Assembly (NCBI RefSeq): GCF_947503045.1
Contig: NZ_CANNCF010000002.1
Location: 1-64,000, forward strand
DNA from: an uncultured Tateyamaria sp.
GTDB taxonomy: Bacteria; Pseudomonadota; Alphaproteobacteria; Rhodobacterales; Rhodobacteraceae
DNA: 64,000 nt
Direction: 5' to 3'
The notes beneath the pieces were generated by a model. It ran no database searches. It saw only the letters and a list, made by a program, of their open reading frames with translations, and was not told the origin of the DNA. This document shows positions 1 through 64,000 of the stretch, piece by piece (position 1 is the first letter of the stretch; every line of letters begins with the position of its first letter). Position numbers and translations under genes: made by a program.

Positions 1-705
1 GGCCGGACACATGACTGCTTCTGACAAGTGCACAAATTAGATCAAAAAGGACTTGCTATGCAGGAGCCATCCACACATGCCATTCGTCGACTGTGCAAAA
101 ATCAAGGCTGTTCGAACTCACAGTCTGCGGGACATAGCGGCCCTTCGGTGCGGCTGCGCCAAGGTCCGCTTTGCAGCATCAGCGCGGCCCGCACCACGAC
201 CCGCATGATGTATGAGGCGGCTGAGCGTCAAGTACCCGAGAAAAGTCCAAATGCGTCTTTTTAAACCCCTGAAGGCGCAAATCGTAAACTGATTTCCAGG
301 GCCCTGTTAAGGCTCGTATATCCGATAGGGCCGGTAGTCCCATTATCGCTGTGAGGGGTTGCGATGCTGACAAAAATGCCGTTCGCTGCGGCAGTGCCAA
401 GGGCAGACTGAGAGACACGAATTAGCTGTATCAATTGTTTAGAACATGACGTAGCGTTAATTACGGGAAAAATCCCGTATATGAGATTCATGGCAAAAAA
501 ATTTCGACTTTGGCCGAATTGTTAGGATATGCGCCTGATTTTCAGGGGCTTAGCAGCTGAGCTTACAAAAACCCAAAGGGCCCGCATCTTGTGAAGGGTG
601 GCCCCTTTGCCAACCTCCCAGCCGTTGCTTTTGGCCGCTCTCGGTGACCTTAGCATGGCGGGACGTCGCCGCAAGAGCTGAACCTACGAAGAGTAAGAGG
701 CAATT
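1..705. other. Gene-poor left edge, no confident gene
   Basis: Several short open frames exist here on both strands (for example 28-264 plus and 261-491 minus), but none has a convincing ribosome binding site, a recognisable family or stable codon use. The composition shifts from GC-rich to AT-rich towards 480-540. The stretch looks like decayed or non-coding DNA in front of the orphan gene at 706. The last 30 bases supply that gene's ribosome binding site (AAGAGG). Confidence 0.4.
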
Positions 706-1572
706 ATGACTGACATTATTAAGCAGGCGAAAGAATTGACAGGGTTTGTTGGCTCAGCTCTTAAGTTCTCGAAGCATCGTTTCAATAAAGGAAAATTTTC
801 TTCAAAAACAATTGGTAGCCTAAAGAAAATGGAAAAATCTGCCATAAAGCTTTGCTCGCTGAAGGAGCCCCAGTACGAAGGTATGGGTTGGGAACTAGAT
901 TTCATAATTAAAGAAGCTAGGGGGCTACTAAAGCAAGATGAAGTTAAAAAAACGAAGGACGATCCCCACTATAACGTTCATTCTTCGCTCACTTGGGCAT
1001 ATCCAATCGCAGTGCATATGCATTCAGCTGTACAGAAGCTGGAGAAAGAATACGAAAAATCTGGTGCGGCTCAAGGGCTTGTCGAAGCTGATATTGTCTT
1101 AGACGCTTCCAATTGGGAAAATCAGTCCCTCGACAAAAACTCTATTGAAATCAGCGTTCGGTCACAAAAATCACGGGAGGCGACATTCACGAAGAAAATG
1201 TCAGGCGGACGCGTTCGAGTTCGAGGCGTGATGATCCCGGAGAAAGGCTACGTCCATGTCAAAATCAAACCTGTTGCCAAGAAGCTGAAAGTGAGTGAGC
1301 GAGGTATCAATTATGCGTTAAAGGGCAAACAATTAACGTTGTCCGCGGAGCTTCTGCCTACTAAAGTTCCGCTTGAGGTCGAAGGCCTCAAGCAAGCAAG
1401 TAAAAAATTTGGTGATAGCGCTGAAATCGGCCTAGGGCTTGAGTGGGGGGTGCTTTCGGCTGGTGGGAAAAAAATTACCAATAAAGAAGCAGCAACGATG
1501 CAATCCACTAAAGTCAAACAGAGTTGGGTGTTCAAAGTCCCAAGTGGCGGCATGAAACTATCTGCCAAATAG
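706..1572 (+). CDS. Orphan lysine-rich hypothetical protein
   Basis: This 288-residue protein matches no family I recognise. The first 120 residues are lysine-rich and probably helical. Residues about 125-285 alternate hydrophobic and polar residues as a beta-rich domain would, with repeated lysine-glycine turns. There is no signal peptide or membrane segment, so it is probably cytoplasmic. The start ATG follows AAGAGG at a good distance. The gene is clearly more AT-rich than its neighbours and uses AAA, AAT and TTT codons that the rest of the window avoids, which suggests recent transfer. No partner gene or mobility gene lies beside it. Function unknown. Confidence 0.7.
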   Translation: MTDIIKQAKELTGFVGSALKFSKHRFNKGKFSSKTIGSLKKMEKSAIKLCSLKEPQYEGMGWELDFIIKEARGLLKQDEVKKTKDDPHYNVHSSLTWAYPIAVHMHSAVQKLEKEYEKSGAAQGLVEADIVLDASNWENQSLDKNSIEISVRSQKSREATFTKKMSGGRVRVRGVMIPEKGYVHVKIKPVAKKLKVSERGINYALKGKQLTLSAELLPTKVPLEVEGLKQASKKFGDSAEIGLGLEWGVLSAGGKKITNKEAATMQSTKVKQSWVFKVPSGGMKLSAK

Positions 1573-1974
1573 TGGACTTACCCCGTTATAGCTCCGGTCG
1601 ACGCACAAACACTTTTGCCAATAGTATTAAGTGAATTGGCTTGATTTCCCCGAAGCGGACTTTTGTACACCACACGCCTACCGTCAAAATTGGGCTCAAA
1701 GCCGTCACTCGTTGAAGTGCTGCTCTGATCTAACAGGATCGGAAGCAAGTCAAGGATGCCAGTAAATCGACAGTCCGCCTAACCGAGTTGCCAATCTGAT
1801 TGGTCTTGGCATTACAGGCCGGCGGCACAATACGCTCGCCCTCAATACGCACAAGAGACGGCATCATCATTGCCATCACTAAGCCGACCGCCCCGCACTT
1901 TCTTCTTCTCCATTTGAAGTGCGGCATGCCATCAAGACCCGGTGACGTATCGCCACCCTGAAACGGAGACCCCC
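1573..1974. other. Intergenic stretch without a recognisable gene
   Basis: About 400 bases separate the orphan gene from the CDGSH gene. A minus-strand open frame (1730-1996) spans most of it, but it has no ribosome binding site and resembles no family I know. The stretch may be a decayed gene. Its last 20 bases carry the ribosome binding site of the CDGSH gene (ACGGAGA). Confidence 0.4.
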
Positions 1975-2214
1975 ATGACCACGCCCAAAATCGCACAAAA
2001 AGCCCCTTATCCTGTCGAAGTCGAAGCCGGAAAATCCTATTTCTGGTGCGCCTGCGGGCATTCGGCCAACCAGCCGTTCTGCGATGGGTCGCACAAGGAC
2101 ACCGGGATGAACCCGGAAAAATACACGGCCGAGGAAAGCAAGAAGGTGTTCTTTTGCGGCTGCAAGGCGACAGGCAAAAGACCGCTCTGCGACGGCTCGC
2201 ACGCCAAGCTCTGA
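1975..2214 (+). CDS. CDGSH iron-sulfur domain protein, two cluster sites
   Basis: This 79-residue protein has two CDGSH-type iron-sulfur motifs of the mitoNEET superfamily: C25, C27, C36 and H40, then C61, C63, C72 and H76. Each three-Cys, one-His set is expected to bind a 2Fe-2S cluster. Bacterial proteins of this small two-motif type are soluble and thought to act in electron transfer or cluster handling; the partner here is not known. I chose the ATG at 1975 because ACGGAGA lies just upstream. An in-frame upstream ATG at 1942 lacks such a site. It appears to be a single-gene unit. Confidence 0.9.
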   Translation: MTTPKIAQKAPYPVEVEAGKSYFWCACGHSANQPFCDGSHKDTGMNPEKYTAEESKKVFFCGCKATGKRPLCDGSHAKL

Positions 2215-2287
2215 TCCTTATCCCCGTAAGGCGGAGGTGTCATCTGCCCGCCTCGACCTCACGCGATACTTGCAATTTGAATTATAT

Positions 2288-2302
2288 GTTCTATATTTGT
2301 TC
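2288..2302 (+). promoter_or_regulatory. Candidate LexA (SOS) box
   Basis: The sequence reads GTTC, seven bases (TATATTT), GTTC. This direct repeat is the LexA operator form known from Rhodobacter and other Alphaproteobacteria. It lies 24 bp before the ATG at 2327 in an AT-rich promoter-like stretch, where bound LexA would block transcription. One such match is expected by chance in a window this size, so the position is the main argument. Confidence 0.6.
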
Positions 2303-2326
2303 TTCCGATAGAGAGCGGAGAACACG

Positions 2327-2674
2327 ATGTCCTATCACGCGCATCAGCCCGGCCTTTTCGACCCCGCACAGGGGGCCTTGCCGATCAAGACGCCGGAGGC
2401 GGCGACGGAAAAGCAGATCGCCTTTGCCCGCGCGCTTGCAGCCAGAACGGGGCAGGTATTGCCCGCCGCACTGTTGCGAGACAAGGCGGGTCTGTCGGCG
2501 TGGATCGACCGGGTAAAACAGGCACCTCAGGGCAAGTTCTCGGCCTACCCAAGCGCCAAGCAGGTGCAGTTTGCAGAACGGATTGCCCGCCTGAAACGGC
2601 GCCAGATTCCGGCGGAGTGTTTCAAGGACAAGGTAATGATGTCGCGCTGGATCGACGGGAACAAACCGCGCTAA
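2327..2674 (+). CDS. Small protein with two repeats of a W-I-D motif, probably SOS-regulated
   Basis: This 115-residue basic protein carries two copies of one motif. Residues about 27-61 and 77-110 both read (T/S)-x-K-Q-x-x-F-A-x-x-I/L-A ... L/I-P ... D-K ... S-x-W-I-D. I have the impression that similar repeats occur as C-terminal extensions of DNA-processing enzymes in this group, but I cannot name the family. There is no signal peptide. A LexA-type box 24 bp upstream suggests induction by DNA damage. The DCC-family gene starts 59 bp downstream and may be cotranscribed. A DNA-related role is an inference from the box and the basic charge. Confidence 0.75.
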   Translation: MSYHAHQPGLFDPAQGALPIKTPEAATEKQIAFARALAARTGQVLPAALLRDKAGLSAWIDRVKQAPQGKFSAYPSAKQVQFAERIARLKRRQIPAECFKDKVMMSRWIDGNKPR

Positions 2675-2732
2675 TGCGGCCTGCGGCGCAATGCCTCTTT
2701 GGCCAAAGCGGCCCCGGCCCTACATCCCAAAT

Positions 2733-3113
2733 ATGACCGACGAAACCCGCGTTCTTTACAATGGCGACTGCCCCGTGTGCAGTTTCGAGATCAACCACTA
2801 CGCGGCCTATGCGGATCGCTCGGCCCTGCCCATCCGTTTCGAAGATCTGAACCATGGCGCGCTGGACGACTGGGGGCTGAGCCGGGATGACGCCGCCCGC
2901 AGGCTTTATGTTCTGAAGGGCGGGCAGATGTATCGGGGCATTCCAGCCTTCATCGTGCTGTGGCAAGACATGCCGCGGTACCGCTGGCTGGCGCGGCTGG
3001 TGGCGCTGCCCGGGGTGCACCGGCTGGCCTGTCTCACCTATGACCATATCCTTGCGCCGTTGATTTATCACTGGCACCTGCGTCGTGTTGGCGCGACGTC
3101 AACACAATCGTGA
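2733..3113 (+). CDS. DCC family (DUF393) thiol-disulfide oxidoreductase-like protein
   Basis: The 126-residue protein begins with the signature of the DCC family: a short beta strand (V-L-Y-N-G-D-C-P-V-C) with a CxxC pair at C13 and C16, followed by a helix. Family members are predicted thioredoxin-fold redox proteins; their substrates are mostly unknown. No signal peptide is seen, so it should act in the cytoplasm or at the inner face of the membrane. I prefer the ATG at 2733 because translation from an upstream in-frame ATG (2691) adds a non-conserved proline- and arginine-rich tail. It lies 59 bp after the putative SOS gene. Confidence 0.85.
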   Translation: MTDETRVLYNGDCPVCSFEINHYAAYADRSALPIRFEDLNHGALDDWGLSRDDAARRLYVLKGGQMYRGIPAFIVLWQDMPRYRWLARLVALPGVHRLACLTYDHILAPLIYHWHLRRVGATSTQS

Positions 3114-3160
3114 CATTTGCAGGCCTAGACTGAGGCGGTAACCCTTGTCAGTCTGAGCCG

Positions 3161-3793
3161 ATGCCGTACCCCTATTCCATGCGTGAAACTCTTGCAGATG
3201 CGTCGATTCATGTGTTGGGTCTGTTACTTGCCCTTGGTGCGGGCGTGATCCTGCTGATCCATGTGGCGCAGACCGAAGGTCCGACCCAGATCGCCGCCAC
3301 CAGCATCTATGCCGGGTTCCTGTTCTTTTCCTTTGTCGCTTCTGCTCTCTACCACCTGTTGCCGGGCGAGACTTTGCGCCCACTCTTTCGCCGCATCGAT
3401 CATGCCGCGATTTATTTCAAGATCGCAGGGACTTACACGCCGCTCGTGGTGCTGATCGGATCGGCCTTTGCCTATGTGGTACTGGCGGGGGTGTGGCTGG
3501 TGGCGCTGATTGGCGCCGTGGCCAAGCTCAGCTTTTGGGCGGCGGATGCGCGTGGGTCGCTGCCGGTCTATCTGGGGATGGGCTGGGCCAGTCTGTTGCT
3601 GATCTGGCCCATGACACAGACCTTGCCCTCTGTCGCTGTCGGGCTGATCATCGGGGGCGGTGTGCTGTATTCACTTGGCACACTTGTCTATCGCTATCCG
3701 CAGATGCGGTATCAGAACGCGGTGTGGCACGGGGTCGTGCTGGCCGCCTCGACCTGCTTTTTCGCCGCCGTTTCTGTCAGCGTCTCAGCCTGA
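3161..3793 (+). CDS. Hemolysin III / PAQR family membrane protein
   Basis: This 210-residue integral membrane protein has about seven hydrophobic segments and the family landmarks: a His in the first membrane helix region (S-I-H-V-L-G), S-A-L-Y-H near residue 63 and H-G-V near residue 190, which form a metal site in PAQR proteins. Bacterial members (YqfA/HlyIII) sit in the inner membrane. The hemolytic label is historical and the real role is uncertain; hydrolase activity has been proposed for the superfamily. The 3' end overlaps by 9 bases the end of the convergent DUF6455 gene. Confidence 0.88.
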   Translation: MPYPYSMRETLADASIHVLGLLLALGAGVILLIHVAQTEGPTQIAATSIYAGFLFFSFVASALYHLLPGETLRPLFRRIDHAAIYFKIAGTYTPLVVLIGSAFAYVVLAGVWLVALIGAVAKLSFWAADARGSLPVYLGMGWASLLLIWPMTQTLPSVAVGLIIGGGVLYSLGTLVYRYPQMRYQNAVWHGVVLAASTCFFAAVSVSVSA

Positions 3794-4045
3794 GCGGGCG
3801 GCCAATTCGTCGAAATCATGCGCGTTGCGGCAATAATGCGGGGTTGCGGATACCGTGCCGACCTGCTCGGCCAGCCACTGTTCACAATGTGTGGTCTGCG
3901 TGCAGCCGGAACATCGGATCACAAGGTCCGAGATGTCAGCAGGCGAGAGGTCCCCGCGCAACGCGATCTCTTGCAGATCGATCCCCCGCGCGGCTGCCAT
4001 GTTGTCCACAACGGTTGCGTGACGCTTGAGACGGGTACTGGACAT
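3785..4045 (-). CDS. DUF6455 family protein
   Basis: The 86-residue protein fits DUF6455, a small family common in Rhodobacteraceae: an N-terminal helix (D-N-M-A-A-A-R-G-I-D), then L-R-G-D-L-S-P-A-D, a C-x-x-C pair, a third Cys and a C-terminal W-L. The spaced cysteines suggest a metal or disulfide site; no function is known. The ATG at 4045 has GGAAGGAA nine bases upstream. An in-frame GTG three codons earlier is too close to that site. It converges on the hemolysin III gene. Confidence 0.8.
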   Translation of the reverse strand: MSSTRLKRHATVVDNMAAARGIDLQEIALRGDLSPADISDLVIRCSGCTQTTHCEQWLAEQVGTVSATPHYCRNAHDFDELAARSG

Positions 4046-4120
4046 GAGAAACACTTCCTTCCAACGGGATGAGGTTGCGAAGAGGATGCCGGGTGGGTCC
4101 GCAGGCGTCCTTGATCCAGA

Positions 4121-4504
4121 TCAAAGACTGTCCAGATAGGCCCGCACGCAGGTCTGCACGTGGCGGAACCGATCTCCGCCCAGATGCTTGCCACCATACC
4201 AGCGAGTCACCACGACCAGGTGATCCTGCAGCCCTTCGCGCTCGAGCATGCGCAGGATCACCATCCCCGCGCCCGTCTCGCCGTCATCGCCCTTGATCGG
4301 ACCGCCCACGCTCAGACAGGCGCCCCATGTGTTGTGGGTGGCCTTGGCATAGCTCCGTTCCGACTTGAGCAGGGCGAGGCCTGCGTCAATGCCCGCCCGG
4401 TCGGTCACCGGACAGCCCGAAACCGCATATTTCGATCCGCGATCCGTCAGAATGCGGCCCAACTGTTTCAAGGTAGGGTTTCCCGGACCAGACGACACAC
4501 GCAT
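4121..4504 (-). CDS. YigZ/IMPACT family protein, N-terminal domain only
   Basis: The 127-residue protein carries the UPF0029 (IMPACT N-terminal) fold: S-x-A-K-A-T-H-N-T-W near residue 55, D-D-G-E-T-G-A-G near 73-80 and the hallmark T-R-W-Y-G-G-K-x-L-G-G near 100-110. E. coli YigZ is about 200 residues and has a second domain, which is absent here. Eukaryotic IMPACT regulates GCN2; the bacterial role is unclear. The gene is divergent from the small membrane protein at 4564 and shares a 59-bp promoter region with it. Confidence 0.82.
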   Translation of the reverse strand: MRVSSGPGNPTLKQLGRILTDRGSKYAVSGCPVTDRAGIDAGLALLKSERSYAKATHNTWGACLSVGGPIKGDDGETGAGMVILRMLEREGLQDHLVVVTRWYGGKHLGGDRFRHVQTCVRAYLDSL

Positions 4505-4563
4505 GGCGTGCTAGGCACAGTGCATTGAACGATCATCCAATTTTCTGTCACCGGATTTCACCC

Positions 4564-4842
4564 ATGCCCATTTTTGACAGCGTCCCCGTGGCTGTTTTGA
4601 ACGCAATCGGTCTGTTTGGCTTTGCCTTGTACATTCTGAACTACAGCCTTCTGACTCTGCATTGGCGCACCAGCAGCTGTGCCACCTATTTCGCCATCAA
4701 TCTCGTGGCGGCCAGCTGTGTGCTGATCGGGCTGGCCGCCAGCTTCAACCTCGCCGCGGCGTTGATCCAGATCTTTTGGGTGATCATGTCCAGCGTGGGG
4801 TTGGTGATGCGCTTGCGCCGCGGCGTGTCGCGCGTCGCGTGA
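4564..4842 (+). CDS. Small membrane protein, CBU_0592-like
   Basis: This 92-residue protein has three hydrophobic segments (about residues 5-27, 38-62 and 65-83) and ends in a basic tail. The pattern I-G-x-x-G-F-x-L-Y-x-L-N-Y followed by a second helix with N-x-x-A-A resembles the CBU_0592 domain, which has no known function. The start at 4564 places a hydrophobic segment near the N-terminus; an upstream ATG (4525) would add a polar stretch. The stop lies 4 bases from the end of the convergent M48 gene. Confidence 0.7.
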   Translation: MPIFDSVPVAVLNAIGLFGFALYILNYSLLTLHWRTSSCATYFAINLVAASCVLIGLAASFNLAAALIQIFWVIMSSVGLVMRLRRGVSRVA

Positions 4843-4845
4843 GAC

Positions 4846-5568
4846 CTAAAGCCCCGCCGCCGTCCGGCGCACCGTTTCGATGCGCTGTGCATTGGGCGGG
4901 TGCGTTCCAAGGAATCGGTCACCGGGATCAGGAATACGGTTGAAGAATTCAGAGCCTTTGATCGGATTGTACCCCGCCCGCGACGTGATCACTGTACCCA
5001 AAGCATCGGCTTCAAGCTCGAAATCCTTGGAATAGGACCGCGCTCCCACTTGCGCCCCGATCCGCTGTGCGGATTCGACGGCCGAAACGTCGCCCCCGCC
5101 GATCGAGGCCAGACCACCAAAGATCACCGCACCCGCCGCCGCGTTCTGCCGCTGCCGGGCAATATGACCACGGATGTGGTGCGCGGCCTCGTGGCCCATG
5201 ACAAAGGCGATTTCGTCGGCGTTGCGCGCCTCGTCCAGCAGCGCAAGGGTAAAGACAATGATCGGGCGTTCGTTTTCATCCAGCGTCTGGAAGGCGTTGG
5301 CAGGCTGGTTGGGCCGGTCGTCCACAAGAATGCGGAAGTCGCAGTTCACACCATTGGTGCGCGCGCGGCATTCGCGTTCCGCAATCGGTTCGACCCGACC
5401 CACGACACTGGCAAAGGCGCGTCCTGTCTGGTCGCGGGTGCGCAACTCGTCGGGCACATCGGCGGGCGCGGTCGCCGGCCCGGTGGAGGTGGGTGCTGAG
5501 CTGATGACGACATCATCACACGCCGCCACAAAGGTCAGGATCGCCAAAGCGGCCACAAATCGGATCAT
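4846..5568 (-). CDS. M48 family metalloprotease lipoprotein
   Basis: The 240-residue protein starts with a lipoprotein signal peptide (L-T-F-V-A-A-C, lipidated Cys17). The zinc site is clear: H126-E-A-A-H130 and a third ligand in E-L-E-A-D near residue 185, as in the M48 peptidases. It should be anchored in the envelope facing the periplasm and take part in quality control of outer-membrane or lipoprotein substrates, as BepA and LoiP do in E. coli. Those are inferences from family. The ATG at 5568 is chosen because the signal peptide begins there. Confidence 0.9.
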   Translation of the reverse strand: MIRFVAALAILTFVAACDDVVISSAPTSTGPATAPADVPDELRTRDQTGRAFASVVGRVEPIAERECRARTNGVNCDFRILVDDRPNQPANAFQTLDENERPIIVFTLALLDEARNADEIAFVMGHEAAHHIRGHIARQRQNAAAGAVIFGGLASIGGGDVSAVESAQRIGAQVGARSYSKDFELEADALGTVITSRAGYNPIKGSEFFNRIPDPGDRFLGTHPPNAQRIETVRRTAAGL

Positions 5569-5722
5569 AACACATTCCTTCTTCAACCACGCCGGACGCA
5601 CATCTTGGCCACCAGCCAGTTCCTGAATACCACGCAAATATGCGGGTTGCAGCCCCGATCAACCCTTTGCCCCATAGCGGGCCACTCTTTGCAAAGTGGC
5701 GCACATGTTTTAGCCTTGCCAA

Positions 5723-5959
5723 ATGTTTACGATCGAGCACGAATTTGACGCAACGGTGATCACGCTGGTGGACGAGGGCGCGGCCCCGCTGCAAGAGGAT
5801 GTGATCGTCAACAGCTTTGCAGAATGTATCACCGTCGAACAGTTCGACACACGCACTGATCAGGTGGTGCGCATCACGCTGTCACCCGAACAGGTGCGCG
5901 ATCTGGCCGCCGCCCTCGATCTGCCCGAAGGGGTCTATCAACTGCGGCAGGTCGACTGA
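5723..5959 (+). CDS. Small conserved-looking acidic hypothetical protein
   Basis: This 78-residue acidic protein shows alternating strands (F-D-A-T-V-I-T-L-V-D-E-G) and a C-terminal helix (L-S-P-E-Q-V-R-D-L-A-A-A-L-D-L-P-E-G-V-Y), the look of a compact alpha/beta protein. No signal peptide and no cysteine pair. I do not recognise the family. Codon use matches the neighbours, so it is probably a resident gene. It is divergent from the M48 gene and lies 63 bp before ilvE on the same strand, so cotranscription is possible. Confidence 0.65.
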   Translation: MFTIEHEFDATVITLVDEGAAPLQEDVIVNSFAECITVEQFDTRTDQVVRITLSPEQVRDLAAALDLPEGVYQLRQVD

Positions 5960-6022
5960 ACAGGTCTGGAACCGTGACCTGTTTCTGCTCGCCACCGCCC
6001 AACCAAACGAAAGGCCTGCCCC

Positions 6023-6883
6023 ATGTCCGTCGGCACTCATATCCGCACCTATTTCAACGGCGCATGGCATGACGAGGATGTCGCCATCATGCGCGCTGCC
6101 GATCATGGCAGCTGGCTTGGCACCACCGTGTTTGACGGGGCGCGGTACTTTGACGGGCGCGCGCCGGACCTCGAGGCCCATTGCGCGCGGGTGAATGCCT
6201 CGGCCGAGGCGCTGATGATCACCCCGACCCAATCCACCGAACAGATTGTCGACATCGCCCGCGAGGGTCTCAAGGCCTATGGGCCGGACGAGGCGGTCTA
6301 TATCCGCCCGATGTACTGGGCGCTGGACGGGGACGCCTCTGGCATCGTGCCGAAACCGGAGGCGACCGGGTTTGCCATCTGTCTTGAGGCCATACCAATG
6401 GCCGACCAGAACGCCTCGACCACGCTTGGGCGCACCCGGTTTCGCCGCCCGGTGCTGGAGGACAATGTCGTAAACGCCAAGGCAGGCTGCCTCTATCCCA
6501 ACAACGCCCGCATGCTGACCGAGGTCCGCGCACGCGGCTTTGGCAATGCGCTGGTGGCCGATGCGATGGGCAATGTGGCGGAAAGTGCGACGGCCAACGT
6601 GTTCATGGTCAAGGATGGCGCCGTGTTCACGCCGATCCCCAACGGCACGTTCCTGGCCGGGATCACCCGCGCGCGGCACATGACAAACATGCGCGCCGAC
6701 GGGATGGAGGTGCACGAATCCGTCCTCGGCTTTGCCGATTTTGCTGACGCGGACGAGGTGTTCCTGTCGGGCAACATGATGAAAGTCACACCCGTGACCG
6801 CCTTTGAAGATACGCAATATCAGGTTGGTCCGGTCACCCGTCGTGTGCGCGAGATGTATTGGGATTGGGCCGCGACCATCTGA
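6023..6883 (+). CDS. ilvE: Branched-chain amino acid aminotransferase
   Basis: This 286-residue PLP enzyme of fold type IV interconverts leucine, isoleucine and valine with their 2-oxo acids, using glutamate/2-oxoglutarate. Visible landmarks are the N-terminal Y-F-N-G-x-W and D-H-G-S-W-L-G-T-T-V-F-D-G-A-R, the PLP lysine K153 (V-N-A-K-A-G), E187 in N-V-A-E-S-A-T-A-N-V-F and the late L-A-G-I-T-R. Assignment within class IV (IlvE versus D-amino acid or aminodeoxychorismate enzymes) rests on overall resemblance. An AAAGG site precedes the ATG. Confidence 0.88.
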   Translation: MSVGTHIRTYFNGAWHDEDVAIMRAADHGSWLGTTVFDGARYFDGRAPDLEAHCARVNASAEALMITPTQSTEQIVDIAREGLKAYGPDEAVYIRPMYWALDGDASGIVPKPEATGFAICLEAIPMADQNASTTLGRTRFRRPVLEDNVVNAKAGCLYPNNARMLTEVRARGFGNALVADAMGNVAESATANVFMVKDGAVFTPIPNGTFLAGITRARHMTNMRADGMEVHESVLGFADFADADEVFLSGNMMKVTPVTAFEDTQYQVGPVTRRVREMYWDWAATI

Positions 6884-6957
6884 CAACCCTCAACTTTCCA
6901 TTGCCACTGGCCCGTTGGGCCGTCATGTTGGCCCCTGCAGATCAAAAGAGGCCTGAC

Positions 6958-7413
6958 ATGCGCAAATTTCTAGTGGTTCTCGATGACAGCCGTGAGTGTC
7001 TGAACGCCATGCGCTTTGCCGCGATGCGCGCGGCCCATACGGGGGGTGGTGTAGCGATTCTGTCGGTGATTCCGCCGGACGAGTTCAACCATTGGATCGG
7101 CGTCGGCGCCGTCATGCGTGAGGAGGCCCGCGAACGGATTCACGCCCATTTCGAGGTGTTCGCCAAGTGGATGCGCGACAAACAGGGGGTCGACCCGCAA
7201 CTGGTCATCCGCGAGGGCCCGCCTGTCGACGAAATCATGGCGCAGGTGCACGAGGACGGCGAAATTGGCGTTCTGGTGCTGGGCGCGGGCACCGACAAGA
7301 AGGGCCCCGGCCCGCTGGTCACCCAACTGACCCGCAATGCAGGCAATCTGCCCATCCCGATCACCATCGTGCCCGGTGATTTGAGCAAGGAACGGCTCGA
7401 AGCGATCACCTGA
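6958..7413 (+). CDS. Universal stress protein (UspA family)
   Basis: The 151-residue protein opens with a beta strand and D-D-S (F-L-V-V-L-D-D-S), has a central acidic helix and ends with the strand V-L-V-L-G-A-G before a final helix-strand P-I-T-I-V-P-G. This is the UspA Rossmann-like fold. The late G-x2-G-x9-G-(S/T) ATP-binding pattern is only partly present, so nucleotide binding is uncertain. Role: cytoplasmic stress survival, details unknown. The ATG at 6958 has AGAGG upstream; a longer frame from 6859 overlaps ilvE and lacks such a site. Confidence 0.85.
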   Translation: MRKFLVVLDDSRECLNAMRFAAMRAAHTGGGVAILSVIPPDEFNHWIGVGAVMREEARERIHAHFEVFAKWMRDKQGVDPQLVIREGPPVDEIMAQVHEDGEIGVLVLGAGTDKKGPGPLVTQLTRNAGNLPIPITIVPGDLSKERLEAIT

Positions 7414-7531
7414 CACGCTTGTGCGCCGATCACGCCTGCGCACAGCCCGCTGCGCAGTTTAGAACCGTTCCAAACCTTGACTCAGCCGCTGCGCAGGCGC
7501 ATATCCGACAGAAGCACTCAGGAGATGCGCC

Positions 7532-8095
7532 ATGTTCATTCAAACCGAATCCACACCCAACCCGGCCACGCTGAAATTCCTGCCCGGCCAGACCGTTCTT
7601 GAGGTCGGCACCGCAGATTTCCCGACCGCCGAGGCGGCGGCCAAGTCGCCGCTGGCGCAGCGTGTCTTTGCCGTCGAGGGTGTGACAGGCGTGTTCTTTG
7701 GCACCGATTTTGTCACGGTGACCAAGGCCGACAGCGTCGATTGGGACCACATCAAACCGGCCCTTCTGGGTGCGATCATGGAGCATTTCCAATCCGGCCA
7801 GCCGGTGATGGATGACGGCCACGCCCCTGCGTCTGGCCATGCAGAACATGATGGTGAAGACGGCGTTGTGGTTGGTCAGATCAAGGAATTGCTGGACAGC
7901 CGCGTGCGCCCCGCCGTGGCGCAGGATGGTGGCGACATCACCTTCCACGGCTTTGACCGCGGTGTGGTCTACCTGCACATGCAAGGCGCCTGCGCGGGCT
8001 GCCCGTCCTCGACCCTGACCCTCAAGATGGGCATCGAGAACCTGCTGCGCCACTACATCCCCGAGGTCACAGAAGTGCGTCCCGTTGCCGTCTGA
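7532..8095 (+). CDS. NfuA-like iron-sulfur cluster carrier
   Basis: The 187-residue protein has the Nfu N-terminal domain (residues about 2-88, opening M-F-I-Q-T-E-S-T-P-N-P-A-T) and a C-terminal NifU-like domain (about 112-180) with C154-A-G-C157, the cluster ligands, in G-A-C-A-G-C-P-S-S. It should receive a 4Fe-4S cluster in the cytoplasm and pass it to targets such as aconitase or lipoyl synthase. CAGGAGA precedes the start. It is the first gene of a tight run with the GFA gene, tsaB and rimI, all overlapping by 4-11 bases. Confidence 0.92.
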   Translation: MFIQTESTPNPATLKFLPGQTVLEVGTADFPTAEAAAKSPLAQRVFAVEGVTGVFFGTDFVTVTKADSVDWDHIKPALLGAIMEHFQSGQPVMDDGHAPASGHAEHDGEDGVVVGQIKELLDSRVRPAVAQDGGDITFHGFDRGVVYLHMQGACAGCPSSTLTLKMGIENLLRHYIPEVTEVRPVAV

Positions 8096-8507
8096 GACAT
8101 TCACGGCCCGCTGTTATTGCGGCGCCTCACGACTGACGATCCAAGGGCCATCGGAAACGGTGGCCTATTGTCATTGCAGCGATTGTCGCCGCTGGACCGG
8201 CGGACCGGTCGCCGCCTTCGCCGCCTTTGACGAGGCCGCCGTGGTCCCCAATCTGCCCGATCGCCTTTTGCAACTGGGCGGCGTGCGGCGCTGGACTTGT
8301 GAAACCTGCGGATCACCTTTGGCCGCCGCCTTCGACTACCTTGCCGGGCAGGTCTATGTCCCACTCGGGATCATCGATCAGGCCGATGCGCTGGCCCCCG
8401 TCCTGCACAGCCACGCGAACAGCGCGCTGCCCTGGTTGCATATCGAAGACGACCTGCCGCGCTCGCCGGGCACCGCACGCACCCGCCTGCGAGGGCCAGC
8501 AACATGA
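8085..8507 (+). CDS. GFA family zinc protein
   Basis: This 140-residue protein belongs to the glutathione-dependent formaldehyde-activating (GFA/CENP-V) family. Its zinc ligands are visible: C10 and C12, then C29-H-C-x-x-C34, then C72-x-x-C75. The founding member was proposed to catalyse S-hydroxymethylglutathione formation; most homologues have no proven activity. The start appears to be TTG at 8085, inside the end of nfuA (11-base overlap), because no ATG or GTG fits before the first conserved Cys. The end overlaps tsaB by 4 bases. Confidence 0.82.
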   Translation: MPSETFTARCYCGASRLTIQGPSETVAYCHCSDCRRWTGGPVAAFAAFDEAAVVPNLPDRLLQLGGVRRWTCETCGSPLAAAFDYLAGQVYVPLGIIDQADALAPVLHSHANSALPWLHIEDDLPRSPGTARTRLRGPAT

Positions 8508-9076
8508 GCGCACCGCTGATCCTCGGCTTTGACACGTCCGGGCCTCATTGCGCTGCGGCTTTGACCTTGGGCGAGACCCCCTTGCGCGCCGTCGGAGAGG
8601 ACATGGCGCGCGGACAGGCCGAACGGTTGATGGATCTGTTGCAAGAATTGCTAACCGCTGAGGGCAAGACTTGGGCCGATCTGTCGGCCATTGCCGTCGG
8701 GACCGGACCGGGCAACTTCACGGGGCTGCGCATCGGCGTCTCAGCTGCGCGCGGGCTGGCCCTGGGCCTTGGTATTCCGGCCTACGGCGTGACCGGATTC
8801 GACGCGCGCGTGCATGCCGCACCCCAGGGTCGCACGATCACCATCCCAGCACCCCGCGACATGGTCTATGTCCACGATGAGGGCGACGCACACCTAATCC
8901 CCGCAGACGCCGTCACCGCACCCGCACCAGCGCCAAGCCCCGCCGATCTGGCGGTGGGCGTCGCCCTTCATGCGGCGCGCATCTGGCCCGCCTCCGCGCC
9001 GCCGCCTGCGCCCTATTATGTCCGCCCGCCGGATGCCGCCCCGGCCCGCGATGCGCCGCCGCGCGTGCTGTCGTGA
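8504..9076 (+). CDS. tsaB: tRNA threonylcarbamoyladenosine biosynthesis protein TsaB
   Basis: The 190-residue protein shows the ASKHA ATPase-like fold of TsaB: L-G-F-D-T-S-G-P at the N-terminus and G-T-G-P-G-N-F-T-G-L-R-I-G near residues 66-78. TsaB partners TsaD and TsaE to place the t6A modification at A37 of tRNAs reading ANN codons; it lacks catalysis itself. It is about 40 residues shorter than E. coli TsaB at the C-terminal end, which is proline- and alanine-rich. It overlaps the GFA gene and rimI by 4 bases each; the tsaB-rimI pairing is common in bacteria. Confidence 0.92.
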   Translation: MSAPLILGFDTSGPHCAAALTLGETPLRAVGEDMARGQAERLMDLLQELLTAEGKTWADLSAIAVGTGPGNFTGLRIGVSAARGLALGLGIPAYGVTGFDARVHAAPQGRTITIPAPRDMVYVHDEGDAHLIPADAVTAPAPAPSPADLAVGVALHAARIWPASAPPPAPYYVRPPDAAPARDAPPRVLS

Positions 9077-9519
9077 CGCCGCAAAACCTCGCCGATTTGC
9101 ACGCCGCAGCCTTTACACAAGACAGGCCGTGGTCGGCAGAAGAGTTCGCCGCGCTGCTCGACAGCCCACATTGTCACCTGACGGATGCCGCCCATGGCTT
9201 TGCCCTGTGGCGGGCGGTTGCGGGTGAGGCGGAACTGCTGACCATCGCCACCCATCCCGACCATCGCCGTCAAGGCGTGGCGAAGGCGCTGATGCAACGC
9301 TGGATGGGCGACGCCCAGACCCGCGCCGGAACGGCATTCCTCGAAGTGGCGGCGGATAACACTGCGGCCATAAGGCTTTATGCCCGGTTCGGCTTTGACG
9401 AAGTGGCGCGCCGCACAGGCTATTACAAACGCGCGGGTCAGGCAGTCGATGCGCTGATCCTGCGCGTGGACCTGCCCGTTTCCAGCTTTCAAAAACCCAT
9501 CGACAGCCGGTCACGCTAG
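9073..9519 (+). CDS. rimI: Ribosomal protein S18 alanine N-acetyltransferase RimI
   Basis: This 148-residue GNAT acetyltransferase has the acetyl-CoA loop in H-P-D-H-R-R-Q-G-V-A-K-A-L near residue 80 and the downstream A-A-I-R-L-Y-x-R-F-G-F-D typical of RimI. In E. coli RimI acetylates the N-terminal alanine of ribosomal protein S18. The start is a GTG at 9073 sharing the GTGA overlap with the tsaB stop, a sign of translational coupling. It ends the nfuA-GFA-tsaB-rimI run. Confidence 0.88.
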   Translation: MTPQNLADLHAAAFTQDRPWSAEEFAALLDSPHCHLTDAAHGFALWRAVAGEAELLTIATHPDHRRQGVAKALMQRWMGDAQTRAGTAFLEVAADNTAAIRLYARFGFDEVARRTGYYKRAGQAVDALILRVDLPVSSFQKPIDSRSR

Positions 9520-9609
9520 GGCCAGTTCAGGGGCAAACAGCACACCGCACAAAGGTTCAGCGTATCGCAAGGTCAGCCCGTGATGCCTGCCCGTGCCACT
9601 AAAAAGCGG

Positions 9610-9638
9610 TTGACCCCACCCCGCCCCTGCGGCCTAAT
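9610..9638 (+). promoter_or_regulatory. Candidate sigma-70 promoter of the BMP transporter operon
   Basis: TTGACC (9610-9615) and CCTAAT (9633-9638) are separated by exactly 17 bases and lie about 80 bp ahead of the substrate-binding protein start. Both hexamers are good but not perfect matches to the housekeeping consensus. Confidence 0.5.
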
Positions 9639-9716
9639 CCCGCCTGATCACTGCGATCCCGGGCGCACCGTGCTGCTGGTGCCGCCCCAAACATAAAACA
9701 CGGGAGACATGTCCAC

Positions 9717-10712
9717 ATGACACTCATGCAGAAATTCCTCGGCGCAAGCGCTGCACTGGCCCTGACGGCAGGTGTTGCCACTGCCGATCCCGCCCTGATC
9801 TTCGATCTTGGTGGAAAATTTGACAAATCCTTTAACGAAGCGGCCTTCAACGGCGCCAAGCGCTGGGCCGACACAACCGGCGGCACATTTCGCGAAATCG
9901 AACTGCAATCCGAAGCACAGCGCGAGCAGGCCCTGCGCCGCTTTGCCGAAGCGGGCGCGAACCCGATCGTCATGGCAGGCTTTGCCTTTGCTGACGCACT
10001 GGGTCAGGTGGCGGCGGATTATCCCGACACCAAATTCACCATCATCGACATGGTCGTTGACGCACCGAACGTCCGCTCGGTCGTGTTCAACGAGCATGAG
10101 GGGTCCTACCTTGTCGGCATGATGGCCGCGATGGCTTCGGAATCCGACACTGTCGGCTTTATCGGCGGCATGGACATCCCGCTGATCCGTAAATTCGCCT
10201 GCGGCTATGCCCAAGGCGTCAAGGCTGTGAACGCGGATGCCACGATTGTGGCCAACATGACCGGCACAACACCAGCCGCGTGGAATGACCCCGTCAAGGG
10301 TTCCGAACTGACCAAGGCCCAGATCAGCCAGGGTGCTGACGTGGTCTATGCCGCGGCGGGCGGCACTGGCGTGGGCGTGCTGCAGACAGCCGCCGACGAA
10401 GGCATCCTGTCCATCGGCGTCGACAGCAACCAGAACTACCTGCACTCGGGCAAGGTTCTGACATCGATGATGAAGCGGGTGGACAACGCCGTTTACGAGG
10501 CATTCTCGGATGGCGTTGACATGGAAACCGGGTTCCAGGTGATGGGTCTGGCCAATGGCGGCGTCGGCTATGCGCTGGACGAGCACAACGCCGATCTGGT
10601 CCCTGCCTCCATGCGCAACGCGGTGGACGAGGCGTCGGACAAGATCGCCAGCGGCGAGTTGGCCGTGCATGACTACATGTCGGATGACAGCTGTCCTGTT
10701 CTGGACTTCTGA
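9717..10712 (+). CDS. BMP family ABC transporter substrate-binding protein
   Basis: The 331-residue protein has a cleavable signal peptide (residues 1 to about 23, ending A-T-A-D) and the BMP/PnrA lipoprotein-like fold: F-D-K-S-F-N-E-A-A-F-N-G near residue 40, and F-I-G-G-M-D-I-P-L-I-R near 150. It lacks the lipobox Cys of the spirochete proteins and should be free in the periplasm. PnrA-type proteins bind purine nucleosides; here that is inferred. It heads the operon with its ATPase and two permeases. A strong hairpin follows its stop. Confidence 0.88.
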   Translation: MTLMQKFLGASAALALTAGVATADPALIFDLGGKFDKSFNEAAFNGAKRWADTTGGTFREIELQSEAQREQALRRFAEAGANPIVMAGFAFADALGQVAADYPDTKFTIIDMVVDAPNVRSVVFNEHEGSYLVGMMAAMASESDTVGFIGGMDIPLIRKFACGYAQGVKAVNADATIVANMTGTTPAAWNDPVKGSELTKAQISQGADVVYAAAGGTGVGVLQTAADEGILSIGVDSNQNYLHSGKVLTSMMKRVDNAVYEAFSDGVDMETGFQVMGLANGGVGYALDEHNADLVPASMRNAVDEASDKIASGELAVHDYMSDDSCPVLDF

Positions 10713-10730
10713 TCTGATCCGATAACATTC

Positions 10731-10766
10731 GGGCCGTGCCGCATGTTCTTGTGGCGCGGCCCTTTT
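10731..10766 (+). terminator. Hairpin terminator/attenuator after the binding-protein gene
   Basis: Positions 10731-10742 and 10751-10762 pair over 12 bp (two G-U wobbles) around an eight-base loop, followed by TTTT. It sits between the binding-protein gene and the ATPase gene, where partial termination would give more binding protein than transporter, a common arrangement. Confidence 0.75.
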
Positions 10767-10789
10767 GACTAGCCGGGAAACAAATTGAT

Positions 10790-12319
10790 ATGACCGCCCC
10801 CGCCATTGAACTCAAAGGCATTTCCAAAGCCTTCGGTCCGGTACAAGCCAACAAAGACATTTCGATCAGCGTCATGCCGGGCACGATCCACGGCATCATC
10901 GGCGAAAACGGCGCGGGCAAATCAACGCTGATGTCGATCCTCTACGGGTTTTACAAGGCGGACGCGGGCGAGATCTACATCGCCGGAAACCGCACCGAGA
11001 TCCCCGACAGCCAGGCCGCCATTGCCGCCGGTATCGGCATGGTGTTCCAGCACTTCAAACTGGTCGAGAACTTTACCGTTCTGGAAAACATCATTCTCGG
11101 GGCCGAAGATGGCGGGTTTCTGAAACCGTCGCTGGCCAAAGCGCGCAAGTCGCTCATCGAACTGGCCGCCGAATACGAATTGAACGTCGACCCCGACGCA
11201 CTGATCGAAGAGATCGGCGTGGGCATGCAACAGCGGGTCGAAATCCTCAAGGCGCTCTATCGGCAGGCCGACATCCTGATCCTGGACGAGCCCACCGGCG
11301 TGCTGACCCCGTCCGAGGCCGACCAGCTGTTCCGCATTCTGGGCCGCCTGCGCGAAGAGGGCAAAACCATCATCCTGATCACCCACAAGCTGCGCGAGAT
11401 CATGGACACAACCGACACCGTCAGCGTGATGCGGCGCGGCGAAATGACCGCGACGGTCAAGACGGCCGAAACCTCGCCCGAGCATCTGGCCGAGTTGATG
11501 GTGGGGCGCAAAGTGCTGCTGCGTGTCGACAAGACGCCTGCCAAACCGGGTGATGTTGTTCTTGATATCAAAGGCTTGCGCGTCGTTGACGATCAAAAGG
11601 TTGAACGGCTGCGCGGCATTGATCTGCAGGTGCGGGCCGGGGAAATCCTTGGCATTGCGGGCGTGGCGGGCAACGGCCAGTCCGAACTGCTTGAGGTGCT
11701 GGGCGGTTATGCGCACGGCACCGGCACAATCACCCTGAACGGGCAACCGGTTGAACTGTCCGGCAAAAACTCGGATGGTCGCTCGCGCCGCGCGCGCGGC
11801 ATCGCACACGTGCCCGAAGACCGCCAGCGCGAAGGTCTAATCATGGACTTTTCGGCGTGGGAAAACACTGCCTTCGGCTATCACCACGATCCTGCCTATC
11901 AATCCGGCATGCTGTCCAACAACGCCGCGATCAAGGCCGAAACGCAAGCCAAGATGGACCGCTTTGACGTCCGCCCGCCGCATCCGCATCTGGCGGCCAA
12001 GAATTTCTCTGGCGGCAACCAGCAAAAGATCGTTCTGGCCCGCGAGATCGAGCGCAATCCCGACCTGCTGCTGATCGGCCAGCCCACACGCGGCGTGGAC
12101 ATCGGGGCCATCGAATTCATCCACCAGCAAATTGTTGCGCTGCGCGATCAGGGCAAGGCGATCCTGCTGGTGTCGGTCGAGCTGGAGGAAATCCTGAGCC
12201 TCGCCGACCGCGTCGCCGTCATGTTCGACGGGCAGGTCATGGGCGAGCGGATGCCGGAACAGACCAATGAAAAAGAGCTCGGCCTGTTGATGGCCGGAGT
12301 AAGCGGGGACGCAGCATGA
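10790..12319 (+). CDS. ABC transporter ATP-binding protein, two nucleotide-binding domains (BMP/nucleoside importer)
   Basis: The 509-residue protein has two fused ABC domains. The first (about 5-250) has Walker A G-E-N-G-A-G-K-S-T near 38-46 and Walker B L-I-L-D-E-P-T-G-V-L. The second (about 255-505) has the degenerate Walker A G-V-A-G-N-G-Q-S and the signature F-S-G-G-N-Q-Q-K. This pairing of one good and one degenerate site is usual for the sugar/nucleoside importers (RbsA, YufO type). It powers the permeases encoded at 12869 and 13990. The ATG of the next gene overlaps its stop by 4 bases. Confidence 0.92.
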   Translation: MTAPAIELKGISKAFGPVQANKDISISVMPGTIHGIIGENGAGKSTLMSILYGFYKADAGEIYIAGNRTEIPDSQAAIAAGIGMVFQHFKLVENFTVLENIILGAEDGGFLKPSLAKARKSLIELAAEYELNVDPDALIEEIGVGMQQRVEILKALYRQADILILDEPTGVLTPSEADQLFRILGRLREEGKTIILITHKLREIMDTTDTVSVMRRGEMTATVKTAETSPEHLAELMVGRKVLLRVDKTPAKPGDVVLDIKGLRVVDDQKVERLRGIDLQVRAGEILGIAGVAGNGQSELLEVLGGYAHGTGTITLNGQPVELSGKNSDGRSRRARGIAHVPEDRQREGLIMDFSAWENTAFGYHHDPAYQSGMLSNNAAIKAETQAKMDRFDVRPPHPHLAAKNFSGGNQQKIVLAREIERNPDLLLIGQPTRGVDIGAIEFIHQQIVALRDQGKAILLVSVELEEILSLADRVAVMFDGQVMGERMPEQTNEKELGLLMAGVSGDAA

Positions 12320-12867
12320 AACGCTATTTGACGGCTTTGGCGGTGGCGGTGACCTGCGTGGCCACCACAGCGACCAGCCAGACCGAGTTGGACCGCTTCG
12401 ACATCTCGATCAACGCCGAAGACGAGACCGCCCAATCCACCCTGATGACACTGGCCACGACATTCGCAATGATGGCGCCGCGCACCTCGGGCCAGCGCAA
12501 GGCCTCACGCCTTGAGTTCCGCTCGGGCAACGGGTTGGTCGAAGACGGCGCCGCCTCGGAAAAGCTGCGCACCGCTCTGCCAGGACCGCTCGCCAACTCC
12601 ATCGCACAGGTCGCATCCGTTGCCAGCCCCTGTGACGTCTCGCGCCACCGCTTTGACGACACGGATGTGCTGATGGTGATCCACGACAGTGGCGTCGGCC
12701 AGCCGCAGGACACGCTGCGCTGCTTTATTGCGGGGCTGTGGGTCTATCACGCAGGCAGCACCGAGAGCATTTCGGTGGACGACTGGCGCGCGCCTTATGC
12801 ACGCATCCTTGCCTCTCTGGCCGGGGGGCGGCCCGCCTTTTCCGGCTTTGTGGTCGAGGAGAACTGA
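12316..12867 (+). CDS. Secreted hypothetical protein inside the BMP transporter operon
   Basis: This 183-residue protein starts with a signal peptide (K-R-Y-L-T-A-L-A-V-A-V-T-C-V-A ... cleavage near residue 22). The mature part has two cysteines (C-D-V-S-R-H near 112 and L-R-C-F near 135) that could form a disulfide, and no family I recognise. It overlaps the ATPase gene by 4 bases and ends one base before the permease start, so it is made as part of the transporter unit. A periplasmic accessory of the importer is a fair guess, but nothing in the sequence proves it. Confidence 0.75.
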   Translation: MKRYLTALAVAVTCVATTATSQTELDRFDISINAEDETAQSTLMTLATTFAMMAPRTSGQRKASRLEFRSGNGLVEDGAASEKLRTALPGPLANSIAQVASVASPCDVSRHRFDDTDVLMVIHDSGVGQPQDTLRCFIAGLWVYHAGSTESISVDDWRAPYARILASLAGGRPAFSGFVVEEN

Positions 12868-12868
12868 C

Positions 12869-13984
12869 ATGGACGTGATGCCAAAATGGGCCGAGGTCAC
12901 CCTTGTGCCGCTGATCTCGCTGCTGCTGGCGGCGATCCTGTCGGCCCTTGTGATCCTCGCCATCGGAGAGGACCCCGTCGCCGCCGTCAAACTGATGGTT
13001 TCGGGCGCGCTGGGGTCGACCTATGGCTGGGGCTATACCCTGTATTACGCGACGAATTTCATGTTCACCGGGCTGGCTGTGGCTGTCGCCATTCACGCGG
13101 GCCTGTTCAACATTGGTGGCGAGGGTCAGGCGATGCTGGGCGGGCTTGGCGTTGCCCTTGTGTGCCTGTTCATTCCATGGCCACATTGGACCATCGCCGT
13201 ACTTGCCGCCGTGGTCGGTTCGGCCCTGTTTGGCGCACTTTGGGCCGCGATCCCAGCCTATCTACAGGCCAAACGCGGCAGCCATATCGTGATCACCACG
13301 ATCATGTTCAACTTTATCGCCGCAGCCGTGCTGAACTACACGCTGGTCAACGTACTGCGCCCTGCGGGCAGCATGGACCCTGCGACCGAGCGCTTTCCCG
13401 AGGCCGTGCATCTGCCCTCGTTGCATGAACTGCTCGCGCCCTTTGGCATCGCCTTTTCCAAGGCTGCCCCGGCCAATGTGTCGCTGGTGATCGCGGTGAT
13501 CGCCTGCGTGCTGGTCTGGCTGCTGATCTGGCGCACGCCGCTGGGTCTTGAGATCCGATCCTATGGCAAATCCCAGCGCGCGGCGCGCTATGCAGGCATC
13601 GGCGCGGTGCGCATCACCATGATCGCCATGCTGATCTCGGGCGGGCTTGCGGGCATGATGGCCATCAACAACGTCATGGGCGAGGCCGAGCGTCTGGTGC
13701 TGAACGCCGTCGAAGGCGCCGGGTTCATCGGCATCGCCGTGGCCCTGATGGGGCGCAGCCACCCGGTGGGTGTGTTTCTGGCCGCGATTCTCTTTGGCTT
13801 TCTCTATCAGGGGGGCGCCGAACTCGCGCTTTGGACGTCGATCCCGCGTGAATTGATCGTCGTCATCCAGGCTCTCGTGATCCTGTTCACCGGCGCACTC
13901 GACAACATGGTGCGCATGCCGCTTGAACGCATATTCCTGGCGCTGCGCGCATCCCGCAGCCCCAAATCGACAGCGGCGGAGTAA
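12869..13984 (+). CDS. ABC transporter permease (BMP/nucleoside importer, YufP type)
   Basis: The 371-residue membrane protein has about ten hydrophobic helices and the BPD_transp_2 pattern, including N-I-G-G-E-G-Q near residue 83 and the coupling segment R-A-A-R-Y-A-G-I near 240-248. It forms half of the membrane channel with the product of the next gene. The ATG at 12869 is chosen from the hydrophobic N-terminus and the one-base gap to the previous stop; a longer frame reading from 12689 lies inside that gene. Confidence 0.9.
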   Translation: MDVMPKWAEVTLVPLISLLLAAILSALVILAIGEDPVAAVKLMVSGALGSTYGWGYTLYYATNFMFTGLAVAVAIHAGLFNIGGEGQAMLGGLGVALVCLFIPWPHWTIAVLAAVVGSALFGALWAAIPAYLQAKRGSHIVITTIMFNFIAAAVLNYTLVNVLRPAGSMDPATERFPEAVHLPSLHELLAPFGIAFSKAAPANVSLVIAVIACVLVWLLIWRTPLGLEIRSYGKSQRAARYAGIGAVRITMIAMLISGGLAGMMAINNVMGEAERLVLNAVEGAGFIGIAVALMGRSHPVGVFLAAILFGFLYQGGAELALWTSIPRELIVVIQALVILFTGALDNMVRMPLERIFLALRASRSPKSTAAE

Positions 13985-13989
13985 GGGAC

Positions 13990-14964
13990 ATGGGATTTTT
14001 CGCACTCTTTGATCTGTCCGTCCTCGACACCACCGTGCGGTTGGCCACGCCGCTGCTGCTGGCCTGCCTTGCGGGGCTGTTTTCCGAACGGGGCGGGATT
14101 TTCGACATCGGTCTTGAGGGCAAGATGCTGGCGGCGGCCTTTTTCTCGGCGGCCCTTGCGGCGATGACCGGGTCGGTCTGGATCGGGTTGCTGGCCGGGG
14201 TGGCTGCGTCGCTGGTTCTGTCTGCCGTGCATGGGCTTGCCTCGATCACCTTCCGAGGCAACCAGCTGATTTCGGGCGTTGCGATCAATTTCCTTGCCGC
14301 GGGCCTGACCGTGCTGATTGCCCAAAGCTGGTTCCAGCAAGGTGGGCGCACCCCGTCCCTGATCGGTGGCGGTCGGTTCGAGCCGATCACCCTGCCCTTT
14401 GCCGAGGCCCTCAGCAACGTGCCCGTTTTCGGGCCCATCTATGCCGAGCTGATTTCGGGGCACTCGATCCTTGTCTATGTCGCGCTGCTGTGCGTGCCGG
14501 GCACGTGGTACATCCTGTTCCGCACCCGATTTGGCCTGCGCCTGCGTGCCGTGGGCGAAAACCCCGCAGCCGTGGATACAGCGGGGGTGTCGGTTGTCAC
14601 CTTGCGCTTTGCCGCCGTGGGCATCTGCGGGATCCTGTGCGGCATTGCCGGGGCCTATCTCGCCACCGGGCTGCAGGCAGGCTTCGTCAAGGACATGACC
14701 GCCGGGCGCGGGTTCATTGCACTTGCGGCCCTGATCTTTGCCAAATGGCGGCCCTGGCATGCGCTGTGGGCGACGCTGTTGTTTGGATATCTGCAGGCCA
14801 TCGCCCTGCGGCCCGACATCATCGAGGGCGCGCTTGGCTTCAAGGTACAGGTGCAATTGCTGGATGCGATGCCCTACATCCTGACCGTTGTCATCCTCGC
14901 CGGATTCGTCGGCAAGGCGATTCCGCCCCGTGCGGGGGGTGAGCCTTACGTGAAAGAACGCTGA
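13990..14964 (+). CDS. ABC transporter permease (BMP/nucleoside importer, YufQ type)
   Basis: The 324-residue protein has eight to ten membrane helices. Landmarks are the early E-R-G-G-I-F-D-I-G-L-E-G (residues 33-44), a hallmark of this permease branch, and G-E-N-P-A-A-V-D-T-A-G near 190. It pairs with the 12869 permease. It starts 5 bases after the previous stop with AAGGG upstream and is the last gene of the operon. I see no strong terminator after it. Confidence 0.9.
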   Translation: MGFFALFDLSVLDTTVRLATPLLLACLAGLFSERGGIFDIGLEGKMLAAAFFSAALAAMTGSVWIGLLAGVAASLVLSAVHGLASITFRGNQLISGVAINFLAAGLTVLIAQSWFQQGGRTPSLIGGGRFEPITLPFAEALSNVPVFGPIYAELISGHSILVYVALLCVPGTWYILFRTRFGLRLRAVGENPAAVDTAGVSVVTLRFAAVGICGILCGIAGAYLATGLQAGFVKDMTAGRGFIALAALIFAKWRPWHALWATLLFGYLQAIALRPDIIEGALGFKVQVQLLDAMPYILTVVILAGFVGKAIPPRAGGEPYVKER

Positions 14965-15066
14965 CAGACCCTGTCGTAGGTCCAGTTTTCCGACTTTCAC
15001 ATCGCCAGTTTGCTGCAGAGCGGCGAGACACCTTGATTTACCCGCGCCGGAGCGCCAAAGAAGGGT

Positions 15067-15981
15067 ATGCAAATCTACCTCCCCATCGCCGAGGTTTCGG
15101 TCAATGCGTTCCTCCTGTTGGGGTTGGGCGGCCTGGTGGGCATTCTTTCGGGGATGTTCGGGGTCGGCGGCGGATTTTTGATGACGCCGCTCTTGTTCTT
15201 TATCGGCATCCCTCCGGCCGTGGCCGTGGCCACCGAAGCCAACCAGATCGTGGCATCGTCCTTTTCCGGGGTTCTGGCCCATCTGAAACGAAAGACGGTG
15301 GACCTCAGGATGGGCTGTGTCCTGCTGGTGGGGGGCCTCATCGGGGCCGCCCTTGGCGTGGTGCTGTTCAACTATCTCAAGTCGCTGGGACAGGTCGATC
15401 TGCTGGTCAAGCTTTGCTACGTGCTGTTTCTGGGCATCATCGGCGGGCTGATGTTCATCGAATCCCTGAATGCCATCCGCAACACCAAGAAGGGCAAAGT
15501 GCCCACCCGCAAGAAACACAACTGGATCCACAAACTGCCATTCAAGATGCGGTTCCGGGTGTCGGGCCTTTATATTTCGGTCATTCCGCCGGTGCTTGTG
15601 GGGCTGTGCGTGGGTGTTCTGGCCGCCATCATGGGTGTGGGCGGCGGGTTTATCATGGTGCCTGCGATGATCTACCTGCTGGGCATGCCGACCAAGGTTG
15701 TTGTGGGCACATCGCTGTTCCAGATCATCTTTGTGACCGCATTCACGACCATGCTGCACGCCACAACGAACTTTACCGTCGACATCGTGCTGGCCGTTCT
15801 GCTGCTGGTGGGTGGCGTCGTCGGGGCGCAGATCGGCACCCGCATCGGGGTAAAGATGAAGGCTGAACAGCTGCGCATCCTGCTGGCCCTGATGGTGCTG
15901 GCGGTCTGTGGCAAACTGGCCTTTGACCTCTTGGTCACGCCAAGCGAATTCTTCACCATCGCTGCGTCAGGAGGCCACTGA
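15067..15981 (+). CDS. TauE/SafE family sulfite/anion exporter
   Basis: The 304-residue membrane protein has the duplicated TauE/SafE signature G-V-G-G-G-F, at about residues 36-41 and 195-200, each beginning a half with about four helices. Family members export sulfite, sulfoacetate or related small anions across the inner membrane; the substrate here is unknown. Its stop shares one base with the start of the Alph_Pro_TM gene. The two genes are found together in related genomes as far as I recall. A second, shorter family member lies at 40202. Confidence 0.88.
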   Translation: MQIYLPIAEVSVNAFLLLGLGGLVGILSGMFGVGGGFLMTPLLFFIGIPPAVAVATEANQIVASSFSGVLAHLKRKTVDLRMGCVLLVGGLIGAALGVVLFNYLKSLGQVDLLVKLCYVLFLGIIGGLMFIESLNAIRNTKKGKVPTRKKHNWIHKLPFKMRFRVSGLYISVIPPVLVGLCVGVLAAIMGVGGGFIMVPAMIYLLGMPTKVVVGTSLFQIIFVTAFTTMLHATTNFTVDIVLAVLLLVGGVVGAQIGTRIGVKMKAEQLRILLALMVLAVCGKLAFDLLVTPSEFFTIAASGGH

Positions 15982-16736
15982 TGCGCACTCTGTTCGCCCT
16001 TTTGCTGCTGATCCTGCCAACAGCCATCACCGCCGAAGAAGTGGTGCTCGGCCTCAGCCAGGACGAGGTGGCGATCACCACCAGCTTTGACGGCTCCGAG
16101 ATTTTTGTCTTTGGCGCGGTCAAGCGCGAAACCACAATCCCCGAGGGTGATCTGGGCGTGATTGTCACAATCTCTGGCCCGCCGCTGCCCGTCACCGTGC
16201 GGCGCAAGGAACGGCGCTTTGGCATCTGGGTCAACACCGAAGGCGTCGATATCGAAGCCGCACCCAGCTATTACGCAGTGGCCACAAGCGGGCCGTTCGA
16301 CGAGGTGCTGAGCATCCGCGACAACCTGCAATACAAAGTCTCAGTCCCCAGCATGATCGAGGCTATCAGCGCACCGACCGAAGTGATCGACGCCAGCAGC
16401 TACGTGAACGCGCTGCTGCGCATTCGCGAACGGGCGGGCAGTTTCCTGTTGCTCGAAGGGGCTGTGGTGGTGGACGAACAAACCCTGTTCCGCACCCGCA
16501 TCCAACTGCCCTCGGCGCTGACAGAAGGGGCTTATGCGACCCGCATTTTCCTGACCCGCGACGGCGTGGTGATTTCCGACTACGAGACCAGCATCGACGT
16601 GCGCAAGGTCGGACTGGAACGCTGGCTGTTTTCGCTCAGCCGCGAACAGCCGATGGTCTATGGGCTGATGTCGCTGGCCATCGCAATCTTTGCCGGTTGG
16701 GGCGCGTCTGCCGCGTTTTCCCTGCTGCGCAACTGA
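15981..16736 (+). CDS. Alph_Pro_TM family protein (TIGR02186)
   Basis: The 251-residue protein has a signal peptide (residues 1-18), a periplasmic beta-rich domain (E-V-V-L-G-L-S-Q-D-E-V-A-I-T-T-S-F-D-G-S-E-I-F-V-F-G-A near 20-46), and one C-terminal membrane helix (about 226-248). This matches the alphaproteobacterial family Alph_Pro_TM. Its role is unknown. It overlaps the TauE/SafE exporter by one base, so the likely job is as a periplasmic, membrane-tethered partner of that exporter. That is inference from context. Confidence 0.85.
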   Translation: MRTLFALLLLILPTAITAEEVVLGLSQDEVAITTSFDGSEIFVFGAVKRETTIPEGDLGVIVTISGPPLPVTVRRKERRFGIWVNTEGVDIEAAPSYYAVATSGPFDEVLSIRDNLQYKVSVPSMIEAISAPTEVIDASSYVNALLRIRERAGSFLLLEGAVVVDEQTLFRTRIQLPSALTEGAYATRIFLTRDGVVISDYETSIDVRKVGLERWLFSLSREQPMVYGLMSLAIAIFAGWGASAAFSLLRN

Positions 16737-16749
16737 TCGCCGCTGCCGT

Positions 16750-16806
16750 GTCGGAACGAGGGGCCAGCCCCTCGCGCTCCTCGTGGTATTTTTCGTCAGA
16801 AGAAAC
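16750..16806 (+). repeat. 57-bp intergenic repeat, copy 1
   Basis: The segment runs GTCGGAACG, a GC hairpin (GAGGGGC-CA-GCCCCTC), CTCGTGGTATTTTT, CGTCAGAAGAAAC. The same layout appears in reverse orientation at 54692-54747. It lies between convergent genes. The hairpin plus T-run could terminate transcription from the Alph_Pro_TM gene, but the conserved tail beyond the T-run is more than a terminator needs. Confidence 0.75.
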
Positions 16807-16811
16807 TCTGG

Positions 16812-18344
16812 TCAGAACTCCGGGTCCGGTGCATCTAAAGTGAGCGGGGCCGCTGGCGTGCTGCGCAGATCATCGACCGTCAGAGGGCCTGTGGGCTTGG
16901 CCAGGCGGTTGCGCACCACCCAGATCAGCCGTTCCTGCGCGCGGGTAATGGCCACATAGGCCAGCCGCTTCCACAAAGGTTGGCCCGCCTCGCTGCGCCC
17001 CATGCGCGCCGCGCCGTAGAGGTCCGGGGCAAAGACCTGCACCGTGTCCCATTGCGAGCCTTGCGCCTTGTGGATGGTGACCGCCGCCCCGTGCAGGAAT
17101 GTCGCTCCCATGCGAGCTGCGAAGGGGATGAACGGTTCCTCTTCATCCGGCTTTTCGATTTTGACGATGGAGGCGGCGGACACTTGCGGGTCTTCGGCGC
17201 CCATCACGTGCAGACGGGAAAAGCCGGGCTTGCGCCCCTCGCCCAAGAATATCACTTGCGCGCCCTTGATCAGCCCGCGCGCCTCGAGGTCGAGCCGTTT
17301 CTTGCGGTGTTTCAGCGGCAGTTCCAGCCCGTCGCAGATCAGTGGCTCGCCTTCCAGCAGCGCGTCTTCGGGGGCGCCGTGGACGTTGCGAAAGGCGTTG
17401 ATCAGCCGGATGCGCGTGGCGTTGCGCCAGACCAACACAGGGCTGCGCGCCATCAGATCAACCTCGACCCGCTGGCCCCAGACGACGCGGTCATCGCGGG
17501 CAGCGGCCTCTTCCACCATCTTTTCGAAGCGATAGAAATCGACTTCCGGGTCGGACAGTGCATGGGCCAGATCAAGGATCGGGTTGCCCTCCGCCTGTCG
17601 GTGAATGCGGTTGAGATGCAGCACGCGGGGGGCGGGCAGCTTTTCGAACACCATGGTGCCGGACTGGTTCACCGGGGCGAGCTGCGCCGGATCGCCAAAC
17701 AGCAACAGGGTGGGAAAGATCTCCTTGAGGTCTTCGAACTGCTTGTCATCCAGCATCGAGGATTCGTCGATGAACCCGATGTCGAGCGGCTCTTCGCGCC
17801 GTTTCCATCCCGTAATGAAGTCCGAGCCGCGCAGACCTGCGGCCGCCAAAGCGCCGGGGATGGATTTGTTGGATTGGTAAAACGTATAGGCCCGGTCGAG
17901 CGCCATCTCGGTCAGCCCTTCGACTTCGGGGCGTTCGCCATTGCCTGCAAGCCACTCGGCGATCCGTTCGTATTCGGGGTCATAGACGGGCGTGTAGAGA
18001 ATCCGGTGGATCGTCGTGGCCGGCACGCCGCGAAAGCGCAAAACGCTGGCTGCCTTGTTGGTCGGGGCGAGGATGGCGAGGGTGCGCTTGTCGCGTCTTT
18101 TGCGGGACTCGTAGTCGCCCGAGACGATATCGACCCCTGCCGCTTCCAACGCCTTGTAAAGCTCGGCCAGCAACAACGACTTGCCCGAACCGGCCTTGCC
18201 GGTGATCGCCATCACGGAGGTGGCGGAGGATTTCGGCGGGGTCAGAAGGGCGTCGTCCAGATCAATGCCCGCACTGCGCAGCATGTCCGTCACGGCGTCA
18301 TAGGCACCGGCCTGATCATCGGAAAGGGCAAGGGACGTCGTCAT
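16812..18344 (-). CDS. RecD-like ATP-dependent DNA helicase
   Basis: The 510-residue protein is a superfamily 1 helicase. Visible motifs are the Q-like L-S-D-D-Q (7-11), Walker A G-K-A-G-S-G-K-S (49-56), the DE-type motif II I-D-E-S-S-M-L, motif III F-G-D-P-A-Q-L-A-P-V, the late T-I-H-K-A-Q-G-S-Q-W-D (motif V) and A-I-T-R-A-Q-E-R-L (motif VI). It resembles the RecD/RecD2 group without their long N-terminal part. It should unwind DNA 5' to 3' in repair or recombination. It stands alone, not beside recB or recC. Confidence 0.87.
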   Translation of the reverse strand: MTTSLALSDDQAGAYDAVTDMLRSAGIDLDDALLTPPKSSATSVMAITGKAGSGKSLLLAELYKALEAAGVDIVSGDYESRKRRDKRTLAILAPTNKAASVLRFRGVPATTIHRILYTPVYDPEYERIAEWLAGNGERPEVEGLTEMALDRAYTFYQSNKSIPGALAAAGLRGSDFITGWKRREEPLDIGFIDESSMLDDKQFEDLKEIFPTLLLFGDPAQLAPVNQSGTMVFEKLPAPRVLHLNRIHRQAEGNPILDLAHALSDPEVDFYRFEKMVEEAAARDDRVVWGQRVEVDLMARSPVLVWRNATRIRLINAFRNVHGAPEDALLEGEPLICDGLELPLKHRKKRLDLEARGLIKGAQVIFLGEGRKPGFSRLHVMGAEDPQVSAASIVKIEKPDEEEPFIPFAARMGATFLHGAAVTIHKAQGSQWDTVQVFAPDLYGAARMGRSEAGQPLWKRLAYVAITRAQERLIWVVRNRLAKPTGPLTVDDLRSTPAAPLTLDAPDPEF

Positions 18345-18418
18345 GGCGCGACCCTACAGAGGGGCCGCACCATGGACCAGTGCGATCCGACGGATCGCGG
18401 TATCAAATCAGTCTATGG

Positions 18419-19054
18419 TCAGGCGCTGCGCGCAAATGTGATGGGGGTCTGCGCGCCAAAGGCGTGGTCAAACCACTGGCGTGACCGCGCAAGCGGAACC
18501 CCTGCCCGCTCGGCCACTTTTTCGGCGGCATCGGGGTCGAAATGCCATAGTCCGACGCTGATCTGATCGCGCCCGGTTCCGGCGCTGCCCAGCACTTCGG
18601 GCGACGACCCGATCATGCGATAGATGCGCACCATGCGGGCATCAAAGACGCCGACAAAATGCTCCACACCGAAATTCTGCATGATCTCGCCGCCGCCCAG
18701 CATCAGGGCCGCTGCCACATGTCCTCCGGCACCGCGGGTCAGGCAGAACCGCGTGCACTCCCAAATCGCCGGGCTGGTTATGGGGCCCGAAATGAGATCG
18801 CCAAAGTGTTCATTCACCATTGTGCGTCCCGTTGTGGGTAGAAACCGCATGGAACCGCCATGGCTGCCATCGGGTTCTTCCCAGATCACGTAAAGTGGAT
18901 TGAGATCGTCATATTCGTCACGTTCGCAGCCTTCGGCGTCGACGTTCACCTCCCAGCCGAGCCGTGTTTTGAACTGGTCCGCGCGGTCGCGAAACATGGT
19001 GCGGGCAAGTTTGGGGTAATCGACGAGATCAGAGGCATAAACGTAACGCAGCAT
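18419..19054 (-). CDS. Acyl-homoserine lactone synthase, LuxI family
   Basis: The 211-residue protein makes N-acyl-homoserine lactone signals from S-adenosylmethionine and an acyl donor. It has the LuxI landmarks: R-x-x-x-F near 24-29, G-W-E-V (33-36), D-x-D near 48-50, S-M-R-F-L-P-T (87-93) and E-C-T-R-F (E-x-x-R) near 118. The acyl chain length cannot be read from sequence. AAGGAG precedes the ATG. It lies downstream of the luxR-type gene on the same strand with 113 bp between, which hold a hairpin and a palindrome that could be its operator. Confidence 0.93.
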   Translation of the reverse strand: MLRYVYASDLVDYPKLARTMFRDRADQFKTRLGWEVNVDAEGCERDEYDDLNPLYVIWEEPDGSHGGSMRFLPTTGRTMVNEHFGDLISGPITSPAIWECTRFCLTRGAGGHVAAALMLGGGEIMQNFGVEHFVGVFDARMVRIYRMIGSSPEVLGSAGTGRDQISVGLWHFDPDAAEKVAERAGVPLARSRQWFDHAFGAQTPITFARSA

Positions 19055-19120
19055 TTGGGAACTCCTTGTCAGACCGGGGAAGGCATGACCGAAGTATTAC
19101 CCAAGCGTTCGTTAACACCT

Positions 19121-19136
19121 GTTCATATATGCGAAC
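19121..19136 (-). promoter_or_regulatory. Candidate lux-box-like dyad ahead of luxI
   Basis: GTTC, eight bases (ATATATGC), GAAC: an inverted repeat centred about 74 bp ahead of the luxI-type start, in the only AT-rich part of the luxR-luxI gap. LuxR-family proteins bind such dyads of 16-20 bp. It differs from the classical V. fischeri box. Confidence 0.4.
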
Positions 19137-19146
19137 GACAAGTTCT

Positions 19147-19165
19147 CCCCCCGCGCAACGGGGGG
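19147..19165 (-). terminator. Hairpin directly after the luxR-type gene
   Basis: CCCCCCG (19147-19153) and CGGGGGG (19159-19165) pair over seven G-C bonds around a five-base loop, two bases past the luxR-type stop. There is no T-run on the minus strand, so it may only weaken read-through into luxI or protect the transcript end. Confidence 0.5.
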
Positions 19166-19167
19166 TT

Positions 19168-19899
19168 TCAGACCACGATCAACCCGCGACTCATCGCGCG
19201 GGCAACGGCGTGGGTGGTGTTCATGGCACCCAGTTTGAACCGGGCACTTTCGATATAAACCCGCAAGGTATGTTCCGATATCGACAGCGTGTCGGCCACC
19301 TGTGCGCGGCTGTATCCCATGGCCAGTAAGGTCATCGCGTCGATCTCGCGCGGGCTGAGGGCCTGGGATTGTTCGGGGGTGCGTTCGGGTTCGAAATCCA
19401 GTGCTTTTTCGTTGAAGTAATGCGCGATCAGGATCAGATCCCGCCGGTGAAGTTCCGTCCATTCCGCCCAATGTGCGTCGTCGCACGTGTGGTTGACGGT
19501 AAAGAGTGCAAATTGCCCGTTTGGCCCCCGTATGGGTACCGAGAACCCCTGATTGCCGACGCCGTGTTCGATGGCGTCGCTCTTGAAAGCACGGGCTGCC
19601 TTGCTGGACCAGTCAAGGCGTTTCCAGTCCACGGGGTGAAAGCGTTGAAAGCAGCCAATGATGACCGGATCCACGCGAAGATAGTTGAGTTCCAAGTAGC
19701 GATTGCGCCAAGTGTCCGAATACGTTCCGCAGCCATACTGATCTCCTGCTGAGTCCACCCAGTGATAGATGACATGATCGATCTGATAGTGGATCCGCAG
19801 GGCTTCGGTCGCGGCCTGAAGTCCTGCAAGCCCCTCAGCTTGTTCCAGCTCCTCCAAGATGGCTTCCAACGGCTGTGTCGCCGTCATGGCGCTGAGCAT
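19168..19899 (-). CDS. LuxR family quorum-sensing transcription regulator
   Basis: The 243-residue protein has an N-terminal autoinducer-binding domain (about 10-165) with Y-H-W-V-D, W-x-x-x-Y-L-E-L-N-Y-L-R-V-D-P-V and the later G-F-S-V-P-I-R, then a LuxR helix-turn-helix (about 175-235: L-S-P-R-E-I-D ... L-S-I-S-E-H-T-L-R-V-Y). It should bind the signal made by the neighbouring synthase and switch target promoters. I chose the ATG at 19899 because AAGGA lies eight bases upstream; the ATG three codons earlier overlaps that site. Its start is inside the end of the small ORF before it. Confidence 0.92.
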   Translation of the reverse strand: MLSAMTATQPLEAILEELEQAEGLAGLQAATEALRIHYQIDHVIYHWVDSAGDQYGCGTYSDTWRNRYLELNYLRVDPVIIGCFQRFHPVDWKRLDWSSKAARAFKSDAIEHGVGNQGFSVPIRGPNGQFALFTVNHTCDDAHWAEWTELHRRDLILIAHYFNEKALDFEPERTPEQSQALSPREIDAMTLLAMGYSRAQVADTLSISEHTLRVYIESARFKLGAMNTTHAVARAMSRGLIVV

Positions 19900-20041
19900 T
19901 TTTAACATCCTTCATCGCGGCGATCTCGGCCATTGCGACGATTGCAGAGTCATCCAACTGTTCTGCCAGGATTGGCATATTGTTGGCGCGGGCAAAGGTC
20001 TTGAGGTCCGTTAGAACGTCCAGTATCCAGTCACTTCTCAT
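19835..20041 (-). CDS. Small ORF ahead of and overlapping luxR
   Basis: This 68-residue protein begins with two helices (W-I-L-D-V-L-T-D-L-K-T-F-A-R-A-N-N-M-P and L-A-E-Q-L-D-D-S-A-I-V-A-M-A-E-I) and ends in a glycine-rich tail encoded within the luxR frame. I recall similar small proteins ahead of luxR genes in related bacteria, but have no functional data. The ATG at 20041 is preferred over an in-frame GTG at 20053, because GGGAAGTGAG is well placed only for the ATG. The 65-base overlap with luxR suggests translational coupling: ribosomes finishing here could start luxR. Confidence 0.7.
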   Translation of the reverse strand: MRSDWILDVLTDLKTFARANNMPILAEQLDDSAIVAMAEIAAMKDVKNAQRHDGDTAVGSHLGGAGTS

Positions 20042-20085
20042 GTACAGACTCACTTCCCAGTGGTTAACGAAAGATTAACACAACT

Positions 20086-20154
20086 ATAGCATGTGCTATT
20101 CCTTTGGTAAAATTCGCCTATTTCTACTCCCCAGAAATAGTGAGGGTCGAATTT
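20086..20154 (-). promoter_or_regulatory. Two dyads in the luxR-module promoter region
   Basis: ATAGCA-TG-TGCTAT (20086-20099) and CTATTTCT-7-AGAAATAG (20118-20140) are perfect inverted repeats. The second is framed by AAATTCG (20110-20116) and CGAATTT (20148-20154). Both lie in the AT-rich stretch 45-113 bp ahead of the small ORF and luxR, the place for an operator controlling the quorum-sensing genes. Confidence 0.45.
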
Positions 20155-20194
20155 CTAACCCCTTGAAGGCAATCATCCGCCTTTGAAACGAAGA

Positions 20195-20228
20195 ACACCC
20201 GCGAAACCCAGAGGTGATTCGCGGGTGT
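20195..20228 (-). terminator. Hairpin after ccr
   Basis: ACACCCGCGAA (20195-20205) and TTCGCGGGTGT (20218-20228) pair perfectly over 11 bp with a 12-base loop, 28 bp past the ccr stop. The minus-strand tail (TCTTCGTTTC) is only moderately T-rich; the plus-strand side shows AAAAA before it. It is the likely ccr terminator. Confidence 0.75.
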
Positions 20229-20256
20229 AAAAACTCGCCTCTAGCGTGTATTACAA

Positions 20257-21549
20257 TTAACGTCGTGCCTCAAGAGCGTCTTCGAGCGTGCGCAGACCCA
20301 TCTTGGGGGACTGGACCAGAACGCTCATGTTGCCCGGTTTATGCTCGTTGCGCAGCATCTTCATGTGCGCCAGCGGCAGGTCTTCCCAGGTGAAGACTTC
20401 GGACATGCACGGATCAAGGCGGCGCTCGACCATTAGCTGGTTGGCGGCCGAGGCTTGCTGTAGGTGCGCAAAGTGGCTGCCCTGCAGACGTTTTTGGTGC
20501 ATCCACATATAACGGACGTCAAAGGTGCAGTTGAACCCGGTGGTGCCCGCGCAGATCACGACCATACCGCCCTTTTTGCACACGAAGGTCGAGACAGGGA
20601 ACGTCGCCTCGCCGGGATGCTCGAACACCATGTCGACATTCACGCCCTTGCCGGTGATGTCCCAGATCGCCTTGCCAAACTTGCGCGCTTCCTTGAACCA
20701 CTCTGCGTACTCGGGCGTGTTCACCGTGGGCATTTGCCCCCAGCAGTTGAAATCCTTGCGGTTGAGCACGCCCTTGGCGCCCAGATCCATCACAAAGTCG
20801 CGCTTGCTTTCATCCGAGATGACGCCGATCGCATTGGCCCCTGCCGTGTTGATCAACTGGATCGCATAAGACCCCAGGCCACCCGACGCGCCCCAGACCA
20901 GCACGTTCTGGCCGGGCTTGAGGTCGTGGGGTTCGTGCCCGAACAGCATCCTGTAAGCGGTGGCAAGCGTCAGCGTGTAGCACGCGCTTTCCTCCCAGGT
21001 CAGGTGCTTGGGGCGCGGCATCAGCTGCTGGCTTTGCACGCGGGTGAACTGGCCAAAGGACCCGTCCGGTGTCTCGTAACCCCAGATGCGCTGGGTGGGC
21101 GAATACATCGGATCGCCTCCGTTGCAGTGTTCGTCGTCGCCGTCATCCTGGTTGCAATGCACCACGACCTCGTCGCCGACTTTCCAGCGTTTGACCCGGT
21201 CCCCCACGGCCCAGACGATGCCCGCGGCATCCGATCCGGCGATGTGATAGGGTTGCTTGTGCCCGTCAAAAGGGCTGATCGGCTGGCCCAGAGCGGCCCA
21301 CACGCCGTTATAGTTCACCCCTGCGGCCATCACGAGAACGAGCACATCATTGCTGTCCAGTGTCGGCACATCGACCACCTCTTGCAGCATGGCCGTATCA
21401 GGGTTGCCATGGCGCTCGCGGCGGATCGCCCATGCATACATCTGCTTGGGGACGTAACCCATCGGGGGCATTTCGCCCATCTCGTACAGGTCTTTTTCGG
21501 GTGCCTCATAGGGCGCGATGGTTGTCTCAGGTGCAAGGTCGAGTGCCAT
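20257..21549 (-). CDS. ccr: Crotonyl-CoA carboxylase/reductase
   Basis: The 430-residue protein is the key enzyme of the ethylmalonyl-CoA pathway: it reduces crotonyl-CoA with NADPH and carboxylates it to (2S)-ethylmalonyl-CoA. It is an MDR-type reductase: an N-terminal catalytic domain (G-S-D-A-A-G-I-V-W-A-V-G-D-R-V near 107-121) and a Rossmann domain with W-G-A-S-G-G-L-G-S-Y-A near 218-228. The length equals that of known Ccr proteins. GGAGG precedes the ATG. With ecm (23605), mch (36791) and the 38591 gene it gives this window four pathway genes. Confidence 0.95.
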   Translation of the reverse strand: MALDLAPETTIAPYEAPEKDLYEMGEMPPMGYVPKQMYAWAIRRERHGNPDTAMLQEVVDVPTLDSNDVLVLVMAAGVNYNGVWAALGQPISPFDGHKQPYHIAGSDAAGIVWAVGDRVKRWKVGDEVVVHCNQDDGDDEHCNGGDPMYSPTQRIWGYETPDGSFGQFTRVQSQQLMPRPKHLTWEESACYTLTLATAYRMLFGHEPHDLKPGQNVLVWGASGGLGSYAIQLINTAGANAIGVISDESKRDFVMDLGAKGVLNRKDFNCWGQMPTVNTPEYAEWFKEARKFGKAIWDITGKGVNVDMVFEHPGEATFPVSTFVCKKGGMVVICAGTTGFNCTFDVRYMWMHQKRLQGSHFAHLQQASAANQLMVERRLDPCMSEVFTWEDLPLAHMKMLRNEHKPGNMSVLVQSPKMGLRTLEDALEARR

Positions 21550-21621
21550 GTCAGCCTCCGGATCAGAAATACATGCCGCAGTGCAGAATCGCGGCGTCTG
21601 AGGGTTGAATATGACCCTACA

Positions 21622-21637
21622 CGCAACAATGCAACAA
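21622..21637 (-). promoter_or_regulatory. Direct repeat TTGTTGC ahead of ccr
   Basis: On the ccr strand two octamers, TTGTTGCA and TTGTTGCG, stand head to tail, 73-88 bp upstream of the start. The adjacent sequence is AT-rich. TTGC-rich repeats are used by short-chain acyl-CoA-responsive regulators in Rhodobacter (the PccR site contains TTTGCAA), so this is a candidate operator, with low certainty. Confidence 0.3.
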
Positions 21638-21659
21638 CTCTAATGCAGATTTTGTAATT

Positions 21660-23063
21660 TTATGACTTTGCGTGCGCAGAAAGTTTTTCTGCAACTGCGA
21701 CATCTTCCGGCAAGAGATGCGCTATGGAACGGGCATAGAAGATCACGACATCCTCCTGCCCCGGTTCAACAGTCCAATGCCCATCATCTACTCTCAGGAT
21801 ACCGCGGCGGCTGAGGCCAGTCAGACCGCGCTGGATTTCACCGGCAAGCTCGTCCTGCGCGATATCGCAGTTTCGCTCCGGCGCCTGCGCCATGAGCGCG
21901 CGCACCTTGTCCTCCAGCACGTTGACCTCAACCCGTTCCTCGCGCAGCAACACATGGGATATCAAAGGCACCGCCAGAACCGGCATCACCGCGCCGATCC
22001 GCTCCATTAGCGTGTGGGACAGCGCATCGACATCCGTCAGCCCGCTGTCGGCCAGCCTGACAGGTGTGCCAAAGGCGACCGCTGCACTGCCGAACCGGGT
22101 GTCCTTGCCCCGCACGCGCTGCCAGAACTTGCGAAAGAAGGCCCAGACCACGACGCTGATGCGCGCACCAAAGCGCCGGTCGCCACGCTTGCCTGCCGCA
22201 ATCAAAACGCGATCTTCCAGCACCCGGTCATAGTTGATCGCCACAGGCACAAAGGCGATGTCACGGCTGGGATCGGCGGCATAGGCCTCGAGCACATAGG
22301 ACAAAAGCCCCATCTTGGGCGGTTGCAGCGCGCCGGTGACGGTCAACCCGCCCTCGGGAAAAATCGCCTGGGTCACGCCGCCCTGCGTCGCCATCTGTAC
22401 ATAGCGCGCCAGCACCTTGCGATAGAGTGCCCCGCGCGAGTGGCGCCGGATGAAATACGCGCCCCACAGCTTGATCATCAAAGACAGCGGCCAGACCCGC
22501 GCCCATTCGCCCACCGCATAGGACATCGTGGTGTTGCGCGAGGCGAGATAAGTGACGAGCACGTAATCCATGTTGGAGCGGTGGTTCATGATGAACACCA
22601 CCGTCACATCCGCCGGAATATCGGCAAAGACGCGATCGTTGCTGTCCGTCCGTCTGATCCGATAGACCGCATTGGCCAGCAGCCGCGCCACCCGCATCGC
22701 AAAGCTGAAATAGGCAAAGGCCGAAAACCCCGGCACGATCTCACGCGCATATTCCCGGGCCTTCTGGAACGCAACCGCCTCGGGCACACCGTTTTCCTCG
22801 GCATAGTTCACGATCTCGCGCGTGACCTCGGGGTCGTAGATCAGCCGCTGGATCATGTCATGGCGCTGCGCCAGCTTGAACGGTTCAATGGGCCGCGTGA
22901 GCCGGGTGTTGAGCCGCGCCACCGCCCGCTCAAAGCGGCGACGGAAAAACCAACGCACAGAAGGAAACAGGAAGTGCGAGGCAAAGGTGACCGTGGCAAA
23001 CAGCACCATCAGCACGAATAGCCAGAGCGGAAGTTCTACGGTCATGGTCATTGCCTTGGACAT
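21660..23063 (-). CDS. PlsB/PlsC-type glycerolipid acyltransferase
   Basis: This 467-residue protein has one N-terminal membrane helix (about 10-35) and an acyltransferase core with the HX4D catalytic motif N-H-R-S-N-M-D near residue 166, followed by F-I-R-R and F-P-E-G-G-L. It resembles the glycerol-3-phosphate acyltransferase (PlsB-like) group more than the short PlsC proteins. It should acylate a glycerophosphate at the inner face of the membrane. The first residues offer several starts (23063, 23051, 23045); the true one is unsure. A second, PlsC-like acyltransferase is at 57588. Confidence 0.82.
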   Translation of the reverse strand: MSKAMTMTVELPLWLFVLMVLFATVTFASHFLFPSVRWFFRRRFERAVARLNTRLTRPIEPFKLAQRHDMIQRLIYDPEVTREIVNYAEENGVPEAVAFQKAREYAREIVPGFSAFAYFSFAMRVARLLANAVYRIRRTDSNDRVFADIPADVTVVFIMNHRSNMDYVLVTYLASRNTTMSYAVGEWARVWPLSLMIKLWGAYFIRRHSRGALYRKVLARYVQMATQGGVTQAIFPEGGLTVTGALQPPKMGLLSYVLEAYAADPSRDIAFVPVAINYDRVLEDRVLIAAGKRGDRRFGARISVVVWAFFRKFWQRVRGKDTRFGSAAVAFGTPVRLADSGLTDVDALSHTLMERIGAVMPVLAVPLISHVLLREERVEVNVLEDKVRALMAQAPERNCDIAQDELAGEIQRGLTGLSRRGILRVDDGHWTVEPGQEDVVIFYARSIAHLLPEDVAVAEKLSAHAKS

Positions 23064-23138
23064 TCGCAAACGTGACCTCTGGGGTAAACGACAAACTGCG
23101 CACTGGCCTTTGGCGGCGCGGTGGGGTTCAGTCAGGTG

Positions 23139-23534
23139 ATGTATGACGGTGACTCATTCTTTACCCTGACCCTTTGGGGCCGGATCGGGCTGGTGGCGTT
23201 GACGGCTGTCTTTTCGCTGGCCGCCCTCGGGATCACCCGCGTGATGACCTATTTTCGCCCCTACATCCTGCGGGTGCCGATCTGGTTCGTTCTGTTCATC
23301 ACCTTTGTCTGGGCCTCGCCGCAGGGCTATTACACCTATTACCGGCTGATTTTCGACGGGCTGCCCGCGCAATCGGTGCTGGGCCCGATGCCGCCGCCGG
23401 ACCAGATCCTGGCCCTGCTGACCTTTCGCGCGGCACCGACCCTGTCAGCCCACGGCGTCGGCCTTTTGGGCTGGGCCATGCTGATCGTCGCCCTGCTGCC
23501 ACGGCGCAAGTCACGCCGCGCTGCAGCGAATTGA
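23139..23534 (+). CDS. Membrane protein of unknown function
   Basis: The 131-residue protein has three hydrophobic segments (about residues 10-33, 42-58 and 108-122) and a basic C-terminal tail (R-R-K-S-R-R). I do not recognise the family. The ATG at 23139 and a GTG at 23121 are both possible starts. Codon use matches the neighbours. It is divergent from the acyltransferase gene and lies 70 bp before ecm on the same strand, so it may be expressed with it. Confidence 0.65.
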   Translation: MYDGDSFFTLTLWGRIGLVALTAVFSLAALGITRVMTYFRPYILRVPIWFVLFITFVWASPQGYYTYYRLIFDGLPAQSVLGPMPPPDQILALLTFRAAPTLSAHGVGLLGWAMLIVALLPRRKSRRAAAN

Positions 23535-23569
23535 CAGCGCCACATAATTACCTATACCTCACCTCACAC

Positions 23570-23582
23570 GCAATTTTATTGC
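23570..23582 (+). promoter_or_regulatory. Short dyad ahead of ecm
   Basis: GCAAT-TTT-ATTGC, a perfect five-base inverted repeat 22-34 bp ahead of the ecm start. With the GAGGCTGAC ribosome binding site just after it, it could be an operator over the promoter or a small mRNA structure. The evidence is only the symmetry and position. Confidence 0.3.
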
Positions 23583-23604
23583 TTGATCGATTCACGAGGC
23601 TGAC

Positions 23605-25566
23605 ATGACCCAAAAAGACCGCCCCTGGCTGATCCGGACCTATGCAGGGCATTCGACCGCTGCGGCGTCCAACGCGCTTTACCGTGCAAACCTTGCCAAG
23701 GGTCAGACCGGCCTGTCCGTTGCCTTCGATTTGCCCACGCAGACCGGGTATGACAGCGACCACGTTCTGGCACGTGGCGAAGTCGGCAAGGTCGGCGTGC
23801 CCGTCTCGCACCTTGGTGACATGCGCACCCTGTTCGCGGATATCCCGCTGGAGCAAATGAACACCTCGATGACGATCAACGCGACGGCGCCGTGGCTGCT
23901 GGCCCTTTATATCGCGGTGGCCAAAGAGCAGGGCGCCGATGTGTCGAAATTGCAGGGCACAGTACAAAACGATTTGATTAAGGAATACCTAAGCCGGGGC
24001 ACGTATATCTGCCCGCCCGCGCCAAGCCTCAAGATGATCGCGGATGTGGCCGAGTATTGCTATACCAACGTGCCGAAATGGAACCCGATGAACGTGTGTT
24101 CCTATCACCTGCAAGAGGCCGGTGCGACGCCAGAACAGGAACTGGCCTTTGCCTTGGCCACGGCGACGGCCGTGCTGGATGCGCTCAAACCCCGCATCGC
24201 GCCTGAAGATTTCCCGGCCGTTGTGGGTCGCATTTCCTTCTTTGTGAATGCCGGTATTCGGTTCGTGACCGAGATGTGCAAAATGCGCGCTTTTGTCGAT
24301 CTCTGGGATGAGATTTGCGAAACGCGATATGGAGTCGCGGACCCGAAATTCCGCCGTTTCCGCTATGGTGTACAGGTCAACTCATTAGGTCTGACCGAAC
24401 AGCAACCCGAAAACAACGTCTACCGTATTCTCATTGAAATGCTGGCTGTGACCTTGTCGAAAAAGGCCCGCGCCCGCGCCGTGCAATTGCCCGCCTGGAA
24501 CGAAGCGCTGGGTCTGCCCCGTCCCTGGGATCAGCAATGGTCGATGCGCATGCAGCAGATCATGGCCTTTGAAACCGACGTATTGGAATTCGACGATCTG
24601 TTTGATGGCAATCCGGCGGTCGATGCGAAAGTCGAGGCGCTCAAGGACGGCGCGCGACAGGAATTGAGCCAGCTTGATGCAATGGGCGGTGCAATTGCCG
24701 CGATTGATTACATGAAGGCGCAATTGGTTACCTCCAATGCCGAACGGCTGGGCCGGATTGAACGCGGTGAAACCGTGGTGGTTGGCGTCAATAAATATCA
24801 GGCGGGCGAACCCTCGCCGCTGATGACCGGTGATGGCGGGATCATGGTTGTGGACCCCGCGGTCGAACAGGAACAGATTGACCGGCTGGAGGCATGGCGT
24901 GCGTCGCGCGACAGTGCAGAGGTCGCGAACGCGCTGGCCGCGTTGCGCCAAGCGGCGGCGGAGGGGCGCAATGTCATGCCCGCCTCGATCACCTGCGCGC
25001 GCGCCGGGGTCACCACGGGCGAGTGGGCCGCGCAAATGCGTGCGGTACATGGCGAATACCGCGGGCCGACCGGTGTGTCGGCCTCGCAATCCAACATGAC
25101 CGAAGGGCTGGACGAGCTGCGCAGTGCTGTGGATATGGTCAGTGATCGTCTTGGGCGTCGGCTCAAATTTCTCGTCGGAAAACCGGGACTTGATGGCCAT
25201 TCCAATGGGGCGGAGCAGATCGCTGTGCGTGCGCGCGATTGCGGCATGGACATCGCCTATGAGGGCATCCGCCTGACGCCCGAAGAGATCGTTTCGGCTG
25301 CGCGCGAGGACGCCGCACACGTGGTCGGGCTGTCGATCCTGTCGGGCAGTCACATCCCGCTGGTCGAGGACCTGATGCGGCGCATGCAGGCCGAGGGGCT
25401 GTCCCATGTGCCGGTGATCGTCGGCGGCATCATCCCGGATGATGATGCTGAACGGCTGCGTATGCTGGGGATCGCGCGGGTCTATACGCCCAAGGACTTT
25501 GAGCTGAATACGATCATGTCTGACATCATCACATTGGCTGATCCGAAATCGGTGGCTGCGGAATAA
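23605..25566 (+). CDS. ecm: Ethylmalonyl-CoA mutase
   Basis: The 653-residue coenzyme B12 enzyme converts (2R)-ethylmalonyl-CoA to (2S)-methylsuccinyl-CoA. It opens R-P-W-L-I-R-T-Y-A-G-H-S-T-A and reads G-L-S-V-A-F-D-L-P-T-Q-T-G-Y-D near residues 36-50, the CoA-binding barrel of the mutase family. The C-terminal B12 domain has D530-G-H532-S-N-G, where H532 ligates cobalt. It is single-chain, unlike some methylmalonyl-CoA mutases, and its close fit to Ecm/MeaA plus the nearby ccr favour the ethylmalonyl assignment over methylmalonyl-CoA mutase. Confidence 0.93.
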   Translation: MTQKDRPWLIRTYAGHSTAAASNALYRANLAKGQTGLSVAFDLPTQTGYDSDHVLARGEVGKVGVPVSHLGDMRTLFADIPLEQMNTSMTINATAPWLLALYIAVAKEQGADVSKLQGTVQNDLIKEYLSRGTYICPPAPSLKMIADVAEYCYTNVPKWNPMNVCSYHLQEAGATPEQELAFALATATAVLDALKPRIAPEDFPAVVGRISFFVNAGIRFVTEMCKMRAFVDLWDEICETRYGVADPKFRRFRYGVQVNSLGLTEQQPENNVYRILIEMLAVTLSKKARARAVQLPAWNEALGLPRPWDQQWSMRMQQIMAFETDVLEFDDLFDGNPAVDAKVEALKDGARQELSQLDAMGGAIAAIDYMKAQLVTSNAERLGRIERGETVVVGVNKYQAGEPSPLMTGDGGIMVVDPAVEQEQIDRLEAWRASRDSAEVANALAALRQAAAEGRNVMPASITCARAGVTTGEWAAQMRAVHGEYRGPTGVSASQSNMTEGLDELRSAVDMVSDRLGRRLKFLVGKPGLDGHSNGAEQIAVRARDCGMDIAYEGIRLTPEEIVSAAREDAAHVVGLSILSGSHIPLVEDLMRRMQAEGLSHVPVIVGGIIPDDDAERLRMLGIARVYTPKDFELNTIMSDIITLADPKSVAAE

Positions 25567-25767
25567 CGCACATTTCCGAAAATTCGTGAACCATTGAAAC
25601 ACGAGACGGCACACGTATTGCCTGTGTTTTTCCACTGGCGCACGAATTTATCGCGCGTGCCGAGCAAACAACCGCCGTTGACACAAACTCAATCATTACA
25701 GGCCATTGATTTTTCAAACGGAATCGAAAATACGCTCTTTTATCAGAATGAATATCGGAGACCTGAG

Positions 25768-26091
25768 ATGGCGATCAAACTCGAAAAAATGAGTCGTAAA
25801 GAACTCGAAACGCTGCGGGCTGATGTCGACAAGGCCATTGTCGCATCGCACAAGAAAGAAAAGAAAGAGGCGCTGGCCGCCGCGCAGAAAGCCGCTGCAG
25901 AATTTGGGTTTTCCCTTGAGGAACTGACAGGCAAACGCGCCGGTCGCGCAGCTGCCAAAGGCACCAAGGCCGAAGCGAAATACATGGATCCTGAAAATCC
26001 GACCAACACATGGACCGGAAAAGGGCGCCAGCCCAATTGGTTCAAAACGGCAGTGGCAGGCGGCAAAAGCCCCGACGATCTGCTGATCTGA
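25768..26091 (+). CDS. H-NS histone-like family protein
   Basis: The 107-residue protein has an N-terminal coiled coil (about 5-50, K-E-L-E-T-L-R-A-D-V-D-K-A-I) for oligomerisation, a basic linker with K-R-A-G-R-A-A-A-K-G, and the C-terminal DNA-binding box T-W-T-G-K-G-R-Q-P-N-W of the H-NS/HvrA family. It should coat AT-rich DNA and silence or tune promoters; in Rhodobacter the homologue HvrA affects photosynthesis genes. GGAGACCTGAG precedes the ATG at 25768. A TTGACA hexamer at 25678 may belong to its promoter. Confidence 0.88.
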   Translation: MAIKLEKMSRKELETLRADVDKAIVASHKKEKKEALAAAQKAAAEFGFSLEELTGKRAGRAAAKGTKAEAKYMDPENPTNTWTGKGRQPNWFKTAVAGGKSPDDLLI

Positions 26092-26182
26092 AATGCGGCG
26101 ATACGAGCGGTGTAACTCACCCTCGTATCGCCCCGGCCTTTTGCGGTAACGTGGCCCGAGTCGTATAAAGATCGGAGCAGCC

Positions 26183-26887
26183 ATGACCGTACATATCGGT
26201 GCCAAACCCGGACAAATCGCCCCAACCGTATTGATGCCCGGCGATCCCTATCGCGCGCGGTGGGCGGCAGAGACGTTTCTGGATGGGGCCGAACTGGTCA
26301 ATGAAGTGCGCGGCATGCTCGGCTTTACCGGGACGTGGCGCGGCAATCCGGTGACCATACAGGGGTCGGGCATGGGCATGCCGTCCCTGTCGATCTATGC
26401 CAATGAGCTCATCCGCGACTATGACGCGCAGACCCTGATCCGCATCGGGTCCTGCGGCGGCATGCAGGATCACGTGGCGATCCGCGATGTGATCATCGCG
26501 ATGACGGCCAGCACCATCACCTCGCCCTCGTCGGGGATATTCCGCGAGTTCAGCTTTGCGCCTTGCGCCGATTACGGCCTGCTGCAGGCTGCGGTGAAGG
26601 CCGCTGAGGGCAAAGGCAGCAAGACCCATGTGGGCGGCATCTATTCATCGGATGTGTTCTATTCCGAGCGTCCTGATCTGGACGAGCAGATGATGCGCCA
26701 TGGCATTCTGGGTGTCGAAATGGAGGCGGCCGAGCTTTACACTCTTGCCGCACGACATGGCCGCCGCGCGCTGGCCGTGCTGACCGTCAGTGACCATTTG
26801 CTGACCGGTGAGCTGTTGCCGAGCGAGGACCGCGAGCGGACCTTTGGCGATATGGTCGAGATTGCGTTGGAGGCGGCGTTTTCCTGA
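26183..26887 (+). CDS. deoD: Purine nucleoside phosphorylase, DeoD type
   Basis: The 234-residue enzyme splits purine nucleosides with phosphate to base and ribose-1-phosphate. The hexameric-PNP landmarks are present: [10 protein letters not shown] near 3-12, M-P-G-D-P-Y-R-A (residues 18-25), I-R-I-G-S-C-G-G, and [10 protein letters not shown] near 181-190. The late loop that carries the catalytic Asp in E. coli reads T-V-S-D-H-L. It would process nucleosides brought in by an importer such as the one at 9717-14964, though they are not linked in an operon. Confidence 0.92.
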
Positions 26888-26940
26888 GCGCTATTCTCAA
26901 ATTCACGCTTTAAAACAGCGAGTTATACCCGAATTTCGCC

Positions 26941-26995
26941 ATGCACATGCCGTGCACGATGCGTACACAACCTGTGCACCGATTGTGCACAGGGA
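26941..26995. repeat. Five-unit array with exact 11-bp period
   Basis: Hexamers of the form RTRCAC begin at 26941 (ATGCAC), 26952 (GTGCAC), 26963 (GTACAC), 26974 (GTGCAC) and 26985 (GTGCAC), each followed by five variable bases. The period is exactly 11 bp over five units. It lies between the convergent ends of deoD and the DUF1989 gene, where no promoter is expected. Spacing near one helical turn would put all units on one face of the DNA. Confidence 0.75.
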
Positions 26996-27091
26996 CCGGG
27001 CGGGCCGTTAAGGCTTTCTTTGGAAACGCGGACCCTTTGGCGTGAGTGTGCGCCCTGCCCGTAAACCACGCGTTAACGGATCGGCCGTGCC

Positions 27092-27934
27092 CTAGCGCCC
27101 GTGGGTGCCGTCATAACCGTTGGGGGGCGGGCTGGACCAGCCGTCGAGTGCGCCCCTGGACGGGGCGAAGACTTCGATCTTGAGAGGGTAGCACGGGGCC
27201 GTGTCCGAGGAGTGTTCAGAACTGCAATCCCCGCCCGGGCAGGCGCTGATGGCCCCGAGCAGGTCGATCTCGGCAAAGAAGTCGATGTGATCGCCGGGGC
27301 GCACCGGGCTCGCCTTCATGAAATACTGGCCTGTATCACGGGTGAATCCCGTGCACATGAAGACGTTGAGCACGTCATGCACAAGGGGTTCCGCTTCGGC
27401 CAGGGACAGGCCGGTGTGATCGGCCAGCGCGCGGGTCAGGTTGGAATGGCAGCAATGGTGGTAATGCCCGCCCTGCAGCAGGTTGCCGGTATAGGGATCG
27501 CAACGGGTGCCGATGACGTCATGGACCGACCCGCCAAAGGCGTCGATCCCGTACCAGCCGAGCGTGTCGTTGATCACCGTGGCCATGGGGCGCAGGGTGG
27601 GCAGGCTGCTCCACATCCGCTCGCCGGTTGTGATATGCGTGCCGTGCAGCGCGCGTGTTTTGCCGGAATAGAACCGCTCGTTCAGATCGTTGGCATTCCA
27701 CAGGTTCAGATCGCCCACCTGCGGCCCCTCGACGGATGAAATGCGAAAGATGTGGCCTGCGGGCACTTCGAAACAGGCGGCCTCACGGGGTGGGGCCAGC
27801 GCCTCGTCGACCTTGACCATCCCGTCGCGGGCGGCAGCGTAGCGCGCCATGTCGGGCTGGGGCAGCGTGTCGGGCGAATAGCAGATCACCGGCGCAATTG
27901 CGCGGCGGGCGTCGGCGTCATGTGGGATGTCCAA
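27092..27934 (-). CDS. DUF1989 (urea carboxylase-associated) family protein
   Basis: The 280-residue protein matches DUF1989: F-E-V-P-A-G-H-I-F-R-I (residues 52-62), G-P-Q-V-G-D-L-N-L-W-N near 67-77, R-C-D-P-Y-T-G and H-C-C-H-S-N-L near 160-166. Relatives accompany urea carboxylase or aminomethyltransferase genes, and their biochemical role is unsettled. None of those partners is present here. The gene follows ornithine decarboxylase on the same strand after 62 bp, so a link to polyamine or amine metabolism is conceivable but unproven. Confidence 0.82.
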   Translation of the reverse strand: MDIPHDADARRAIAPVICYSPDTLPQPDMARYAAARDGMVKVDEALAPPREAACFEVPAGHIFRISSVEGPQVGDLNLWNANDLNERFYSGKTRALHGTHITTGERMWSSLPTLRPMATVINDTLGWYGIDAFGGSVHDVIGTRCDPYTGNLLQGGHYHHCCHSNLTRALADHTGLSLAEAEPLVHDVLNVFMCTGFTRDTGQYFMKASPVRPGDHIDFFAEIDLLGAISACPGGDCSSEHSSDTAPCYPLKIEVFAPSRGALDGWSSPPPNGYDGTHGR

Positions 27935-27996
27935 GGGCGCACCTCATTGCTGAATGGTGCGCCATTGGAGCCTGCATTGGTCGCAACGGCAAGCCG

Positions 27997-29166
27997 TTAG
28001 ATGACAACTACATCCAGCGGCGGAAAGCCGTTGAAGCCGATGGTTGCATAGGTGGTGGTGTAGGCCCCGCAGTTGCGGATCACGACCCGGTCCCCGGCCG
28101 CAAGGTCAAGCGGCAGGTCCACCATCTTTTTCTCGTAAAGCACATCGGCGCTGTCACAGGACGGGCCCGCCACGATGCAGGGGCCGGTCTGGGCATGGGG
28201 CCGGTCGCTGAGGAATTGATAGCGGATCGCCTCGTCCATGGTTTCGGCCAGCCCGGAGAATTTGCCGATGTCGAGATAGACCCAGCGGTGCAGGTCGCGT
28301 TTGGATTTGCGCGACACCAGCAGCACCTCGGCGGCGATGGCCCCTGCCTCGGCCACAAGGCCGCGACCAGGTTCGGCCATCACGGTTGGCGCATCGCCAA
28401 AACGCGCGCGCACCTGTTCCATCACAGCTGCCCCGTAGCTGGTGGGCGCATCGATTGCTTCGCCGTAGAACGCCGGGAAACCGCCGCCAATGTTCAGCAG
28501 ATCAAGTGCAAAACCCGCATCGCGCGCCGCGTTCCAGATACCAACCATCTGATCAAGGCACGGCCCCCACATGCTGGCCTGACGGGTCTGGCTGCCCACG
28601 TGAAAGCTGATCCCGCGCGGGGTCAGACCCAGCGCGACAGCCAGCCCCATGAGGGCCAGCGCCTTGTCGTGACCACAGCCGAATTTGCGCGACAGCGGCC
28701 AGTCGGCCTGCGAGGCATCGACAATCAGGCGGATATAGACATGGGCACCGGGCGCATGCTCGGCGATCTTTTCCAGCTCTTCCTCGGCGTCCGCCGCAAA
28801 GAGGGTCAGACCGGCCCCATGCGCAAAGGCAATGTCAGAGGCGCGTTTGATGGTGTTGCCAAAGGAGATGTGGGCGGGATCGGCGCCCAGCGACAGGCAA
28901 AGTTCGATCTCGGCCCGCGAAGCGGCGTCAAAATGAGAACCCAGACGCACCAGCCGTTCGATGACCTCACGTTGCGGGTTAGCCTTGACCGCGTAGTGGA
29001 TATGCGCATCCCCCAGACCTGCGGCCAGCGCGCGATACTGCGCCTCGACGGCGTCGATATCGAGGACAAGTGTGGGCCGTTCGAACTGGTGGTGGGCGAT
29101 ATAGGTTTCCGCACGGTTGGCACGCTGGACGGGTGCTGCGAGAAACTCGGATGTGATGGCATTCAT
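27997..29166 (-). CDS. Ornithine (or lysine/ornithine) decarboxylase, alanine-racemase fold
   Basis: The 389-residue fold III PLP enzyme makes putrescine from ornithine. PLP binds K61 in Y-A-V-K-A-N-P; G-G-G-F-P near 230-234 holds the phosphate; E-P-G-R-G-L follows; C337 in G-P-S-C-D-S-A-D is the cross-subunit catalytic Cys that marks this group of decarboxylases. Lysine as a second substrate cannot be ruled out. The ATG at 29166 has GGAGATG upstream. A 5' leader with paired segments precedes it; alphaproteobacterial genes of this type often have a speF-type leader. Confidence 0.9.
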   Translation of the reverse strand: MNAITSEFLAAPVQRANRAETYIAHHQFERPTLVLDIDAVEAQYRALAAGLGDAHIHYAVKANPQREVIERLVRLGSHFDAASRAEIELCLSLGADPAHISFGNTIKRASDIAFAHGAGLTLFAADAEEELEKIAEHAPGAHVYIRLIVDASQADWPLSRKFGCGHDKALALMGLAVALGLTPRGISFHVGSQTRQASMWGPCLDQMVGIWNAARDAGFALDLLNIGGGFPAFYGEAIDAPTSYGAAVMEQVRARFGDAPTVMAEPGRGLVAEAGAIAAEVLLVSRKSKRDLHRWVYLDIGKFSGLAETMDEAIRYQFLSDRPHAQTGPCIVAGPSCDSADVLYEKKMVDLPLDLAAGDRVVIRNCGAYTTTYATIGFNGFPPLDVVVI

Positions 29167-29330
29167 GGGGGCATCTCCAATAGACATGGGCCGATGTGGC
29201 CGTGCATTTCCGAAAGGAGACGTTACCGTCGCTGCATCCCCGGACACTCCGGACAGAGGCGCGTGCGTTGGCGTCTATGGGCCGCATATCGGGCCAAATG
29301 TGACGTATGGGAAGATAGATTTTTTGCATG
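29167..29330 (-). promoter_or_regulatory. Ornithine decarboxylase leader region, possible speF-type element
   Basis: Between the sdh terminator and the decarboxylase lies a gene-free stretch that must hold its promoter and 5' leader. On the minus strand it contains a short hairpin (CCGGA-GTG-TCCGG, 29243-29255) and a GC-rich core between about 29190 and 29285. The Rfam speF motif is known upstream of ornithine decarboxylase in Alphaproteobacteria. Position fits; I cannot verify the consensus by eye. Confidence 0.4.
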
Positions 29331-29376
29331 GCTGTTACGCCAAAAACGCCGTGGCTTGTTTTGCGTCGGACCCACG

Positions 29377-29400
29377 AAAAAGCCCCGCCGAAGCGGGGCT
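29377..29400 (-). terminator. Terminator of the sdh operon
   Basis: AGCCCCGC (29381-29388) and GCGGGGCT (29393-29400) pair perfectly around a four-base loop, and the minus strand then reads TTTTTCG. It lies 25 bp beyond the sdhB stop: a textbook rho-independent terminator. Confidence 0.92.
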
Positions 29401-29424
29401 GGTTTCTGGTCATTCAGGCCCGGA

Positions 29425-30204
29425 TCAGACAGTCCGTTCGACCATCATTTTCTTGATGTTCGCGATAGCCTCGGCCGGGTTCAGCCCTTTGGGGCATGTC
29501 TTGGCGCAGTTCATGATCGTGTGGCAGCGATAAAGCTTGAACGGGTCCTCAAGATCGTCGAGACGCTCGCCTGTTGCCTCATCGCGTGAATCGATGATCC
29601 ACCGATAGGCGTGCAGTAGCGCAGCTGGCCCGAGGTAGCGATCGCCGTTCCACCAGTAGCTGGGGCACGAGGTCGAGCAGCAGGCGCACATCACGCATTC
29701 ATAAAGCCCGTCCAGCTTTTCCCGGTCGTCAATCGACTGGCGCCATTCCTTGGCCGGAGCGTTGGTCTTGGTTTCCAGCCACGGCATGATCGAGGCATGC
29801 TGGGCGTAGAAGTGCGTCAGATCCGGGATCAGGTCCTTGACCACCGGCATGTGCGGCAGGGGGTAGATTTTGACGTCCCCCTGCACCTCGTCCATGCCGT
29901 AGATGCAGGCCAGCGTGTTGATCCCGTCGATGTTCATCGCACAAGACCCGCAGATCCCCTCGCGGCAGGAGCGGCGGAAGGTCAACGTCGGGTCGATCTC
30001 GTTCTTGATCTTGATCAGCGCGTCCAGGATCATCGGCCCGCAGGTGTCCATGTCGACAAAGTAGTTGTCCACTTGCGGGTTTTTGCCGTCATCCGGGTTC
30101 CAGCGATAGATGCTGAACTTGCGCACGTTGGTGGCGCCCTCGGGCTTGGGCCATGTCTTGCCCGTCTGGATGCGGGAGTTCTTGGGAAGCGTCAGTTGAA
30201 CCAT
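29425..30204 (-). CDS. sdhB: Succinate dehydrogenase iron-sulfur subunit
   Basis: The 259-residue protein carries electrons from SdhA's FAD to ubiquinone. Its three cluster sites are visible: C-R-E-G-I-C-G-S-C with a fourth Cys for 2Fe-2S (about 79-99), [12 protein letters not shown] (about 170) and [12 protein letters not shown] (about 228) for the 4Fe-4S and 3Fe-4S clusters. It works at the inner face of the cytoplasmic membrane, bound to SdhCD. It is the last gene of the operon, separated from sdhA by three unrelated genes. Confidence 0.96.
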
Positions 30205-30265
30205 TGGGTGATCCTTTCAAGAGACGGGGCCGTGATAGGGCGCGCGCGGGTGCGGGCGCAATTGG

Positions 30266-30838
30266 TCATGGTGCCACACAAAGCCGGGTGCCGCCGCTGA
30301 ACACGCCGCCGCGGCGGCTGCAGCCGACATGGATGGCCGCCTTGGGGTCGACAGGCGTGGCCGAGGCTGCTGCAACACAGGCCCGGTGGCGCCGATTGAC
30401 GCCGCGCACCCCGGTGATGGTCCCTGCCGCGCCGCCGATGGCTGATGCGGTATAGGGTTCGCCGAGGACGGCAATGATTCCCACGGTGGCGATGACGCCG
30501 GTGGTGATATTCTGTCTGCGGATTCGGTCACATTCCGCGATGGAGGTTGTTCCGGCCCGCGGTGCCACTGCTGCCACTGCCGCGGTGCCCTGCTTGGTGC
30601 CGTATTGCACGGCATAGGCGTCTTTCAGGCAGTCATTGATGCTGGCCGCCCCTGCTTTGGTGCCGCCATCGCCGGGCAGAACATGGGGGATGCCGGGCGC
30701 GTTGGAGATGTTGTAATTGCCCGGCGCGTGGGTGCTGGCCGCACATTTCTGTGCTGCAAGGCGAGGCGCGTCGGCCATCGCAAAAGTGACCGAAAGGGTG
30801 AACACGGCCAACGCCGCTGAAAGAGTCCGCACTATCAT
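30266..30838 (-). CDS. Secreted hypothetical protein within the sdh operon
   Basis: The 190-residue protein begins with a signal peptide (about 1-22, ending A-M-A-D). The mature part is alanine- and glycine-rich, has five spaced cysteines and a hydrophobic stretch near 113-142 (V-I-A-T-V-G-I-I-A-V-L ... G-G-A-A-G-T-I-T-G) resembling glycine-zipper segments. I do not recognise the family. It lies 61 bp before sdhB and 57 bp after the lipoprotein gene, on the same strand, so it is probably carried on the sdh transcript. A role in the complex is not implied. Confidence 0.7.
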   Translation of the reverse strand: MIVRTLSAALAVFTLSVTFAMADAPRLAAQKCAASTHAPGNYNISNAPGIPHVLPGDGGTKAGAASINDCLKDAYAVQYGTKQGTAAVAAVAPRAGTTSIAECDRIRRQNITTGVIATVGIIAVLGEPYTASAIGGAAGTITGVRGVNRRHRACVAAASATPVDPKAAIHVGCSRRGGVFSGGTRLCVAP

Positions 30839-30895
30839 TTATCCGTCATATCCTCTGCTCTGATCTGTCGTTGAATGGGGTGTCATTATCTGTGC

Positions 30896-31234
30896 CTATC
30901 CCGTGCCCAGCGCGCTGACGCCTGCGCGCACGACGCATTGCTGCGTTTCGGGCCGTTCCAGCACGGTGCGCACAAGTGCTGCGGTCGTATCGGAGACGCC
31001 GATCACCGCGTCGCGGGCAAATGTGCCGATCTCGCGGGCCGAGGAATTGTCGATCACGCAGTCGGTAAAGGGGGTGATGAGCGCCTTGGGCACCACGGGA
31101 AAGCGGGTGGCGACAATTTCGGACACGGCCAGCTTGGCGCTGCGCCGCGCCGCCTCGTCCACGGCCTGGGTGGCATCATCGCAGGCCGTCACGGCCATCA
31201 GGGCGCACAGGGCCAGCGTTGTTCGGATCATCAT
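30896..31234 (-). CDS. Small lipoprotein within the sdh operon
   Basis: The 112-residue protein has a lipoprotein signal peptide (A-L-M-A-V-T-A-C, lipidated Cys near 18). The mature part is helical, with two further cysteines (T-D-C near 58, Q-Q-C near 100). No known family. Its start overlaps the stop of the sulfotransferase-like gene by 4 bases, so the two are translated in sequence. A second Met one codon later is also a possible start. Confidence 0.7.
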   Translation of the reverse strand: MMIRTTLALCALMAVTACDDATQAVDEAARRSAKLAVSEIVATRFPVVPKALITPFTDCVIDNSSAREIGTFARDAVIGVSDTTAALVRTVLERPETQQCVVRAGVSALGTG

Positions 31235-32061
31235 GGCAACGTCACCTTTGCAGTTGCGGTATCAAGCAGACCGGAGAGCCGTTCGGCGTCATTTGGAAAC
31301 ACCTCGGCCAGCCGCACCATGAAACCGAGATCGCGCGCCGCTGTCCAGAGCACCAGTTGGTATTCGAGGTCCTGCGCCATCTGCGCGGCGCGTTCGTCGG
31401 TGGCCAGCGCGGTTGCCTCTGCCGATTTGCCCTGAAAGGACGACCCGCCGCCATAGCGTTGCACCGCCCCCAGCCCCAGATCGCGCCCGGGCAGGTCCAG
31501 CCGGTCAAGGGCTGCGCGGCGGTAGCCTTCGTCCTCTTTCCAGCGGTCGTAACAGACCGCCACAACGTCTGCCTCACGCACGCGGCCCAGCATTTCGCCA
31601 TAGGTGCGCATCGCCTGCATCATCACCCGCATCCGCTCAAGCGGCCCGTAGCCCTTGTTGCCCTGGATCTTGCGCAACAGCGACGCGGCCCAGTGCAGAA
31701 AGCTGCGATAGATGATCACGCAGGTTTCGGGCGCCTCAAACAGCGGAGACCGCTTGGACGACGGCATCGTGTCTTCGTAGCTGACAAGGGTGAACGGAGT
31801 CGGCCCGGCGGCGCGCAGCTTGTCCGCCTCGGTGTCGAGATTCAATTCGCGCCCATCCTGATACGTCGCCACCCCGCGCGCCGTTTTCAGCGGATCGCGG
31901 TTCGGCTTGCAGTTGTTCATGAACAGCCCGGTCCCGGCGGGCGCGTTGCGCATCATCCAGTCGATCACCGCATGATTGCCCGACCGCCGCATCCCATAGA
32001 CCCGCAGCACCTGCGCAGGGGCAAGTGCCGTCGGGGTCTGGATACTGAGGCTTTGGGACAT
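31231..32061 (-). CDS. Sulfotransferase-like P-loop protein within the sdh operon
   Basis: The 276-residue protein opens with V-Y-G-M-R-R-S-G-N-H-A-V-I-D-W near residues 21-35, a variant P-loop like the PAPS-binding loop of sulfotransferases, and has V-I-I-Y-R-S-F near 115-121 in the place of the second PAPS site. The core lacks the full consensus, so sulfotransferase activity is only suggested. It starts 6 bases after sdhA and overlaps the next gene, so it is part of the sdh transcript. Its link to succinate oxidation is unknown. Confidence 0.72.
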   Translation of the reverse strand: MSQSLSIQTPTALAPAQVLRVYGMRRSGNHAVIDWMMRNAPAGTGLFMNNCKPNRDPLKTARGVATYQDGRELNLDTEADKLRAAGPTPFTLVSYEDTMPSSKRSPLFEAPETCVIIYRSFLHWAASLLRKIQGNKGYGPLERMRVMMQAMRTYGEMLGRVREADVVAVCYDRWKEDEGYRRAALDRLDLPGRDLGLGAVQRYGGGSSFQGKSAEATALATDERAAQMAQDLEYQLVLWTAARDLGFMVRLAEVFPNDAERLSGLLDTATAKVTLP

Positions 32062-32067
32062 GCGGGC

Positions 32068-33873
32068 TTAGTACACCCGCGCCTTTGGGGCGATCTTTTT
32101 CAGATCGATCCCGCCGTCATTGTGGCTGGTCAGCGGGTTCAGATGCACACCGCGAAAGCCCAGGGACGCCGCGTTGCCTTCAAACCAGATCAGCGAGTGT
32201 TTGCGCCAATTTTTGTCGTCGCGGTCGGGATAATCCTCGTGGGCATGCGCCCCGCGGCTTTCCTTGCGCGCAGCGGCGGCGGTGATGGTGGCCACGGCGT
32301 TGGGCATGAGGTTGGTCAGCTCCAGCGTTTCCATCAAATCCGAGTTCCAGACCAGCGAGGTGTCGGTGACCTTGAGGTCGGACTGCTTGGCGGCCACGTC
32401 CTTCATCTTTTCCTCGCCTTCGGTCAGCGTCTTGTCGGTGCGGAAGACGGCGGCGTCGGCCTGCATGGTTTTCTGCATCTCAAGGCGCAACTCGGCGGTG
32501 GGCACGTGGCCCTTGGCATAGCGCAGCCCGTCAAATCGGCTGAACGCAGCGTCGATCGAACGTTGGTTGGGTGTCGGAACAGGCGTTTTCGGGTCCACGA
32601 TTTCAGCGGCCCGGATGGCCGCTGCCCGCCCAAAGACCACAAGGTCGATCAGCGAGTTGGACCCGAGCCGGTTGGCCCCGTGCACGGAGGCGCAGCCCGC
32701 CTCGCCCACGGCCATCAGACCGGGCGAGATGTTGTCGGGCTTGTCCTTGGTGGGGGCCAGCACTTCGCCCCAGTAATTCGTCGGAATGCCGCCCATGTTG
32801 TAGTGCACGGTGGGCAGGACCGGGATCGGCTCCTTGGTCAGATCCACGCCGGCAAAGATGCGCGCGCTTTCGGTGATGCCCGGCAGGCGCAGGTCCAGCG
32901 TTTCCTTGGGCAGATGGTTGAGGTGCAGGTGGATGTGGTCGTTGTTTTCGCCCACCCCGCGCCCTTCGCGGATTTCCAGCGTCATGCAGCGGGACACAAC
33001 ATCCCGGCTGGCCAGGTCCTTGTAGGTTGGCGCGTAGCGTTCCATGAACCGCTCGCCTTCGGAGTTGGTGAGATACCCACCCTCGCCGCGCGCCCCTTCG
33101 GTGATCAGGGTGCCCGCGCCGTAGATGCCGGTGGGGTGGAATTGCACGAATTCCATATCCTGCAATGGCAGGCCTGCGCGCGCCGTCATCCCGCCGCCGT
33201 CACCGGTGCACGTATGCGCGGATGTGGCCGAGAAATAGGCGCGGCCATAGCCGCCCGTGGCCAGCACCACCATCTTGGCGGAGAACAGGTGCATGGTGCC
33301 GTCATCGAGTTTCCAGCACAGCACACCCTGACACACGCCATCTTCGGACATGATCAGGTCGATGGCGAAGTATTCGATGTAGAATTCGGCGTTGTTCTTG
33401 AGGCTTTGCCCATAGAGTGTGTGCAGGATCGCGTGGCCGGTCCGGTCAGCGGCAGCGCAGGTGCGCTGCACGGGGGGACCTTCGCCAAATTCGGTGGTAT
33501 GGCCGCCAAAGGGGCGCTGATAAATCTTGCCCTCTTCGGTGCGCGAGAACGGCACGCCGTAATGTTCCAGTTCGTAAACCGCCTTGGGCGCTTCGCGGGC
33601 GAGGTATTCCATCGCGTCCGTGTCGCCCAGCCAGTCGGAGCCCTTGACGGTGTCATACATGTGCCACTGCCAGTTGTCGGGGCCCATGTTGCTGAGGGAT
33701 GCGGCGATACCGCCCTGTGCGGCCACGGTGTGGGAGCGCGTCGGGAACACCTTGGTCACGCACGCGGTGCGCAGCCCCTGTTCGGCCATGCCGAGCGTGG
33801 CGCGCAGGCCCGCGCCGCCGGCGCCGACCACCACAACATCATATTCATGCGTCTCGTAATCGTATGCAGCCAT
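32068..33873 (-). CDS. sdhA: Succinate dehydrogenase flavoprotein subunit
   Basis: The 601-residue subunit oxidises succinate to fumarate with covalent FAD. It shows the dinucleotide motif V-V-V-G-A-G-G-A-G (14-22), the FAD-linking H48 in [10 protein letters not shown], and the catalytic region H-P-T-G-I-Y-G with R-G-E-G-G-Y-L near 245-270. It is cytoplasmic-facing and bound to SdhB. Gene order is sdhC-sdhD-sdhA, then three unrelated genes, then sdhB. Confidence 0.97.
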
Positions 33874-33887
33874 TTTGGCCTCCTAAT

Positions 33888-34259
33888 TCAAAGCGCCAGG
33901 CGCGCGATGGCGAAAAGCCCGGTCGCGGCGGCAGCGTAGCTGAGGCAGATCATCGCGAGGATGAGCACCTTTTGCATTGTTCCGTGCACGTAGTCTTCGA
34001 TCAGCACCTGCACACCGTCCTTGAAGTGCATGAAGGTGACCACGATGGTCAGCGCGGCCACAAGTGCCGGGAAGGGACGCGCGAAATAGGCGGTGACCTC
34101 AGCATGCGGTTCGCCCAGCATCGGGCCGAAGGTGAAGACGAAAAGCGGGATCAGGAACAGCAGCGCGAAGGAGCTGACCTTCATCGCCCAGAAATGGGCC
34201 GTCCCCGTCTTGGCCGATCCGAGGCCCATGGCGCGTTTGCGGTCTGTGAGATATCGCAT
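33888..34259 (-). CDS. sdhD: Succinate dehydrogenase membrane anchor subunit
   Basis: The 123-residue protein has three membrane helices (about 26-46, 60-80 and 96-120). H-F-K-D-G-V-Q-V-L-I-E-D-Y near 78-90 corresponds to the quinone-site segment of SdhD. With SdhC it anchors the complex and binds heme b and ubiquinone. The start at 34259 is set by homology and the short gap to sdhC (11 bp). Confidence 0.93.
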   Translation of the reverse strand: MRYLTDRKRAMGLGSAKTGTAHFWAMKVSSFALLFLIPLFVFTFGPMLGEPHAEVTAYFARPFPALVAALTIVVTFMHFKDGVQVLIEDYVHGTMQKVLILAMICLSYAAAATGLFAIARLAL

Positions 34260-34270
34260 GTCTCGCCCCC

Positions 34271-34654
34271 TTATATCGCGATGAGCGTGATGATGGTCAG
34301 AACAACCGAGCCGCCCAGAACGGCGTATCCCATCTTTTCCGCCGTTTCGATGTCGAGCCCGATCGCATTGTCCCAGATCAGGTGCCGCACGCCCGCAAGC
34401 GTATGATACCAAAGCCCCAAGAGCGACAGCGCCATCACGATATCCCCGAAAAAGCTGGTCAGCACCCCGTCGGCGCGGGCGAAGGCTTCGGGCGAGGTCG
34501 AGGCCGCAAGAAACCACCACACCACCAGAAGTGCCGAGATCAGGAGCGCGTTGCCGGTGATCCGCGTCAGGATCGATGTCATCGAGGTCAGCTGCGGACG
34601 ATATATCGACAGGTGGGGCGAGAGGGGGCGGTTGCCCCGGTTGACGTCGGCCAT
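34271..34654 (-). CDS. sdhC: Succinate dehydrogenase cytochrome b556 subunit
   Basis: The 127-residue protein opens R-P-L-S-P-H-L-S-I-Y-R-P, the family signature, has three membrane helices, and carries H84 in Y-H-T-L-A-G-V-R-H, the heme b ligand, with H91 nearby. It is the first gene of the sdh operon. AAAGGACG precedes the ATG at 34654. The promoter region upstream holds a pair of GTGATCAC palindromes, also found ahead of sucC. Confidence 0.95.
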   Translation of the reverse strand: MADVNRGNRPLSPHLSIYRPQLTSMTSILTRITGNALLISALLVVWWFLAASTSPEAFARADGVLTSFFGDIVMALSLLGLWYHTLAGVRHLIWDNAIGLDIETAEKMGYAVLGGSVVLTIITLIAI

Positions 34655-34770
34655 GTTGCGTCCTTTTTTTCGTTCGTTGACACTTGATAACGCATTCTGT
34701 GCGGGAGTCACGTACTGCGCGATATGTTATGGCGTGGTTAATTGGCGCAATGCTCGGGTTTTTCCATGTT

Positions 34771-34799
34771 GTGATCACACGAGAAATGGCTGTGATCAC
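34771..34799 (-). promoter_or_regulatory. Paired GTGATCAC palindromes upstream of sdhC
   Basis: Two perfect eight-base palindromes GTGATCAC, at 34771-34778 and 34792-34799, start 21 bp apart. The nearer one begins 117 bp from the sdhC start. The same pair with the same spacing stands 115 bp ahead of sucC (44048-44076). Two sites two helical turns apart suggest a dimer pair of one regulator at TCA-cycle promoters. Confidence 0.75.
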
Positions 34800-34808
34800 G
34801 AAACCGCT

Positions 34809-35474
34809 TCATTTCGCGACAGATGTCACCTGTCGCGTGGTTTCCCGCTGCAGTTTGCGTCTGATCTGTTCGGGGTAATCCGCGAATCCATTGGCCGTGA
34901 CCACAAAGGCGCCCGGCCCGGTGATCAGGTTTTCAAAGAAGTAGGCGGTGAGGTCGGCATCGTCGGTTTCGATGGCGATGGCGTTCACGGTGATTTCCGC
35001 GTCCCGCAGCACAGGGCGCTGTGTTGCCGGTTCGATCCCTTCGTTTGATTCGCCATCGCCCGAGACGTCGATCACCTTGCGCGTGCAGTGACTGACCGCG
35101 CCAAAAGCGTCGCGCGCCACTTCAAGCGCCTCGCCGACGGCGGTCGAGAAGTTGCGCCAGATCCGTTGGTCAGTCTCGATCGTGTCGGCCAGTGTGAGCA
35201 CATCCGCGTAGGTCCGCATTTGCGTCCAGGGCACGGTCTGGCGTTGCCGCGAAGAGCCTGTCCACTGGATCAGCGTGACCAGCGCCTGTTGTTCCACCAG
35301 TGCGTCGGCAACGCTGCCGTCCCGAAGGGCTGCGGCCATCCCGTCCATCTGAATGCGGTATTCCTGATTGTCGACCGAGCCCGAGACATCCACCGCCAGC
35401 ACCAGCGCCAGCTCGCAGGCAAAGGCCTGGACCGGAGAGAGGAGCGCAAGAGACAGGGTGCAGAAACGGAACAT
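34809..35474 (-). CDS. DUF1194 (von Willebrand A-like) secreted protein
   Basis: The 221-residue protein has a signal peptide (about 1-18) and then V-L-A-V-D-V-S-G-S near 25-33, the metal-binding MIDAS motif D-x-S-x-S of VWA domains. Later parts (V-I-D-V-S-G-D-G near 130) fit DUF1194. It should sit in the periplasm and bind a protein partner through a metal, but its role is unknown. Its 3' end is close to the sdh promoter region. The ATG at 35474 is chosen because the signal peptide starts there. Confidence 0.83.
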   Translation of the reverse strand: MFRFCTLSLALLSPVQAFACELALVLAVDVSGSVDNQEYRIQMDGMAAALRDGSVADALVEQQALVTLIQWTGSSRQRQTVPWTQMRTYADVLTLADTIETDQRIWRNFSTAVGEALEVARDAFGAVSHCTRKVIDVSGDGESNEGIEPATQRPVLRDAEITVNAIAIETDDADLTAYFFENLITGPGAFVVTANGFADYPEQIRRKLQRETTRQVTSVAK

Positions 35475-35654
35475 GGGGCGAGCGTAGCAGAGCGGGTCGG
35501 ACATGCATCTGAAATGTCGGTGAAGCATGTGGGACATGTCTGTGCCAGTTTGGAACAGCGCGTGGCGGATTCGTCTTGTGCATCCCACCCGGCCGCACCT
35601 TTATGGCGTTCGGCCAAGCTGTCGGCAGCAATGCCGGGATAGAACGTCCCGAGT

Positions 35655-36296
35655 TCAGGTCCTGCTGGTCAAGAGCCGCAGCCCTGCAAGTGCGAAGAAT
35701 GTGCCCAAGACCGCTTGAATGCCCCGCCGAGCTTTCCCGTAGACGCGCACCATCACGGGCGTTGAGAACGTAACCGCGTAGAGAAGGTGGATGAGGATCG
35801 ACAGAGCAAAAGTCCCCAACACGATCACCGCCCCAACCCAAAGCGGCGCACCTTTCTGCAAGCCCAATGAGATGATTGCGATCCAAGCAAGTGCCGCCTT
35901 GGGGTTCGTCATCTGAATAATGTAGCCGCGTTGAAAATAGCCAAACGGCGTGCGACGGCCTCCGGCCAGCTCTTTCGCCTCGATATCGTGCCTGGACGCT
36001 GCGGACTTGAAGGACTTGTAGGCCAGCCACAGCAGGTAAAGTCCGCCGAAAATCTTGATCACAAGCAATGCCGAGGCATATGTCGCCAGGATTGCCGACA
36101 GGCCAAAAACCGTGAGCAGTGCCCAGGTGAATGAGCCGGTGGCAACCCCCATGGCAAGCGCCATGCCCGATGCGCGATTTACGCTCATCGACGTGCCAAT
36201 GACGGCGAGGATGTTCGGACCGGGACTGGCGATGGCAAGCAGGAACGCCGAATACGCAAGAAGGATACCGGGGAGATAGAGGGATACATCTTGCAT
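35655..36296 (-). CDS. LysE/RhtB family amino acid exporter
   Basis: The 213-residue membrane protein has six hydrophobic segments and the family signature near the N-terminus (A-S-P-G-P-N-I-L-A-V near 25-34). LysE/RhtB proteins export amino acids such as lysine, homoserine or leucine; the substrate here cannot be told. The long frame extending further upstream is spurious. A GTTC-N7-GTTC element lies 26 bp upstream of the start, in the right place for a LexA operator, though SOS control of such a gene would be unusual. Confidence 0.85.
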   Translation of the reverse strand: MQDVSLYLPGILLAYSAFLLAIASPGPNILAVIGTSMSVNRASGMALAMGVATGSFTWALLTVFGLSAILATYASALLVIKIFGGLYLLWLAYKSFKSAASRHDIEAKELAGGRRTPFGYFQRGYIIQMTNPKAALAWIAIISLGLQKGAPLWVGAVIVLGTFALSILIHLLYAVTFSTPVMVRVYGKARRGIQAVLGTFFALAGLRLLTSRT

Positions 36297-36322
36297 GGTT
36301 CGACCTTTCGCAATGCTGATTT

Positions 36323-36337
36323 GTTCTCACAATGTTC
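36323..36337 (-). promoter_or_regulatory. LexA-type direct repeat ahead of the LysE-family gene
   Basis: GTTC, seven bases (TCACAAT), GTTC on the plus strand, which is GAAC-N7-GAAC towards the exporter. It has the alphaproteobacterial SOS-box form and sits 26 bp from the start codon. One chance match is expected in the window, so this could be accidental. Confidence 0.35.
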
Positions 36338-36790
36338 CAAGACGTCTCTTCTGGCAACTCATTTTGTTTTTGCGGGAGCAGGCCTTCGCTCACTGCCGGT
36401 GATTGCTCGGTTTTTCCCGCAATGCCGCCCTTGGCGCGCCTTGGAAATCCAGCCTCCCCGCTACGCGTCACAAACACTAGGCGGGTCATCGACGGCCCGT
36501 GGGGTGGCGATCAGAGCTGCCCGCTACCGCACGTTATGGCAGCAAGGTACTTCTTCCCGTTCAACTGTTCGCCCAGGGTATCATATCGCCATCCCGTCAT
36601 GCCAAAGGCATGCAGACCTGTTATTGGCGCACCTGCGGTGCGACGGGACGGGCTGGCCCCTCTCGGCAGATTTGAGCGGGGCCAAATCGCCTGTCGGGCA
36701 ATGGAATGCCCGGCGCCTTCGGCTTGAGTCCGGGTCAGACAGCGCGGTCTTCGGACGGCAATTGGTCCCGACAGCCTGTATCCAACGGCT
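36338..36790. other. 450-bp stretch without a recognisable gene
   Basis: Open frames cross this stretch on both strands (36332-36727 plus, and the extension of a longer minus frame), but their products are rich in Arg, Pro and Cys with no family resemblance. The first part should hold the promoter of the LysE-family gene. The rest may be a decayed gene. No repeat or RNA gene is evident. Confidence 0.4.
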
Positions 36791-37822
36791 CTATTCAGGA
36801 ATCAGCGCCCAGTAATCCAGATCAAGCAGCACATCGGGCAGGTATTTGCCGTCATCCCCGCGCAGGCCAAACGCGGCGCCGCCGCGCGTTGCCACCAGCC
36901 GCAGGCGGATCGCGCCCACGCCAGGGGCGGAGGTTTCCGCGGTGTCCAGCACTTCGCTCCACGCGCGGATCGTGTCGCCCGCGAGGCAGGGATTGGCATG
37001 TGCGCCCGCGTTCAGCCCCACCACCATCTGCGCATTGGCCAGCCCGTTGAAGGACAGCGCCCGCGCCATGGAAATCACGTGCCCGCCATAGATCAGACGC
37101 GACCCGTCGGGCCGGGCGGAGGTGTCGAAATGCACTTTGGCCGTATTCTGCCACAGGCGGGTGGCCATCATGTGTTCGGCCTCTTCGATCGTGACGCCAT
37201 CCACATGGTCGATCTGTTCACCGATGGAATAGTCGCGCAGACGGTGCGGTTCGCCCGCGAGGGCAAAGTCGTAAGTGTCGAAACTCAGCCCCTCGGGCAC
37301 GACAAGGGTGTCGGGACCCACGACAGACGCCAGTTCGGGCACAACCTTCTCGGGTGCGGGGGCATCCACATCCCCTTTGCGCACCATCACCCAGCGCACA
37401 TAGTCGAGCACCGCGACCCCGTGCTGATTGCGTCCGGTGGTGCGCACCCAGACCACGCCGGTCTTGCCGTTGGAGTTCTGCTTGACCCCGATCACCTCTG
37501 ATTGCGAGGTCAGCGTGTCGCCCGGCCAGACGGGGGCCAGCCAGCGCCCCTCGGCGTAGCCAAGGTTGGCCACCGCGTTCAGAGATACGTCCGGCACGGT
37601 TTTTCCAAAAACCGTATGAAAGGCGATCATATCGTCCAGAGGCGAAGCGGCGAGCCCGCAGCCTTGCGCAAAGCTGTCCGAGGAATAGAGCGCGTGGCGC
37701 GCCGGATAGAGCGCATGATAGAGCGCGCGTTCGCCTTGCCCGACGGTGCGCGGCACCGCGTGGATCAGCACATCGCCGACATGGTAATCCTCGAAAAACC
37801 GGCCCTGATTGGTCTTGCCCAT
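36791..37822 (-). CDS. mch: Mesaconyl-CoA hydratase (beta-methylmalyl-CoA dehydratase)
   Basis: The 343-residue protein is a double hot-dog MaoC-type hydratase. It opens G-R-F-F-E-D-Y-H-V-G-D near residues 6-16 and has a second hot-dog half from about 190 with Y-G-G-H-V-I-S-M-A-R-A-L near 255-266. Mch hydrates mesaconyl-CoA to beta-methylmalyl-CoA late in the ethylmalonyl-CoA pathway. The length equals the known enzyme. The start at 37822 excludes a non-homologous extension. It is the last gene of a cluster with the lyase/thioesterase gene at 38591. Confidence 0.92.
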   Translation of the reverse strand: MGKTNQGRFFEDYHVGDVLIHAVPRTVGQGERALYHALYPARHALYSSDSFAQGCGLAASPLDDMIAFHTVFGKTVPDVSLNAVANLGYAEGRWLAPVWPGDTLTSQSEVIGVKQNSNGKTGVVWVRTTGRNQHGVAVLDYVRWVMVRKGDVDAPAPEKVVPELASVVGPDTLVVPEGLSFDTYDFALAGEPHRLRDYSIGEQIDHVDGVTIEEAEHMMATRLWQNTAKVHFDTSARPDGSRLIYGGHVISMARALSFNGLANAQMVVGLNAGAHANPCLAGDTIRAWSEVLDTAETSAPGVGAIRLRLVATRGGAAFGLRGDDGKYLPDVLLDLDYWALIPE

Positions 37823-37824
37823 TT

Positions 37825-38028
37825 TCACTGCGCCCCCAGTTTGATGTCGGGGGTGTAGGTGCCCTCGACCTCTTTGGTCACCGCCTGTCCGCAGCGCATG
37901 ACCCCTGCGGCGTGATCCCATGTCTGGGTCGGGCTGCCATGCAGCGCCCAGCCCTTGTTCAGCGCCTCGGTGACCTTGTGGCAAAAGGCGGACGTGTCTT
38001 CTTCGGACAAAAATCGGTATAGTTTCAT
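37825..38028 (-). CDS. DUF1737 domain protein
   Basis: The 67-residue protein reads L-Y-R-F-L-S-E-E-D-T near the start, followed by a helix with L-N-K-G-W-A-L-H-G-S-P and a late V-M-R-C-G-Q-A-V. This is the DUF1737 pattern, a short domain of unknown function. It sits between mch (2 bp) and nnrU (4 bp) in one tight operon, so it is cotranscribed with the pathway genes. No catalytic residue is evident. Confidence 0.82.
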   Translation of the reverse strand: MKLYRFLSEEDTSAFCHKVTEALNKGWALHGSPTQTWDHAAGVMRCGQAVTKEVEGTYTPDIKLGAQ

Positions 38029-38032
38029 GTGC

Positions 38033-38587
38033 TTAACTCGGGAACGGCCAGACGCCCAGCCAGCTGTGGATCATGCCGATGATGCCCAGAAGGATGACGG
38101 AGCCGAAGAGGAACATACCGTCCTTGGCATAGCTGCCTGCGGGCCCCGGCTGCCAGTCTGGCTCGGCCGCGTTGACAACGCGCGCGGTCAGGATCGCCCA
38201 GATCAGCAAGCCGCCAAACAGGATGAGCGAGGCCAGATCGCCGTTCACCAGCAGGTGCGCCACCGCCCAGATGGAAAAGCCCGTCAGCATCGGGTGCCGC
38301 ATGCCCGCGATCAGCTTGCCCCGTTTCGGCGCGGGGCTGAGCATGTAGATCGCGATGATCATCAGCGTATTGTTGATGTGCACCATGAAGGATGGCGGCG
38401 ACCAGATGGTGATGAAATCGGTGCCCCGATAGCCAATCACCATCAACACGATGCCGATGCCGATGGCGGCTGCGACCACCCCTTTGCCCGGATCGCCCAT
38501 CGCCGCCCGCCGCGCCGGGGCAACCCGTTTGAACAGATGCGCCGCCCACCACAGGCCCACGCCCAAAAGCAGAATGATCCAGTGCAT
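38033..38587 (-). CDS. NnrU family membrane protein
   Basis: The 184-residue protein has five to six membrane helices and the NnrU signature: W-W-A-A-H-L-F-K-R near 13-21, the central H-I-N-N-T-L-M and R-H-P-M-L-T-G-F near 96-103. NnrU was first tied to nitric oxide and nitrite metabolism in Rhodobacter sphaeroides and is related to isoprenylcysteine methyltransferase-like membrane enzymes. No denitrification gene is near. It lies 3 bp after the 38591 gene in the mch operon. Confidence 0.85.
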   Translation of the reverse strand: MHWIILLLGVGLWWAAHLFKRVAPARRAAMGDPGKGVVAAAIGIGIVLMVIGYRGTDFITIWSPPSFMVHINNTLMIIAIYMLSPAPKRGKLIAGMRHPMLTGFSIWAVAHLLVNGDLASLILFGGLLIWAILTARVVNAAEPDWQPGPAGSYAKDGMFLFGSVILLGIIGMIHSWLGVWPFPS

Positions 38588-38590
38588 ACC

Positions 38591-39445
38591 CTATCCTTCC
38601 ATCATGGCTGCGATTGCGTCGGCCTTGGCCAGCGTTTCGCGTGCGCTCACGATGTGCAGATTTTCGACGATCCGTCCATCGACCACGGCGACACCTTGCC
38701 CAGAGGCCTCGGCCGCCTCGAAGGCGTCAATCTGGCGGCGGGCGAGGTCTACGTCGGTGTCAGAGGGGGAAAAGGCCGCATTGGCGATGTCGATCTGGGC
38801 CGGGTGGATCAGCGTCTTGCCGTCAAAGCCCATGTCGCGCCCCTGTGCGCATTCGGCCTGCAGACCGGCCTCGTCCTTGAAGGCGTTGTAGACCCCGTCG
38901 ATGATGGCCAGCCCGTGCGCCTTGGCCGCCAGCAGGCATAGGCCGAGGCCCGTTTGCAGCGGCAGCCGGTCGTCGCGGTGCCGGGTCTGGAGTTCCTTGG
39001 CCAGATCGTTGGTGCCCATGACCATGCCTGACAGCTGTGGATGGGTGGCGATTTGTGGCGCGTTGAGCATGCCCAGCGCGGTTTCCATCATCGCCCAAAG
39101 CGGCGTGTCGCCAGTGATGGCGGTAAGGCCGTCCAGATCATCGGTGTGCGAGACCTTGGGCAGCAGGATGGCGTCGGCGCCCATGGCAACAGCCGCCTGC
39201 GCGTCCGCGGTGCCCCAGTCGGTGTCGAGCCCGTTGATGCGCACGATTTTCATGCGCCCGCCATATCCGCCCTCTTTGAGTGCCTCCGCGAGCGTGCCGC
39301 GCGCGACCTCTTTTTCATCCGGGGACACCGCGTCTTCGAGGTCGAAGATGATAGCATCGACAGGTAGGCTGCGCGCCTTGTCCAGCGCGCGGGGTTTGGA
39401 GCCGGGGATGTACAGAACAGAGCGTAGTGGGCGGGCGATGGCCAT
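38591..39445 (-). CDS. CoA ester lyase family protein, probable (3S)-malyl-CoA thioesterase
   Basis: The 284-residue protein belongs to the HpcH/HpaI citrate-lyase-beta family: R-S-V-L-Y-I-P-G-S near 7-15, F-D-L-E-D-A-V near 36-42, R-I-N-G-L-D-T-D-W and G-K-T-L-I-H-P-A-Q near 212-220. It resembles Mcl2, which hydrolyses malyl-CoA in the ethylmalonyl-CoA pathway, more than Mcl1, the lyase. Neighbouring mch supports a pathway role. It could instead be a lyase. The ATG at 39445 has ACGGAGG upstream; it is the first gene of the operon. Confidence 0.82.
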   Translation of the reverse strand: MAIARPLRSVLYIPGSKPRALDKARSLPVDAIIFDLEDAVSPDEKEVARGTLAEALKEGGYGGRMKIVRINGLDTDWGTADAQAAVAMGADAILLPKVSHTDDLDGLTAITGDTPLWAMMETALGMLNAPQIATHPQLSGMVMGTNDLAKELQTRHRDDRLPLQTGLGLCLLAAKAHGLAIIDGVYNAFKDEAGLQAECAQGRDMGFDGKTLIHPAQIDIANAAFSPSDTDVDLARRQIDAFEAAEASGQGVAVVDGRIVENLHIVSARETLAKADAIAAMMEG

Positions 39446-39792
39446 CGAAACCTCCGTAGGGTCATAATGTTGCGCGGGCAGCCGCAGTTTTTTGTCAGAT
39501 AGTTCAAGGAGCGTCGCGCTGCAACGCAGAAAGTTACACACGGATTACGATTACGATTCAAATTGAAACAACGACCGTGCGGGCCATTAACCATTAATTC
39601 AGAGCATGGGCGCACCCTGCATGCATTCCGACATCTCCGGGAGGGCCGTTTCAGCTGGGCCGCTGAACACTTTTGCGGAAAATGAGAGAACGCGGAATGT
39701 GATATGAACCGGGGCCGCCCGGTCATCACCGGGCAGTCCGGTTGGGCCAGATGACCAGAGGTGACGCCTTCCATTGTGAAAGGCTGAACAAA
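39446..39792. other. Divergent promoter region with a hairpin
   Basis: This gap lies between the operon ending in mch (minus) and the secreted protein at 39793 (plus). It contains a short tandem A-T-T-A-C-G repeat at 39544-39556, and a perfect hairpin GCCCGGT-CATC-ACCGGGC at 39717-39734 in the 5' leader of the plus-strand gene. No gene is supported. AT-rich parts around 39540-39600 fit promoters in both directions. Confidence 0.5.
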
Positions 39793-40125
39793 ATGAAACG
39801 GAAAACGACTTTGATGACGATGGGTGCACTCGTCACTGCCGCTGCGCTGAACCTTGTGACAACGACACTGGCCGCGGCCCAGCAGAACCGGAATTGCGGT
39901 CCGCGCGACCTTGTGGTGAACCGGTTGGCCGAAGGCTACGGCGAAACCCGCCAGTCCATGGGGCTGGGCGCCAACAATGCGGTGATCGAGGTGTTTGCCT
40001 CTGAAGAATCCGGGTCGTGGACCATCACCGTGACCTCACCGAACGGCATGACCTGCCTGATTGCCAGCGGTCAGGCCTTTGAAGAACTGGCCGAGGCGCT
40101 GCCTGCCAAAGGCAACGACGCCTGA
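39793..40125 (+). CDS. Small secreted hypothetical protein
   Basis: The 110-residue protein has a signal peptide (K-R-K-T-T-L-M-T-M-G ... cleavage near A-A-A-Q, residue 33). The mature part has two cysteines (N-C-G-P-R near 37, M-T-C-L near 91) likely joined in a disulfide, and strand patterns such as S-W-T-I-T-V-T-S-P-N-G-M-T-C. I do not recognise the family by name. The start at 39793 is chosen because the signal peptide begins there. A good terminator follows. Confidence 0.75.
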   Translation: MKRKTTLMTMGALVTAAALNLVTTTLAAAQQNRNCGPRDLVVNRLAEGYGETRQSMGLGANNAVIEVFASEESGSWTITVTSPNGMTCLIASGQAFEELAEALPAKGNDA

Positions 40126-40154
40126 GCAAACCACCACGGACCCAACTGGCCCGT

Positions 40155-40181
40155 AAGGCGCACCCTTTGGTGCGCCTTTTT
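40155..40181 (+). terminator. Rho-independent terminator
   Basis: AAGGCGCACC (40155-40164) and GGTGCGCCTT (40169-40178) pair perfectly over 10 bp with a CTTT loop and a run of five Ts at the end. It terminates the secreted-protein gene, 30 bp after its stop. Confidence 0.93.
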
Positions 40182-40201
40182 CATGTGCGCGGCCGGGCCG
40201 G

Positions 40202-40957
40202 TCAGGTCAGCCCGTCCCAGATCAGTTTGGTCCCAGTCATGATCAACAGCACGTAAGTCAGCAGGAAAAAGGCGCGCTCCGGCACCAGGTGATGCGCCTT
40301 GACCCCCAGCCACGTGCCCAAAAGCGCAAAGGGCGCAAGCGCCAGATTGGCCGTGAAGGTCTGCAGCGTGAACATCCCCAGAAAGGCATAAGGCACGAAT
40401 TTGAACACGTTCACAGCCGTAAAGATCAGCACTGTATTGGCCTGATAGGCCGTCTTGCCCAGCTTGAGCGACAACAGATACACCGCCGCCGGCGGCCCGC
40501 CAGCATGGCTGACAAAGCTGGTGAACCCGGCCACCGCCCCGGTCAGCAGGCCGACCCATCCCGGCAGCGCCTGTTCGGCCATGCGCACCCAACCCCGCGC
40601 CCGGCTGACCTGCCAGATCACAAACGCGATCGAGATGACACCGATCAGAACCCGAAACACGTCGCCATCCGTGCGCGCAAAAAGCCATGCCCCGAGTGCG
40701 ACGCCCGGTAACCCTCCGATAATCATGCGCCCGGATATGGCCCAGTCCCATTTGCCCCAATAGGGGCGCAAGGCCGCGGCATCCATCAGCATCAGCAAGG
40801 GCAGCGTGACGCCCAGCGCGATGCCCGGTTCCAGCACCAGCGCCAGAATCGATGTGGCCGCAAAGGCCGCGCCCGAACCAAACCCGCCCTTGGAAATCCC
40901 GGCAAAGACGATCGCGGGGGCGGCGATGGCAAAAAACCAGATATCCAGCTGCAACAT
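40202..40957 (-). CDS. TauE/SafE family transporter
   Basis: The 251-residue protein has about eight membrane helices and the family's repeated glycine motif: I-S-K-G-G-F-G-S-G near 23-31 and, in the second half, S-H-A-G-G-P-P near 155-161. This G-F-G-S / H-A-G-G-P-P variant is typical of the shorter YfcA-like branch. It probably moves a small anion across the inner membrane; substrate unknown. The ATG at 40957 is chosen because the first helix begins there. It is divergent from mdh. Confidence 0.85.
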   Translation of the reverse strand: MLQLDIWFFAIAAPAIVFAGISKGGFGSGAAFAATSILALVLEPGIALGVTLPLLMLMDAAALRPYWGKWDWAISGRMIIGGLPGVALGAWLFARTDGDVFRVLIGVISIAFVIWQVSRARGWVRMAEQALPGWVGLLTGAVAGFTSFVSHAGGPPAAVYLLSLKLGKTAYQANTVLIFTAVNVFKFVPYAFLGMFTLQTFTANLALAPFALLGTWLGVKAHHLVPERAFFLLTYVLLIMTGTKLIWDGLT

Positions 40958-41081
40958 GTCCTGCCCCGTCGAAAAAACCCGCCTTCCCCACCCTTTAGCC
41001 CAAGGCGTTGCGCCCTGCCAGCGATCACGAATGTCCGTGCCGCAGCGCAGCACACTTGCACGGCGCGTCCATGCGCGTTAG

Positions 41082-42086
<1,005 letters not shown>

Positions 42087-42112
42087 TCCGACCCCTTTTT
42101 CGTGATTTTTCT

Positions 42113-42141
42113 GGCCGGGCGCAGTCGCGTCCGGCCTTTTT
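42113..42141 (+). terminator. Terminator of mdh
   Basis: GGCCGGGCGC (42113-42122) pairs with GCGTCCGGCC (42127-42136) over 10 bp with one G-U pair, followed by five Ts. It lies 26 bp after the mdh stop. Confidence 0.92.
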
Positions 42142-42150
42142 CGTTGCTAT

Positions 42151-42975
42151 ATGCCCCTCATGTCCCAGCCGCGCCCCATAGACCGCAAACTGACCACGAT
42201 CCTTGCCGCCGATGCTGCCAACTATTCCGGCCGCATGAACCGCGACGAGGAAGGCACCGTGCAGGCCCTGCGCGCCGCGCGCTCGGTCATCGACACCGCC
42301 ATCACCGAGGCGGGCGGGCGCATTGCCAACACCTCGGGCGATGGGCTGATCGCCGAATTTCCGTCCGTTGTGCGCGCCGTGCGCTGCGCCACGGACATTC
42401 AGGTGACGCTGAACGCGGGCGATGGCCTGTTGCCGTTTCGGATCGGTGTGCACTTGGGTGATGTGATCATCGAAGGGGCCGATTTGCTGGGGGACGGTGT
42501 GAACATCGCCGCCCGCCTGCAGGAAATGGCTGAAATCGGCGGCATCCTGATCTCGCAACATGTCTATGACCACGCCCATGGCAAGTTGGGGTCGGTTGAG
42601 TTGCGCCCCCTTGGTCCCGCCACCCCCAAGCATCTCGCCGAAGAGATCGGGGTCTATGCCGTGGTTGCCGACGGGGTGAGCGCGCCGCGCCTTCTGGACA
42701 ATCTCGGGCCCAAGGTGGCGCACAGTCCGCCGCCCCCTGATCCCGCCCTCGCGCAGCCCGTTCCGGACGAACCGCAAGAAGATACCCCCTTGCGCAAACA
42801 GTTCAAAAAGGACCGCAACCGCATTCTGGGCGGCGTCGGCGTGATCCTCTTTTTCGAGATCGCCCTTGATTTGCCCTTTCTGATCACATTCCTGCCGACG
42901 ATGGGTCTGCTGTATCTGCTGTACCGCAAATGGCGCGCCTGCAAGACGGCGGAGGAGACGGCGCCCGCAAGCTAG
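42151..42975 (+). CDS. Class III adenylate/guanylate cyclase with C-terminal membrane anchor
   Basis: The 274-residue protein has a class III cyclase domain (about 12-175): metal-binding D21 in L-A-A-D-A-A-N-Y-S and D64 in N-T-S-G-D-G-L, with N-I-A-A-R-L near 120 supplying the transition-state Asn and Arg. A proline-rich linker (about 195-215) leads to two hydrophobic segments (about 227-262). The layout, catalytic domain first and membrane hairpin last, is the reverse of many class III cyclases. No stimulus domain is seen. The start may be 42151 or 42160. The end overlaps the convergent glycosyltransferase gene by 4 bases. Confidence 0.82.
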   Translation: MPLMSQPRPIDRKLTTILAADAANYSGRMNRDEEGTVQALRAARSVIDTAITEAGGRIANTSGDGLIAEFPSVVRAVRCATDIQVTLNAGDGLLPFRIGVHLGDVIIEGADLLGDGVNIAARLQEMAEIGGILISQHVYDHAHGKLGSVELRPLGPATPKHLAEEIGVYAVVADGVSAPRLLDNLGPKVAHSPPPPDPALAQPVPDEPQEDTPLRKQFKKDRNRILGGVGVILFFEIALDLPFLITFLPTMGLLYLLYRKWRACKTAEETAPAS

Positions 42976-44015
42976 TCGCCTATCAGGTTGTCCCGGATCC
43001 ACGGATTGCGCTGGAGCAGGTCCGCATCGAAGGCGGCCGGGGACAGGTCAGGCGTGCCCGCCCCGATGCGCGCGGCGGGATCAAAGGGGATGTCTTGCAG
43101 CAGATCGAACTGTTCCAGCCGCTTTTGTCGGTCTGAAGTCAGGGCAAATAGCGCGTGGTGCGCGTCGCGCGCTGTGCCCAGCTCTGTGCTGCGTTCCATC
43201 ATCCACGCCACTTGTGCCGCCCGATGGGGTTGCAGCAGTGCCCCCTGCACCCGCGGCGGCGTGCGTTTGTAGCGCAGCACCTTGGCCAGCCAGTGCAGCG
43301 GCGTGACCCCGTCAAAATGCAGCAGACGGGCGGTCGTCGCGATATGGTGCGCCGCGCGCCGCTGCCGCCCTTCGGAGCCGGTGCGGGTGGCGTGATGCAC
43401 GCCCAGCCGCAAATCCGCGCTGGTGCGGATGCCGCTTTTGCCCGCCCCGTGCGAATACTGCCCCCGCTTCATGAAGGGCGCGAATTCGCCGAAAGCCATC
43501 TGCGCGTCCGTCTCTGACAGTGCGGAGGTTGCGCGGAATGAACCGTCAAACAGTGACTGCTGCGCTCCTTGTGGAAACAGCCGCTCGAGCACGGTCAGGT
43601 TCACGGCCTTGCTTATGTCACCCTGTGCCGCCAATTCGCCCGCAAAATCGCCGTCCTGCCAGATGAATTCATCCGCATCGATGTGAAACAGCCAGTCGAT
43701 CTGCGCAGCGGTTTTGGCGACATGGGCGTTGATGCTCTGGCGGCGCATCTGCGAGGCTGGGCGCCCCTTTTGCCCGCGATGGACGGCCCAATAGGCGTCA
43801 TCGCAAAGTGTCACATGACACCCGTCAATCGCCCCCAATTCGCGCGCCACGGGATCGCCTGCATCGTCCAGGAACACGTGCACCGCGCACGCGCCCGTCG
43901 CGAGGTGCCAGCGCACATTGCACAGAACAAGTGCTGCGGGCTCGTTCACCGTCATCACCACCCCCCAATCGGAGGGGCCGCGCAGGTCGGTTTTACGGGT
44001 CGGCGCTGAGGTCAC
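42972..44015 (-). CDS. Family 2-like glycosyltransferase
   Basis: The 347-residue protein has a GT-A fold: T-V-N-E-P near 22-26, then H-I-D-A-D-E-F near 110-116, the DxD-type metal and nucleotide-sugar site. It resembles the Glyco_tranf_2_4 group, found in cell-surface polysaccharide synthesis. The acceptor is unknown. It starts with GTG at 44015 behind GGGAAT. Its start is 33 bp from the GTGATCAC pair that lies ahead of the divergent sucC, so both could share that control. Confidence 0.78.
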   Translation of the reverse strand: MTSAPTRKTDLRGPSDWGVVMTVNEPAALVLCNVRWHLATGACAVHVFLDDAGDPVARELGAIDGCHVTLCDDAYWAVHRGQKGRPASQMRRQSINAHVAKTAAQIDWLFHIDADEFIWQDGDFAGELAAQGDISKAVNLTVLERLFPQGAQQSLFDGSFRATSALSETDAQMAFGEFAPFMKRGQYSHGAGKSGIRTSADLRLGVHHATRTGSEGRQRRAAHHIATTARLLHFDGVTPLHWLAKVLRYKRTPPRVQGALLQPHRAAQVAWMMERSTELGTARDAHHALFALTSDRQKRLEQFDLLQDIPFDPAARIGAGTPDLSPAAFDADLLQRNPWIRDNLIGD

Positions 44016-44047
44016 TTGATTCCCTTTTGATGTCAGATCGTTTTTTT

Positions 44048-44076
44048 GTGATCACACTTTTTTGGGCAGTGATCAC
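44048..44076 (+). promoter_or_regulatory. Paired GTGATCAC palindromes upstream of sucC
   Basis: Two perfect palindromes GTGATCAC at 44048-44055 and 44069-44076 start 21 bp apart, and the nearer one ends 115 bp ahead of the sucC start. The arrangement is the same as ahead of sdhC (34771-34799), in the same orientation relative to the gene, while the 13-bp spacer differs. This points to one regulator binding both promoters from an upstream position. Confidence 0.75.
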
Positions 44077-44190
44077 AAATTTCACTTTTCTGCGCAAAAT
44101 CCGCGTCTTCGGCACATTGCTGGTTTACGCCGTCTTCAGTCCTGTTCGTATAGGGCCAACTGAGATGCATCAATACGGGACCCTACGCTC

Positions 44191-45384
44191 ATGAACATCC
44201 ACGAATACCAGGCCAAAGCCCTCTTGCGCAGCTACGGGGCACCCGTTTCGGACGGTCGCGTCGTGTTGCGCGCCGAAGACGCCAAGACCGCGGCAGGCGA
44301 AATGGACGGCCCACTTTGGGTGGTCAAGGCGCAGATCCATGCAGGCGGGCGTGGCAAGGGGACGTTCAAAGAGGCCGATGCTGGCGAGAAGGGCGGCGTG
44401 CGCCTGACCAAGTCCGCATCTGAGGCCGCCGAAGAGGCCAAAAAGATGCTGGGCCGCACGCTGGTCACCCACCAGACCGGCCCCGTCGGCAAGCAGGTCA
44501 ACCGCATCTATATCGAAGATGGCTCGGGCATCGAGACCGAGATGTATCTCGCCCTGCTGGTCGATCGCCAGACCTCCCGCGTCAGCTTTGTCTGCTCGAC
44601 CGAGGGCGGCATGGACATCGAAGAGGTTGCCGCCTCCACCCCCGAAAAAATCCTGAGCTTTTCCGTTGATCCGGCCACTGGCTATCAGGCCTTTCATGGC
44701 CGCCGCATCGCCTTTGCGCTGGGTCTGAGCGGCAAGCAGGTCAAGCAATGCGTCGGCCTCATGAGCCTGCTGTACAAAGCGTTCATGGAAAAAGACATGG
44801 AGATGCTGGAGATCAACCCGCTGATCGTGACCGACAGCGGTGATCTGAAAGTGCTGGATGCCAAGATCAGCTTTGACGGCAACGCCATGTACCGCCACGC
44901 CGACATCAACGAATTGCGCGACGAGACCGAGGAAGACCCCAAGGAACTCGCCGCCTCCAAATACGACCTCAACTATATCGCGCTGGATGGCGAGATTGGC
45001 TGCATGGTGAACGGTGCCGGTCTGGCCATGGCGACGATGGACATCATCAAGCTCTATGGGGCCGAGCCTGCCAACTTTCTCGACGTGGGTGGTGGCGCGA
45101 CCAAGGAAAAGGTCACCGAAGCGTTCAAGATCATCACCTCGGACCCACAGGTCAAAGGCATTCTGGTCAACATCTTTGGCGGCATCATGCGCTGCGATGT
45201 GATCGCCGAAGGGGTGGTGGCCGCCGTGAAGGAGGTTGGTTTGAAAGTGCCGCTGGTTGTCCGGCTTGAGGGCACGAATGTCGAAGCGGGCAAGGAGATC
45301 ATCAACTCCTCCGGTCTGGACGTGATCGCGGCGGACGACCTCAAGGACGGTGCGCAGAAGATCGTGAAGGCCGTTAAGGGGTAA
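44191..45384 (+). CDS. sucC: Succinyl-CoA synthetase beta subunit
   Basis: The 397-residue ATP-grasp subunit binds the nucleotide and succinate in the reaction succinyl-CoA + NDP + Pi to succinate + CoA + NTP. It opens M-N-I-H-E-Y-Q-A-K and has H-A-G-G-R-G-K near 51-57 in the ATP-grasp and [10 protein letters not shown] near 328-337 in the CoA-ligase domain. It is the first gene of the suc cluster and is separated from sucD by three small genes. The paired GTGATCAC motif lies upstream. Confidence 0.97.
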
Positions 45385-45388
45385 TCCA

Positions 45389-45847
45389 ATGAAGGCGATG
45401 CTTGCCACATTGGCCCTGGTCGGCGTTGCGGCCTGCCAGACGGGTGTATCCGATGGTCAGGCCGTTCCGGCAGTCGCAACGGACACCGTTCCGGTGGCCT
45501 TTGCGGCCGGGCCGGGATCGCGCGCCGTCACCCCAAAAATTGCATCTGACGTGATAAGGGCCGCCTGCCTGGCCACACGCCCCAGTTTTCGCCGCGCCCC
45601 TGAGGCATTGGCGGCGATTGGCGGGTTTGTGCAGAATGCCCAGACGCTGACCTATTATCATCAGGACTATGATTTGTCGGTCAAATTGATCGACGGGCGC
45701 TGTTCGACGGTCACCGGCGGGTTGAAATCAGCACAACAGGTGACGTCCGTTCCGCGTCTTGCAGGCTCCGAAGAGCTCGTGTCGATTGGCCGTCCAACGA
45801 ATGTCGAAGGCCGTCTTTATGTCCGATTTGCAGTGGCGGGTGGATGA
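45389..45847 (+). CDS. Small lipoprotein between sucC and sucD
   Basis: The 152-residue protein has a lipoprotein signal peptide (L-V-G-V-A-A-C, lipidated Cys16). The mature region has two more cysteines (residues about 59 and 111) and no recognised domain. It starts 4 bases after sucC and directly precedes the next gene, so it is cotranscribed. A function is not evident; the sdh operon also carries a small lipoprotein gene. Confidence 0.72.
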
Positions 45848-46429
45848 ATGCAGTGCTTGCGCCGCAATCGGTTGACCAGGGGGGAGGCGCGCAGCCGCAA
45901 CAAGACCGGTAGCGGCTTGTCCCTGAATCTCCGGTTTGCATCTGATGGGGCCGGAATTGTAGCGGGGATCGTTGCTTCTTCCGTCGCGCTAGCCGCAACC
46001 GCCCACCCGGCCATCGACGCCTTTACTGCCTATTGCTTCAAGGCCGGTCAGACCCCTGCGCAGGCGCACGCCAATATGGCCGACCTTGTCGGTGACCCGC
46101 TGCCCTTTACCCTCACCTTCTGGGACAAGACGCTGGAACCTGCCCCCAACACCCCAGCGTATGCCGAACGGCGCTGCGAAGTGGTCTTTGACGGCGATCA
46201 CGCGGCGGATGCCGTGACCAAAGTGCAGGCCAAGATGGCCAAACCGCCTGTCTTTGGCACCTCGATCCCGCTGACCCCGCCCTTCGCCGCAAACGATGGC
46301 ACCGCCTATCTCGATGCGCGTGAGTTGTTGCGCAAACGCGTGGCGGTGGTGCATATCGGGACCCGCAAGGGCCCCGAGACGTTCATCCGCGTCGACCGTC
46401 TTCCCCCCGGGATGGGGTTGAGCGAATGA
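45848..46429 (+). CDS. Hypothetical protein between sucC and sucD
   Basis: The 193-residue protein has a basic N-terminal stretch (about 1-30), a hydrophobic segment near 33-50 ending A-L-A-A-T-A, and a mature region with two cysteines (A-Y-C near 63, R-R-C near 99). The N-terminal extension is longer than a usual signal peptide, so the true start may lie further in. No family recognised. It begins directly after the lipoprotein stop and overlaps the methyltransferase start by 4 bases. Confidence 0.62.
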   Translation: MQCLRRNRLTRGEARSRNKTGSGLSLNLRFASDGAGIVAGIVASSVALAATAHPAIDAFTAYCFKAGQTPAQAHANMADLVGDPLPFTLTFWDKTLEPAPNTPAYAERRCEVVFDGDHAADAVTKVQAKMAKPPVFGTSIPLTPPFAANDGTAYLDARELLRKRVAVVHIGTRKGPETFIRVDRLPPGMGLSE

Positions 46430-47217
46430 GCGAACTGCGCCCCTGCCCCGGTTGCGAAACCCCCTCAGCGACCAAGCTGGACCCCTACAGCCGGGATGAA
46501 TGGCACGTGGCGACCTGCGATACCTGCACGTTGACCTACCTGCGCAACCCGGTCGCCTACGAGGCGCTTGAGGAAGATTTTGCGTGGGAAAAGACCTATG
46601 TGGAAAAGAAGAAGACGGGTGGCTCGACCGGCCTCAGCCCTGCGATCCGCAAGCTGCGCCAGCAGTTTGGCCTGACCCACAAGGGCAAGCACGCCAAGAT
46701 GGGCGCGTGGTTCAACAACGGCAAGGTGCTGGATATCGGCTGCGGCAGCCACCAGAACATACCCGAACCGATGATCCCCTATGGCATCGAACTCAGCCGC
46801 GCACTGCATGCCGAGGCCGATGCCCATATGCGTGCCCGCGGTGGCTATTGCGTGCATGGGGCAGGCGCCGAGGCGGTCTGGGATTTCGAGGCCGAGATGT
46901 TTGATGGCGTGCTGATGCATTCCTATCTCGAACACGAGATCGACCTGATGGGCATCCTGAAAGGCGTGTTTCGCGCCCTGAAACCCGGCGGTGCCGTCTA
47001 TGTCCGGGTGCCCAACTTTGGATCGATCAACCGGCATGTGATCGGGCCCAAATGGTGCGGGTTCCGCTACCCCGACCATGTCACCTATTTCACCTACGCG
47101 ACCTTGCGCGACACCGTGCGGCGCGCCGGGTTTACAACCCATCTGGTCAATCGCATTGGCCTTCCCGTCGACGACAATATCAAGGTGCTGCTGCGCAAAC
47201 CGCAGATGGCCGCATGA
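46426..47217 (+). CDS. Class I SAM-dependent methyltransferase with zinc-ribbon head
   Basis: The 263-residue protein begins with a small zinc ribbon, C-P-G-C (residues 6-9) and C-D-T-C near 26-29, and continues to a Rossmann methyltransferase fold with V-L-D-I-G-C-G near 103-109 for S-adenosylmethionine and H-S-Y-L-E-H near 165-170. The layout recalls methyltransferases that act on sugars or lipids in surface polymer synthesis. The substrate is unknown. It sits in the suc cluster, 39 bp before sucD. Confidence 0.8.
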   Translation: MSELRPCPGCETPSATKLDPYSRDEWHVATCDTCTLTYLRNPVAYEALEEDFAWEKTYVEKKKTGGSTGLSPAIRKLRQQFGLTHKGKHAKMGAWFNNGKVLDIGCGSHQNIPEPMIPYGIELSRALHAEADAHMRARGGYCVHGAGAEAVWDFEAEMFDGVLMHSYLEHEIDLMGILKGVFRALKPGGAVYVRVPNFGSINRHVIGPKWCGFRYPDHVTYFTYATLRDTVRRAGFTTHLVNRIGLPVDDNIKVLLRKPQMAA

Positions 47218-47256
47218 CAAAGACATCCCCCGAAATACCCCAAGGAGACGCCCCAC

Positions 47257-48141
47257 ATGGCCGTATTGATTGACGAAAACACCAAGGTGATCTGCCAGGG
47301 CCTGACCGGCTCGCAAGGCACGTTCCACACAGAGCAGGCGATCGCCTATGGCACCAAGATGGTCGGCGGCGTCACCCCCGGCAAGGGTGGGCAGACCCAT
47401 CTGGACCTGCCCGTCTACAACTCGGTCCACGAGGCGATGGCGATGACCGAGGCAAATGCGAGCGTCATCTACGTGCCTCCGCCTTTTGCCGCGGATTCGA
47501 TCCTTGAGGCCATCGATGCGGAGATGCCCCTGATCGTGTGCATCACCGAGGGTATTCCGGTGCTCGACATGATGCGGGTGCAGCGCGCGCTGGATGGGTC
47601 GAAGTCGCGCCTTGTCGGTCCCAACTGCCCCGGTGTCATCACGCCGGACGCCTGCAAGATCGGCATCATGCCCGGTCACATTCACAAGCGCGGGTCCTGC
47701 GGGGTTGTGTCCCGTTCCGGCACGCTGACCTATGAGGCGGTCAAGCAGACCACCGATCTGGGCATCGGTCAGTCCTCCGCCGTTGGCATCGGCGGCGACC
47801 CGATCAAGGGGACCGAGCATATCGACGTTTTGGAGATGTTCTTGGCCGATGACGAAACCACCTCGATCATCATGATCGGCGAGATTGGTGGCAGCGCCGA
47901 AGAGGACGCCGCACAGTTCCTCGCCGACGAAAAGAAGAAGGGCCGCTGGAAGCCGACGGCCGGTTTCATCGCGGGCCGCACCGCCCCTCCGGGGCGCCGC
48001 ATGGGCCACGCAGGCGCGATTGTCGCCGGTGGCAAAGGTGGGGCCGAAGACAAGATCGAAGCCATGCGCGCCGCGGGGATCGTGGTGGCCGACAGCCCGG
48101 CAACGCTGGGCGAGGCGGTGATGGAGGCGATCAACAAGTGA
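47257..48141 (+). CDS. sucD: Succinyl-CoA synthetase alpha subunit
   Basis: The 294-residue subunit carries the CoA site and the phosphohistidine. It shows [10 protein letters not shown] near 14-23 in the N-terminal CoA-binding Rossmann domain, G-P-N-C-P-G near 124-129 and the active-site H251 in M-G-H-A-G-A-I. It pairs with SucC (44191). AAGGAGACG precedes the ATG. Separation from sucC by three genes is unusual, since the two are normally adjacent. Confidence 0.97.
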
Positions 48142-48466
48142 GGGCTGTCCCACGCTGGGACATCACCACACCGCAGGAAAATCAATGGGTTACAGGGGCG
48201 AATTTACCATCCCTTAACCTTTGAGGAGAGAGATGGGCCCCGGATGTGGGCCTTGGGAGACGGCAAATCTAGGGGCGGAAGGACCGCCCCAGTGGAGGGA
48301 AGACGCGTGAAGGGACGGGTTATGGACGTGCGATTTGAGTTGGGATTTTCGGTCAAGGTGAACTTGGGGTGATGGATCGTCGTGCCGCATATGCGTTGCC
48401 GTTTCGCGGCAGAGCCATTGGGTCCGGCGCGTCAGGCTGCCCCAGCTTGGCGGGAAGGTGTCGTAT
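48142..48466 (+). other. Gap between sucD and the DUF805-sucA-sucB unit, with a possible leader peptide
   Basis: This 325-bp stretch holds no large gene. It has a GC hairpin (GGGGCGG-5-CCGCCCC, 48272-48290) without a T-run. A short open frame of 25 codons (48233-48310) begins with ATG behind a strong GAGGAG site and ends near the hairpin, so it could be a leader peptide. A promoter for the sucA-sucB genes may lie here. Confidence 0.45.
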
Positions 48467-48898
48467 ATGACCCTGACCACGTCCGTAAAAACCTGCTTTC
48501 AAAAATATGCGACGTTCTCCGGCCAAACCTCCCGCTCGGAATTCTGGTACTTTTACCTCAGCGTAAAGGGCATGATATTTGTGTCGGCAATTGTCTTCAT
48601 CTGGGCCGCCGTCATTGTCTATGTTGTCACACTCGTTCCGGCACATGCCGCGGCCGTCAGGCGGTTGCGCGATCAAGACAGATGGGTGTGGCCTATCCTG
48701 ATCCTCAGCCCGATTATTCTCGTCGCAAATCTGTTTTTCCTGGCCGCCTTGGACGACAAACTCTACGCGTCCGAGCCCGAAGTTTTTTTTGTCGTCACAA
48801 TCATATGGGCGCTGCCCATCTTCCGCGCCTTCTGGATTCTCACTGGCCCGAGCGCCCAACCCGCACCCTCGGATCAAAACAATGAGGTAACCCCATGA
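48467..48898 (+). CDS. DUF805 membrane protein
   Basis: The 143-residue protein shows the DUF805 pattern: an amphipathic start with Y-A-T-F-S-G-Q-T-S-R-S-E-F-W-Y-F near 13-28, then R-R-L-R-D-Q-D-R near 65-72, and three to four membrane helices. The family is of unknown function. The ATG at 48467 has GGAAGG eight bases upstream; a GTG three codons earlier is too close to it. Its stop overlaps the sucA start by 4 bases, so the two genes are coupled. Confidence 0.85.
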   Translation: MTLTTSVKTCFQKYATFSGQTSRSEFWYFYLSVKGMIFVSAIVFIWAAVIVYVVTLVPAHAAAVRRLRDQDRWVWPILILSPIILVANLFFLAALDDKLYASEPEVFFVVTIIWALPIFRAFWILTGPSAQPAPSDQNNEVTP

Positions 48899-51858
48899 CC
48901 GACCAATCCCCCAACGACCAGTTCCGTGCCTCAAGCTTTATGCAGGGGCACAATGCGGAGTACCTCGAACAGATGTACGCCCGCTACGCCAATGACCCGC
49001 ACGCCGTGGACGAAGCGTGGCAGGCGTTTTTCAAGGCGATGGGCGATGACGAGGTTTCTGTCAAGCATGAGGCGGCGGGGCCATCCTGGGCGCGCAGTGA
49101 CTGGCCGCCGATGCCGGGTGATGACCTCACCCAGGCCCTGACAGGCGAGTGGGCGGCCCCGGCCGAGGTCAAAGGGGCCGGTGACAAGATCAAGGCCAAG
49201 GCGGCCGAGTCGGGCGTCGCCGTCAGTGACGATCAGGTCAAGCGCGCCGTGCTGGATTCCATCCGCGCGCTGATGATCATCCGCGCCTATCGCATCCGGG
49301 GCCATCTGGTGGCGGACCTCGACCCGCTGGGCATGCGCAGCACCGAGCCACACCCGGAGCTGGACCCGAAATCCTACGGCTTTACCGAGGCCGACATGGA
49401 TCGCCCGATCTTTATCGACAAGGTTCTGGGGCTGGACGTGGCGTCGATGCGCGAGATCCTCGACATCGTCAAACGCACCTATTGCGGCACATTCGCGCTG
49501 CAATACATGCATATTTCGAACCCCGAAGAGGCGGGTTGGCTGAAAGAGCGCATCGAGGGGCTGGGCAAGGAAATCCAGTTCACCCGCGAGGGCCGCAAGG
49601 CGATCCTCAACAAGATGGTCGAGGCCGAGGGTTTTGAAAAATTCCTGCATGTCAAATACATGGGCACCAAACGCTTTGGTCTGGATGGCGGTGAATCCCT
49701 GATCCCCGCGATGGAGCAGATCATCAAGCGCGGCGGCAGCCTTGGCGTGCAGGACATCGTGATCGGCATGCCCCACCGGGGGCGTCTGAGCGTGTTGGCG
49801 AACGTGATGGCCAAGCCCTACAAGGCGATTTTCAACGAATTCCAAGGGGGCAGTTTCAAGCCCGAGGATGTGGATGGATCGGGTGATGTGAAATACCACC
49901 TTGGTGCGTCATCCGACCGGGAATTTGACGGCAACACCGTGCACCTGAGCTTGACGGCCAACCCCAGCCACCTTGAGGCAGTGAACCCCGTCGTTTTGGG
50001 CAAGGCGCGCGCCAAACAGGATCAGAACAACGACCCCGAGCGCACCACGGTCATGCCCATCCTGCTGCACGGCGACGCGGCCTTTGCCGGGCAAGGGGTT
50101 GTGGCCGAGTGTTTCGCCCTGTCGGGCCTGCGCGGTCACCGTGCGGGTGGCACCATGCATATCGTCGTCAACAACCAGATCGGGTTCACGACGGCGCCGC
50201 ACTTTTCCCGGTCTTCCCCCTATCCCACCGACAATGCGCTGGTGGTCGAGGCCCCGATTTTCCACGTGAACGGTGATGATCCGGAGGCCGTGGTCCATGC
50301 CGCCAAGGTCGCCACCGAATTCCGCCAGAAATTCCACAAGGACGTGGTTATCGACATCTTCTGCTATCGCCGCTTTGGACACAACGAGGGCGACGAGCCC
50401 ATGTTCACCAACCCGGTGATGTACAAGAAGATCAAGAAGCATAAGACCACGCTGACCCTCTATACCGAACGGCTGGTCAAGGATGGGCTGATCCCCGAAG
50501 GCGAGATCGAAGACATGAAGGCCGCCTTTCAGGCCCGCATGAATGACGAGTTCGAGGCCGGCAAGGAATACCGCCCGAACAAGGCCGACTGGCTGGATGG
50601 CAAGTGGTCGCACCTCGATAAATCGGCGGAAACGAAGTACCAGCGCGGCAAGACGGCCATCCCCAAAAAGACGTTTGACGATGTGGGCCGCGCGCTGAGC
50701 ACGGTGCCCTCCGGTATTCCCCTGCACAAGACGGTCGAACGGCTGCTGGATGCCAAGGCCAGGATGTTTGAGACCGGCACCGGCATTGACTGGGCGACGG
50801 GCGAGGCGCTCGCCTTTGGCTCGTTGCTGACCGAAGGCTATCCGGTGCGTCTGGCCGGGCAGGATTCGACCCGCGGGACGTTTTCGCAGCGCCATTCCGG
50901 CCTCGTCAATCAGGAGACGGAAGAGCGCTATTACCCCCTCAACAACGTCCGCACCGGGCAGGCCCAATACGAGGTCATCGACTCGATGCTGAGCGAATAT
51001 GCGGTGCTGGGCTTTGAGTATGGCTATTCGCTGGCTGAACCCAACGCCCTCACCCTGTGGGAGGCGCAGTTCGGCGATTTCGCCAACGGTGCGCAGATCA
51101 TGTTCGACCAGTTCATCAGCTCTGGCGAGTCCAAGTGGCTGCGCATGTCCGGTCTGGTTGTGCTGCTGCCTCACGGGTTTGAAGGGCAAGGGCCCGAACA
51201 CTCCTCCGCCCGGTTGGAGCGGTTCCTGCAGATGTGTGGGCAGGACAACTGGATCGTCGCCAACTGCACGACACCGGCCAACTATTTCCACATCCTGCGC
51301 CGCCAGATCCACCGCGATTTCCGCAAGCCGCTGATCCTGATGACGCCCAAATCGCTGTTGCGTCACAAGCTGGCGGTGTCCAAGGCCGAAGAGTTCAAGA
51401 CCGGCAGCAGTTTCCACCGGATCATGTGGGACGACGCCCAGCACGGCAATTCGGACACCGAACTGGTGGCCGATGACAAGATCAAGCGCGTGGTGATGTG
51501 TTCGGGCAAGGTCTATTACGACCTGCTGGAAGAACGCGATGCCCGCGGGATCGATGATGTCTACCTGATGCGGTTTGAGCAGTTCTATCCCTTCCCCGCC
51601 CAGTCGGCGGTCAAGGAATTGGAACGGTTCAAGAAGGCCGAGATGATCTGGTGTCAGGAAGAGCCCAAGAACCAGGGGGCCTGGACCTTTATCGAACCCA
51701 ACCTCGAATGGGTTCTTGGCCGCATCAAGGCCAAGCACACCCGCCCCGTTTACGTGGGCCGCGCCACGTCCGCCTCGCCCGCCACGGGTCTGGCCAGCAA
51801 CCACAAAGCCCAACAAGCCGCTCTCGTTGACGAAGCGCTGACCATCAAAGGGAAATAA
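48895..51858 (+). CDS. sucA: 2-Oxoglutarate dehydrogenase E1 component
   Basis: The 987-residue thiamine diphosphate enzyme decarboxylates 2-oxoglutarate and reductively succinylates the lipoyl groups of SucB. It has the N-terminal signature N-A-E-Y-L-E-Q-M-Y near 20-28, G-M-P-H-R-G-R-L near 288-295, [10 protein letters not shown] near 391-400 and the ThDP pocket around 360-480. It starts by overlapping DUF805 and ends 4 bases before sucB. LpdA (54770) is the third component. Confidence 0.97.
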
Positions 51859-51862
51859 GACC

Positions 51863-53368
51863 ATGACAACCGAAGTCCGCGTACCCACCTTGGGCGAAAG
51901 CGTTACCGAAGCCACCGTTGCGACGTGGTTCAAGAAGCCCGGCGAGGCGATCGCCGTTGACGAAATGCTGTGCGAGCTGGAAACCGACAAGGTGACCGTG
52001 GAGGTGCCAAGTCCGGTGGCAGGCACATTGGCCGATATCATCGCCGCCGAGGGTGAAACCGTTGGCGTCGACGCGCTGCTCGCCACCATTGCCGAAGGTG
52101 GCGCTGCCGCGGCGTCCGCGCCCAAAGCCAAGGCCGCCGCCTCCGAAGCACCGGCCGCTGCCGCCGGTGGTGCCTCTGTCGATGTGATGGTGCCCACACT
52201 GGGCGAGTCGGTGACAGAGGCGACCGTCAGCACGTGGTTCAAGGCCGTCGGCGACAGCGTCGCGCAGGACGAGATGCTGTGCGAGTTGGAGACCGACAAG
52301 GTGAGCGTCGAGGTGCCAAGCCCCGCTGCTGGCGTCCTGGCCGAAATCACCGCGCCTGAAGGCACAACCGTGGATGCAAGCGCCAAGCTGGCTGTGATCT
52401 CGTCCTCCGGTACAGGTGCTGCTGCGGCCCCTGCGGCGGCCGCCACCCCGGCCCCTGCCCCGGCCGCCAGCAAGGATGTCGAAGACGCCCCCGCTGCCAA
52501 GAAAGCGATGGCCGAGGCCGGGATCAGCCGTGATGCGGTGACCGGATCTGGCCGAGATGGCCGGGTGATGAAAGACGATGTGGCCCGCGCCGTTGCCGCA
52601 GCGGGGTCCGCCCCGGCGCCTGCGGCGACCGCGCCCGCCCCACGTGCCCCGGTCGCTGCCGATGACGCCGCCCGCGAGGAACGGGTCAAGATGACCCGTC
52701 TGCGCCAGACCATCGCCCGCCGCCTCAAGGACAGCCAGAACACCGCCGCCATGCTGACCACCTATAACGAGGTCGACATGACCGAGGTGATGGCCCTGCG
52801 CAACGAGTACAAGGACCTGTTCCTGAAGAAACACGGGGTCAAGCTGGGCTTTATGTCCTTCTTTACCAAGGCCTGCGTGCATGCGTTGCGCGAAGTGCCC
52901 GAGGTGAACGCCGAGATCGACGGGACCGACATCGTCTACAAGAACTTTGTCCATATGGGCATTGCCGCGGGCACGCCCACGGGTCTTGTGGTGCCGGTCA
53001 TTCGTGACGCGGATGCGATGTCCTTTGCCGCCATCGAAAAGGCAATCGCCGAGAAGGGCGCGCGCGCGCGGGACGGCAAGCTGAGCATGGCCGAAATGCA
53101 GGGCGGGACGTTCACGATCTCCAATGGCGGGGTCTATGGATCGCTGATGTCTTCGCCCATCCTGAACCCGCCGCAGTCGGGGATTCTGGGGATGCACAAG
53201 ATCCAGGATCGCCCCATGGCGATTGGCGGTCAGGTGGTGATCCGTCCGATGATGTATCTGGCGCTGTCCTATGACCACCGGATCGTGGACGGCAAAGGCG
53301 CGGTGACCTTCCTTGTGCGGGTGAAAGAAGCACTGGAGGATCCACGGCGGTTGTTGATGGATTTGTGA
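51863..53368 (+). CDS. sucB: 2-Oxoglutarate dehydrogenase E2 component with two lipoyl domains
   Basis: The 501-residue dihydrolipoamide succinyltransferase carries two lipoyl domains, with acceptor lysines K43 and K146 in E-T-D-K-V, joined by Ala/Pro-rich linkers. A peripheral subunit-binding domain follows (about 205-240), then the catalytic domain with H472 in D-H-R-I-V-D-G. Classical E2o proteins such as that of E. coli have a single lipoyl domain and about 400 residues. The two domains are close in sequence, so the second looks like a duplication. Confidence 0.95.
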
Positions 53369-53374
53369 TGGTGT

Positions 53375-53429
53375 GGTGGGGTGAAACCCCACCCTACTCA
53401 AAAGCGGTAAGGCGGGGTTTCACCCCGCC
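53375..53429. repeat. Nested palindromic element after sucB
   Basis: Two hairpins, GGTGGGG-TGAAA-CCCCACC (53375-53393) and GGCGGGG-TTTCA-CCCCGCC (53411-53429), stand 17 bp apart. The second is almost the reverse complement of the first, so the whole is a long inverted repeat as well. It starts 6 bp after the sucB stop. It may act as a terminator or be a REP-like mobile repeat. Confidence 0.7.
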
Positions 53430-53447
53430 GACGGTTTCTATGACTGG

Positions 53448-53840
53448 GTGGAAACGCAATTGAAAAGAGATGAGTCGGAAATATCTCGTCTGGAACGAGC
53501 AGATGCTCTGGGCATGTCTTTTGTACGGACAATGATCGTCTTGCACGGAGGCGCATTATTGGCGCTTATGACTTTTTTAGGCAATGCGTCTGCGCAGACA
53601 TCTATTACTGTAAAAATCTGCGTAATTAAACAAGCTATGACATCATTTGTCGTTGGAATATGCTCTATCCTGATTGCGTTGTTGATTTCCTATACATACA
53701 CCGCGGCACACCCTGATACTGCTTGGCACAGGTATTGGGATCGATGGGTGATTTCCGTCAATGCAGGAATGGCGATTATTTGCATCGGTTCTCTCATCAT
53801 TGGACTTGTACTTTTGCTCAGTGGCGTGGTGGAAACTTGA
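53448..53840 (+). CDS. AT-rich membrane protein of unknown function
   Basis: The 130-residue protein has a charged N-terminal helix (about 5-22), a segment near 27-47, and two clear membrane helices near 66-86 and 103-125. It is more AT-rich than the sucB and MAPEG genes around it, which hints at separate origin. The start is GTG at 53448 without a clear ribosome binding site. I do not recognise the family. It lies just past the palindromic element and before the MAPEG pair. Confidence 0.6.
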   Translation: METQLKRDESEISRLERADALGMSFVRTMIVLHGGALLALMTFLGNASAQTSITVKICVIKQAMTSFVVGICSILIALLISYTYTAAHPDTAWHRYWDRWVISVNAGMAIICIGSLIIGLVLLLSGVVET

Positions 53841-53880
53841 ATGCACTCGCAATCAAGACTGATATAGTTGAAATGAAAAA

Positions 53881-54270
53881 ATGACCCCCGAACTCACCTA
53901 CCTCACCTATGCCGTCATCCTGCTGATCGTGCACATGTTCGTGCAGGCGACCTTCTCTGCCCTGACCAAGGGGATCGGATGGGCCATTGGCACCCAGGAC
54001 GAAGCGCGCGACCCCAGCCCTGTTGCCGGGCGGCTGGAACGGGGTTTGCGCAACTATGTCTACAACCTGCCCGCCTTCGTCGCCCTGGCGCTGATGCTCA
54101 AGGTCACCGATCTGGGCAGTGAAACCACCGCCTTGGGGGCCGCGATCTGGTTCTGGGCGCGCGTCGCCTATGTTCCTGTCTTTGCCTCGGGCATTCCCTT
54201 CGGGCGCTCCATCGCGTGGTTCACGTCTCTGGCGGGGCTCGCGCTCATGATCCCGCCGCTGTTGGGATGA
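53881..54270 (+). CDS. MAPEG family membrane protein (first of a pair)
   Basis: The 129-residue protein has four membrane helices and the MAPEG pattern: E-L-T-Y-L-T at the start, then a polar loop with R-L-E-R-G-L-R-N-Y-V-Y-N-L-P near 57-70, and A-R-V-A-Y-V-P near 96-102. Members include glutathione transferases and leukotriene C4 synthase; bacterial versions are mostly uncharacterised. The second gene at 54281 is a paralogue, 10 bp downstream, which suggests a tandem duplication. Confidence 0.85.
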   Translation: MTPELTYLTYAVILLIVHMFVQATFSALTKGIGWAIGTQDEARDPSPVAGRLERGLRNYVYNLPAFVALALMLKVTDLGSETTALGAAIWFWARVAYVPVFASGIPFGRSIAWFTSLAGLALMIPPLLG

Positions 54271-54280
54271 TGCCCGTCAC

Positions 54281-54691
54281 ATGACCCCGGAACTCACCGT
54301 ACTGACCCTCGCTGCCCTGCTGCAAGTCGTGCAATTCGTGCTGATGGCCATCCCGGCAAACCTCGAACTTGGCCAGGGCAAAACCATGTCACCACGGGAT
54401 CGCGCGCGATTGGGCGGCGACATCGAGGATCTGCTCAGCACCCGCACCGCGCGCCTTTACCGCGCGCTCGACAACCATTTCGAAGGGCTGATCCTGTTCA
54501 CCATCGCCTGCGTGGTGGTGACACTGGGCGAAAAATCCGGCACGGTCACGTCAACATGTGCCTATCTCTATCTCGCCGCCCGCATCGCCTATGTGCCAGC
54601 CTACGCCTTTGGCTGGACGCCCTGGCGCAGCTACATCTGGTTTGTCGGCTTTTCGGCCACGGTGTGCATGCTGATCGCCGCCCTTTTGTGA
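54281..54691 (+). CDS. MAPEG family membrane protein (second of a pair)
   Basis: The 136-residue protein has the same four-helix layout as its neighbour: T-P-E-L-T-V-L-T at the start, R-A-L-D-N-H-F-E-G near 58-66 in the loop, and A-A-R-I-A-Y-V-P near 99-106. Sequence identity to the first copy is moderate, so the duplication is old or the two are a heteromeric pair. It ends exactly where the repeat element at 54692 begins. Confidence 0.85.
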   Translation: MTPELTVLTLAALLQVVQFVLMAIPANLELGQGKTMSPRDRARLGGDIEDLLSTRTARLYRALDNHFEGLILFTIACVVVTLGEKSGTVTSTCAYLYLAARIAYVPAYAFGWTPWRSYIWFVGFSATVCMLIAALL

Positions 54692-54747
54692 GTTTCTTCT
54701 GACCAAAAATACCACGGGGGTTTCGGGGGCAGCGCCCCCGTCCCGAC
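54692..54747 (-). repeat. 56-bp intergenic repeat, copy 2 (inverted)
   Basis: Read on the minus strand it runs GTCGGGACG, a GC hairpin (CGGGGGC-GCT-GCCCCCG), CCCCCGTGGTATTTTT, GGTCAGAAGAAAC. This matches the layout of the copy at 16750-16806, with the ends nearly identical and the hairpin sequence changed but still paired. It lies between the second MAPEG gene and lpdA, in the opposite orientation to transcription. Confidence 0.75.
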
Positions 54748-54769
54748 CCAAAAACAAAGGACCAAAGAC

Positions 54770-56158
54770 ATGGCTTCTTACGACGTGATCATCATCGGCT
54801 CCGGCCCCGGCGGCTATGTCTGCGCGATCCGCTGCGCGCAACGGGGCCTCAAAACCGCCATCGTCGAGGGGCGCGAGACGCTGGGCGGCACCTGCCTGAA
54901 CGTGGGCTGCATCCCGTCCAAGGCGCTGCTGCATGCCTCGCACATGCTGCACGAGGCCGAGCACAACTTTGCCGCCATGGGTCTGAAGGGCAAGTCGCCA
55001 TCGGTCGATTGGAAACAGATGCTGGCCTACAAGGATGACACGATCGGGCAGAACACCAAAGGTGTCGAATTCCTGATGAAAAAGAACAAGATCGACTGGT
55101 TGAAAGGCTGGGGCAGCATTCCGGCCGTTGGGCAGGTCAAGGTCGGTGAGGACGTGCACGAGGCCAAGTCGATCATCATCGCTTCCGGCTCCGAACCCTC
55201 CTCCCTGCCGGGCGTCGAGGTGGATGAAAAGGTGGTCGTGACCTCCACCGGCGCGCTGGAACTGGGCAAGGTGCCCAAGAAGATGGTGGTGATCGGCGCT
55301 GGCGTAATCGGGCTCGAACTTGGTTCGGTCTATTCCCGTCTGGGCGCAGAGGTCGAGGTGATCGAGTTTCTCGATGCGATCACCCCCGGCATGGACGCCG
55401 AGGTGCAGCGCACGTTCCAGCGGTTGCTGGCCAAACAGGGTCTGAGCTTTACCATGGGAGCCGCCGTTCAGAAGGTCGACGCGACCAAGACCAAGGCCAA
55501 GGTTACCTACAAGTTGCGCAAGGATGACAGCGAACACGTTGTGGATGCCGACATCGTGTTGGTCGCGACGGGGCGCAAACCCTACACCGAAGGCCTTGGC
55601 CTTGATGCATTGGGCATTGCGATGACCAAGCGTGGCCAGATCGCGGTTGATGCCCATTGGCAGACAAATGTGCCCGGCATCTACGCCATCGGCGACGTGA
55701 TCGAGGGGCCCATGCTGGCCCACAAGGCCGAAGACGAAGGCATGGCCGCCGCCGATCACATCGCGGGCAAACATGGGCACGTGAACTATGACGTGATCCC
55801 CGGCGTGATCTACACCCACCCCGAAGTCGCCAATGTCGGCGCCACCGAACAGGGGCTGAAAGAGGCGGGGACAAAGTACAAGGTCGGCAAGTTCAGCTTC
55901 ATGGGCAACGGTCGGGCCAAGGCGAATTTCGCGGGCGACGGGTTCGTGAAAATCCTCGCGGATGCAGACACCGACCGGATTCTGGGCGCCCATATCATCG
56001 GCCCCGCCGCCGGCGATCTGATCCACGAGATCTGCGTGTCCATGGAGTTCGGCGCCTCGGCCGAGGATCTGGCGCTGACATGCCATGCCCACCCGACCTA
56101 TTCAGAGGCCGTGCGCGAGGCCGCCCTGGCCTGCGGATTGGGGCCGATCCACAGCTGA
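54770..56158 (+). CDS. lpdA: Dihydrolipoyl dehydrogenase
   Basis: The 462-residue FAD enzyme reoxidises the dihydrolipoyl groups of SucB with NAD. The redox disulfide is C42-L-N-V-G-C47, the FAD motif is G-S-G-P-G-G-Y near 10-16, the NAD motif is G-A-G-V-I-G-L-E-L near 178-186, and H-A-H-P-T-Y-S-E near 442-449 holds the active-site His-Glu pair. Placement after sucA and sucB assigns it to the 2-oxoglutarate complex, though it may serve others. Confidence 0.97.
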
Positions 56159-56431
56159 TCCGAAGGTCAGGCGCACCTGCGAGCGACTGACCAACAGGTC
56201 CGTATTTCGTCGTCAAAACCCGCCTTTGCGTCCCAAATCAACTGCCTGCGCCCCGGCGCAGGCGGGCTGTTGCCGTTTGCGCCGCGCCCCAAAGGAACTT
56301 TCCTGCCGATCACTCGTTTTGATCCCATACGGGCGGCAATGCGAATTTCTTTTCGGATGAGAAACGCCTTTGCTGGCTCAAGGCGGAGCCGCATGGCCCT
56401 GCAGATGTGAACTGAAGAAAGGATATGATCG

Positions 56432-56932
56432 ATGGATCGTCGCAATACGCTGAAATTTCTCGGGGGCGGTGCTGCCCTCCTCGCGCTGAGTGCCTGTGCG
56501 CAACCGCAAGGTGATGACATCGTCGACATCGCGGCGGGGGATCCCAATTTCTCCACCCTCGTGGCCGCATTGCAGGCCGCTGATCTTGTCGACACTCTGA
56601 AAGGGCCCGGGCCGTTCACGGTCTTTGCCCCCACAAACGCGGCCTTTGCCGCACTGCCTGCAGGGACGGTGGACAATCTGCTGCTGCCGGAAAACAAGGA
56701 CGCGCTGGTCAGCATCCTGACCTATCACGTGGTGCCCGGCCAGATCACCGCCGGGGACGTGCTGGGCACGCGCCAGACGGTGGCGACGGTGAACGGGGCC
56801 ACCGTGGATGTGAACGGGATCGTGGGCAAGTTCGGCTCGGGCGTGAAGGTGAACGATGCCATTGTTATTCAGGCCGACATCTTTGCCACCAATGGTGTGA
56901 TCCACGCTATCGACAAAGTGCTGCTGCCTTAA
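56432..56932 (+). CDS. Fasciclin-domain lipoprotein
   Basis: The 166-residue protein has a twin-Arg-like start (D-R-R-N-T-L-K-F-L) and a lipobox near residue 22 (L-S-A-C), so it is membrane-anchored on the periplasmic side. One fasciclin (FAS1) domain follows: F-S-T-L-V-A-A-L-Q-A-A-D-L near 42-54, F-T-V-F-A-P-T-N-A-A-F near 65-75, and L-T-Y-H-V-V-P-G near 96-103. FAS1 proteins mediate adhesion or polymer binding; the ligand here is unknown. A bidirectional terminator follows. Confidence 0.88.
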   Translation: MDRRNTLKFLGGGAALLALSACAQPQGDDIVDIAAGDPNFSTLVAALQAADLVDTLKGPGPFTVFAPTNAAFAALPAGTVDNLLLPENKDALVSILTYHVVPGQITAGDVLGTRQTVATVNGATVDVNGIVGKFGSGVKVNDAIVIQADIFATNGVIHAIDKVLLP

Positions 56933-56940
56933 CGAGGCAC

Positions 56941-56981
56941 AACGGGCCTCGGAATTTTACTTAATAATTCCGGCCCGTTTT
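56941..56981. terminator. Bidirectional terminator between convergent genes
   Basis: AACGGGCC (56941-56948) and GGCCCGTT (56972-56979) form an outer stem, and GGAATT (56951-56956) with AATTCC (56966-56971) an inner stem, separated by a two-base bulge. Short T-runs occur on both sides. It lies 9 bp after the fasciclin gene stop and 17 bp from the end of the convergent gene. Confidence 0.88.
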
Positions 56982-56998
56982 GAGAAGTCGGGAAACGT

Positions 56999-57601
56999 TC
57001 ACCACATGGTCCGCGCGGCGCGCGCGGGCCATTCGGCATCATAGGCCGCACCACCTTCTTCTCCACCCGACACCTCTGCAAGGATTTCGCCCGGTGTCGG
57101 CAACCCGTCCGCATCGTTCCGGCTCCACAATCCGGCGCGCAACACGGCGCGGGCGCATTGGGTATAGACCTCGCCCACCGCAATCACGATCACCGTGGCC
57201 GGTTGCCGGCCCTTTTGCTCGAACTGCGCCCGCAAGGCCTCGTCCGCCGTCAGCCGGGCGCGTCCGTTCACCCGCACCACCGTGTTCGATCCCGGCACCA
57301 TGAACATCAGCGACACGCGCCCGTCCTCGACAATGTTGCGCAAGGAATCGAGCCGCTGATTGCCCCGCCAGTCCGGCATCGCCAGCGTGCGCGCATCCAA
57401 GGGGGTCACCACTGGCCCGTCATCGCCGCGCGGACTGCCATCGGTGCCCGCCGGTCCCACCGTGGTCAGCACGGCAAAGCGCGACTGTGCAATCCACTTG
57501 GCATAAAGCGGCGTCAGATGATCGGCCACTTTGCGGATCGAGGCCGCACCGGGCGTGCCATAGAGCGCTTCGAGCCCTTCTACGGTGTCAATGAACTCCA
57601 T
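56999..57601 (-). CDS. Pyridoxamine 5'-phosphate oxidase-family flavin-binding protein
   Basis: The 200-residue protein shows the split-barrel fold of the PNPOx-like family: R-F-A-V-L-T-T-V near 41-48, S-P-R-G-D-D-G near 56-62, a central R-G-N-Q-R-L-D-S-L-R-N-I near 79-90, and a late F-M-V-P-G-S-N-T-V-V-R-V-N-G near 100-113. It resembles the MSMEG_1061-like branch, flavin or F420 proteins of unclear substrate. It overlaps the plsC gene by 14 bases and is probably cotranscribed with it. Confidence 0.82.
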   Translation of the reverse strand: MEFIDTVEGLEALYGTPGAASIRKVADHLTPLYAKWIAQSRFAVLTTVGPAGTDGSPRGDDGPVVTPLDARTLAMPDWRGNQRLDSLRNIVEDGRVSLMFMVPGSNTVVRVNGRARLTADEALRAQFEQKGRQPATVIVIAVGEVYTQCARAVLRAGLWSRNDADGLPTPGEILAEVSGGEEGGAAYDAEWPARAARTMW

Positions 57602-58319
57602 CGGGGTCGAACCCTCCCTCGCGCATCAGCGCATCCGAGCGCGTTTCCACCACCTCTTCGAGATGGGCCAGAAAGGCGTCTTTATCCATGCCGGTTTCGA
57701 TCAAGGGCAGAAATTCGACCACGGCCAGCCCCGGCTTGCGCCACATGCCCTTGCGGGGCCAGAAGATGCCCACATTGGTTGCCACGGGCACACAAGGCTG
57801 GCCCAATTGTTCATAAAGCACGCCGGTGCCGACCTTGTAGGGCGCCTTGACCCCCGGTGCGACGCGGGTGCCTTGCGAGTAGATGATCAACTGGCCCGGA
57901 TCAGCGCGTCCGGCCTCGACATCTGCCACCATCTTGGCGATGGCGGCCCCGCGCTTGCCCCGATCAACGGCGACACATTCCAGCCGCTTGGCGTAAAACC
58001 CGATGATGGGCGTCCACAGGATATCGCGCTTCATGATGAACTTGGCCTTGGGAAGGGCGGTAAAGATCATCATGATATCGAGGAACGACTGGTGCTTGGC
58101 CGCGATCAGCACTTCGCCCTGGGGGACGTCGCCGCGCACTTCGCAGCGAAGGCCAATCATCCAACTTGCCGTCCAGAACACCCAGCGGCTGAAGGTCTTG
58201 CAGCACAGCCGCGCCCCTTCCTTGGCGAACAGCGCATAGGGGAAAAAGGCAAGGCCGATGACCAGCATCATCACGTACATCTGGGCGATGAACAGGTAAG
58301 ACCGGATGGTCTGGATCAT
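57588..58319 (-). CDS. 1-Acyl-sn-glycerol-3-phosphate acyltransferase (PlsC-like)
   Basis: The 243-residue protein adds the second acyl chain to lysophosphatidic acid. It has an N-terminal membrane segment (about 8-30), the catalytic HX4D in K-H-Q-S-F-L-D (75-81), and P-V-A-T-N-V-G near 178-184. The start at 58319 is chosen because the frame above it overlaps ftsX; the 4-base overlap of its ATG with the ftsX stop suggests coupling. The minus-strand run ftsE-ftsX-plsC-PNPOx looks like one operon. Confidence 0.9.
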   Translation of the reverse strand: MIQTIRSYLFIAQMYVMMLVIGLAFFPYALFAKEGARLCCKTFSRWVFWTASWMIGLRCEVRGDVPQGEVLIAAKHQSFLDIMMIFTALPKAKFIMKRDILWTPIIGFYAKRLECVAVDRGKRGAAIAKMVADVEAGRADPGQLIIYSQGTRVAPGVKAPYKVGTGVLYEQLGQPCVPVATNVGIFWPRKGMWRKPGLAVVEFLPLIETGMDKDAFLAHLEEVVETRSDALMREGGFDPDGVH

Positions 58320-59221
58320 GACAGGCTCCTCAGCGCGCGGCTGGCGGCAAAGGCGGTGGCGGCCAGCGCGACCACCGCACAGACCAGCGGCAACAGCAGC
58401 GGCACAAGCCAGCCGATGCCCTGAAACCCGATCCCGGTGAGAAAGCTGGGCGCATCCCCGCCCGAGGGCAGCAGCCAGACGGCAATCAGCCCCAGCACAA
58501 CCCCTGCGGTCGACCCAACAAGCGCGCGCCACGTAAAGCGGCGCACAAAGGCCTGCGCGATGTAACGATCCGTCGCCCCGACAAGGCGCAACACGGCCAC
58601 GACCTGCGCATTGGCCGCCAATGCGGCATTGGCCGCCAGCGTCACCATCGCCGCCACCGCCGCCACGATCAGTGTTGCGGCGAGCCAGCCCAAGAGGCGC
58701 AGGCGCTGAGCGGCGGCCACCAGCGGTGCGCGCCAACGGCCATGATCGTCCAGAACGGCCCCCGGCACCTCGGCAGCCAGACGCAGCCGCAGGCCGGTTG
58801 CATCAAAGCCCTGCCCCGCGCTCACAATCTCGATCAGGCGCGGCACGGGCAGGCTGTCGAGCGGCAGGTCAGAGCCGAACCACGGGGCCAGAAGCGCTTG
58901 TTGCTCGGCATCGCTCAGTGCCCGCGCGCGCGCGATTCCGGGTGTGGTTTCAAGCACCTGAAGGGCTGCGGCCGTCTGCTGGGCGCGTTGGTCTTGCGGG
59001 GCGACGATGCGAATGGTCGCGGTTCCGGCCAGTTCGTTGCCCCAGCGTTCGGCCAGCCGTCCGCTGGCCAGCGACAAGGCCAGCGCGAACACCGCCAGAA
59101 AGGCCATCGCACCGGAGGCAAAGAGGGTCAGTTGCGCCGTGAAACCCGAAGGCGGCACCACGCGTCCCGCATAGGGATCACCCGCCACCAATGTGCGCAA
59201 GGACTTGAGAGCGGACCTCAC
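58316..59221 (-). CDS. ftsX: Cell division protein FtsX
   Basis: The 301-residue permease-like protein has four membrane helices, one near 27-50 and three at the C-terminal end, with a periplasmic domain between. With FtsE it regulates peptidoglycan hydrolases at the division septum. The conserved R-L-V-G-A-T-D-R-Y-I near 212-221 identifies it. It starts with GTG at 59221, in a GTGA overlap with the ftsE stop, and its own stop overlaps the plsC start. Confidence 0.9.
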   Translation of the reverse strand: MRSALKSLRTLVAGDPYAGRVVPPSGFTAQLTLFASGAMAFLAVFALALSLASGRLAERWGNELAGTATIRIVAPQDQRAQQTAAALQVLETTPGIARARALSDAEQQALLAPWFGSDLPLDSLPVPRLIEIVSAGQGFDATGLRLRLAAEVPGAVLDDHGRWRAPLVAAAQRLRLLGWLAATLIVAAVAAMVTLAANAALAANAQVVAVLRLVGATDRYIAQAFVRRFTWRALVGSTAGVVLGLIAVWLLPSGGDAPSFLTGIGFQGIGWLVPLLLPLVCAVVALAATAFAASRALRSLS

Positions 59222-59895
59222 AGATCGGCCCCCGCCAGTTGCACGCGGCGGTTGGAAATGCGCAGCACACGGGCCTGCACCTGCGCCTTGGCGGCGCGGA
59301 TCAGGCCAAGGTCGTGGGTCGCGATCAGCACCGTCTTGCCCATGCGGTTCAGCTCGACCAGCAGGGTGAGCAGACGTTGGGACATCTCCCAATCGATGTT
59401 GCCGGTGGGTTCGTCCGCGAGCACGATGTCGGGTGACATGATCACCGCGCGCGCCAGGGCAACGCGCTGGCGTTCACCTCCGGAGAGTTGCGGTGGACGG
59501 GCGTCGGCCCGGTTGGTCAGGCCGACCCAGTTCATCAACTCGGCCAGATCAGGGCCTGCGGCCTCGGCGTGGCGGCCCGACACGGTCAGCGGCAGGGCCA
59601 CGTTGTCGGTGACCGACAGGTGGTCCAGGAATTGCACGTCCTGATGCACCACGCCGATCTTGCGGCGCAGTTGCGCCACGTCATCGCGTTCCAGCGAACG
59701 CACATCGGTCTGAAACAGGCGCACATAGCCTGCGGAGGGCAACAGCGCACCATAGCAGAGCTTGAGCAGGGTCGTCTTGCCCGCCCCCGACGGGCCGGTC
59801 AGGAAATGAAAGGAACCCGGCGCGAGCTTGACGGAAATATCCGACAAAAGTTCGCCCCCACCGTAACTATACGCCACATTTTCAAGCTCGATCAC
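59218..59895 (-). CDS. ftsE: Cell division ATP-binding protein FtsE
   Basis: The 225-residue ABC ATPase has Walker A G-P-S-G-A-G-K-T-T (about 33-41), the signature L-S-G-G-E-R-Q-R near 136-143 and Walker B V-L-A-D-E-P-T-G-N-I-D. It powers FtsX at the septum. I use the GTG at 59895 (V-I-E-L-E-N-V) with GGCGGGGG upstream, since FtsE proteins begin this way; an ATG seven codons earlier (59916) is the alternative. It is the first gene of a division and lipid operon. Confidence 0.92.
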   Translation of the reverse strand: MIELENVAYSYGGGELLSDISVKLAPGSFHFLTGPSGAGKTTLLKLCYGALLPSAGYVRLFQTDVRSLERDDVAQLRRKIGVVHQDVQFLDHLSVTDNVALPLTVSGRHAEAAGPDLAELMNWVGLTNRADARPPQLSGGERQRVALARAVIMSPDIVLADEPTGNIDWEMSQRLLTLLVELNRMGKTVLIATHDLGLIRAAKAQVQARVLRISNRRVQLAGADL

Positions 59896-60038
59896 GTTTG
59901 CCCCCGCCCATCGCACCTGTTGTGCCTCAGCATCATGCGGGTTTCAATTGGTAAGCTGGGTCCGGTCAACGCAATTATTACTTTTCTGCATGCCCTCTAC
60001 AACATATGGTGGAGTTAAAAAAGAAGGCAGGACCAGAG

Positions 60039-60851
60039 ATGCGGCTGATTTGTCCCAATTGCGACGCGCAATATGAGGTGGTGGATGACGTGATCCCGAC
60101 CGACGGGCGGGATGTGCAATGCTCCAACTGCGGTCAGACCTGGTTTCAGCACCACCCGGACAACATCCCCGAACCGGCCGAAGAGGCGGCGCAGCCCGCC
60201 GACCTGCAGGACCCCGATGACGCCCCGGCCGAGGATGAAGAGCGTGTCGAGACGCCCCCGGAACCCAAACGGCGCGAAATTGACCCGTCGGTTGCAGACA
60301 TTCTGCGTCAGGAGGCCGAACTGGAAACCAAGGCGCGCGCTGGCGAAACCCTGGAAAGTCAGCCGGAACTTGGTCTGCCGGACGCCGAAAGTGATGATCA
60401 GCGCCGCAGCCGCGAGGCGCAGGAGCGCACCGCCAAGCTGCGCGGCGAAGAAGGCTCCGGAAGTACTGTCAGTGAGGCCGCCGCAACCGCCGCCGCATTG
60501 GGGTCACGCCGTGACCTGCTGCCCGATATCGAAGAGATCAATTCGACCCTGCGCTCGTCCGGAGACCGTCAGACGGGCAGTTCGGGCCCATCCAGCGACA
60601 TACATGCGACCGCGGTCGCGCCGCCCTCGAAATCCGGCTTTCGCCGCGGCTTTACCCTGATGATCCTGTTGGCGATCATCCTTGGCGCGATCTACATGAT
60701 GGCGCCGCAGATTGCGCAGGCCGTTCCGCAAGTCGATCCGTACCTCAGCAGCTACGTGGCATTTGTGGACACGGCGCGCGCCTGGCTGGATGGTCAGGTC
60801 ACTGCGTTGCTGACCTGGCTGGATCGTTTGGCGTCGTCGGCAGAGACCTGA
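60039..60851 (+). CDS. Zinc-ribbon protein with one membrane helix
   Basis: The 270-residue protein begins with an MJ0042-type zinc ribbon: C5-x-x-C8 and, near 32-35, C-S-N-C. A long acidic, low-complexity linker (about 45-190, rich in Glu, Asp and Ala) follows, then one membrane helix (about 205-227) and a short C-terminal tail. It is probably inner-membrane anchored with the ribbon in the cytoplasm. Function unknown. The ATG at 60039 has CCAGAG upstream. It is divergent from ftsE and may share control with it. Confidence 0.8.
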   Translation: MRLICPNCDAQYEVVDDVIPTDGRDVQCSNCGQTWFQHHPDNIPEPAEEAAQPADLQDPDDAPAEDEERVETPPEPKRREIDPSVADILRQEAELETKARAGETLESQPELGLPDAESDDQRRSREAQERTAKLRGEEGSGSTVSEAAATAAALGSRRDLLPDIEEINSTLRSSGDRQTGSSGPSSDIHATAVAPPSKSGFRRGFTLMILLAIILGAIYMMAPQIAQAVPQVDPYLSSYVAFVDTARAWLDGQVTALLTWLDRLASSAET

Positions 60852-60863
60852 TCCCGCAGGATA

Positions 60864-63461
60864 TCAGAACCGGTCGAGCAGCCGCTTGAGGTAGTCCAGT
60901 TCCACATCCGGGCGCTCGCCTTCGCCCGAGCGACGTCGGATTTCGTCCAGCAGATCGCGGGCGCGGCGATAGACGTCTTCGCCCTGCAACAGCCCTTCTT
61001 CGGTGCCCACCGACCCGTTTGAACCGGGATCGCGGCCCAAGGGGTCACGTGCATCGGCGCGGCGGTCCGAATCCGACATGCCCTGGCCCTGCTGGCCGTT
61101 CTGGGCCTCTTGCTGCATCGCCTCTCCCAGCGCGCGCATGCCTTCGCGCAAGGCCTCCATCGCCTGGGACTGGTTGTCGATGGCCTCGGCGAAATCTTCC
61201 TGGCGCAGCGCCTCTTCGGCGCCCTCCATGGCCCGACCTGCGCGGTCCAGCGCGTCGCGTGCGGCATCCCCCTCGGGTGTTCCCGCACCGGGCAGGCTGC
61301 CTTGCTGGCGGCTCAACTCGTCGCGCAACGCCTGCTGGCGGTCGGCAAGAGACCCCTCGCCCTCACCCTGCTGGTTGCCGTCGCTGCCGTCCTGACCGTC
61401 ACCCTGTTCGCCCTGACCTTCGCCCCCTTGCGAGTGCTGCTGACCCTGACCCTGACCGCCATTGCGGCCCTCATTGCCCTGGCTTTCACCGGCCTGAGCG
61501 CCCGGGTTGAACTGTTCCTGCAGATCGCGGAAGGCCTGATCGGACAGGCCCTGCTGTTCGCGCAGCGTTTCGGCAAGACCTTCCATCGCCTGTTCGCCCG
61601 CCGACTGACCGCCCTGCCCCTCACCTTGGGTGACGCGCATGTTTTCGAGCATTTCCTGCAGTTCCTGCAGCGCCTGTTCGGCCTCGGCCATGCGGCCCTG
61701 TTCCATCAGTTCCTGAATGCGGTCCATCATCCGCTGCAGATCATCCTGATTCATCTGCATCTGGTTCTGGCTGTTCTGCTGGCCCCCGTTTTCGGGGTTG
61801 GACTGTTCGTCCAGTTCCGCCTGCCGCGACAGTTGCCGCATGTAGTCGTCCGTGGCGCGGCGCAATTCGCGCATCAGTTCTTCGATCTCGGCCGGGCTGG
61901 CCCCGTCCCGCATCGCCTGATTGAGGCGCTCCTTGGCCTGACGCAACCGTTCGAGCGCACTGGACAGGTCCCCTTCTTCGATGCCAAGGGCGAGGTCCCA
62001 CATATCGCGCGCGATGTCGTCCTGCTGTTCGTCGGTCAGCCCATAGCTGGCGAGCGTCTCCAGCTTGGTGATGACGCGGCGCAGGCGCAACTGGTCGACT
62101 TCCTTGCGAAAGACTTCCTCGGGGCGGTGGGCGACCGCGCGCAGGATCTGGCCGATCCGGGTGGCGTTGTCGCGCGACCACATGAGGTCACGCCGTTGTT
62201 CGATGATCGCTGCCGCGAGCGGGTCAAAAAAGCGACGTCCCGGCAGCACGATCTGACGCGGTGCGGTTTCGGCCTGCTGTTCGGAGGCGTCCAGAACGCT
62301 GAGCACCACCGTGACCGGCAGGTTGGCCCATGCATGTTCGGAAAAATCCTCGATCAGGGATTCTTCGAACTGGGTGCGGTCCCCTGCGATGGGCATCGGC
62401 AGGGACACGGTGAGTTCGGGGCGCGGATCGGGGTCGATGGCAAGGCCATGGCGGCGATCCACCGCGTTGAGATCAAGGGCAAAGCGCGCCTCGCCCGCCT
62501 CGACCCCGTAATCGTCAGAGGCCTGATAGGGCAGTGACATCTCGCCAAGTGCATCCGAGTCCGGCGCGTTCAGGATCGACACGCGCGGGGCGGCGTCGGG
62601 GATCACGGCCACCGACCATGTCCGTCCGCCGGGGCCGTTGATCGCAATCTCGCCTGAGGTCACGACGGTGAAATCCTGTTCTGATGCCGAGGCCGGGGGC
62701 ACCTCGCCTACGCGGCCCGATACGGTCTCCGACACGGTGAGCGCGCCGACTTCGCCATAAAGGCGCAGGGTGATCAGGCTGCCTGCGGGCACTTCCAGCG
62801 GCCCTTCGGCGATGTCGTTGAGGTAGATGGTGGGCCGGCCCGTGTAACGCGGGCTTTCCGCCCAGCCTTCCCAAACCGGGCCGGTCGCAAGCCCTTCGCC
62901 GGCGCCGGGGGTCATGGTGGTGACCGACCCCACGCGCCAGATCGAGCCAAAGATCAGTGCCACGGCAAATATCACAACGGCCACATAGCGCAGGGCATAA
63001 GGGTCGCGGCGCGCGATGCGCAGATTGGCGGGCACGGGTTTGGCCTCAGCCGCGCGCTTTGCCATGCGCGCCTGATGCGCGCGCCAGACGGCCATCGAGG
63101 CTGCGTCAGCGTCGCCCACCGCTTGGGTGTCCATCAGCGCCTGAATGGGTCGCCCGGGCAGGGTTTCGTCGAGCCGCACAAGGGCCGCGCCCTGTGTCGG
63201 AAGGCGGAAGCGCGCGATCGCATAGATCAGCGCCGCAAGCCCAGCGAGGGCCGAGATGACGGCAGCGGCCCAGACCGCTTCGACCATGAAGCTGTCCTGC
63301 AGGCCCAGCATCAACACGGCCAGAACTGCCAGTACAACCGTGGCAAGCGGCCACGTCGCACGCCAGAAGTTTTCCGCAAACATGCCCGCGCGGGTCCAGA
63401 ACAGCGGCCAGCGCAACGCGCTCAGCCCGCGGCGCACATCATGTTTCGAAAAACTGGCCAT
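60864..63461 (-). CDS. DUF4175 (TIGR02302) family membrane protein
   Basis: The 865-residue protein has two or three membrane helices in the first 190 residues, a periplasmic region (about 190-420) with beta structure, and a long C-terminal region (about 480-860) very rich in Gln, Glu and Gly with coiled-coil character. This fits the alphaproteobacterial TIGR02302 family; function unknown. It sits between lysA and the zinc-ribbon gene, an order I recall from related genomes. The low-complexity part is likely disordered. Confidence 0.87.
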   Translation of the reverse strand: MASFSKHDVRRGLSALRWPLFWTRAGMFAENFWRATWPLATVVLAVLAVLMLGLQDSFMVEAVWAAAVISALAGLAALIYAIARFRLPTQGAALVRLDETLPGRPIQALMDTQAVGDADAASMAVWRAHQARMAKRAAEAKPVPANLRIARRDPYALRYVAVVIFAVALIFGSIWRVGSVTTMTPGAGEGLATGPVWEGWAESPRYTGRPTIYLNDIAEGPLEVPAGSLITLRLYGEVGALTVSETVSGRVGEVPPASASEQDFTVVTSGEIAINGPGGRTWSVAVIPDAAPRVSILNAPDSDALGEMSLPYQASDDYGVEAGEARFALDLNAVDRRHGLAIDPDPRPELTVSLPMPIAGDRTQFEESLIEDFSEHAWANLPVTVVLSVLDASEQQAETAPRQIVLPGRRFFDPLAAAIIEQRRDLMWSRDNATRIGQILRAVAHRPEEVFRKEVDQLRLRRVITKLETLASYGLTDEQQDDIARDMWDLALGIEEGDLSSALERLRQAKERLNQAMRDGASPAEIEELMRELRRATDDYMRQLSRQAELDEQSNPENGGQQNSQNQMQMNQDDLQRMMDRIQELMEQGRMAEAEQALQELQEMLENMRVTQGEGQGGQSAGEQAMEGLAETLREQQGLSDQAFRDLQEQFNPGAQAGESQGNEGRNGGQGQGQQHSQGGEGQGEQGDGQDGSDGNQQGEGEGSLADRQQALRDELSRQQGSLPGAGTPEGDAARDALDRAGRAMEGAEEALRQEDFAEAIDNQSQAMEALREGMRALGEAMQQEAQNGQQGQGMSDSDRRADARDPLGRDPGSNGSVGTEEGLLQGEDVYRRARDLLDEIRRRSGEGERPDVELDYLKRLLDRF

Positions 63462-63532
63462 ATCTCGCGTCCCTTACCGGTGGCGCGGCGCATAACAGCG
63501 CCTGAACCTTCAATATAGGCTTTGAGCGTATC

Positions 63533-63597
63533 AAAGCCACTCGACTTTACGCGCAGCTAAAGCCAAGCGACCTTAAGCGCGGCTAAAGCCACTCGGG
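63533..63597. repeat. Tandem repeat made from the lysA stop region
   Basis: Two full 26-bp units (63533-63558 and 63559-63584) and a partial third (from 63585) each begin AAAGCCA. The third unit contains the last codons of lysA (E-W-L-stop, read on the minus strand). The units agree at most positions. The first also closes a hairpin GGCTTTGA-5-TCAAAGCC (63518-63538). Confidence 0.75.
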
Positions 63598-64000
63598 GAT
63601 GCTATCGCGATTTATCATTTCGTCAAAGGTCGGGCGACGGCGGATCACCGCGTATTGATCACCTTTCACCAAAACCTCCGGAATCAGGGGCCTTGTGTTG
63701 TATTCGCTGCTCATTACCGCGCCATATGCGCCCGCCGAGCGGAAGGCGACGAGGTCACCGGCGGTCAACGGCGGCATCATCCGCTGCTTGGCAAAGGTGT
63801 CACCGGATTCGCAGACCGGCCCGACGATGTCGTAAGGCACCTGTTCGACGCCCGGTTCCGGTTCGATCACGGGCACGATGTCGTGGTGTGCCTCGTACAT
63901 GGCGGGGCGGATCAGGTCGTTCATGGCGCCGTCCAGAATCAGGAAATCGCGCCCCTCGCCGGATTTCACATAGATGACCTCGCTGATCATGCAGCCCGCA
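63583..64000 (-). CDS. lysA: Diaminopimelate decarboxylase, C-terminal part (runs off the window)
   Basis: The last 139 or so residues of LysA are present; the N-terminal part lies beyond the right edge. Visible segments are E-V-I-Y-V-K near the edge, D-G-A-M-N-D-L-I-R-P-A-M-Y near 20-32 from the first Met seen, G-P-V-C-E-S-G-D with the catalytic Cys, and G-A-Y-G near the end. The enzyme makes L-lysine from meso-diaminopimelate with PLP. Frame and homology are clear, and truncation is due only to the window edge. Confidence 0.93.
   Translation of the reverse strand, partial: AGCMISEVIYVKSGEGRDFLILDGAMNDLIRPAMYEAHHDIVPVIEPEPGVEQVPYDIVGPVCESGDTFAKQRMMPPLTAGDLVAFRSAGAYGAVMSSEYNTRPLIPEVLVKGDQYAVIRRRPTFDEMINRDSIPEWL

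Follow-up and report, generated by a model that had tools for sequence, protein, structure and literature searches.

Which protein reads a pair of identical palindromes that stands ahead of both sdhC and sucC, and in which direction does it drive the two operons? The window, by which we mean the whole stretch of 64,000 nucleotides analysed here, contains seven copies of the palindrome GTGATCAC (at 4985, 5756, 13289, 34771, 34792, 44048 and 44069), against a mean of 1.19 in dinucleotide shuffles; none of 100 shuffles had seven or more. A sequence-only reading of this DNA had singled out four of these copies as two perfect pairs, one ahead of sdhC and the other ahead of sucC, with a start-to-start step of exactly 21 bp in each, and both statements are borne out at 34771/34792 and 44048/44069. 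The identities of the sdh and suc genes were established by Pfam, with two matches to Sdh_cyt, the SdhA and SdhB domains, and the SucC and SucD domains. The operators and their target genes are:

34771..34799, minus strand: paired operator of sdhC, GTGATCAC-N13-GTGATCAC (sequence; kept in relatives)
34771..34778, no strand assigned: promoter-proximal palindrome of the sdhC pair, TGTGATCACA decamer (sequence)
34792..34799, no strand assigned: promoter-distal palindrome of the sdhC pair (sequence)
44048..44076, plus strand: paired operator of sucC, GTGATCAC-N13-GTGATCAC (sequence; kept in relatives)
44048..44055, no strand assigned: promoter-distal palindrome of the sucC pair, TGTGATCACA decamer (sequence)
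44069..44076, no strand assigned: promoter-proximal palindrome of the sucC pair (sequence)
34274..34654, minus strand: sdhC, first gene of sdhCDAB (Pfam Sdh_cyt)
44191..45384, plus strand: sucC, succinyl-CoA synthetase beta subunit (Pfam ATP-grasp_2, Ligase_CoA)
47257..48141, plus strand: sucD, 3' of sucC and in the same direction (Pfam SucD domains)

The paired operators and their putative promoters

The pair is separated from the ATG by 116 bases at sdhC (34654, minus strand) and by 114 bases at sucC (44191); the distance previously given for both was 115-117 bp. The two 13-bp spacers do differ, as had been claimed: they agree at 4 of 13 positions when oriented by gene and at 5 of 13 when read on the same strand. 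The lone copies at 4985, 5756 and 13289, which had been described as lying inside genes, are all within open reading frames, although the one at 5756 is covered by short frames only (48, 78 and 92 aa). In the whole genome (4,737,319 bases, 28 contigs), two copies of GTGATCAC separated by 5-35 bases occur at two places only, ahead of sdhC and ahead of sucC; this range of gaps was searched in the window's own genome only. Base composition of the window predicts approximately 0.0007 gap-13 pairs. When the same genome was scanned at gap 13 with up to three mismatches, the two perfect places were followed directly, among the matches listed, by places with two mismatches; no pair with one mismatch was found.

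No GTGATCAC lies near or upstream of sucA (48895) in the scan of the window, and its transcription could come by read-through from sucCD. We also noted that a glycosyltransferase-like gene (PF13704; 42972-44015, minus strand) and, by eye, a cyclase-like open reading frame (42151-42975) are situated between mdh and sucC; in two relatives (L058, L068) mdh is much nearer to sucC than it is in the window.

A pair with a gap of 12-14 is present in 34 of the 61 genomes compared (our own plus relatives), and the check for relatives that lack it, which the sequence-only reading had proposed, found it present in 20/20 genomes of the same genus, our own included (19 with two pairs, one with one), and in 13/17 from other genera of the same family; outside the family it occurs in 1/24. 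In a larger sample of 199 family genomes, nearly all of different genera, 182 have at least one pair: two pairs in 144, one in 33, three in 5 and none in 17. The five genomes with three perfect pairs are G349, G422, G467, G495 and G501. In a sample of the class (289 genomes), all 5 family members, our own included, have two pairs, and one pair was found in 4 of the 284 genomes outside the family.

We placed pairs relative to genes by tblastn with the window proteins in 236 retrieved loci; these loci were mostly picked for having a pair, and the resulting figures describe position and not frequency. After pairs with the same 40-base surroundings were dropped, there were 69 distinct perfect pairs, with 40 ahead of sucC, 25 ahead of sdhC (within 400 bp) and four elsewhere; these four are those of genomes outside the family. 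All 65 family pairs, in other words, lie within 400 bp upstream of sucC or sdhC, a placement that is not random and that, together with the presence of the pair in relatives, strongly supports the earlier proposal of a shared regulator linking sdh and suc. The gap is 13 in 57 of the 65 and 12 in the other 8, a tally that does not prove other gaps to be absent from the family because the loci were mostly picked by a gap of 12-14. Once upstream regions with identical last 200 bases were removed, a perfect pair was present in 28/28 distinct sucC regions and in 24/27 distinct sdhC regions (in the remaining three, the pair carries one mismatch in one region and is absent from two). Furthermore, AAA directly follows the promoter-proximal palindrome in 28/28 sucC regions.

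A further observation from these alignments concerns the DNA between the pair and the start codon, in which we mark the following putative promoter elements:

34706..34711, minus strand: putative -35 of sdhC, GTGACT (alignment)
34684..34689, minus strand: putative -10 of sdhC, TATCAA (alignment)
44124..44129, plus strand: tentative -35 of sucC, TTTACG (alignment; weak inference)
44148..44153, plus strand: tentative -10 of sucC, GTATAG (weak inference)

Among sdhC regions the pair-to-ATG distance ranges between 113 and 179, and in 22/25 of them a GTGAC has its first base at +55..+64 relative to the pair, compared with a frequency of 2.8% in the other windows of these regions; by this alignment the sdhC promoter in the window would be GTGACT-N16-TATCAA. 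The signal at sucC is weaker: TTTA occurs at +44..+52 from the pair in 17/28 regions, compared with 6.6% elsewhere. Both ranges were picked with the alignment already in view, and close relatives contributed many of the regions. Because neither the sdhC nor the sucC region yielded a standard promoter in a scan with the sigma-70 consensus, these -35 and -10 elements are read from the alignment alone. The geometry of pair and promoter that they describe appears to be fixed, as it would be for an upstream activator.

A candidate regulator and its association with the pair

The regulator that the sequence-only reading could not name is very probably AkgR; it is highly likely that the two pairs in the window are operators of this GntR-family (FCD-type) protein. 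We take AkgR to be RSP_0981 of Rhodobacter sphaeroides, a locus number close to that of sdhB (RSP_0979). Its founding paper, by Imam et al. in 2015, is said to describe direct activation. The genome contains 21 GntR-domain matches (two of them seemingly in one open reading frame); none falls in the window (C2:1-64000), and a GntR regulator encoded within it is thereby ruled out. The sole candidate akgR ortholog in the genome is located outside the window, at C1:231292-231939, and its product (L048:1456-2103) matches PF00392 (E 2.9e-14) and PF07729 (FCD; E 3.7e-17). No other of the 21 matches is preceded by a perfect GTGATCAC in the 300 bp before the domain match; the candidate has a single copy there, with 8 bases between it and the ATG.

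That single site is kept in relatives. Of the best 80 named orthologs from 534 relatives (the closest, at 93% identity, being from Tateyamaria, so that the window probably stems from this genus or one close to it; L158 and L159 are apparently one contig filed twice), 79 have a perfect GTGATCAC in the 150 bp before the start, the exception being L148. In 67 of these 79, 5-12 bp separate the end of the palindrome from the start, whose position is an extrapolation from the alignment. Both positions are among the matches listed for 46 genomes: akgR and a pair are 5-18 kb apart in 16 of them, and in the other 30, which include drafts and the genomes G009, G021 and G472, no listed pair was found within 25 kb of akgR. 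The short distance in those 16, like the closeness of the locus numbers of RSP_0981 and sdhB, may be an indirect sign of orthology to RSP_0981. Five copies of the decamer TGTGATCACA are present in the genome as a whole, three of them at the akgR candidate, sdhC and sucC. Two copies were set aside: the fourth (L175:1500-1510; G000:C3:352260-352269) is single and, by eye, intergenic, and the fifth (L176) is by eye within a sigma-factor-like gene. The fourth copy is upstream of a helix-turn-helix gene and could be an additional, unpaired AkgR site.

The presence of akgR and that of the pair go together. An ortholog (E 1e-50 or better) is found in 183 of the 199 family genomes, and the two features are concordant in 196: 181 genomes have both, 15 have neither, two have akgR only (G347, G474) and one has the pair only (G408). 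The Fisher p for this association is 1.6e-19, a value that ignores shared descent. The first ortholog screen scored up to 15 candidates per genome; after all candidates had been scored in the 16 akgR-negative genomes, there was still no full-length ortholog among them, and the best full-length match had 38% identity (G361). The exceptional G408 has both pairs, and its only GntR matches are 37% and 32% identical; this assembly comprises 320 contigs, and the missing akgR is perhaps an assembly gap.

We inspected the regions upstream of sucC and sdhC in 30 genomes: the 18 that are negative for akgR and/or the pair, and 12 taken from the 33 one-pair genomes. In the 15 that lack both features, neither sucC nor sdhC is preceded by a perfect palindrome or by a pair with up to two mismatches in total; a lone palindrome with one mismatch remains in four of the 15. 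One of the four, G404, has no pairs, and it retains a piece of akgR (G404:C56:33057-33317; 70% identity over residues 13-99, in an open frame of 119 aa) that represents either a gene in decay or a break in the draft, together with a 1-mismatch palindrome 107 bp before sucC, which is the usual place of the proximal site. In this genome, therefore, gene and site look half decayed together. As to the two genomes with akgR only, G347 has 1-mismatch pairs with a gap of 13 ahead of both sucC and sdhC, and no pair was found in the sdhC region of G474, in which the sucC match starts inside the gene.

Of the two operons, sucC is the firmer target, because the one-pair genomes that we inspected keep it there: all 12 have a perfect pair at sucC, and at sdhC four have pairs with one or two mismatches and eight have none that is recognisable. 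In the 14 akgR-positive genomes picked for missing one or both perfect pairs, the sdhC region has no pair at up to two mismatches per half in seven, only 4-mismatch pairs at odd gaps in two, and 1- or 2-mismatch pairs in five.

Outside the family, where up to 10 candidates were scored per genome for AkgR-like genes, two of the four pairs are adjacent to such genes. In G050, from another family of the same class, the pair (L069:9809-9838, gap 14) lies ahead of a TonB-dependent receptor and adjoins an AkgR-like GntR gene of approximately 30% identity. In G169, from that same family, it (L161:992-1020, gap 13) is just upstream of an AkgR-like GntR gene, again approximately 30% identical. Because these pairs stand beside such distant GntR genes, the motif seems to belong to a wider subfamily and not to be private to AkgR; in the family of G050 the paired operator may serve uptake genes. 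The spacers of the remaining two out-of-family pairs (G213, G301) are rich in G+C.

Proposed mechanism and rival explanations

We hypothesize that each palindrome would bind one AkgR dimer. At sdhC and sucC the two dimers would be separated by two helical turns, would occupy the same face of the DNA and would bind cooperatively upstream of the promoter, raising sdh and suc in concert; a dimer on the lone site beside the start codon of akgR would repress akgR itself. One regulator would accordingly be reading both the number and the place of its palindromes: a pair with a fixed step of 20-21 bp, approximately 50-60 bp upstream of the promoter, would activate sdh and suc, and a single start-codon site would repress akgR. 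The result would be a self-limiting circuit of three promoters that locks together two successive steps of the citric acid cycle through most of the family and that decays with its regulator. We put this complete scheme forward tentatively, at a little under an even chance.

A first rival concerns the sign of the regulation. Most GntR regulators are repressors, and the single palindrome at the start of akgR suggests repression there; AkgR might similarly keep sdh and suc silent in the absence of an effector that releases it. We consider this improbable: 116 bp (sdhC) and 114 bp (sucC) lie between pair and start codon, and GTGAC is found 55-64 bp downstream of the sdhC pair in 22/25 regions, such that the pair would not cover the putative sdhC promoter. 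Moreover, the available passages of PMC6365646 describe AkgR as a transcriptional activator, with which the earlier guess of an activator agrees. A different objection is that some regulator other than the akgR ortholog reads the pairs. It draws on G408, with its pairs and no ortholog found, and on the pairs of G050 and G169 beside genes only distantly related to akgR; it has to explain why just one of 21 GntR-domain matches has the palindrome immediately upstream, and why ortholog and pair agree in 196/199 genomes, in a co-occurrence screen that covered the GntR family. We judge it very unlikely.

Each palindrome does contain GATC, and an element of DNA structure or methylation based on that tetramer, or plain chance, could be imagined to account for the pairs with no regulator at all. 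We give this almost no credence. A bare GATC would keep neither the outer GT and AC nor the spacing, and chance is already refuted by the contrast between the approximately 0.0007 pairs expected from composition and the pairs present in 182/199 family genomes. The pattern read backward has 0 matches in any listed genome; it contains CTAG and is a poor control. Probable activation by AkgR from the paired sites is the reading that we retain. It names a probable regulator for a paired site that was read from raw sequence, and it implies that most members of the sampled family probably control these same two operons through a regulator already published for R. sphaeroides. In addition, the shared loss of akgR and operator, and the contrast of paired and single layouts, offer a compact test case of how one GntR protein could be made to activate or to repress by the number and place of its sites.

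Relation to known systems

The arrangement resembles the AkgR regulon of R. sphaeroides, as far as the available passages of two papers describe it: a GntR-family regulator, the GTGATCAC site, and sucCD and sdh as targets. PMC6365646 includes GTGATCAC among AkgR binding sites and motifs, and in PMC4344238 the GntR regulator RSP_0981 is predicted to control sucCD, sdh and the genes of 2-oxoglutarate dehydrogenase. Compared with that regulon, known to us by description, our operators are pairs with a step of 20-21 bp at both operons and a single site at akgR, and no separate sucA site is seen in this window. The 21-bp pair goes unmentioned in the passages available from PMC6365646, PMC4344238, PMC4419725, PMC7471390, PMC8557541, PMC11323563 and PMC8920488, a survey with the founding AkgR paper outside its scope.

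A second parallel is PS417_07240, a gntR-like gene of the deoxyribonate cluster of Pseudomonas simiae whose product, according to the same passages of PMC6365646, is 32% identical to AkgR and has GTGATCAC near its own start codon, at -47 to -40; unlike the system described here, it serves another pathway, and one palindrome is described. CceR, a LacI-family regulator of central carbon metabolism, differs from AkgR both in its protein family and in its motif, GTT-N6-8-AAC. It is presumably RSP_1663. RSP_1663 is also predicted at R. sphaeroides sdh in the available part of PMC4344238. The regulator, the motif and the target operons are thus already in print for a relative; what is new is the strictness with which the paired layout and its regulator stay together across the family.
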